A DNA stretch of 24,181 nt. It comes from a virus. Location: positions 1 to 24,181 of the IMG/VR virus record IMGVR_UViG_3300005098_000009; one strand, given 5' to 3'. The translations under genes were made by a program, and so were the position numbers. The notes under the pieces were generated by a model that did not search any database, was not told the origin of the DNA, and saw only the letters and a program-made list of their open reading frames with translations. Within the stretch, counting starts at the first letter, position 1. Each line of letters starts with the position of its first letter. This document shows positions 1 through 24,181 of the stretch, in pieces.

Positions 1-1046
1 CCCGTCCCGAACGGAATCAAACTACCGCCCGTAAAGACAGCTTTAACTAAATAAGAAGCGAAAGCTTTAACTAATTCGTGTTTTACGGTGTTAATAAAGT
101 CGAGCCAAGCATTTTGCATCTCGTAGGGCTTCTCTATCATGTCGGCAATAAGGTCCTCAAGAGGTTCTTTAAGCTTTTCTCTTATTGCGTCCCCTATTGT
201 ATTTACTTTTTCCTCGACTTTGTCAGAAATTTCCTCTGCACTTTCGGAAACTCGAGATATGTATTCATTAACGGCTTCAGCTCCCCACGCTACATATTCT
301 TTTAAACCTTCAGGCGATATAGGCAAAGTAGCCATCCTGCGGCGGGAAGCTAAAATGAATCTTAAACTTTTAGCTTGTTCAGTGAAGTGACGCTCAAAAG
401 CCATGAACTGGGCAAAAATCCCCTGACCAGCTAACTTTGCAGTTTCCTCAACTTGCTTAATGCTTTCCGAAACTTTTTGAGTTGTATCTGCAACGGTTTT
501 CTCTACCTTTTTCGCTGCCTTTTGAGTTTCTTTAGTTATTTCATCAGCGGTCTTTTTTGCGTCTTCTTTGAGCTTTTCCTGCCGTTGCTTCACACCAGCA
601 TAAACTTTATCTAAAACATTGTCTAAATCTTCAACATAATCTTGTAAGTCTTTTTTCCAACCGCCTATCATTGCGCCAGCTTTAAGAGAATGCTCTATTG
701 TTTTAGCTAAATTTCGAGCGAAATCCCTTAATTCTGGCGCTATGGGTGAAATAGCTATTTGCTCTAATTCTTTAACAAATTGTTTTGCCTGCTTTCGTGT
801 TATCTCCCCTGATTTTATTTCTCTTAACATGTAACTCATCCTCACAAAAGCGATGTGAGGAGTTTTAGCCATTAACGCTTCTTTTTCCAGAGCAATATGC
901 CTGAACAAATCAAGCAAAGGCTTAAAGGCTTTAAATATCGCAATCCCCGCATTAGCTATATCATTAAGTTGCGCTACAATAGCGTCTTTGTGTTCAGAAA
1001 ACCAATCGACCGCCTTGTAAATCTGCGGGATAAGCTTATCTATTAT
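1..1046 (-). pseudogene. Tape measure protein, C-terminal part (out of frame, runs off the left edge)
   Basis: The minus strand is open without a stop from 1046 to the window edge, about 348 codons, but it lacks its own start and lies +1 to the upstream tape measure frame. The translation continues the tape measure naturally: after the junction it reads LIPQIYKAVDWFSEHKDA. It then gives long helices and a K/E/A/T-rich coiled coil around 480-610 (KKTADEITKETQKAAKKVEK). This is the expected distal part of a tape measure, the rod inside the tail tube that sets tail length. The frame is lost at a 7-bp tandem duplication (1040-1053). A TAG at 1047-1049 closes this frame on the upstream side, so the two frames overlap by only about ten bases, which argues against simple read-through. 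The 3' end of the gene is outside the window. Confidence 0.8.
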
Positions 1047-1054
1047 CTATTATC
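1036..1054. repeat. Frame-shifting 7-bp tandem duplication in the tape measure gene
   Basis: The plus strand reads TTATCTATTATCTATTATC, a period-7 tract of 2.7 copies. The full duplicated unit CTATTAT is at 1040-1046 and 1047-1053. Seven is not a multiple of three, so one extra copy shifts the tape measure frame and introduces TAA (1036-1038) in the first frame and TAG (1047-1049) in the other. Removing one copy restores one open frame through to the left edge. Confidence 0.85.
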
Positions 1055-1893
1055 GGCTTCAAAACATCGAGTGCTATATGCCCTAATTGCTTTTTCAAAT
1101 CGTCAAGAGCGGACTGCAACTTCATCATAGAACCCATAGCATTTTTACCAGTTGCTTCGGCGAATTTATCAAAATTCTGTGCCAGTATTTCGGTAACCAG
1201 TTTGACTTTTTCCGCCCCTTGTGCATATCTTAATTGCTTCTTTTGCGCTTCACTCATCACGATTCCGTAACGGGAAAGCGCACCCGCCCCCATAGTCAAC
1301 GCTTTACCCACAGCAATAGCTATCTGTTGTAAATCATAGTCCGCTTTGCCGAGCTTCTTCATCGCAACCGACATGTTCACAATTTGCGGAATCAACATCT
1401 TTATCTCATCAGAGGTGAGCATGAAGGTGGTCAAAATCTTTTGAGCGTGCAAAATTTCGGTATTGCTAACTCCAGTTAAACGCTGAATTTCGTTAGCTTG
1501 CCTAACCAAAAGTTTTATGTTTTCTTCTCTATAATCGCCTACATTTTTAAGTCCTTGCGCAAGGTTCGAGATAGCGAGCCTTTCATCTGCGGCAAGCTTT
1601 ATCCATTCTTTAACATGGGAATTTAAAGCTCTAATTTTACTTGTGAGCATACTAACACCCATCAAAACACCGCCACCGATAGCGATCCCCGCTACGAGCT
1701 TGCGGAATTTTGAAATTCCCCCCTGAACCCGTTTAACCTCTTGTGTTGTTTGCCTTAATTCCGCTTGTAGCTTATTAAAAGCCTGTTCAGATACAGCACC
1801 AGTTCTTTTTAGTTCTTTTAAAAGCTCCTGGAGTGAGGCTTGGAGCTTTTTGGCGTCTATATCAACCTTTATTTTTATCTTGTCTTGAGGCAT
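1036..1893 (-). CDS. Tail tape measure protein, N-terminal part (truncated by frameshift)
   Basis: This 285-residue product is the N-terminus of a siphovirus tape measure protein. It opens with an amphipathic region and a coiled coil (about 10-60). A Gly/Ala-rich hydrophobic stretch follows at about 66-85 (VAGIAIGGGVLMGVSML), then helices with the pattern typical of such proteins (NTEILHAQKILTTFML, GKALTMGAGALSRYGIVM). Length and position after the tail chaperone gene fit. It ends abruptly at KPIIDNR where a 7-bp duplication brings in TAA at 1036. Removing one copy gives KPIIDKLIPQIYKAV and restores a long open frame to the window edge. The start overlaps the 3' end of the GT chaperone frame by 32 bases, the usual coupled arrangement. 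If the duplication is real, the encoded rod would be much too short for a working tail. Confidence 0.85.
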   Translation of the reverse strand: MPQDKIKIKVDIDAKKLQASLQELLKELKRTGAVSEQAFNKLQAELRQTTQEVKRVQGGISKFRKLVAGIAIGGGVLMGVSMLTSKIRALNSHVKEWIKLAADERLAISNLAQGLKNVGDYREENIKLLVRQANEIQRLTGVSNTEILHAQKILTTFMLTSDEIKMLIPQIVNMSVAMKKLGKADYDLQQIAIAVGKALTMGAGALSRYGIVMSEAQKKQLRYAQGAEKVKLVTEILAQNFDKFAEATGKNAMGSMMKLQSALDDLKKQLGHIALDVLKPIIDNR

Positions 1894-2592
1894 TCTTCTT
1901 TTTCAAATACTCAAGCCACCTCTTGTGCGCCTCCGTAAGTTGAAATTTTTCTATCTTTGCATATATACCCTCTATTCGAGATATGATTTCTATTATTTCT
2001 TTTACATTTCCACCACCTAAAGCGTTTAGAGGCAAGATAGCTAAACCCGTTTGCCTTTCTATTTCCGTTTTTACTTTCCGTAGCCAAATGTAACCTATAT
2101 AAACCGGGGTTTCTAAATATACTTTTTTCCAATTGCTTATATCGCAAAGATAGGGAAGGACATGTAGCCAATTTATAACTACTTTACCCGCTCCACTTCT
2201 TTTGTCAGTTTTTCCATGACCAGTTTCAGCGTGTCTATCACCGTGTCCATAAGATTCGCCAATATCTGAGGATATTTCAACCGAATCAATAAACCTTTGT
2301 TGTTCGTAAAAAAATCAATCACCACTTTAAGCACAAGTTGCAGAGGAATTTCGACATTTTGGAAATATTCAAGGTTTTTCTGATAAATTTCGGGAGTCCA
2401 TTTTTCGCCTTTAGGGACCAGAACAGCAGCAAGAAACCGCAAGACTTTATCTTTGTTTTCTATAACATAAATGCCCAGTTGTCCACCTTCAGATATAACT
2501 TCAGCAGCGCCCTCTACAAAGTCCATACATTTATTAGCGTTCGCTAAACAAAATGTAGTTAGTTCAAATTTTTCCTTCCCTATCCTATACAT
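1862..2592 (-). CDS. Tail assembly chaperone GT-type fusion by -1 ribosomal frameshift
   Basis: A second minus-strand frame, -1 to the upstream 137-residue gene, stays open to TGA at 1862-1864 and overlaps the tape measure start by 32 bases. It contains no ATG or GTG that could start it. Its translation looks like protein (for example NWLHVLPYLCDISNWKK and LTEAHKRWLEYLKKKN). At codons 93-95 of the first gene the sequence is GAT TTT TTT, an in-frame U UUUUUU heptamer (2308-2314). A -1 slip there joins residues 1-95 to 148 further residues (YEQQRFIDSVEIS onward), giving about 243 residues. Tailed phages commonly make a short (G) and a frameshifted (GT) chaperone from the slot between tail tube and tape measure genes. 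The GT form bridges tail tube and tape measure during assembly. The exact slip site is inferred. Confidence 0.75.
2179..2592 (-). CDS. Tail assembly chaperone, G-type short form
   Basis: This 137-residue protein is encoded directly after the tail tube gene and before the tape measure, the fixed place of the G-type tail chaperone in long-tailed phages. I see no strong sequence motif; the call rests on position, length and the associated frameshift frame. The protein is mostly helical and ends in a charged helix (MEKLTKEVERVK). The start has a good ribosome binding site (GGGGG, seven bases upstream). The in-frame U7 run at 2308-2314 lies two-thirds of the way along, so most ribosomes should make this form and a minority the GT form. 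Confidence 0.7.
   Translation of the reverse strand: MYRIGKEKFELTTFCLANANKCMDFVEGAAEVISEGGQLGIYVIENKDKVLRFLAAVLVPKGEKWTPEIYQKNLEYFQNVEIPLQLVLKVVIDFFTNNKGLLIRLKYPQILANLMDTVIDTLKLVMEKLTKEVERVK
2308..2314 (-). promoter_or_regulatory. U7 slippery heptamer for -1 frameshifting
   Basis: In the reading frame of the chaperone gene the minus strand is GA(T TTT TTT) ACG, a perfect X XXY YYZ heptamer of seven U residues. Both tRNA-Phe could re-pair fully after a -1 slip. The -1 frame entered is open for 148 codons. I did not identify a clear stimulatory stem-loop or an upstream Shine-Dalgarno-like stimulator. Confidence 0.65.
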
Positions 2593-2605
2593 TAGCTACC
2601 CCCTA

Positions 2606-3268
2606 TTATTCCCACAGTTCCTCTAAACCCGTCCAGTTTCCGCTTACCGAATTAATTTCTGGGTCGTAGCCTTTACCGTCGGCATCAACATCAATAGTTA
2701 CTCCCTTCTTAATCCTGAAGAAGGTAGCAAGCTTATTCTCAAAATCGCTACCACAAATAGAGGTCATCTTCACAGGATTCGCTCGAACCTTAAGACCTAT
2801 GATATGGCTGCTGGAGCGGTCGAATGTGTTGTCATAAATGGGCACTAAAGCCGCTTGAGGTATATAAATACCATCAGCGCACTTTGTTATATCTTCCATC
2901 TGCGGAACTATAATCTGAACGCTAACTATGTGAACGCTTTTAACCGAAAGTATGGGCATGAGATTATCTCTATCATCCGTATCTGAAGGGTCAGGTATCC
3001 AATTAGAATTTTCTATAAGCGCAAGTAGCTCATCATCGGCTGCCTCCATTAAAGAAGCGTTCGCCTCGAAACTGGAACTGGCGATAAAAGGCTTCAAAGT
3101 TATAAACGAATTTTCCGCCTCAAACCCATTGAGCTCGTCGCCACCAGTTATTGATATTTCTTTTGCGTATCCAAGATTTTTGGGCATCACACCCGAACCA
3201 GTTCCATCCTTAACAAATATGAAGCCCATGTTAAGTTGCAGATTGCTCTTATCGAATGGAAAAGCCAT
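2606..3268 (-). CDS. Major tail (tube) protein
   Basis: This 220-residue protein is beta-rich, with few long helices and many short polar turns (ITGGDELNGFEAENSFITLK, VIPIYD-type strands). That suits a tail tube subunit, though I recognise no diagnostic motif. It lies immediately upstream of the G/GT chaperone and tape measure genes and downstream of the head-completion genes, which is the conserved slot. A very strong ribosome binding site (AGGAGGTG, four bases before ATG) is shared with the capsid genes and fits a protein needed in many copies. The region 85-110 is acidic (SDTDDRDN). An alternative would be a minor head-tail joining protein, but context makes that unlikely. Confidence 0.7.
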   Translation of the reverse strand: MAFPFDKSNLQLNMGFIFVKDGTGSGVMPKNLGYAKEISITGGDELNGFEAENSFITLKPFIASSSFEANASLMEAADDELLALIENSNWIPDPSDTDDRDNLMPILSVKSVHIVSVQIIVPQMEDITKCADGIYIPQAALVPIYDNTFDRSSSHIIGLKVRANPVKMTSICGSDFENKLATFFRIKKGVTIDVDADGKGYDPEINSVSGNWTGLEELWE

Positions 3269-3281
3269 TTTTCACCTCCTT

Positions 3282-3701
3282 TTATATTATTTTTCTGAAC
3301 AATTTGAATCTTAAAGCCACGCTTGCGCCCTCTGCAACTAGAGGACGGTTTATATTACTATATATAAAATTCAAATTGCCAACCCCTAAAATATTATATC
3401 CGTCCAAAGTTTTTATAACTTTATCGTGCAAATCATAGCATTTACTCAAGTTTCTGCTATAAAAAGGCGCTTTGTGAACATATATTTGTATTTCTATTTC
3501 GGACTCCAGCAATACGGTTTTTGTCAAGCTTGCGTTTCCGTCTTCATGCGTCCAAATCAAAAGAGCAAAGGAATCATATTGTAAGTGACTTTCAACGAAC
3601 TCCTCAGAAGCCACACCGTTGGAAATTTCAACAGTCTTAAATTCCGAAATTTCCGTTTCAAGCTTTTCTTTTATATTTGTCAAAATTTCTATCGGGTTCA
3701 T
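3282..3701 (-). CDS. Probable tail terminator / neck protein (Mu gp37-like position)
   Basis: The 139-residue product has an N-terminal helix, then strands and a helix, and ends in a strand-rich tail (SVALRFKLFRKII). This resembles the compact alpha/beta fold of tail terminator proteins such as Mu gp37 or lambda U, but the match is by overall pattern and gene order only. The start ATG overlaps the stop of the preceding virion morphogenesis gene (ATGA), so translation is probably coupled. It is followed by the tail tube gene. Tail terminators form a hexameric ring that ends tube growth and docks the tail to the head. Confidence 0.55.
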   Translation of the reverse strand: MNPIEILTNIKEKLETEISEFKTVEISNGVASEEFVESHLQYDSFALLIWTHEDGNASLTKTVLLESEIEIQIYVHKAPFYSRNLSKCYDLHDKVIKTLDGYNILGVGNLNFIYSNINRPLVAEGASVALRFKLFRKII

Positions 3702-4231
3702 CTTCTTGCTCTACCCGTAAACAACCAGCCCATCGTCATGAATTTTATATCATCAACGAATTTGGGCAGAATAACCAAAAACGGTCTTGCGGGGATTTCG
3801 TGGCGCCCGGGACCTATGAGCATAAAATACTTTGTGCGTCTTATTCGGACTATTAACGGTTTAGTTAAAGTAAAAGTCCGTCCAAACTGATGAGTTGGTG
3901 CGTAAATTAAGTTAGTTCCAACCTGTAGAGTCCACTTTTTCGTTGCTTTCCAAACAATGCTGGAAAATAGTCTGCCAGAAGCTCTTAAAATTTTGACCAA
4001 AAAAGCAGACTTCTTTACTTTTTTCCACTTTTGACCTTTCTTTAAAACCCAGTCTAAATTTTGCTGAATTTTTAACGGTTTCCAGTGTTCAGGACGCCCT
4101 TCTTCAATAAAATTCCGTTGGGTTTCACGAACTAAATAAGTCCCAACGGCTCTTTGCCACGGTTCGTTGCGTTGCAACCGCTTTAAAATCCCCAACGCAT
4201 TAGGCAAAAGCATTTCAATTTTAACTCCCAT
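3698..4231 (-). CDS. Phage virion morphogenesis protein (Mu gpG-like, tail completion)
   Basis: The product is about 177 residues and follows the pattern of the phage virion morphogenesis family. Near the N-terminus it has FIEEGRPEHWKPL. Then come a lysine-rich linker, ASGRLFSSIVWKA, VGTNLIYAPTHQFG and the closing IPARPFLVIL. These blocks (F-x-G-x-P-x-W-x-PL, SG-x-L, YA-x-x-H-Q-x-G, PARPF) are the family hallmarks as I know them. Members act in tail completion and head-tail joining in Mu-like and P2-like phages. The first possible codon is GTG at 4234, but ATG at 4231 directly follows and is preferred. The gene overlaps the end of the gp36-like gene by about ten bases. Confidence 0.75.
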   Translation of the reverse strand: MGVKIEMLLPNALGILKRLQRNEPWQRAVGTYLVRETQRNFIEEGRPEHWKPLKIQQNLDWVLKKGQKWKKVKKSAFLVKILRASGRLFSSIVWKATKKWTLQVGTNLIYAPTHQFGRTFTLTKPLIVRIRRTKYFMLIGPGRHEIPARPFLVILPKFVDDIKFMTMGWLFTGRARR

Positions 4232-4643
4232 CACGCAAAATACTTTCGGAAATTTTGAAGTTTGAATGTTGAGGGTTTGTTAAGCTTTCTATCAAAACCT
4301 CTATTTCCGCTACCTCTAATTCAGAAATAATCAAATCATATCGTGACTTTAGCTTCTCTTCAAGCTCTACCACAAGCTCATTCTGAGGCAATCGTGAAAG
4401 TAAGTCCAAACAAGTTGACAGAATTTCGCATTCTTTAAGAAGCGCTCCAACGGGCTTCGTGGTGTCTATTTCGCCTTCAACTTCATCCGAAATCTGGAAC
4501 TTATTCTTGAGCCTTAAGTGAGCCAAATCTATCGCTTTTGAAACTTCATCTTCTGTAAAGGTATCGGTATCCTCGCTACCTATTGTTATTCTTCCTTTTT
4601 CGGTTGCCAGCCTTTCTCTTATGTCGTCTATTGTTGCCCACAT
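4221..4643 (-). CDS. Head-tail connector protein (Mu gp36-like)
   Basis: The 140-residue protein begins MWATIDDIRERL and continues with a helix-rich body (FTEDEVSKAIDLAHLRLKNK, LKECEILSTCLDLLSRLP). This is the pattern of the gp36/DUF1320-type connector family found between capsid and virion morphogenesis genes in Mu-like phages. The position matches exactly: capsid, gp36-like, gpG-like, gp37-like. The family typically starts with the motif Y-x-T-x-x-D-[IL]-x-x-x-[FL]. The ribosome binding site is modest (AAGGGA), and it lies just beyond a branched stem-loop structure following the capsid gene, so expression may be set by that RNA. Confidence 0.65.
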   Translation of the reverse strand: MWATIDDIRERLATEKGRITIGSEDTDTFTEDEVSKAIDLAHLRLKNKFQISDEVEGEIDTTKPVGALLKECEILSTCLDLLSRLPQNELVVELEEKLKSRYDLIISELEVAEIEVLIESLTNPQHSNFKISESILRDGS

Positions 4644-4667
4644 TCTTGCGTCCCTTTACTTTTCCCT

Positions 4668-4742
4668 TTGTTGAGGGAGCGGGGGAGGGAAATTCAGAAG
4701 TCCCTCCCCTTTTTCGGCGTCTCCGCCACACTCCCTCAACAA
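4668..4742 (-). other. Branched stem-loop RNA element between capsid and connector genes
   Basis: The 75-bp segment starts about 21 bases after the capsid stop. A perfect 12-bp outer stem (4668-4679 with 4731-4742, TTGTTGAGGGAG/CTCCCTCAACAA) encloses two inner hairpins. One is a perfect 9-bp stem, GGGGAGGGA/TCCCTCCCC (4682-4690 with 4701-4709). The other is GGCG/CGCC (4716-4719 with 4724-4727), which on the transcribed minus strand has a GAGA (GNRA) tetraloop. The fold is a three-way junction. No U-run follows it on the minus strand, so it is not a plain intrinsic terminator. It could protect the capsid mRNA 3' end, be an RNase III site, or limit expression of the next gene. A dispersed palindromic host repeat inserted here is also possible. 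Confidence 0.6.
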
Positions 4743-4763
4743 TTTTAGTCAACCAGTTCATCA

Positions 4764-5738
4764 TTACGCTGCTATACCTGTCTTTATTAGAGCGACCGCA
4801 TAAGGATTGCGGAGCGCTGGGAAGTAAGCGAGGTTAACAATCATGCCGTAATGAGTAAGAAGCTCACCCACGAGCTTGATGTTTGCGAACCAACCTGGTC
4901 TGTGCTTGCTATCAGCATTAGGGTTGGGACCGTGCTGAAGCTCAAGCCACTCATTATCAATCGCTGGTATCACGATAGCATAATACTTATCAGTTCCACC
5001 GTCGTCGTAAGTGGGGAAAGTAACCTGAGCATTCTCATGAATAACTATCTCCAGCCCGTGAATTGGCGGGAGCTTTCCAGTCGTTATAGCCCTTTCCGCA
5101 AGAGTTGGTGAAGCTTGGATGTATTTCAGAATGTTGTTGTTTTTCGCAAGAGCCTCGTAAACCTTTCTCGGCACATAAAGAATTGAAGGAGTTGCATATT
5201 TAACCTTCTCTTTAGCGTTGCCTATATCAGTCAAGACATCGGCGCTTGTGTCACTCCAAGCCGTTGAGGCTGTTATCTTATTAGCGGACGGAATTTCTGT
5301 GTCGAGTGTGTCACCACCGGGATACTGAATGCTTCCCGTTACAGCCTGCAAAATTGTTGTCTCAACCCTTCTATCGGCTCGCCTTCTTAACTCCTCGAGA
5401 TGTGGACGCAAGACAGCCGAAATCATATCGACATTGCGCTGACCGAGAGCCTCACGAAGCTCTATTGCCTGATTGCCAAGTATAGAAAGCGCCTCGTTGA
5501 TGTATAGCCACTTTCCAACCTTTATCGCCACCTGAGCCAAATCTCCATAATGAACCTGCATAGCTCCAACATTCGCTGCCACATCCGCACCGTAATCAAT
5601 CCTCGAAAAAGCGGGTTTCGATTCAAACTTCTTCTTAGGCGTTAGCTTGTTCAAAAAGAAAAGGTCTTTTGTTGGCTCTATCTGCTCAAGAGCCGATGTT
5701 AATATTTCGGGATTTATGATTGCTGTATCTACAGCCAT
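4764..5738 (-). CDS. Major capsid protein (lambda gpE-like)
   Basis: This 324-residue protein has the arrangement of the phage major capsid protein E family: an N-terminal arm with a proline-containing entry (PTKDLFFLNKLTPKKKFESK), a glycine- and alanine-rich spine region (YGADVAANVGAMQVHYGD), and long helices bearing ELREALGQRNVDMISAVLRP and EELRRRADRRVETTILQAV. The C-terminal half contains strand-turn segments, including the region GLEIVIHENAQVTFPTYDDG. HK97-fold capsid subunits of this family pair with a lambda D-type decoration protein, which is encoded just upstream. Its ribosome binding site (AGGAGGTGAAAACATG) is in a block identical to that of the decoration gene. The stop is followed by the branched RNA element. 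No protease-cleaved propeptide can be assigned by eye. Confidence 0.85.
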   Translation of the reverse strand: MAVDTAIINPEILTSALEQIEPTKDLFFLNKLTPKKKFESKPAFSRIDYGADVAANVGAMQVHYGDLAQVAIKVGKWLYINEALSILGNQAIELREALGQRNVDMISAVLRPHLEELRRRADRRVETTILQAVTGSIQYPGGDTLDTEIPSANKITASTAWSDTSADVLTDIGNAKEKVKYATPSILYVPRKVYEALAKNNNILKYIQASPTLAERAITTGKLPPIHGLEIVIHENAQVTFPTYDDGGTDKYYAIVIPAIDNEWLELQHGPNPNADSKHRPGWFANIKLVGELLTHYGMIVNLAYFPALRNPYAVALIKTGIAA

Positions 5739-5763
5739 GTTTTCACCTCCTTTTACTTTTTAC
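5735..5763 (-). repeat. Translation-initiation cassette identical before capsid and decoration genes
   Basis: The 29 bases 5735-5763 are identical to 6113-6141. On the minus strand they hold an A-rich leader, AAAAGGAGGTGAAAACATG and the first base after the start. The two copies drive the capsid and decoration genes, the two most abundant shell proteins. The long identity, including non-ribosome-binding bases, suggests copying or gene conversion of a high-output initiation region. A near version precedes the tail tube gene (3255-3275). Confidence 0.6.
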
Positions 5764-5771
5764 TTATTTTT

Positions 5772-6116
5772 TTACTCACTCCATCTATCGTTGGAATCTA
5801 CAAAGAATATCTTGCCAGCAAGGTCAGCCTTTGCAGCGTCGTCAAGCCCCGTAAGGTCACCCTCGTTCACAACACCGAAAACAAGAATGTGCAGTATCTC
5901 ATCAGCTCCGCTTGTGGAGCTAACAGCAATACCCTTTGCTGTTTCAGTTCCGTCAGAAGCGTCATCATCATAGGCTTTAAATTTTCCGGTTGCGGTGACC
6001 TTGCCGACAACAGTTCCAGCAGTTACGGCATCTGCCGAAACTACTGGCAAAATTATGAAAGGCTTGTCCATGTGCACAAAAGACGGAATGTTAATTGTAT
6101 GCGTTGTGTATCCCAT
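5772..6116 (-). CDS. Head decoration protein (lambda gpD-like)
   Basis: The 114-residue protein shows the decoration-protein pattern: a hydrophobic N-terminal strand, then AGTVVGKVTATGKFKAYDD, an acidic loop (DDASDGTETAKGIAV) and the later strand ILHILVFGVVNEGDL. This is how lambda D and related HDPD proteins look (AG-x-V-L-G, GIA, G-x-V). They form trimers that cement the expanded capsid. It is the gene before the major capsid gene and has the same 28-base initiation sequence, consistent with near-equal output. The length is close to lambda D. Confidence 0.75.
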   Translation of the reverse strand: MGYTTHTINIPSFVHMDKPFIILPVVSADAVTAGTVVGKVTATGKFKAYDDDASDGTETAKGIAVSSTSGADEILHILVFGVVNEGDLTGLDDAAKADLAGKIFFVDSNDRWSE

Positions 6117-6130
6117 GTTTTCACCTCCTT

Positions 6131-6523
6131 TTACTTTTTACCAGCTAACTTTTCGATTAGCTCCTTCTTATCGAACTCAACGCCTTTAAGGCGCTGGTTC
6201 GGTATCATTTGACCTTCAAGCATTTTGTTAATCGGCAAGTTATCGAGAATCTTTACAAGCAAGTCCACAAGACGAACCTCTTTATCGTTCTCAAGAGTTA
6301 TGACTCTATCATCCTCAGCAAGGGCTTGGAAAAGAAGCATTGCGTCTTCTTTTACCGCTGGTGTTAGCTTTCCAGTTTCGATATAAGCCTCAACTTTGTT
6401 TTCTATTTCCCGTTTCTGTAGCTCTTTTATCTTATCTCTTAACCTCTGTATTTCTTGCTCTAACTCTTTTACCTTTGAGTCTTTTATTTCATCTTGCTTT
6501 TTTACTTTCTCTTGTGTTTCCAT
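6131..6523 (-). CDS. Capsid scaffold protein (Mu Z-like, from internal start)
   Basis: The chosen start METQEKVKKQ has a strong ribosome binding site (GAGGAGGTAAAG, five bases before ATG). The product has about 130 residues: a charged coiled coil (KELEQEIQRLRDKIKELQKREIENK split over about 17-45), then ETGKLTPAVKEDAMLLFQAL and a C-terminal helix. GKLTPA-x-x-x-x-A is typical of the scaffold part of Mu I proteins as I recall them. The same frame is open upstream to an ATG at 6589 with a weak site. Removing one copy of the 10-bp duplication at 6604-6623 would join this frame to the protease, giving the Mu I/Z and lambda C/Nu3 arrangement in which a scaffold is the in-frame C-terminal part of the protease gene. 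The scaffold can therefore still be made after the split. Confidence 0.7.
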   Translation of the reverse strand: METQEKVKKQDEIKDSKVKELEQEIQRLRDKIKELQKREIENKVEAYIETGKLTPAVKEDAMLLFQALAEDDRVITLENDKEVRLVDLLVKILDNLPINKMLEGQMIPNQRLKGVEFDKKELIEKLAGKK

Positions 6524-6578
6524 CTTTACCTCCTCTTTACTTTCTTTTTCTTTGTTTTTGCCCAAAAGATTCTCAAAA

Positions 6579-7688
6579 CTACTTAACATTTTCTTTATTG
6601 CCCTTTCGAGCCTTTTCGAGCCTAATAAAAACGCCTTGGTCGGGAATTGCGTTAATAGCGGTTATAGCGACATGGTCAATGCAGGGCGGCTCTATCTTTT
6701 CGCCGTGAATGGTTTCAAGCCCTATTTCTTTTATCGCTACGCTAACTTTGTCCCAAATACCATTTTCTATCTTTTCAACAGTTTCAGGGTCTTCAATTTC
6801 AAATATCCCCCATAGCCAGAGGTCTGTTAACTCCAAACCCACAAGATTTCCAACTTTATAAATCGTGTAATCGATTGAAGTTTTAGGATGCGAAATCGTG
6901 ACGGGAATTTCAACGCCCAACGCAAGAGCTTTTTCAGTATTTTCTTTAAGTTTTTTTAGATATTCATAGTTAACTTCCCAATCTGAACCCTGGTATTTAT
7001 ATTTGCCTATACCGATAAGTTTGTGTTTATATCGGACACCCTTTTGACTTTGCAAAGAGATGAATTCCCCTGATATTTCAGCTTTTTTGCTCCGTAATTT
7101 TTCTCTAATTGACTGTCCAGTGAATTTTTTGCCAGCAGCCTTAAATCTTCTTCTTAATTCCTCTATTACCCAATCATCTAAGGTTAGCAGGTCTTGAACA
7201 GAATAAGGATTTTTATCTTGTGGAGGCAATTTGTCTTCTATATCTTTTACCCACTGTGGTGCATCTTTTATATCAATTATTTCAGCATAATCATCTGGAT
7301 TGCCTTCCAACTTAATGTCTTTTACGGATATATTTTTTCCCGTTTTCTTTATATAAATCATTACTAAATAGCGATGGAAATTGATTAATCCTTGAGTGCT
7401 ATCGTGTTTTATTGCCCATTTAAAATATTTTTCCCACATTGTTTTCCCACCAGGAAAGTTAGCTGAACCCCGACCTCGACCACCCTTATGCCCTTTAGGA
7501 CAAAATTCTATAAGTTCATTAGTATCTTTTTCCATATTAACCTCCTTTTTATATTTTTTGTATTGTGAATAGCATATAGCTATAATTTGTTTTATAGGTC
7601 TATCTTTATCTATTTCCTTCAATTGCTTAATACAACGGCGCATAAAGTCTTTTTCTTTTTCCCCTTTATGTGGTTTTGGTATTGGCAT
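6579..7688 (-). CDS. Prohead protease (Mu gpI-like), probably separated from its scaffold domain by a frameshift
   Basis: The 369-residue product begins MPIPKPHKGEKEKDFMRRC, a motif (MPIPKPKxGExxxDF-x-x-R-C...AIC-x-x-Q) seen at the N-terminus of many phage head-maturation proteins. Residues about 55-190 form an unassigned charged region that includes a KGGRGRG stretch. The last 170 residues look like a phage head protease: SGEFISLQ, VTISHPK, LTDLWLWGIFEI, VSVAIKEIG and DHVAITAINAIPDQGVFIRL (a conserved L-x-H-V-A block with likely catalytic His). A strong in-frame ribosome binding site (AAAAAGGAGGTTAATATG) gives a second possible start at 7535 (M52). The C-terminus RLEKARKGNKENVK lies on a 10-bp tandem duplication; without it the frame continues as RLERAIKKMLSSFEN into the scaffold. 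Confidence 0.75.
   Translation of the reverse strand: MPIPKPHKGEKEKDFMRRCIKQLKEIDKDRPIKQIIAICYSQYKKYKKEVNMEKDTNELIEFCPKGHKGGRGRGSANFPGGKTMWEKYFKWAIKHDSTQGLINFHRYLVMIYIKKTGKNISVKDIKLEGNPDDYAEIIDIKDAPQWVKDIEDKLPPQDKNPYSVQDLLTLDDWVIEELRRRFKAAGKKFTGQSIREKLRSKKAEISGEFISLQSQKGVRYKHKLIGIGKYKYQGSDWEVNYEYLKKLKENTEKALALGVEIPVTISHPKTSIDYTIYKVGNLVGLELTDLWLWGIFEIEDPETVEKIENGIWDKVSVAIKEIGLETIHGEKIEPPCIDHVAITAINAIPDQGVFIRLEKARKGNKENVK
6604..6623. repeat. Frame-shifting 10-bp tandem duplication at the protease/scaffold boundary
   Basis: The plus strand carries TTTCGAGCCT twice in direct succession (6604-6613, 6614-6623), a perfect duplication near the 3' end of the protease gene. Ten is not a multiple of three. 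With one copy removed, the protease frame reads through into the scaffold frame without a stop. Both products are then encoded as one protease-scaffold polyprotein with an internal scaffold start. Confidence 0.85.
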
Positions 7689-7689
7689 T

Positions 7690-9828
7690 TTAAGTCTTTA
7701 ACCAATTAGCGGCTTGATTAAATTCAAAGCCCGGGTCAGGCATAACGCCTCTTGGCTCGCTGGGCGTTAAGCCTTCCGCTTCCCATTTGTCTATCTCCAA
7801 AACCGTGCATCTGCAACCGTGCCCGTTGGGCGGATACCAAATTTCCCACTCAGGATGGTCAACAGGCGCTGTAAAACCGTGCATAGCAGCGTGCGAGGGC
7901 CGTGTCGCCATGTCCATTACAGCGTTGTATTGTAACCACGGGAAAATTTGCCTTACGAAATCGTCTTGTAGAGCTTCCCACTTGCCAGCATGTAAAGCGG
8001 TCTGCAAATTATTTCGCATTACAAGCTCTATGTGGTAAGGATTCGTGGGCGTTAAACCCGCTTTTACAAAAAGCTCTTGCTCGACATAGTCTTGGAACTG
8101 TTTGTAAGTCCAGCCTTCCGTTATAGCTTTTTCCACCGCCCGCTGCCACATTTTGAGTGCGTAAACTTCATCATAGTCCGCCACCGTGAAGCCGTGAAAT
8201 CGTGAAGCCTGAATTAATTGGTCAAATTGCTCTTTGGGCATGGGGATAAGAGCTTTGAACTTCTCGATCGCTCCCTCAGGTGGCAAGTCGAAAACATCTT
8301 CAATGTCTATGTCAATAGGGAAAGGTACAGTTTGAAATTTCTTCTTAACAACGCTACTTGCTTTCTTATAAGTCAAAAAACTGCCCATCAAAAAGACGGC
8401 AGCGTTTAAATCTGTCCAATAGTTTGTTATCTTGTTCTTAATGTTCTCAGGTAAGCTTTCAGGAACTTCTTTGTAGCCAGATTTTCGAGCTAACTTGACA
8501 AAGTAGTCAACAAGCGGTTTATAAGCGCTTTTCCAAGCGGTTTTTTTAGCTTGATTCGAATAAAAATTGTCAAGCTTTCTGTAAAGACTCAAAACTTCTC
8601 TACGCCCTTTACGACTTATAGCGTTTTTCTTTTCGCTGTTGTCTAAAACAACAACCGGCGCTAAATTTCGCTCCAGCTCCTGATTTTCAGGTTTTGGCAC
8701 TATATCAGCGATACCCAATTTTTCGGCAAGACTACTATAATCCACAAGAGCCTGACCAGATTGCACCAGTGTTTGCCAAGTTTTTTCGAGCAGTTCTTTT
8801 TCTTGCGAAAGTGGAGCGCCCACAATTCGGGCTTCTGGTGCGTTTTGCCCAAAATTAAGCTCTACAAGTTGATTGACTATGTAGTTATTTATCCACTCGA
8901 TAGCGTTGTCGTAAATTCCCTGAATAAAGCGCATGAAAAGGTTAGAGTGCGTTTGCGAAAGCGCATAACTCCCCTGGTCTCCGTAAATTATTTTATCGGG
9001 AATGAACAGCGCCCTCAAAATTAGCCTATCGAGGTAGTCTATATACTCTATGAACTGGTCGCCTTTAAGGTCCTGAGACAAATTAGCTATTTCCCACAGA
9101 TTAACAGCCTTTCCGTCAGGCATGATTTTTCGAGGCGCTACGATTATTGGCGAACTTTGCACAAGTTTAGCTAAATTGGCGGAAGTCAAATCGCTTTGCA
9201 CTTCTTCTGGTCCCGAAATTCGTGTTTTTATTGGCCGATAGACAACGGTGGGTGGCGTGCCTCTACGCTCATAGTGTCTATTGGCAAACAACATTATGAG
9301 TTTCTTCACACGCCAGATTTCGTGAACGGGCTCAAGTATAGATTTTCCGTAGTAGTTACCGAATCTGAAATTATATGTCCACCAGAAAGCTTTTTCGGGC
9401 GGGATATAAATTATGTTTTCGTAAGTAAAGCCGTTGAATTTCCCGTCTTCTGTTATATTGACACTTACTTTCCAGGGTTCAGCAAGAATAAACTTGTCTA
9501 TATAGATATTTTTTCCGTCTTTTTCAAAAACTTTCTCTTGCGCTGAAAAGCCAAACTCTAAGCCTGTTAATGTATTCTGTAAAAGTCGAGTCCAAAGAGG
9601 TTGAAGGGCTTCTCTTAAAAAATCAGCAACTTTTTCGCTTTCACATTCAACATCCCAATCATTTTGTATCAAGGGAAGTTTGATAACATTAAGGGCAGCG
9701 ATAATCTGAGGGTCTAAAAGCATTTCTTTTATGCTGTCAAAAGAAAGGACACCGAAAATCTGAAAATCATATAATTTGCTGATTTGCTGATTTATGAGTT
9801 GACCTGTTAGCTCATTAAAAGCCTCCAT
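7690..9828 (-). CDS. Portal protein fused to a Mu gpF-like head morphogenesis domain
   Basis: This 712-residue protein carries two head genes in one frame. The first 370 residues look like a DUF935/Mu gp29-type portal: FGVLSFDSIKEMLLDPQI, then WDVECESEKVADFL, GFSAQEKVFE, WTYNFRFGNYYGKSILEP and HYERRGTPPTVVY. Portals form the dodecameric DNA gate of the head. The last 150 residues end in the gpF/SPP1 gp7 signature RPSHAAMHGFTAP (643-655), then WYPPNGHGCRC (about 664-674), with conserved His and Cys. Between them is a linker of about 100 residues rich in Lys and Ser (NSEKKNAISRKGRRE). No ribosome binding site or tandem duplication is seen at the junction, so the fusion looks settled rather than accidental. 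Mu has these as separate genes. Confidence 0.85.
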   Translation of the reverse strand: MEAFNELTGQLINQQISKLYDFQIFGVLSFDSIKEMLLDPQIIAALNVIKLPLIQNDWDVECESEKVADFLREALQPLWTRLLQNTLTGLEFGFSAQEKVFEKDGKNIYIDKFILAEPWKVSVNITEDGKFNGFTYENIIYIPPEKAFWWTYNFRFGNYYGKSILEPVHEIWRVKKLIMLFANRHYERRGTPPTVVYRPIKTRISGPEEVQSDLTSANLAKLVQSSPIIVAPRKIMPDGKAVNLWEIANLSQDLKGDQFIEYIDYLDRLILRALFIPDKIIYGDQGSYALSQTHSNLFMRFIQGIYDNAIEWINNYIVNQLVELNFGQNAPEARIVGAPLSQEKELLEKTWQTLVQSGQALVDYSSLAEKLGIADIVPKPENQELERNLAPVVVLDNSEKKNAISRKGRREVLSLYRKLDNFYSNQAKKTAWKSAYKPLVDYFVKLARKSGYKEVPESLPENIKNKITNYWTDLNAAVFLMGSFLTYKKASSVVKKKFQTVPFPIDIDIEDVFDLPPEGAIEKFKALIPMPKEQFDQLIQASRFHGFTVADYDEVYALKMWQRAVEKAITEGWTYKQFQDYVEQELFVKAGLTPTNPYHIELVMRNNLQTALHAGKWEALQDDFVRQIFPWLQYNAVMDMATRPSHAAMHGFTAPVDHPEWEIWYPPNGHGCRCTVLEIDKWEAEGLTPSEPRGVMPDPGFEFNQAANWLKT

Positions 9829-9840
9829 GTTTTAATTTAC

Positions 9841-11064
9841 TTAAAAGTAGCGCTTGCCTAAAGTAGTTATATAACTTTCTTCAAATGTGTCAAGGGGAAA
9901 ATTAGTTATAGCATATCTTATAGCGTCCATAGCGTGGTCGTTAAGCTTTACTGGCTCGTCAAGCACTTTCCCGTTTTTGTCAACTTTATAAGAATAAAAC
10001 TTGATTTCTTTTATAATGTTGGTGCTTTCTTTGTCTATGTAAAGCTTAAATCTTTTGACAAAGTCTATACCGTCACGAACCGATATTTTTCTTGCTGGGT
10101 GGATGTCGAAACCCGCTCTATATATTTCCTCTATCCTTTGCGGTTCGGCGCTATCGGCAAATATCGTCCCCTTAATATTTTTCGTCTTCATCAACTCTAT
10201 CAAGTCCGCATTGGTCAAGTTAGTTTGATAAATAAGCTCTTTAATGTAAAATTTCTGGTCCCTAACTTTTATCTCCACAAGTGCGGTGGGGTTGTTGTAG
10301 CCAAAGTCTAAGCCGTAAATATACTCATCTGCGGGAATGTCATCATAGTTATCTATAACCGTCCAGTTGTCATAGATAATATTTTGCAGTTTCACGAATT
10401 CCCCGAGAGCTAAAATTCTGTAAAGGCGCTCATTCTCATATTTTAAACTTTCAAGATGCCTTTTATATTCAGCCGATAAGAAGGGGTTGTCTTTATAAGA
10501 GGAGCGAATAACTTCAACATCGCCTTTGCCTTTTATATTGCCTTGACCGTCTATCTCGACAAGATTTTCCGTTATCCAGCATTCGACAGGGTTCATAGCT
10601 AAAAACATTCTGTTGGGTTCATCGGGCTTTGTAGGAGCGGAAAGTCGTGTTTTAAGAATAACATAGTCTTCATAAGAGAATTCATTAGCTTCCTCCATGA
10701 AAATATAATTGAACTCGGTAGATTTAATTTTTTCAGGATTGTCTATTGCTCTAAAATAGACAACATTGTTTTTGAATCTTATATCGAGTTCGCTTCTATT
10801 GAATTTACAAAACCTACGGAAATCTGTGCGCTCTAATAAATCCAAAAACATTTCCCAGCAAGAAATCTTTAGAGCAGGTCGAGTTTTCCGTGTTATCAAA
10901 ATTTTTTTGTTGTTTTGATTGACAAAGTAAACCAAGAGCAATTGTAAAATAGCAAAAGATTTACCGCTGCGAGCGCCTCCTATATTTAGAACAACAGGTT
11001 TAGTGGCTTGTAAATTAGCATAAAAAATACGGGTGGCTTTAATTTTCACGGTTTTAGGTCTCAT
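9841..11064 (-). CDS. terL: Terminase large subunit
   Basis: The 407-residue protein is a two-domain packaging motor of the Terminase_3/PBSX type. The ATPase domain has a Walker A motif GGARSGKS at 29-36 and a Walker B region YIFMEEANE at 120-128, with the catalytic Glu after the acidic pair. The coupling region LAMNPV lies at about 155-160. The nuclease domain has an RNase H-like set of acids: GLDFGYNNPT (D253), FADSAEPQRI (D304) and NDHAMDAIRY (D376, D380). It pumps DNA into the prohead through the portal and cuts it. The start ATG overlaps the stop of the glycosyltransferase-like gene, so the two are coupled. The length is normal and no motif is missing. Confidence 0.95.
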   Translation of the reverse strand: MRPKTVKIKATRIFYANLQATKPVVLNIGGARSGKSFAILQLLLVYFVNQNNKKILITRKTRPALKISCWEMFLDLLERTDFRRFCKFNRSELDIRFKNNVVYFRAIDNPEKIKSTEFNYIFMEEANEFSYEDYVILKTRLSAPTKPDEPNRMFLAMNPVECWITENLVEIDGQGNIKGKGDVEVIRSSYKDNPFLSAEYKRHLESLKYENERLYRILALGEFVKLQNIIYDNWTVIDNYDDIPADEYIYGLDFGYNNPTALVEIKVRDQKFYIKELIYQTNLTNADLIELMKTKNIKGTIFADSAEPQRIEEIYRAGFDIHPARKISVRDGIDFVKRFKLYIDKESTNIIKEIKFYSYKVDKNGKVLDEPVKLNDHAMDAIRYAITNFPLDTFEESYITTLGKRYF

Positions 11065-12017
11065 CAGGCAAAGTAAGGCGATAAATGTTTTTCGACTTGT
11101 TTATCTAAAATTCGGAAATCTTCAACAGCTTTTTCTCGCCAGCGTCTTTGTTTTTCCCACAACTCAAAATAATTACTTGTTTTGACTTTTCTAATTAAAT
11201 CCTCTTTATCAGTTACGATAAAATCAGCAATATCTAAACCATAACGATTAAAAGTATTAAGACAATTGACATCGAAAAATTGCACAACTTCATAGGAAAG
11301 TTGCTCATAAAAGCGGTTAGCTGGAAAATTATAGTTTTTATGTGTTATCGTGTCCTCTATATAAAGTCCGTATCTAAAATATTTTAGAGGGCAAGAAATC
11401 TTGCCTAAATTTTTTATTGTGTCTATGTATTTTGCTTTACCCAAAAGATTTTTGAATCTATCGAGCGCTCTTAAACTACAACTTATAATAGCGCATTCGT
11501 TGTCTTTTAAATATTTCAAAAAATACTTTTTTCTGTTTTCTCTAAAGCTACCATAATAAATCAAATCATATTTTTTTACATTTCTAAAACTTACTTGGAA
11601 ATCAAAAAAGCTTAAACAATTAACATTTAAAGTCAGCCTATTTTTGTAGTTGAATTTATTAACATCCCGTTCAAAATTAGTTATTAGCAAATCGTAAGGT
11701 CGTTCCGTAAAAATTTTTCTTAAATCAGAATTCTCAGGAACATTGTATTCATTGAAAAACCTAATTATTTTCACATCTGGGTTTTTTCTCAAAATTTCTC
11801 TTATGAACTCAACTTTAGCTTTTATGTTGTCCAGATAGCGGAAACTATACGGTATTAAGATACTATTAATAGTCTTATCAACAAAATAAGTTAGTTCCTC
11901 AACACTATTTACATCAATTAGTCCAAACTTATCACGCAAATATCTAACAAAATACATATATGCGCAATTGTTCTTAGGATTGCGCAAGTGCAAAATTATA
12001 TTCAATTTCCGAAACAT
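11064..12017 (-). CDS. Glycosyltransferase-like protein between ParB-like and terL
   Basis: The 317-residue protein resembles the GT-B glycosyltransferases of surface-polysaccharide and CgeB-like type, without a match I can name. The N-terminal half alternates strands and helices (KIIRFFNEYNVPENSDLR, RPYDLLITNFERDVN). The second half has YDLIYYGSFRENRKKYF (150-166), then ISCPLKYFRYGLYIEDT and PANRFYEQLSYEVVQFFDV (232-250). The last is the N-R-x-(F/Y)-E-x-L-x-x-G-x-V block near the donor site of many such enzymes. It overlaps the ParB-like gene by 16 bases and terL by one or two, so it belongs to the packaging operon. Substrate is unknown: phage DNA, a virion protein and host surface sugar are all possible. 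Confidence 0.55.
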   Translation of the reverse strand: MFRKLNIILHLRNPKNNCAYMYFVRYLRDKFGLIDVNSVEELTYFVDKTINSILIPYSFRYLDNIKAKVEFIREILRKNPDVKIIRFFNEYNVPENSDLRKIFTERPYDLLITNFERDVNKFNYKNRLTLNVNCLSFFDFQVSFRNVKKYDLIYYGSFRENRKKYFLKYLKDNECAIISCSLRALDRFKNLLGKAKYIDTIKNLGKISCPLKYFRYGLYIEDTITHKNYNFPANRFYEQLSYEVVQFFDVNCLNTFNRYGLDIADFIVTDKEDLIRKVKTSNYFELWEKQRRWREKAVEDFRILDKQVEKHLSPYFA

Positions 12018-12595
12018 TTTATAAAATCTTCATACCTTACTGACCTTTTGCTAATTTTCAAAAGCTCCATAACATGCTCTAATTGTTCTTCATTGGTGCA
12101 CTTGATAATAACATTAAACTTTCTCATTGTTTTATCTTCATCAAAAAATTTCACATCATCATAAGTCATAATTTTAGCTACCTCGTTCAAAGAGAAACCA
12201 ACATTCAAGAGCATGTCTTCACTAAAATTTGCAAGCAATTCCCAGTCCCATTCACCTGTATTCTTATTCAAGCGTAGATTCAGCTCTTGCTCTTTTTCTA
12301 TATCCTGTATGCAAACATAAACAGCGGGAATTTTTTTAATACCCAAAGCTTTCGCTACTTCAACCCTGAAATTTCCACCTATGACAATGTTTTCTCTACC
12401 TGGAGCGCAATTTACAATTATAGGGTCAACAAATCCGAATTTCTGAATAGACTTTTTAAGTTGCTCAAACTGTTCTTTAGAGGCTTTACGAGGATTGTAT
12501 TCAGGAGCCTTCAATTCACTTATATCGACCCAAACAATTTTCAGTCCGCTTTTTTTATTAGTGTCCAAATTGTCAATTTTCTTGCTTTTCGCCAT
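12002..12595 (-). CDS. ParB/sulfiredoxin-fold protein in the terminase operon
   Basis: The product is 197 residues from the chosen ATG. It has the ParB N-terminal domain: ISELKAPEYNPRKASKEQFE, then LKKSIQKFGFVDPIIVN and IVIGGNFRVEVAKALGIKKI (about 72-91), the G-G-x-x-R-x-x-A-x-x-x-L-G form common in phage ParB-like proteins. The C-terminal part (EQELNLRLNKNTGEWDWELL, then VGFSLNEVAKIM) matches versions found next to terminase and DNA methylase genes. The fold supports CTPase, nuclease or kinase activities in different families, and I cannot choose among them. A GTG at 12604 precedes it but lies inside the GGGGGUG ribosome binding site, so ATG at 12595 is used. It overlaps terS by 23 bases. 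Confidence 0.75.
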   Translation of the reverse strand: MAKSKKIDNLDTNKKSGLKIVWVDISELKAPEYNPRKASKEQFEQLKKSIQKFGFVDPIIVNCAPGRENIVIGGNFRVEVAKALGIKKIPAVYVCIQDIEKEQELNLRLNKNTGEWDWELLANFSEDMLLNVGFSLNEVAKIMTYDDVKFFDEDKTMRKFNVIIKCTNEEQLEHVMELLKISKRSVRYEDFIKCFGN

Positions 12596-12950
12596 TTTTA
12601 TCACCCCCTTCTGCGGGTTCTATAACAATTCTGGGGACATCGATTTGACCACTTATTTCAACTTTATTAGGATTTCGCCAACCTCTAACTGCCCCTTTGT
12701 TGCATAAGAAAAATATTATAGCCCCTAAGTTCTTTTGTTTTACTAACTCTAAAAGCTTATTTTCCGCAAAATCAATTATAGCCTCCATAGTTTCTTCAAT
12801 AGCTTTAGCAAATTTCTTATCTTTTTTCAGCCAGTTATAATAAGTCTGCCTTGAAATACCTACTTCTTTACAAGTTAAAGCTATATTACCTCCCGTCTCC
12901 CAAAACAACTCCAAAAACAATTCTTTTTTTTTAGCGTTTTTCCCCTTCAT
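12573..12950 (-). CDS. terS: Terminase small subunit, HTH type
   Basis: The 125-residue protein opens with a helix-turn-helix region (GGNIALTCKEVGISRQTYYNWLKKDKKF split around 20-47), then an oligomerisation helix (EETMEAIIDFAENKLLELV). After this comes FFLCNKGAVRGWRNPNKVEI, close to the phBC6A51/DUF1804-like small terminase pattern (AI-x-F-x-L-K-x-x-x-x-x-R-G-W-x-x). It recognises phage DNA and loads TerL. It is the first gene of the leftward late operon. A consensus promoter ends about 24 bases upstream and no ribosome binding site is visible, so the mRNA has a very short leader and may be translated as nearly leaderless. Confidence 0.85.
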   Translation of the reverse strand: MKGKNAKKKELFLELFWETGGNIALTCKEVGISRQTYYNWLKKDKKFAKAIEETMEAIIDFAENKLLELVKQKNLGAIIFFLCNKGAVRGWRNPNKVEISGQIDVPRIVIEPAEGGDKNGEKQEN

Positions 12951-12965
12951 ATTTGATTTTTAATC

Positions 12966-12994
12966 TTGACAAAATTATATATTTTTTCTATAAT
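12966..12994 (+). promoter_or_regulatory. Rightward consensus promoter for the T9SS-type cargo gene
   Basis: On the plus strand TTGACA (12966-12971) is followed after exactly 17 bases by TATAAT (12989-12994), a perfect consensus promoter. The predicted start is near 13001, about 24 bases before the ATG at 13025. Its boxes mirror those of the leftward promoter, forming a near palindrome from 12966 to 13001. Confidence 0.85.
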
Positions 12995-13001
12995 TTGTCA
13001 A
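12974..13001 (-). promoter_or_regulatory. Leftward consensus promoter for the packaging/structural operon
   Basis: On the minus strand TTGACA (12996-13001) is followed after 16 bases by TATAAT (12974-12979), both perfect sigma70 consensus boxes. The predicted start site is near 12967, about 17 bases before the terS ATG. It is interlocked with the opposite rightward promoter, sharing its spacer. Confidence 0.8.
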
Positions 13002-13024
13002 TAGAGTAAAATATATAATCTGCA

Positions 13025-13729
13025 ATGATTAGACTGTTAATAAGCTTACTTTGCTTGTTAAATTTTACCTTTGCGCAAGGTTACAATTTTCTTTTCGTCT
13101 TTTTCCAAAAAGGCTATGGTGATACCGCATTCGTTGACACAAATATTTATTGTGACTCTTGCTATTCTTCTTTTAATAAAAACTTGTGCACTCTTGCCGT
13201 TAGAGCCTCTTTAATTCCAGATACAAGTGATACAGACCGATATTGGCATGAATATTTTATCAAATTTTGGGTTTTCGATAGTTCTCTTGGGACAGCAGAT
13301 ACTTACTACATAAACGACACTTGTCTTTGCTACCGTTCTTATAGCGGAATCCCTTATTGTTATTTTTTCCCGGTAGCGCCCTGCTGGAGTCCTGTGTGTA
13401 GTTTGGTTTGGGGTTATCATTTCTGGTATATACCCATAAGCTATTTGCCTCACTTTAGCTACATCAACGATGGTGATTCGGTTTGTTTCAGATTCCAAGC
13501 GGGGCGGTTCGATAGCTACAATCATTGCTATCGCTACAACAGTAGCTTACCTATACAGTATTTCAGGATAATACTTGTAGATACGACATTGCTAAAAGTT
13601 AAAGAAAACATTAAGCCTAAACGGAAATTTCCGAAAGGTTTGTTTGATTTAAGTGGTCGCAAGGTAGAAAAGCCAATTAGAAGCGGAATCTATATAAAAG
13701 ATGGGAAAAAGATAATTATAATAAAATAA
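13025..13729 (+). CDS. Secreted protein with T9SS-type C-terminal sorting domain (lysogenic cargo gene)
   Basis: This is the only plus-strand gene in the middle of the phage. The 234-residue product starts with a clear signal peptide (MIRLLISLLCLLNFTFA, cleavage before QGYN). The mature body is aromatic-rich and cysteine-rich (about a dozen Cys, including DTNIYCDSCYSS and PCWSPVCSLVW), suggesting disulfides. The end, LFDLSGRKVEKPIRSGIYI followed by KDGKKIIIIK, is the classic pattern of type IX secretion type A sorting domains (Y/F-D-x-x-G-R-x-V, then G-I-Y, then basic-hydrophobic end). That system exists in FCB-group bacteria. The gene has its own consensus promoter and no visible ribosome binding site, and it converges on the neighbouring minus-strand gene with a 5-base gap. 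It is best read as a host-changing (moron) gene; the molecular role is unknown. Confidence 0.75.
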   Translation: MIRLLISLLCLLNFTFAQGYNFLFVFFQKGYGDTAFVDTNIYCDSCYSSFNKNLCTLAVRASLIPDTSDTDRYWHEYFIKFWVFDSSLGTADTYYINDTCLCYRSYSGIPYCYFFPVAPCWSPVCSLVWGYHFWYIPISYLPHFSYINDGDSVCFRFQAGRFDSYNHCYRYNSSLPIQYFRIILVDTTLLKVKENIKPKRKFPKGLFDLSGRKVEKPIRSGIYIKDGKKIIIIK

Positions 13730-13734
13730 CGAAA

Positions 13735-13965
13735 TCATTCTGAATCTGAGCCTTCAGCAATTTTCACTTTCGCCTCTATAACTTCGCCTTTGTCAAAAAC
13801 CAACGCATTGTAGCCGTTTTTGTGCAAAAATACATATAAGGCATTCAGAAGGTCGTCAATTTCAGGTATCGTGAATTTTTTACCCTTTGAGTCGAAATAA
13901 GCCCAAAGAAAACCTTTGACTGTAAGCTCTAATTCCTCATCATCTCTAATCATTTGCTTGTCCAT
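13735..13965 (-). CDS. Small acidic protein of unknown function
   Basis: The 76-residue protein is acidic, with a helix at about 8-24 and 33-52 (IPEIDDLLNALYVFLHKNGY) and a C-terminal strand rich in Val/Lys (VIEAKVKIAEG). I recognise no family. The start ATG lies within the last codons of the upstream gene (overlap 16 bases), so it is probably translated by coupling. Its stop is five bases from the stop of the plus-strand cargo gene. No terminator hairpin is evident between the two converging genes. Confidence 0.6.
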   Translation of the reverse strand: MDKQMIRDDEELELTVKGFLWAYFDSKGKKFTIPEIDDLLNALYVFLHKNGYNALVFDKGEVIEAKVKIAEGSDSE

Positions 13966-14363
13966 CGTCTTAAATTATTTTTGCCCAAATCATATAAGTC
14001 ATGACCTATATCTTTTAATAATTCCTCTAATAATTTACCAAATTCTATAAAAAATCTTATAATATCATCTGTTTCAACTCCGCAACTCTGTGCGACATCT
14101 ATTTCTATTTGCGCGGGACCTTTTTCATGTTTTTCAAATCTTCCACCACAACCTGTTCCAAATCCGCCTATATCAACCCGCATTTTATCATCTGTCCGTT
14201 TATTTTTTAATATTACAGCAAAAGGATTAGCTTTACCATCAAAGCGAAATATAATCTTAACAAAATATTCCTTATAATCATCTTTAGTCAAATTTGCTAC
14301 AATAATCCCCTGATAAAAGTTTCCTGTTGCACCTTTAAACTTTACCGTCTTCATTATTGGCAC
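13950..14363 (-). CDS. Conserved-looking phage protein of unknown function
   Basis: The 137-residue product starts at GTG with a good ribosome binding site (GGGGG, five bases upstream); the next ATG is three codons later. The first half is strand-rich (GATGNFYQGIIVANLTKDDY, YFVKIIFRFDG), with a glycine-rich turn in the middle (GGFGTGCGGRFEKHEKG). The second half is helical (DIIRFFIEFGKLLEELLKDI). I do not recognise a family. It sits between a 23-codon gene and the small acidic gene in a run of accessory early genes. Confidence 0.6.
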   Translation of the reverse strand: MPIMKTVKFKGATGNFYQGIIVANLTKDDYKEYFVKIIFRFDGKANPFAVILKNKRTDDKMRVDIGGFGTGCGGRFEKHEKGPAQIEIDVAQSCGVETDDIIRFFIEFGKLLEELLKDIGHDLYDLGKNNLRRWTSK

Positions 14364-14376
14364 TTTTACCCCCTTC

Positions 14377-14448
14377 CTAATTTTTTATAGGTTTCCACTT
14401 ATGAATTCCCAAAAAACACAACAATTTACTTAACAATTTCGGAATCAT
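14377..14448 (-). CDS. Very small protein, 23 residues, C-x-x-G-x-H-K-W motif
   Basis: A minus-strand reading frame of 23 codons follows a strong ribosome binding site (AAGGAGGCAAAG directly before ATG). It reads MIPKLLSKLLCFLGIHKWKP then IKN. The C-x-L-G-x-H-K-W pattern is one I associate with many short phage and prophage proteins. It overlaps the 3' end of the YopX-like gene by 23 bases and is followed by the GTG-start gene. The function is unknown. The ribosome binding site plus motif make it more likely real than chance. Confidence 0.55.
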   Translation of the reverse strand: MIPKLLSKLLCFLGIHKWKPIKN

Positions 14449-14863
14449 CTTTGCCTCCTTTCCTAACGCAAGGCAACAATTCAGGATTGTCAAAGATGTT
14501 GCCGATGACTTCAAGTTTCTCACATTCTCGCTTTTCTAAAACAAACATTTCACCACCCGCTATTGGTTTATAATAGAAAGCAAGGAAAGGCTCATCACCC
14601 CAGATAACTATGTAGTTTATAGCACCTCCGAAACTTATTATATCTCCCTCATAAATTTCTATTCCGTTTTTGTCTTTAAGTCCTGTGTATTGCCCAACCG
14701 TTTCAGGGTCAACTTGATATATACCCGCAAATTTGCCTGAATTATCATCAAGAAAGTAAAGCTTTCCGCACATAATATATAGTGTATTACCCTCAATGAT
14801 TAAACTCCCATATCTCCATTCTCCTGTCTCCACATCTTTGCCTCGAAACTTAATCTCCCTCAT
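14426..14863 (-). CDS. YopX family protein (copy 1)
   Basis: The 145-residue protein has the full YopX signature: MREIKFRGKDVETGEWRYG at the N-terminus, VDPETVGQYTGLKDKNGIE (about 76-94), then IYEGDIISF and the closing VIGNIFDNPELL. YopX proteins are common in phages and prophages; their role is not known. A strong ribosome binding site (CTGGAGGTAAAG) precedes the ATG. The gene overlaps the end of the second, upstream YopX gene by 14 bases, so the two are co-translated. Confidence 0.9.
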   Translation of the reverse strand: MREIKFRGKDVETGEWRYGSLIIEGNTLYIMCGKLYFLDDNSGKFAGIYQVDPETVGQYTGLKDKNGIEIYEGDIISFGGAINYIVIWGDEPFLAFYYKPIAGGEMFVLEKRECEKLEVIGNIFDNPELLPCVRKGGKDDSEIVK

Positions 14864-15206
14864 CTTTACCTCCAGTTATTAATTCAGGGTTTTCATAAAT
14901 GTTGCCAATGACTTTACCACCCCTTAACCAAGCAACATGTAACTCCATAAAATAACCTTTCTTAACATGTAAAGCTACCCACTTTGCATCCTTCCACTCA
15001 ATTATAAATAAGCCTTCATCAGGTATTCGGATTATATCCTTTTCCCACCAATCCTTATATTCAAAGCCCGTATGTTGACAAAGAGTATTCTCATCTAATT
15101 CCCCTTTATTTATAGCCTCAAAAAAACTTGCTAACCCACGCTTTAAATCTCCATATGCCCAGCATTTTTCTTTCTTATGCCACGCTCGAAACTTAATCTC
15201 TCTCAT
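14850..15206 (-). CDS. YopX family protein (copy 2, divergent)
   Basis: The 118-residue protein begins MREIKFRAWHKKEKCWAYGD and ends VIGNIYENPELI, as its neighbour does. The middle differs: LCQHTGFEYKDWWEKDIIRI replaces the QYTGLKDKNG-x-EIYEGDII block, keeping the Q-x-T-G and D-I-I cores. It is 27 residues shorter than copy 1. The pair probably arose by duplication, or by acquisition of a second family member, then diverged. A strong ribosome binding site (GTAAGGAGGCAAAG) is present. The function is unknown. Confidence 0.85.
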   Translation of the reverse strand: MREIKFRAWHKKEKCWAYGDLKRGLASFFEAINKGELDENTLCQHTGFEYKDWWEKDIIRIPDEGLFIIEWKDAKWVALHVKKGYFMELHVAWLRGGKVIGNIYENPELITGGKDEGD

Positions 15207-15216
15207 CTTTGCCTCC

Positions 15217-16053
15217 TTACTTTACCTTTTTCCAAGCCCATTTTGTTATCTTATCCTGTAGTTTGTCCATTTGTATCTTTGCTTTTTCTGAAACCGCTAC
15301 AATTAACAAACCGCCCGGTAAATATAACGAATCCCAATGAATAATTGACCAAATAAGCGATTCCTCAAGCGCTCCAAGCAAAGACTCATTGCCAGACCAA
15401 CCGCCTGTAGCGAAAACAAAGAAACCGTTGCCCTCTTGCCACCTTCCGCAAATATGCCACAAACTTCCTATATAACGCAAACAACCTTCAATATCATTAA
15501 TATCCCAATTCTTAATCTTGTCTAATTGCTCATCTGTAGGATACCACTCCATTTTACCACTCCATTTTTGACTCCCTTTCCAAATTTTTCCGTAAGTTTC
15601 CCACCAATGTAAACCCACTCTAACAGCGTCCCTCGCATGCCTGCTCGTCTTTTTGAAGCCCAACTTTTCGAGATATTTCTTTATCGCCAAATCCTGAAGG
15701 TCATCATAATTTCGCTTGCGGGGTTTACTTATCTCATCTGCATTAACAAAGTAAACTTCTCTATCATGAAGATTTAGCACGATTCGGGTTATTAACTGTT
15801 GCAGAAGCATTAAAGACCTATGATTTTTACCGAATCGTGTCCAGTTAGGTGAAGGTTCTTCAATGACCACCACATCGCCTTGCTTTTCTTTAAGCTCGGA
15901 ACTTATTATTTCCGCTTTTAGCTCAAAAGTTTTAGCCTTCTGAGGTCTTATAGTTCCCAATTCGCAAACAACAAGCTTACCTTTTTTAACTGAAAAAACG
16001 CAAAAACCTGTTGCCGTTAGTCCAGGGTCAATTGTTAGAATTTTTGTCACCAT
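15217..16053 (-). CDS. RuvC-like resolvase fused in frame to a GGWSGNE phage protein
   Basis: From ATG at 16053 (a TTG at 16065 is the alternative) the product has 278 residues. Residues 1-166 are a RuvC/RNase H-fold nuclease: KILTIDPGLTATGF (catalytic D9), VVVIEEPSPNW (E65/E66) and SRHARDAVRVGLHWW (H139, D142). Such enzymes cut branched DNA before packaging. Residues 168-278 form a different phage protein with MEWYPTDEQLDKIKNWD and FATGGWSGNESLLGALEES; the GGWSGNE block is familiar from small phage hypotheticals. The junction is a perfect 13-bp tandem duplication. With one copy, the nuclease would end at 172 residues with ILQMSN and a stop. The second gene would start at ATG with GGGAG six bases upstream. 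The second part may still be translated separately from 15552. Confidence 0.8.
   Translation of the reverse strand: MVTKILTIDPGLTATGFCVFSVKKGKLVVCELGTIRPQKAKTFELKAEIISSELKEKQGDVVVIEEPSPNWTRFGKNHRSLMLLQQLITRIVLNLHDREVYFVNADEISKPRKRNYDDLQDLAIKKYLEKLGFKKTSRHARDAVRVGLHWWETYGKIWKGSQKWSGKMEWYPTDEQLDKIKNWDINDIEGCLRYIGSLWHICGRWQEGNGFFVFATGGWSGNESLLGALEESLIWSIIHWDSLYLPGGLLIVAVSEKAKIQMDKLQDKITKWAWKKVK
15543..15568. repeat. Gene-fusing 13-bp tandem duplication
   Basis: The plus strand carries ACCACTCCATTTT twice in direct succession (15543-15555, 15556-15568). On the coding strand each copy contains AAAATGGAGTGG, that is, the start codon of the downstream gene. The extra 13 bases move the RuvC frame into the downstream gene's frame, bypassing the TAG that would otherwise end RuvC. 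Confidence 0.85.
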
Positions 16054-16336
16054 ATTTTGATTCAAAAAACTTTTCTAATTCCTCAGGACCGGGAATTTCC
16101 CCAAATTTTTTAACAGTATCCAGTGTTACCTCAAATAGGAAATAAATAATATCTCTTTCATGCCAGCCATGCGCATGAGCAAAAGAACATAAAGCCGCCA
16201 TAAATAGATATGTTGCCCTGACGAGAAACTTCTCATCATTTCCAGCTTCTAATGCTGCCAGCATGCCTTTCGTGAATTCTCTTAATTTTTCCACAACTTC
16301 ATCGTTCAATTTTCTTAAAAATTCTTGCTCCTTCAT
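16028..16336 (-). CDS. Helical protein of unknown function
   Basis: The 102-residue product is predicted to be almost all helix (EVVEKLREFTKGMLAALEAG, ATYLFMAALCSFAHAHGW, then YFLFEVTLDTVKKFGE). No motif is recognised. It resembles the 84-residue neighbour at 16734 in layout: an Ala/Phe-rich helix with AFALTF or CSFAHAH, then a polar pair, then a hydrophobic helix. They could be distant relatives. A strong ribosome binding site (AAAAGGAGGAATTAGT) precedes the ATG, which overlaps the upstream stop. The 3' end overlaps the RuvC gene by 26 bases from its preferred start. Confidence 0.65.
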   Translation of the reverse strand: MKEQEFLRKLNDEVVEKLREFTKGMLAALEAGNDEKFLVRATYLFMAALCSFAHAHGWHERDIIYFLFEVTLDTVKKFGEIPGPEELEKFFESKYGDKNSNN

Positions 16337-16752
16337 ACTAATTCCTCCTTTTTGTTAGTTAAGAATTCCCCTAATTTCTGCAAACCTTCTGAATCTTCTT
16401 TTACTGCAGTTTCCCCACAAATAAATTCTTCACCATAATATTTTTTCACAAAATTAAGGAAGGGTTTATATTCTTCATCATAACCATATAAATTTAGTGG
16501 GGCTTTGGAGCTTTCAAATATATCCCACAAATAATCTTTAAGCGCTTTAAGCTCGGCAATACTTATTTTGAATTGTCCTGTCTTTACCTTATTCAAAAAG
16601 TCTTCAGGATAGCCTAATCTTTGGAAAAAGTTGCTTATATTTTGTTCAGTAGGCTGTTCTATTCGCAAAATTTTTCTTATCAAAAGTTTACTTACAAGTT
16701 TTAACGCCCTTATTAGCCTGTATTTTTCTTCAATCAATTCTTTACTTGACAT
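16333..16752 (-). CDS. Unknown phage protein, 139 residues
   Basis: The protein has a basic N-terminal helix (YRLIRALKLVSKLLIRKILR). A region that could be a helix-turn-helix follows (QNISNFFQRLGYPEDFLNKVKTGQFKI across about 38-65: two short helices, then SIAELKALKDYLWDIF), and it ends with a Glu/Lys-rich tail. The layout is faintly like a Cro/C1-type DNA-binding domain, but I would not assign it. It has a strong ribosome binding site (GCAAAGGAGGGAGT). It overlaps both neighbours by a few bases in the early accessory operon. Confidence 0.6.
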   Translation of the reverse strand: MSSKELIEEKYRLIRALKLVSKLLIRKILRIEQPTEQNISNFFQRLGYPEDFLNKVKTGQFKISIAELKALKDYLWDIFESSKAPLNLYGYDEEYKPFLNFVKKYYGEEFICGETAVKEDSEGLQKLGEFLTNKKEELV

Positions 16753-16988
16753 ACTCCCTCCTTTGCTTCACGGTAAAGCGATAAAATAACATCATTTCCG
16801 TCTTCAAGTATTTCCCGAAATTTCTTTTCGCTAATATTGAAAGTTAGCGCAAAGGCAACGATAGCTTTAGCATATTGCTTTAAATTTTCCACAACAAATT
16901 CCCCTATTTTACCGTTTTTAATATATTTTATTTGCCTTTCGAAACTTTCTTTTACAGCCTGCTCTGTTGAATCCTTGAAATTAGTCAT
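16734..16988 (-). CDS. Small helical protein of unknown function
   Basis: The 84-residue product is helical throughout (EQAVKESFERQIKYIKNGKI, NLKQYAKAIVAFALTFNISE, then FREILEDGNDVILSLYREAK). Its layout parallels the 102-residue protein two genes downstream. No family is recognised. The ribosome binding site is strong (AAAAAGGAGGTGTAAA). It overlaps the next gene by 19 bases. Confidence 0.6.
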   Translation of the reverse strand: MTNFKDSTEQAVKESFERQIKYIKNGKIGEFVVENLKQYAKAIVAFALTFNISEKKFREILEDGNDVILSLYREAKEGVCQVKN

Positions 16989-16989
16989 T

Positions 16990-17271
16990 TTACACCTCCT
17001 TTTTTAATTTCATTGATATTCTTTCAATTTTGAACTCGCCGGTGAGCAGCGAAAAATTGGGAATTAGAGGCAAGACGAAATCCTCGAACCACTTTTCAGC
17101 TTCTTCTTTTGTTTTGAAACTTTTTGATGCCAGAAAATAAGTATACTGGTCTTTAGCGCCAAAACCGAACCGAAAATAGAACTTTTTATCATCTTGCTGA
17201 GCGCAAAATTGAATAACCCATACAAAATCAAGATTCACATAAAGACCTTTGTCAATTTCAACTAATCTCAT
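16990..17271 (-). CDS. Small protein of unknown function
   Basis: The 93-residue protein starts with strands (MRLVEIDKGLYVNLDFVWVI), then an aromatic strand pair (FYFRFGFGAKDQYTYFLASK). A single amphipathic helix (TKEEAEKWFEDFVLPLI) and a final strand follow. The layout suggests a compact alpha/beta fold. I do not recognise it. A GGGGG ribosome binding site precedes the ATG. The stop is one base from the next gene's start, so the two are closely coupled. Confidence 0.6.
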   Translation of the reverse strand: MRLVEIDKGLYVNLDFVWVIQFCAQQDDKKFYFRFGFGAKDQYTYFLASKSFKTKEEAEKWFEDFVLPLIPNFSLLTGEFKIERISMKLKKEV

Positions 17272-17289
17272 GCTCGCCCCCTTTCTATC

Positions 17290-17394
17290 TTAACCTAAAT
17301 CAGGACCGCTATCAGAAGGGTTTTTTAATAAATCTCCAATAATAAACATGAGCATTATCAGAATAAAGCCCATGAATAATGCTTTTACTAACAT
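17290..17394 (-). CDS. Single-pass membrane peptide, 34 residues
   Basis: A minus-strand reading frame of 34 codons has a very strong ribosome binding site (AAAAAGGAGGCGAGC before ATG). It begins MLVKALFMGFILIMLMFIIG, a strongly hydrophobic membrane segment with one positive residue ahead of it, followed by a short polar tail DLLKNPSDSGPDLG. This is the form of small phage membrane proteins. A holin-like or regulatory role is possible, but no lysin gene is nearby, so I assign none. Its start overlaps the stop of the zinc-ribbon gene (ATGTTAG). It fills the gap between two larger genes. Confidence 0.65.
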   Translation of the reverse strand: MLVKALFMGFILIMLMFIIGDLLKNPSDSGPDLG

Positions 17395-17615
17395 GCTCGC
17401 CTCCTTTTTAATTTTAAAAATTTAAATTTTAAATTTCCTCCGCACTTTCCACATACTATTTTGCTATCTTTATATGCACCATCAATTATAGACAAAAAAG
17501 CATTAATTCCTGGACAAATAGCAATAACATACTCACCACAATTTTCACACTGTGCCACTTCAATTCTAATCGCTTGACTTATTTTTATAAATTTACGCAA
17601 TTCCTCGATTGTCAT
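17388..17615 (-). CDS. Small zinc-ribbon protein
   Basis: The 75-residue product has two Cys pairs, CENC (23-26) and CGKC (55-58), each followed by Gly, the knuckle pattern of a zinc ribbon. An extra Cys is at 34. A helix-forming N-terminus (MTIEELRKFIKISQAI) precedes it. The C-terminus is basic (KFKFLKLKRRRAC), which would suit nucleic-acid contact. The ribosome binding site is GAGGT. Such small ribbons occur widely in phage early regions, often as transcription or DNA-handling factors; the specific role here is unknown. Confidence 0.65.
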   Translation of the reverse strand: MTIEELRKFIKISQAIRIEVAQCENCGEYVIAICPGINAFLSIIDGAYKDSKIVCGKCGGNLKFKFLKLKRRRAC

Positions 17616-18250
17616 TTTTTACCTCTTTTAGCTTCTTTTTTCTCATAAAGCCTGCTAATATGTATCAAATTTTGAACCCTTTTGACTTTTTCAAATAAAG
17701 ACCGCAAATTCAACGGGGCTTTAACAATTTCCACTCTATATGGCATTCGTGAATAATCGGCTATCAATTTTATAGGCTTCGTAAAAACTTTTATTATCCT
17801 GCCCCGCATGAAGACTTTAGGGAGCTTTTTAGCTTCTTTGCGGTTCTTATAAATTTTTCTGTTCACCGCCTCAGCGAATTCATCTTCTCTACCTTCTGCA
17901 ACTTCATAAGTGCCAGAAGTTACAAGCATTCCGCAGCCTCTAACCTCATAGGCGTAGTTAGTTTCCCCTATTTTTACTAAATCCTGATTCTCATCTCGAA
18001 TTTCTTTTATTAACTCCCACGGCAGGCAATATCCCTCGACAATACCAACCGCAAAAATCGTATGATTTTTTCCATTCTTTTGTGCAAATAAGACTAAATC
18101 GCCTATTTTTCCATAAGTATCAACGAGTCGAGAAAACCCCATTATTTTTGCTTCCCTTATAAAATCTTTCGGCGAGTAGTAACTTTTGCCCACAAAGTCA
18201 AGCCAAATATTGCTATTTTTGTTAGGTAATACATGGATAAAGTCCCTCAT
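17612..18250 (-). CDS. Unknown phage protein, 212 residues
   Basis: The N-terminal half alternates strands and helices (GFSRLVDTYGKIGDLVLFAQ, HTIFAVGIVEGYCLPWELIK, YEVRGCGMLVTSGTYEVAEG). The C-terminal half is highly basic (KNRKEAKKLPKVFMRGRIIK ... YEKKEAKRGKK). The basic tail suggests nucleic-acid binding. No family is recognised. It has a strong ribosome binding site (GGGGAGGTGCAAAG), overlaps the upstream gene stop by four bases, and lies between small Cys-containing proteins near the DnaC-like loader. Confidence 0.6.
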   Translation of the reverse strand: MRDFIHVLPNKNSNIWLDFVGKSYYSPKDFIREAKIMGFSRLVDTYGKIGDLVLFAQKNGKNHTIFAVGIVEGYCLPWELIKEIRDENQDLVKIGETNYAYEVRGCGMLVTSGTYEVAEGREDEFAEAVNRKIYKNRKEAKKLPKVFMRGRIIKVFTKPIKLIADYSRMPYRVEIVKAPLNLRSLFEKVKRVQNLIHISRLYEKKEAKRGKK

Positions 18251-18483
18251 CTTTGCACCTCCCCGAAAATTTTTTTGATTTGAGAAACTATATTTTCTCT
18301 ACATGCGTTCCAGCCGTCACGACAGCCTCTAACATAAGGCTCTAAATTTTGACCGTAAGCTCTTTCGGGAATCAATTTCTTTGCATACCTTATGAACAAA
18401 TTCTTTAGCTCCTTTATTTTTTCATCTCTTGTCAATACAGGCGTGTTCACTATCAACCCTATTTCGCTTTCCAGCGGTCTCAT
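18247..18483 (-). CDS. Small GWN-x-C motif protein (copy 1)
   Basis: The 78-residue protein ends with YVRGCRDGWNACRENIVSQI (50-69). The second 78-residue protein at 19258 has YICGFCVGWNKCKKEILNEL in the same place. The shared pattern is Y-x2-G-x3-G-W-N-x-C-[KR]-x2-I, with Cys residues that could bind metal. The ribosome binding site is good (CGGAGGGGAAA). The family name is unknown to me, though short phage proteins with this ending are familiar. Confidence 0.65.
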   Translation of the reverse strand: MRPLESEIGLIVNTPVLTRDEKIKELKNLFIRYAKKLIPERAYGQNLEPYVRGCRDGWNACRENIVSQIKKIFGEVQR

Positions 18484-18685
18484 TTTCCCCTCCGAAGGCT
18501 TTTAGACAATCTGGACATCTTAAAATTTTGAATCGTTCCTCAGTCGTGAAATCATTGACCAGAAGCTTATCAAATATTGCACAATACCAGCTTGTAGGGA
18601 AATATTTGAGGGCTTGACAACAAACATCACAATGTCTACCCTCGAATTTAACCTTGAAGATTTTCTGATGCTTTAACTCCACCAT
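18422..18685 (-). CDS. Small Cys-rich (zinc-binding-like) protein
   Basis: The start is taken at ATG 18685, which has a GGGGG ribosome binding site and follows the DnaC-like gene stop directly. An in-frame extension to 18784 would overlap that gene and is not favoured. The 87-residue product has HCDVCC (18-23), YC (34-35) and RCPDC (56-60), probably a zinc site of the form C-x2-C ... C-x2-C. The last 20 residues overlap the next gene. It is probably a nucleic-acid-binding accessory protein, but no family is recognised. Confidence 0.6.
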   Translation of the reverse strand: MVELKHQKIFKVKFEGRHCDVCCQALKYFPTSWYCAIFDKLLVNDFTTEERFKILRCPDCLKAFGGENETAGKRNRVDSEHACIDKR

Positions 18686-18686
18686 T

Positions 18687-19277
18687 TTAACCCCCTTGTT
18701 TTGAGTTTTGATTTCTAAAACTCCCCCAGTCGAACGATATAAATTTCGCTTCTTGTATTCGATCCCAAAGAGGTGGCAAGACATAAGATTTTAGACTTTC
18801 CGCATCCAGATTTGATATTATTAGCGTCGATAGTTTGCAGTCGTAGCGGTGTCCGAAAATCTCGAACCAGAAAATCTTTTCGTGGTCAGTATTGTAGCCT
18901 ATACCGAAATCATCAATTATGAGGAAATCGCACTCTTTAATGTTTTTCAGCTTTTGTTCGGAATCAGGCGAAAGGCTTTTAGACAATTTAATTAGGTCAA
19001 GTGCTCTTGCGTAGTGTATAGTGGCCTTGCGATTTTTAACGGTTTTTGTCCAGGGGTTGAACTCAGGGACTGTTATATTTTGTGCATGCTTAAAAATATA
19101 AAGGGCAAGTGTGGTTTTTCCCGTGCCACACCGTCCCCAGAATAAGAACCAGTCCCCCAAGATTATGTGTTTTCTCAAATTTTCCGCTATTGACTTCACT
19201 TTTCCTAATACGATTTTGATTTTGTCATCATATACAACGAATTCCTCTAAAGTTTTGTTATATCTTTGTAGGTTCAT
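18687..19277 (-). CDS. DnaC/IstB-like AAA+ helicase loader
   Basis: The 196-residue protein is a P-loop ATPase: Walker A GRCGTGKTT (48-56), Walker B FLIIDDFG (118-125), and a sensor 1 region TLIISNLD (151-158) followed by LWDRIQEA, with a possible arginine finger. The domain lacks a long N-terminal extension, as in phage DnaC-like loaders. It would load the replicative helicase at the origin, here probably the iteron origin in the initiator gene at 20525-20795. The helicase itself is not in the window, so the host DnaB may be used. The start overlaps the upstream small gene by 20 bases. Confidence 0.85.
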   Translation of the reverse strand: MNLQRYNKTLEEFVVYDDKIKIVLGKVKSIAENLRKHIILGDWFLFWGRCGTGKTTLALYIFKHAQNITVPEFNPWTKTVKNRKATIHYARALDLIKLSKSLSPDSEQKLKNIKECDFLIIDDFGIGYNTDHEKIFWFEIFGHRYDCKLSTLIISNLDAESLKSYVLPPLWDRIQEAKFISFDWGSFRNQNSKQGG

Positions 19278-19494
19278 TGATTAGCCTCTCCAGTTCGTTC
19301 AAAATTTCTTTTTTACACTTATTCCAGCCAACGCAAAAGCCACAAATGTAATCAGGGTCACCCTTTTCATAGCAGTACCAAGGAATTGTTTTACGCAGAT
19401 GTTTTTTCACACCTATGAGCAACCTTTTATTGATTCTTCTCATAGTTTGTTTTGCTGCCAAAGCTAAAAAATTTTTAGTTTTACTTTTTGTCAC
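19258..19494 (-). CDS. Small GWN-x-C motif protein (copy 2)
   Basis: The 78-residue product starts at GTG (19494), overlapping the Gp157 stop (GTGA), with AAGG upstream. It has a strongly basic first half (KTKNFLALAAKQTMRRINKR, KKHLRKTIPWY) and the motif YICGFCVGWNKCKKEI at 49-64 shared with the gene at 18247. The two flank the DnaC-like loader and the Cys-rich protein. They may be duplicates that diverged. Confidence 0.65.
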   Translation of the reverse strand: MTKSKTKNFLALAAKQTMRRINKRLLIGVKKHLRKTIPWYCYEKGDPDYICGFCVGWNKCKKEILNELERLINEPTKI

Positions 19495-20024
19495 TTAACC
19501 TTGATAATCACGCTTTCGCTCTCCACGACTTTAGCGCCCATAACAGGGACGCCTTTTTTGTAAAGTTCCAAAATTGCTTTTTTGTCAGGTTCTACCTTTA
19601 CTCTCTTTAACGGCTTTCCGTTTATTTCATCAGGCAGGGCATCGAGATTCACTTCCTCGACTTTAAAGCTTTTCTTTATATAAGCGCTGAAAAGTTTACC
19701 CTTGAATTTACCACCTTCTTGTTGAACAGCGAGCTTTGCTATTTCTTTGAGTCGAGTTAGAACGCTTTCGTGTTGACGACAACGATTCACCAATTCCCTT
19801 ACCTCAGCTTTTATAGCCTCTATGATTCGCTCCCTGTTCTTAATTTCGCAGAAAACATCCTCAAGTAGTTCACGACGCTCCAAAGTAAGCTTTTGCAGTT
19901 GCTCATAGATTGATTCGGCTTCTTCGGTTATCTCACCAGTGGCGAAGTCAATTTTTTCGTCAAGCAAGGACATCAGGGTTTCTATGTCCTTGCTGATGTT
20001 ATAGACTTTCCAATCAACTCCCAT
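19491..20024 (-). CDS. Siphovirus Gp157 family protein
   Basis: The 177-residue protein has the Gp157 layout: an N-terminal coiled coil (TEEAESIYEQLQKLTLERRE, ERIIEAIKAEVRELVNRC), then LFSAYIKKSFKVEEVNLDAL, and at the end VEPDKKAILELYKKGVPVMG and SVIIKVK. The P-D-K-x-x-I-x-x-x-x-K-x-G-x-x-V-x-G-A block is typical of this family. Gp157 was linked to resistance of Streptococcus carrying S. thermophilus phage sequences; its biochemical role in phage early operons is unclear. A strong ribosome binding site (GCAAGGAGGTGAATC) is present. It follows the initiator gene and precedes the loader. Confidence 0.8.
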   Translation of the reverse strand: MGVDWKVYNISKDIETLMSLLDEKIDFATGEITEEAESIYEQLQKLTLERRELLEDVFCEIKNRERIIEAIKAEVRELVNRCRQHESVLTRLKEIAKLAVQQEGGKFKGKLFSAYIKKSFKVEEVNLDALPDEINGKPLKRVKVEPDKKAILELYKKGVPVMGAKVVESESVIIKVK

Positions 20025-20042
20025 GATTCACCTCCTTGCTTT

Positions 20043-21023
20043 TTACCATTTATCGTAATAATTCCCCTTTCCTAACCTTTGCCATTTATCCGAATCAGTC
20101 TTGTATTCATCATTCCAGCGCTCTTGCTTTAGCCAGTTGTGCGCCAAAAGTATGTAACGATTTTCGATCCCGTGTTTTTTGACAAATTCAGCGTATTTTT
20201 TAGCTCCCTCGATTATTTTGTTCACATCTGTGGTGAGTTTTGCTTTCTCAAAAGCCTTAATAGCTAATTTTTTAGCTTCTTTACGAGGATAGTATTCCCA
20301 GAATCGGGCAAAGTCTTCTGTGTAGGTAGGTCTCCCTGGTCCAGATTTTCTTTTTTTCTTTTTGTCAGGAAGGTCTATTTGGACCTTTTTCTTTTTTGCT
20401 GTGTCTCTGTTATTAATATTATTATTTATATTTCTAAATAAGCTTTTAATAACTAATATTACATTGTTATCTAAGCTACTAAGTATATCTATATTATTAT
20501 TACAGACTCTCACGATTTTGGGGGGGACATATTGTCCTGAGGACATATTGTCCTCTGATTTCTTACAAACCGTTGATTTTACTTTATTTAGGGCGAGGAC
20601 ATATTGTCCTCCGTCGAGGACATATTGTCCTTTGCTGAGGACATATTGTCCCTCATTTTTCAACAAAGTATTGATATTACTTGATTTTTCACGAGGACAT
20701 ATTGTCCCTTTCCTCGAGGACATATTGTCCTCAACTGAGGACATATTGTCCCTCGGCAAGGACATATTGTCCTTCTCATTAAGGACACATTGTCCTCTAA
20801 CTGAATCTTTGATTATCCACCCCCTATTAATAAACTCAGGTATAATAGAATTAAAAATCTTCCGAACTTCGGACTTCATTCTGCCACCAAGTTTCTTCAA
20901 TGCTCCCCAGTCTACTTCATTGCCGTTGTAGCGCCTTATCAAGTTTATCAATGCGAGTTTCTGGGCATTTGTCAGATTTAAAAGCATGATATAGTCTATA
21001 ATTTTCTCATAATCTTTTACCAT
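20043..21023 (-). CDS. Phage replication initiator with internal iteron origin
   Basis: This 326-residue protein has three parts. Residues 1-75 look like a winged-helix DNA-binding domain (LTNAQKLALINLIRRYNGNE, IIPEFINRGWIIKD). Residues 76-170 are a low-complexity linker encoded by the iterons, with recurring peptides DNMSS and GQYVL in two frames of the repeat. The C-terminus (FARFWEYYPRKEAKKLAIKA, then HNWLKQERWNDEY) is the F-W-x-x-Y-P-x-K ... W-L-x-x-x-R-W domain found at the end of many phage initiators that contact the helicase loader. An initiator that binds repeats within its own gene is known from lambda O and relatives. It overlaps its upstream neighbour by 17 bases. Confidence 0.85.
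   Translation of the reverse strand: MVKDYEKIIDYIMLLNLTNAQKLALINLIRRYNGNEVDWGALKKLGGRMKSEVRKIFNSIIPEFINRGWIIKDSVRGQCVLNEKDNMSLPRDNMSSVEDNMSSRKGTICPREKSSNINTLLKNEGQYVLSKGQYVLDGGQYVLALNKVKSTVCKKSEDNMSSGQYVPPKIVRVCNNNIDILSSLDNNVILVIKSLFRNINNNINNRDTAKKKKVQIDLPDKKKKRKSGPGRPTYTEDFARFWEYYPRKEAKKLAIKAFEKAKLTTDVNKIIEGAKKYAEFVKKHGIENRYILLAHNWLKQERWNDEYKTDSDKWQRLGKGNYYDKW
20401..20800. other. Probable replication origin
   Basis: The iteron array (20525-20795) adjoins a very AT-rich stretch (20407-20518) within the same coding sequence, for example ATTAATATTATTATTTATAT and TATCTATATTATTATTACAG. This is the standard composition of initiator binding sites plus an unwinding element, as in lambda-type origins. 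In the protein the AT-rich part encodes an Asn/Ile-rich linker (NNIDILSSLDNNVIL, NINNNINNRD). The origin role is inferred from structure and location. Confidence 0.75.
20525..20795. repeat. Ten iterons, GGACATATTGTCC, with dyad symmetry
   Basis: The 13-bp unit GGACATATTGTCC occurs nine times exactly, with first bases at 20525, 20541, 20597, 20618, 20639, 20695, 20718, 20739 and 20760. A tenth copy with one change (GGACACATTGTCC) starts at 20783. The unit is an inverted repeat GGACA-N3-TGTCC, often flanked by A and T to make AGGACA/TGTCCT. Most centre-to-centre distances are 21-23 bp, two helical turns, so bound initiator dimers would stack on one face. There are three clusters: two, three and five copies. 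Confidence 0.95.
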
Positions 21024-21312
21024 TTTTCACAAGCCAGTTAGTTATGTCATCTATTAACTGTTCGGTCATGAAGATATACCTATCGGGATACTCAAGATGT
21101 GAAGTGCCTAAGCTTTCTAATGCGTTTAGGCACTTTATTAGATTGAACTTCTTTTTCCGTTGTATTTCTTCAACGATTTTCCAAGCGGGGAAAAGCTCCC
21201 TCTTGAGCCTCTTAAATCGCCTCAAAAGGTTAAGAGGGAGCTTCTCATCGCTCGCCAAAGTCTTCAGGATTAAAATGTTAGCCAAGAGTGTCTTCTCTTG
21301 TCCGTTTACCAT
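21007..21312 (-). CDS. Small early protein of unknown function
   Basis: The 101-residue product is basic and helical (LLRRFKRLKRELFPAWKIVE, EEIQRKKKFNLIKCLNALES), ending in MTEQLIDDITNWLVKNGKRL. No motif is recognised. Its ATG overlaps the stop of the ERF gene (ATGGTAA) and its 3' end overlaps the initiator start, so it is translated as part of the ERF-initiator set. The R/K content and location suggest a DNA-replication accessory role, which is only inference. Confidence 0.6.
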   Translation of the reverse strand: MVNGQEKTLLANILILKTLASDEKLPLNLLRRFKRLKRELFPAWKIVEEIQRKKKFNLIKCLNALESLGTSHLEYPDRYIFMTEQLIDDITNWLVKNGKRL

Positions 21313-22457
21313 GGCACGACTCTCCTCTTTTCCTCAAGTTCCGCTAAGATAAGTAGTTTCTCATCTTGGCTAAGGTCTTTGTAACTTTCAACTTTTCTAC
21401 CGAGTATTTCGGAAAATAACTTTAATCTTTCGTCCCTATCTTTGATTCCAAGACCGTTGAGGAGTGCGAAAATCTTTTTCCTCAAACGGTCTTCTGTCTC
21501 CTCTTTTGATTCCGATGATTCCGCTTCTTCAGCTTCTTCTACAGTTGTTACCTCTTGTTTTTGATTCTTGGGAGCTACTATATAGGGGAAAATTTCTTTA
21601 TCTTGCCAGCTTGTGAATTTTTCGTAGGTATCTTTATATTCCTCATCTCCTTGCAAATATTTTATAACAGCAAGAAGTCTATTAATAAGAATCTTGACAT
21701 CTTTTTGACTTTTCAGATTCTCGGTAAGCCTTTTAGTTTCAAAATCAGTCAAATTTTGTAAATAGGCAGGCTCTTCTCGTGGGAATTGCTTTTTGGTGAT
21801 TTTATAAACCAAGCTTCTTATATACTCTTCTTCACTCTTTGTTATTTCTTTATGATTTTTTACAGAATTTTCAACACCATTTTTTACAGGTTCAGTTTTT
21901 ACAGTTTCCACAAGTATTTGCTCGTTGTCTTCATCAGCCACTATAATACCCAGCAAACTGCACAAAGTATATCTTTTCGCATAAGTTATCGTGGCTCCTA
22001 AACGCTGTATATCGTTCATGAATTTGGTCTCATGAATTTTGGTTCGGAAAGTTACACTTTCGGAATGCCCTTGTTGGTGTGTTACAACACAAGTTACCTC
22101 AATTGAGCCGTCTTCATAACTTTTTTGTTTCCAATGATAACTGAAACCGTGCTTGACTAATAGCGGTTTGATTTCTTTAAGTATATCCTCAAGAGGGGCG
22201 TATTTGAATCGCAAACTACCATCCTGATTGTAAACCTCTCTTGTCTTTTGTATTATGGGCAGTTCTTTTTGCAGTTCGGAAAGTGCGTTGAAATAGGCTT
22301 GGCGGGCTTTCTCTTGCGCTACTTTATTGCGCAAGTCTATAAGGCGCTCTAAAACATCAACAGACATCTTTTCCTCAACGACCCGCTCGATAAGATTTTG
22401 AAACGGGTCGCCTTTCACCATAGTGCTTTTGTCCTTGCGCTGAATTTCTGTTGACAT
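21306..22457 (-). CDS. ERF-type single-strand annealing recombinase
   Basis: The 383-residue protein carries the ERF domain in its first 175 residues: QAYFNALSELQKELPIIQK (53-71), KYAPLEDILKEIKPLLVKHG (85-104), then VTCVVTHQQGHSESV and GATITYAKRYTLCSLLGI (154-171) with DEDNEQ after it. These are the hallmarks of ERF annealing proteins. The C-terminal 200 residues are charged, with an acidic run (EEAEEAESSESKEETEDRLR), and probably bind partners such as SSB. It would anneal strands in recombination-dependent replication or genome circularisation. A strong ribosome binding site (AACAAGGAGGTCAAA) marks the start. The family is usually 200-300 residues, so this one is long. Confidence 0.9.
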   Translation of the reverse strand: MSTEIQRKDKSTMVKGDPFQNLIERVVEEKMSVDVLERLIDLRNKVAQEKARQAYFNALSELQKELPIIQKTREVYNQDGSLRFKYAPLEDILKEIKPLLVKHGFSYHWKQKSYEDGSIEVTCVVTHQQGHSESVTFRTKIHETKFMNDIQRLGATITYAKRYTLCSLLGIIVADEDNEQILVETVKTEPVKNGVENSVKNHKEITKSEEEYIRSLVYKITKKQFPREEPAYLQNLTDFETKRLTENLKSQKDVKILINRLLAVIKYLQGDEEYKDTYEKFTSWQDKEIFPYIVAPKNQKQEVTTVEEAEEAESSESKEETEDRLRKKIFALLNGLGIKDRDERLKLFSEILGRKVESYKDLSQDEKLLILAELEEKRRVVPW

Positions 22458-22698
22458 TTTGACCTCCTTGTTTGAGGTTTATGTCCACACGATATTTTTC
22501 CAGCCAATTAAGAATGTCTTGCTTGCGAAATCGGACGGTCTTGGGCGGGATAAAATAATGCGGAATGCCTAATTTTAAATAAATCCTGCGGAAATACGCA
22601 TAGCTAAAACCTAAAAGTTGCGCTGTTTGTTTTAAGGTTAGGAATTCATTGGTGAGGATTTTTCCCTTGACTTCTTTGGAGCTTTGCCCTATTTTCAT
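22375..22698 (-). CDS. Excisionase-like helix-turn-helix protein
   Basis: The 107-residue protein has a MerR/excisionase-type winged HTH: FLTLKQTAQLLGFSYAYFRR (19-38), then KTVRFRKQDILNWLEKYRVD (about 53-72), the pattern of excisionase-family DNA-binding domains. Such proteins steer integrase to excision or act as small regulators. No integrase is in the window. The last 28 residues overlap the ERF gene by 83 bases and look non-conserved (Arg, Gln, Gly-rich). A 45-bp stem-loop lies in its leader and no good ribosome binding site is seen before the ATG. Confidence 0.7.
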   Translation of the reverse strand: MKIGQSSKEVKGKILTNEFLTLKQTAQLLGFSYAYFRRIYLKLGIPHYFIPPKTVRFRKQDILNWLEKYRVDINLKQGGQNVNRNSAQGQKHYGERRPVSKSYRAGR

Positions 22699-22716
22699 TT
22701 TAGCCGTCTACTTTGG

Positions 22717-22761
22717 GGGAGCTGCCGCTAACCTTTCACCTCGTCGATTTTGGCAGCTCCC
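22717..22761. other. Stem-loop in the leader of the excisionase-like gene
   Basis: A perfect 10-bp inverted repeat GGGAGCTGCC (22717-22726) and GGCAGCTCCC (22752-22761) flanks a 25-base loop. On the minus strand the loop contains GACGAGGTGAAAGG, a strong Shine-Dalgarno-like segment followed at once by a stop. On the plus strand the repeat is followed by TTTATTTTT, so it could also stop transcription coming from the left. It lies 19 bases before the excisionase-like ATG and may control that gene. Confidence 0.5.
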
Positions 22762-22785
22762 TTTATTTTTAACCTACAATTTTCA

Positions 22786-22819
22786 AATAAAAACCCCGCC
22801 TGCATTGCGACAAGCGGGG
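22786..22819 (-). terminator. Intrinsic terminator after the first early genes
   Basis: On the minus strand a GC-rich stem (GCGGGG at 22814-22819 pairing with CCCCGC at 22794-22799) with a 14-base loop is followed by TTTTTATTT (22786-22793 region). It lies eight bases beyond the stop of the 112-residue gene. It separates the two most promoter-proximal leftward genes from the excisionase-ERF-replication genes, so it could be a site for partial termination or antitermination. Confidence 0.75.
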
Positions 22820-22826
22820 CATGTTT

Positions 22827-23165
22827 TCATTCTTTAATAACTCTCTTAATTTCTTCTTGAAGCTCAACTTCAGGATTAAGGCAGAAAATTATTAACCTCG
22901 CCTTTTGAGTTACTTCATAATTTGGGTAGGTCCCTACAGTTTCCCATTCATTAACCGCTACAATATAATTTTCGGTTTTAAATAGAATTTTTAATAAATC
23001 ATAAGTTGTGCATTCTCTTAATGTATTTCCCGACCTTGCACACCATTCATCTCCTGGCTTTGCTTCAATTAAATCCTGCCAGGAGATAAGAATCTCCTCA
23101 CCTTCACCATTGTAGTCGTGTGCGCTTAATTCAAACGCCGGCTTTTGCTGAATGATTTCTACCAT
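22827..23165 (-). CDS. Early protein of unknown function, 112 residues
   Basis: The protein is acidic with alternating strands and helices (EEILISWQDLIEAKPGDEW, TTYDLLKILFKTENYIVAV, then ARLIIFCLNPEVELQEEIKR). No family is recognised. It has a strong ribosome binding site (CAAGGAGGACAAG). It is the second gene from the leftward early promoter and is followed directly by an intrinsic terminator, a position often held by regulators or anti-host proteins. That role is only suggested by position. Confidence 0.6.
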   Translation of the reverse strand: MVEIIQQKPAFELSAHDYNGEGEEILISWQDLIEAKPGDEWCARSGNTLRECTTYDLLKILFKTENYIVAVNEWETVGTYPNYEVTQKARLIIFCLNPEVELQEEIKRVIKE

Positions 23166-23187
23166 CTTGTCCTCCTTGTGTTTTTAA

Positions 23188-23598
23188 CTAAACCTTACAA
23201 CCATACTTTTCTTGCCGACCGTCCAACATATTTAATATACGGACGGTCTTCTTTAAAGATAACGCACTCGACCTCGGCAAAAGCCGAGTTTTTGCAGGCT
23301 TTTCTGGCGATCTGGCGACTTTTATCGCCTCTTTTTCTGAGGAGAATTCGCCAAGCTCGGCTTTTGCCCCGAACTGATACATAACAACTGCAAATTTTTT
23401 ATCAGACATTTCGCCCTCCCTGTTGAGGTTAATGTCTTTTAGGAAATCATCCAAATCTTTTTCGTAGCCGTGTGCTTTAAAGATTCCCCGTAAAATATTA
23501 ACATTCTTTTCGGGACTTTCCCAAAATGCTCTAAACTCTTGTTTTAGATTTTCAGGAAGTATCGCCTCAAGGATTCTGACTTTTTCTGTTGCGTTCAC
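23188..23598 (-). CDS. First leftward early gene, carrying a frameshift near its 3' end
   Basis: The start is GTG at 23598 with a strong ribosome binding site (AGGGAGGGCAAA). The 136-residue frame reads as a helical first part (LEAILPENLKQEFRAFWESP, DDFLKDINLN). An in-frame internal ATG at 23408 has a near-identical ribosome binding site (CAACAGGGAGGGCGAA) and begins MSDKKFAVVMYQFGAKAELG, a likely small alpha/beta domain. After EAIKVAR the frame becomes odd (SPEKPAKTRLLPRSSALSLK). The cause is an 8-bp tandem duplication at 23303-23318. With one copy it would read EAIKVARKACKNSAFAEVEC then VIFKEDRPYIKYVG and stop at 23195, a far more protein-like ending. The function is unknown. Confidence 0.7.
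   Translation of the reverse strand: MNATEKVRILEAILPENLKQEFRAFWESPEKNVNILRGIFKAHGYEKDLDDFLKDINLNREGEMSDKKFAVVMYQFGAKAELGEFSSEKEAIKVARSPEKPAKTRLLPRSSALSLKKTVRILNMLDGRQEKYGCKV
23303..23318. repeat. Frame-shifting 8-bp tandem duplication in the first early gene
   Basis: TCTGGCGA occurs twice in direct succession on the plus strand (23303-23310, 23311-23318). Eight is not a multiple of three. Removing one copy changes the downstream translation from a low-complexity tail to a strand-helix pattern rich in conserved-type residues and moves the stop from 23188 to 23195. Confidence 0.85.
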
Positions 23599-23645
23599 TT
23601 TGCCCTCCCTGTTTTTTTGTTTGCTTTTTTAAAGAACCCGATATA

Positions 23646-23674
23646 ATAATAATTGCGCAAAAATAGTTTGTCAA
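23646..23674 (-). promoter_or_regulatory. Leftward early promoter
   Basis: On the minus strand TTGACA (23669-23674) and TATTAT (23646-23651) are separated by 17 bases, near-perfect sigma70 boxes. The spacer contains the palindrome TTGCGCAA (23653-23660), a possible operator. The predicted start near 23638 gives a leader of about 40 bases before the GTG at 23598. This would drive the leftward early genes. Confidence 0.75.
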
Positions 23675-23703
23675 GAAAAAAATTAAAATTTTAGCTTCAA
23701 AAA

Positions 23704-23728
23704 GTAACATTTTGCTTAAAAATGTTAC
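23704..23728. promoter_or_regulatory. Palindromic operator before the repressor gene
   Basis: GTAACATTTT (23704-23713) and AAAATGTTAC (23719-23728) form a perfect 10-bp inverted repeat with a 5-bp centre. It lies 11 bases before the preferred repressor start and about 30 bases behind the leftward -35 box. Such a site is the expected target of the HTH repressor for autoregulation. Binding is inferred. Confidence 0.65.
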
Positions 23729-23739
23729 ATCAAAAAAAT

Positions 23740-24156
23740 ATGCCGAATGTAAATAAAATTTGGGGCGAAAATCTGGTTCTTCTAAGGCAGATATTAGGCA
23801 TGAACGCAAGAGGAAAGCCTTACAAGACTGAAGAATTCGCCGTTATTTTGGGAGTTTCACGCCTTACTCTATACCGGTGGGAAAGAGGGAATGTGCCACC
23901 AAAGAGAAAACTTGAAAAATTAGCTAATTATTTTTCTATTCAGTTAGGAATTACAATAACACCAGCAGATTTGCTAAATGAAGATTTAAAAAAGAGAATC
24001 AAGGTAACTTTTAAAGAAGAGAAGCCGAAACAAAGTAAAGAAACTAAAATCAAGTTATTAAAAGACCTTGAAATTTTTGCTCGGGGAAATTTAACACAAG
24101 AGGATTTGGAAAAGCTTGTCAAGATAGCCAAAATATTAAGAGGAAAGGAGGATTAA
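23740..24156 (+). CDS. HTH-type phage repressor (CI/Cro-like)
   Basis: The only early gene on the plus strand. From ATG at 23740 the product has 138 residues; an in-frame ATG at 23722 lies inside the palindrome and is less likely. The N-terminal 60 residues are an XRE-family helix-turn-helix (ENLVLLRQILGMNARGKPYK, TEEFAVILGVSRLTLYRWER, GNVPPKRKLEKLANYFSIQL), with the classic V-S-x-x-T-L-Y-R-W-E recognition helix. The C-terminal half is charged and helical (KRIKVTFKEEKPKQSKETK, LTQEDLEKLVKIAKILRG), probably for dimerisation; there is no LexA-type peptidase domain. No ribosome binding site is seen. It diverges from the lytic operon and so is the likely lysogeny switch. Confidence 0.8.
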   Translation: MPNVNKIWGENLVLLRQILGMNARGKPYKTEEFAVILGVSRLTLYRWERGNVPPKRKLEKLANYFSIQLGITITPADLLNEDLKKRIKVTFKEEKPKQSKETKIKLLKDLEIFARGNLTQEDLEKLVKIAKILRGKED

Positions 24157-24157
24157 C

Positions 24158-24181
24158 ATGAAGCCTATGAGCAAAAAAGAC
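24158..24181 (+). CDS. Start of a second rightward gene (partial)
   Basis: An ATG at 24158 has an excellent ribosome binding site (AGGAAAGGAGGATTAAC), two bases after the repressor stop. Only MKPMSKKD is visible before the window ends. It is co-transcribed with the repressor. The function cannot be judged. Confidence 0.6.

Follow-up and report, generated by a model that had tools for sequence, protein, structure and literature searches.

The gene and its place in the phage genome

Does a small gene that runs against the rest of a phage genome code for a protein that is addressed to the type IX secretion system (T9SS) of the host? This question is raised by an open reading frame (the cargo ORF) in the window, which is one isolated IMG/VR virus record of 24,181 bp, without a host genome. 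The relevant features are listed below.

9841–11064, minus strand: terminase large subunit
12573–12950, minus strand: terminase small subunit-like HTH protein at the head of the late operon
12966–12994, plus strand: promoter TTGACA-17-TATAAT (12/12 match), facing the cargo ORF
12974–13001, minus strand: promoter TTGACA-16-TATAAT (exact, read from 13001 to 12974), facing the terminase/late operon
12966–13001, no strand: inverted repeat TTGACAAA-N20-TTTGTCAA, arms made by both -35 boxes
13025–13729, plus strand: cargo ORF, 234 aa, Cys-rich protein with predicted export and a short T9SS C-terminal domain (CTD)
13025–13075, plus strand: predicted signal peptide (residues 1–17), MIRLLISLLCLLNFTFA with Q following, from inspection and hydropathy
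13076–13594, plus strand: Cys- and aromatic-rich body (residues 18–190), 10 Cys, acidic, no detectable homologue
13595–13726, plus strand: predicted short T9SS CTD (residues ~191–234, about 44 aa) with motifs B, D and E and a candidate cleavage site
23722–24156, plus strand: Xre-type repressor-like gene, reading away from the early operon

The cargo ORF extends from an ATG at 13025 to a stop codon at 13727–13729. In 100 composition-matched 6-kb shuffles, the longest ORF starting with ATG had 119 aa. Chance is a poor explanation of the length of the cargo ORF, and the ORF is real. Its synonymous codon score (0.078) is above that of random synonymous versions (0.016 +/- 0.025) and lies between the extremes of the other phage genes (0.003–0.17). 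A minus-strand ORF overlapping it (13211–13525) was discarded, its codon score being close to random. A Shine-Dalgarno (SD) site is absent before the ATG.

The initial annotation described the gene as opposite to all structural genes. This is correct and extends to the early genes; the only other gene on the plus strand is the Xre-type repressor. The early module has its start divergent from the repressor and codes for an HTH/excisionase-like protein, an Erf annealing protein, a replication initiator, a Mu Gam-like protein, an IstB-like ATPase, a RuvC-like protein and YopX. The late module codes for the terminase small-subunit-like HTH protein, a ParB-N protein, the terminase large subunit, a Mu-type portal with Mu F, an E-type capsid, and then neck and tape measure. 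Both modules are encoded on the minus strand, and the cargo gene is located between them, antiparallel to both. As regards the lysogenic conversion suggested in the initial annotation, the window has an Xre repressor-like and an HTH/excisionase-like gene, but no integrase was found among its scanned ORFs.

Two minor observations concern these modules. The adjacent and overlapping YopX/phrog_98-type genes (14426–14863 and 14850–15206) are likely a tandem duplication. A 317-aa protein (11064–12017), encoded between the terminase and ParB-N genes, has a weak match to phrog_7922 (phage beta-glucosyltransferase) and is possibly a glycosyltransferase acting on DNA or on the surface.

The divergent promoter pair

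The consensus promoter that had been attributed to the gene is present and matches in all 12 positions. It is one of a pair: the window contains only two exact TTGACA/TATAAT promoters, both in the same 74-bp intergenic space, and they overlap divergently inside one 36-bp stretch. We infer that two polymerases could not sit on this element simultaneously. The arms of the inverted repeat may be an operator. A full palindrome of this kind was not observed at the promoter of the repressor itself. Neither of the first genes flanking the promoter pair, the terminase small-subunit-like gene and the cargo gene, has an SD site, while many other phage genes have a strong one.

With its own promoter, its insertion between modules and its opposite transcription, the gene has the hallmarks of a moron. 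It is most likely a moron for a protein that is predicted to be exported by the T9SS and attached to the cell surface.

Signal peptide and Cys-rich body

The protein starts with a predicted signal peptide, as had been stated before. The hydropathy of this region is 2.55, and an AXA-like site (FTFA, cleaved before Q) follows the hydrophobic core; the call is based on hydropathy and inspection, not on a trained predictor. Among the genes of the window, only the cargo gene has this classic N-terminal arrangement. AF2 predicts a helix at residues 2–19.

The body (~173 aa) is Cys-rich, as claimed: it contains 10 Cys and 24% aromatic residues, and its pI is ~5.3. No homologue of the body was found in Pfam, NCBIfam, PHROGs, PADLOC and PDB sequences at the sensitivities used, nor in INPHARED phages, IMG/VR viral contigs and 395 sampled Bacteroidota genomes. 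A scan of genome contigs with an 8-residue seed did not reveal a cellular body homologue either. A Pfam LIM match of the cargo ORF (E 0.06) was attributed to chance, resulting from CxxC. The structure prediction suggested in the initial annotation was informative for the ends of the protein and not for its body. Without an alignment, AF2 models the whole protein poorly (pLDDT 41), the best-predicted parts being residues 201–230 and the signal peptide.

These data bear on the possibility that the gene is a stray host gene, a recently acquired cellular T9SS cargo that is expressed, but not selected for any role in the phage. None of the phage relatives compared has the gene at the same site, the body lacks a homologue in the sampled phages, and the missing SD site sets the gene apart from many of its phage neighbours. 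However, the frame is intact and its codon usage is phage-like, the perfect dedicated promoter is integrated with the late-operon promoter, and the searches of cellular genomes gave no source for the body. We consider a stray gene unlikely.

The C-terminal sorting signal

The tail (residues ~191–234) is basic (pI 10.5) and ends with GLFDLSGRKVEKPIRSGIYIKDGKKIIIIK. Three motifs of T9SS sorting signals are found at the extreme C-terminus of the ORF: motif B (DLxGRxV; DLSGRKV, residues 208–214), motif D (GIYI, 221–224) and motif E (GKK...K; GKKIIIIK, 227–234). If motif B ends with V214 and cleavage precedes K191, the spacer between motifs B and D has 6 aa (E215–S220) and the CTD has ~44 aa. For the Ile at position +2 of the cleavage site, LLKVKENI offers V192 or I196, with no clear site.

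CTDs of this size have been described by Ye et al. 2025, who reported 48 short CTDs (43–55 aa) in Prevotella intermedia, in which 1–6 aa separate motif B from motif D, as against 10–17 (PMC11969387). A three-stranded sheet was predicted for these, models had them binding PorV in the way that long CTDs do, and experiments showed that short CTDs are cleaved and a glycan is attached at the C-terminus (PMC11969387). The cargo tail resembles them in its C-terminal ~44 aa, its motifs B, D and E and its short B–D gap. It differs in that the P. intermedia CTDs belong to cellular proteins of a Bacteroidia species and have a clear +2 Ile, versus the candidates V192 and I196 here. Long type A CTDs (TIGR04183/Por_Secre_tail) share motif B, the terminal hairpin and the secretion route, but they consist of ~70+ aa forming seven strands.

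The initial annotation assigned a T9SS-type C-terminal domain and proposed a profile search for type A. That search came back empty: neither TIGR04183 (cut-off 23 bits) nor Pfam, NCBIfam, PHROGs or PADLOC matched the cargo ORF, and it was also not matched by a profile of long tails. TIGR04183, Pfam and NCBIfam likewise give nothing for cellular short-tail proteins, and TIGR04183 fails on the phage-borne case L220 (see below). As the same models miss cellular short CTDs, their silence on the cargo tail is not counter-evidence.

Positive evidence came from GTDB genomes, which were scanned with the cargo ORF. The scan yielded 79 loci, all from Bacteroidales and mostly from Prevotellaceae; the eight residues of the seed (exact IYIKDGKK from the cargo ORF) and the host range of the matches are subject to ascertainment. 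The loci match almost only over the C-terminal ~26–60 residues, nearly all are C-terminal in their own ORFs, and many of these ORFs code for large secreted-type proteins. The cargo tail is up to 74% identical over 26 aa to tails of Prevotellaceae cargo, at the same position relative to the stop codon; because the seed was taken from the cargo ORF, the similarity statistics are inflated over 8 residues. Outside the seed, [YF]DLxGRxVxxP is still common to the tails.

A profile of Prevotellaceae short tails, built with the window excluded, was applied to 5,026 viral ORFs. The cargo ORF scored 50 bits (E 4e-14), while the other 5,025 ORFs reached at most 6.6 bits. When compared to PDB sequences, the tail profile matched 4kca, an endo-arabinanase (E 5e-11), and 7jvi (E 0.003), and weakly the CTD of gingipain RgpB at motif B (FDMNGRRV, E 0.17). 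The AF2 model of the tail (pLDDT 84) has short strands at 32–36 and 39–43 with two short bridges, and a C-terminal beta-hairpin. Foldseek with the 45-aa tail model returned no T9SS CTD and no PDB counterpart. The class of short tails is narrow: of 296 Bacteroidota genomes drawn evenly, only the centre genome, Paraprevotella, has such tails (E<=1e-6). Sequence comparison thus confirms the tail as a predicted T9SS sorting domain, of the short type and not of type A.

The host of the phage

Strong SD sites (e.g. AAAAGGAGGTGAAAA) precede about 42% of the automatically called phage ORFs and are also found in the nearest terminase relatives (L002–L005 and L008). In terminase-related regions of Bacteroidota genomes, the proportion is mostly 0–12%, with one case of 27%. 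Bacteroidota genomes with a related terminase (up to 48%) were not accepted as the host, the regions being mostly devoid of SD sites. SprA was found in 8/8 Bacteroidota genomes checked, all of which have a related terminase; this says nothing firm about the host of the phage. Bacteroidia are not known to use the TTGACA/TATAAT consensus. Ribosomes of Bacteroidia make no use of SD sites (PMC9976891, PMC3155529). Both the strong SD sites and the sigma70-consensus promoters speak against a host that is a typical member of the Bacteroidia; the tail is nonetheless Bacteroidales-like.

Two minor observations were made on relatives of the phage terminase. One Bacteroidota terminase gene (L179, genome G184, contig C39) is broken by three stop codons and probably belongs to a decaying prophage. 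At the end of contig L008, a putative tail-fibre-type protein (11307–11633) starts with the signal-peptide-like MLKYILLFLLMPCFAHAQ.

The misfit of SD and sigma70-consensus usage with Bacteroidia (PMC9976891, PMC3155529) would be accounted for if the host had no T9SS. The tail would then be vestigial or convergent, and the protein, once exported by Sec, would work like any other protein of the periplasm or outer membrane. The terminase-nearest phages (L002–L005, 55%) share the SD trait and are without T9SS tails, as would be expected in this case. However, the tail retains motifs B, D and E with their spacing and exact C-terminal placement, which is unexpected in a vestige, and T9SS tails have been reported from the FCB group only, including the thermophilic Ca. 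Kryptonia (PMC4737851). A host devoid of T9SS is thus quite improbable.

The composition of the window (IVYWREL 0.43) hints, though not decisively, at a warm habitat. Ca. Kryptonia are extreme thermophiles of the FCB group and code for 811 TIGR04183 proteins (PMC4737851). Reverse gyrase, tried as a marker of thermophilic Bacteroidota, gave only topoisomerase-like partial matches, none over the cut-off. We tentatively suggest, as a possibility short of a prediction, that a phage of an SD-using, perhaps thermophilic FCB host outside the Bacteroidia carries short-CTD T9SS cargo. If so, short CTDs, which have been reported only in P. intermedia and in this analysis were found mainly in Prevotellaceae/Bacteroidales genomes, would exist outside the Bacteroidia and move on phages. 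T9SS-addressed phage cargo would then be a recurrent strategy and not a single oddity.

Proposed function

The evidence for the promoter, for the signal peptide and for the CTD signal is confined to the sequence level. Because the searches gave no homologue of the body, the role of the protein is read from its address labels alone. We consider it probable that the gene is a moron with its own promoter between the modules, encoding a T9SS cargo protein addressed to the host. RNA polymerase would start from the consensus promoter on the plus strand, which overlaps with the divergently oriented promoter of the late operon and its leading terminase genes. Guided by its signal peptide, the precursor would cross the inner membrane via Sec, and the disulphide-rich body would fold in the periplasm. 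The ~44-aa short CTD, with motifs B, D and E and a putative minimal three-stranded sheet, would dock on a PorV-type shuttle of the host, and the T9SS translocon of the host would carry the protein across the outer membrane. A PorU-type sortase would remove the CTD and join the ~20-kDa body to a surface polysaccharide. Recognition by PorV and PorU and surface attachment are deduced from membership in the short-CTD class.

The outcome would be a host surface bearing a protein coat encoded by the phage. We speculate that this coat serves superinfection exclusion or modifies the surface of infected or lysogenic cells. Competition as its purpose is equally speculative. By using the type IX system of its host, a phage could coat the host and thus control adsorption, competition and attachment.

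The T9SS cargo could instead act in the lytic cycle, for example by blocking virion adsorption to debris or sibling cells or by aiding release, and not in lysogens. The gene adjoins the late module and its promoter is spatially shared with that of the late operon, which is consistent with such a role. However, the promoter points away from the late promoter and competes with it for the same 36 bp, and no lysis or virion family was matched. A lytic role is conceivable but rather unlikely.

Other phage-borne T9SS cargo

Phage cargo directed to the T9SS had been called little described in the initial annotation. This holds insofar as there is one published precedent; such cargo is, however, already known. 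Bellas et al. 2020 reported the Cryophage, with three variable genes carrying T9SS tails, and called it unique; hijacking of the host T9SS for superinfection exclusion or competition was proposed (PMC7468147). Both phages encode proteins bearing T9SS sorting domains. The Cryophage has type A domains on endoglucanase, GH39 and PA14 bodies, encoded in variable islands, whereas the protein described here has a short CTD on a small orphan Cys-rich body and is encoded between early and late modules. The present case is new in its short CTD, in its orphan Cys-rich body, in its intermodule location with a shared divergent promoter and in the SD-using background of the phage.

A further case of a phage-borne short CTD is probable, its phage origin being judged from a 6.9-kb contig only. 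This virus contig (L220, IMGVR_UViG_3300032038_006530) codes for a Spi-inhibitor/C10 streptopain-like peptidase (2805–4136) with a short T9SS CTD (A1 profile, E 6e-18), and the neighbouring genes match the phage families DUF4326, phrog_8582 and T5orf172. The two cases are alike in their short CTD in a phage context and differ in the body, which is a streptopain-like protease in L220.

A scan of viral contigs for such tails with the A1 profile confirmed none. A scan for tails with a degenerate DNA pattern gave six matches (L217–L222), of which only L220 was kept: L217, L218, L219 and L222 are not T9SS tails, being short or mis-contexted frames, and L221 is a host pectate-lyase region, not a phage. 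MT836904.1 (L245, "Bacteriophage sp.") was rejected as a further case, being a bacterial contig with SusC/SusD; one probe tied to it was an artificial joining of the two ends of L220.

An address label of ~44 aa is portable and easy for phages to spread. As the family models used in annotation miss the short label, phage genomes already sequenced probably contain further cases that have gone unnoticed. For surveys, caution is advised by L245 and L221, which are bacterial regions labelled as phage and carry genuine cellular T9SS cargo genes.
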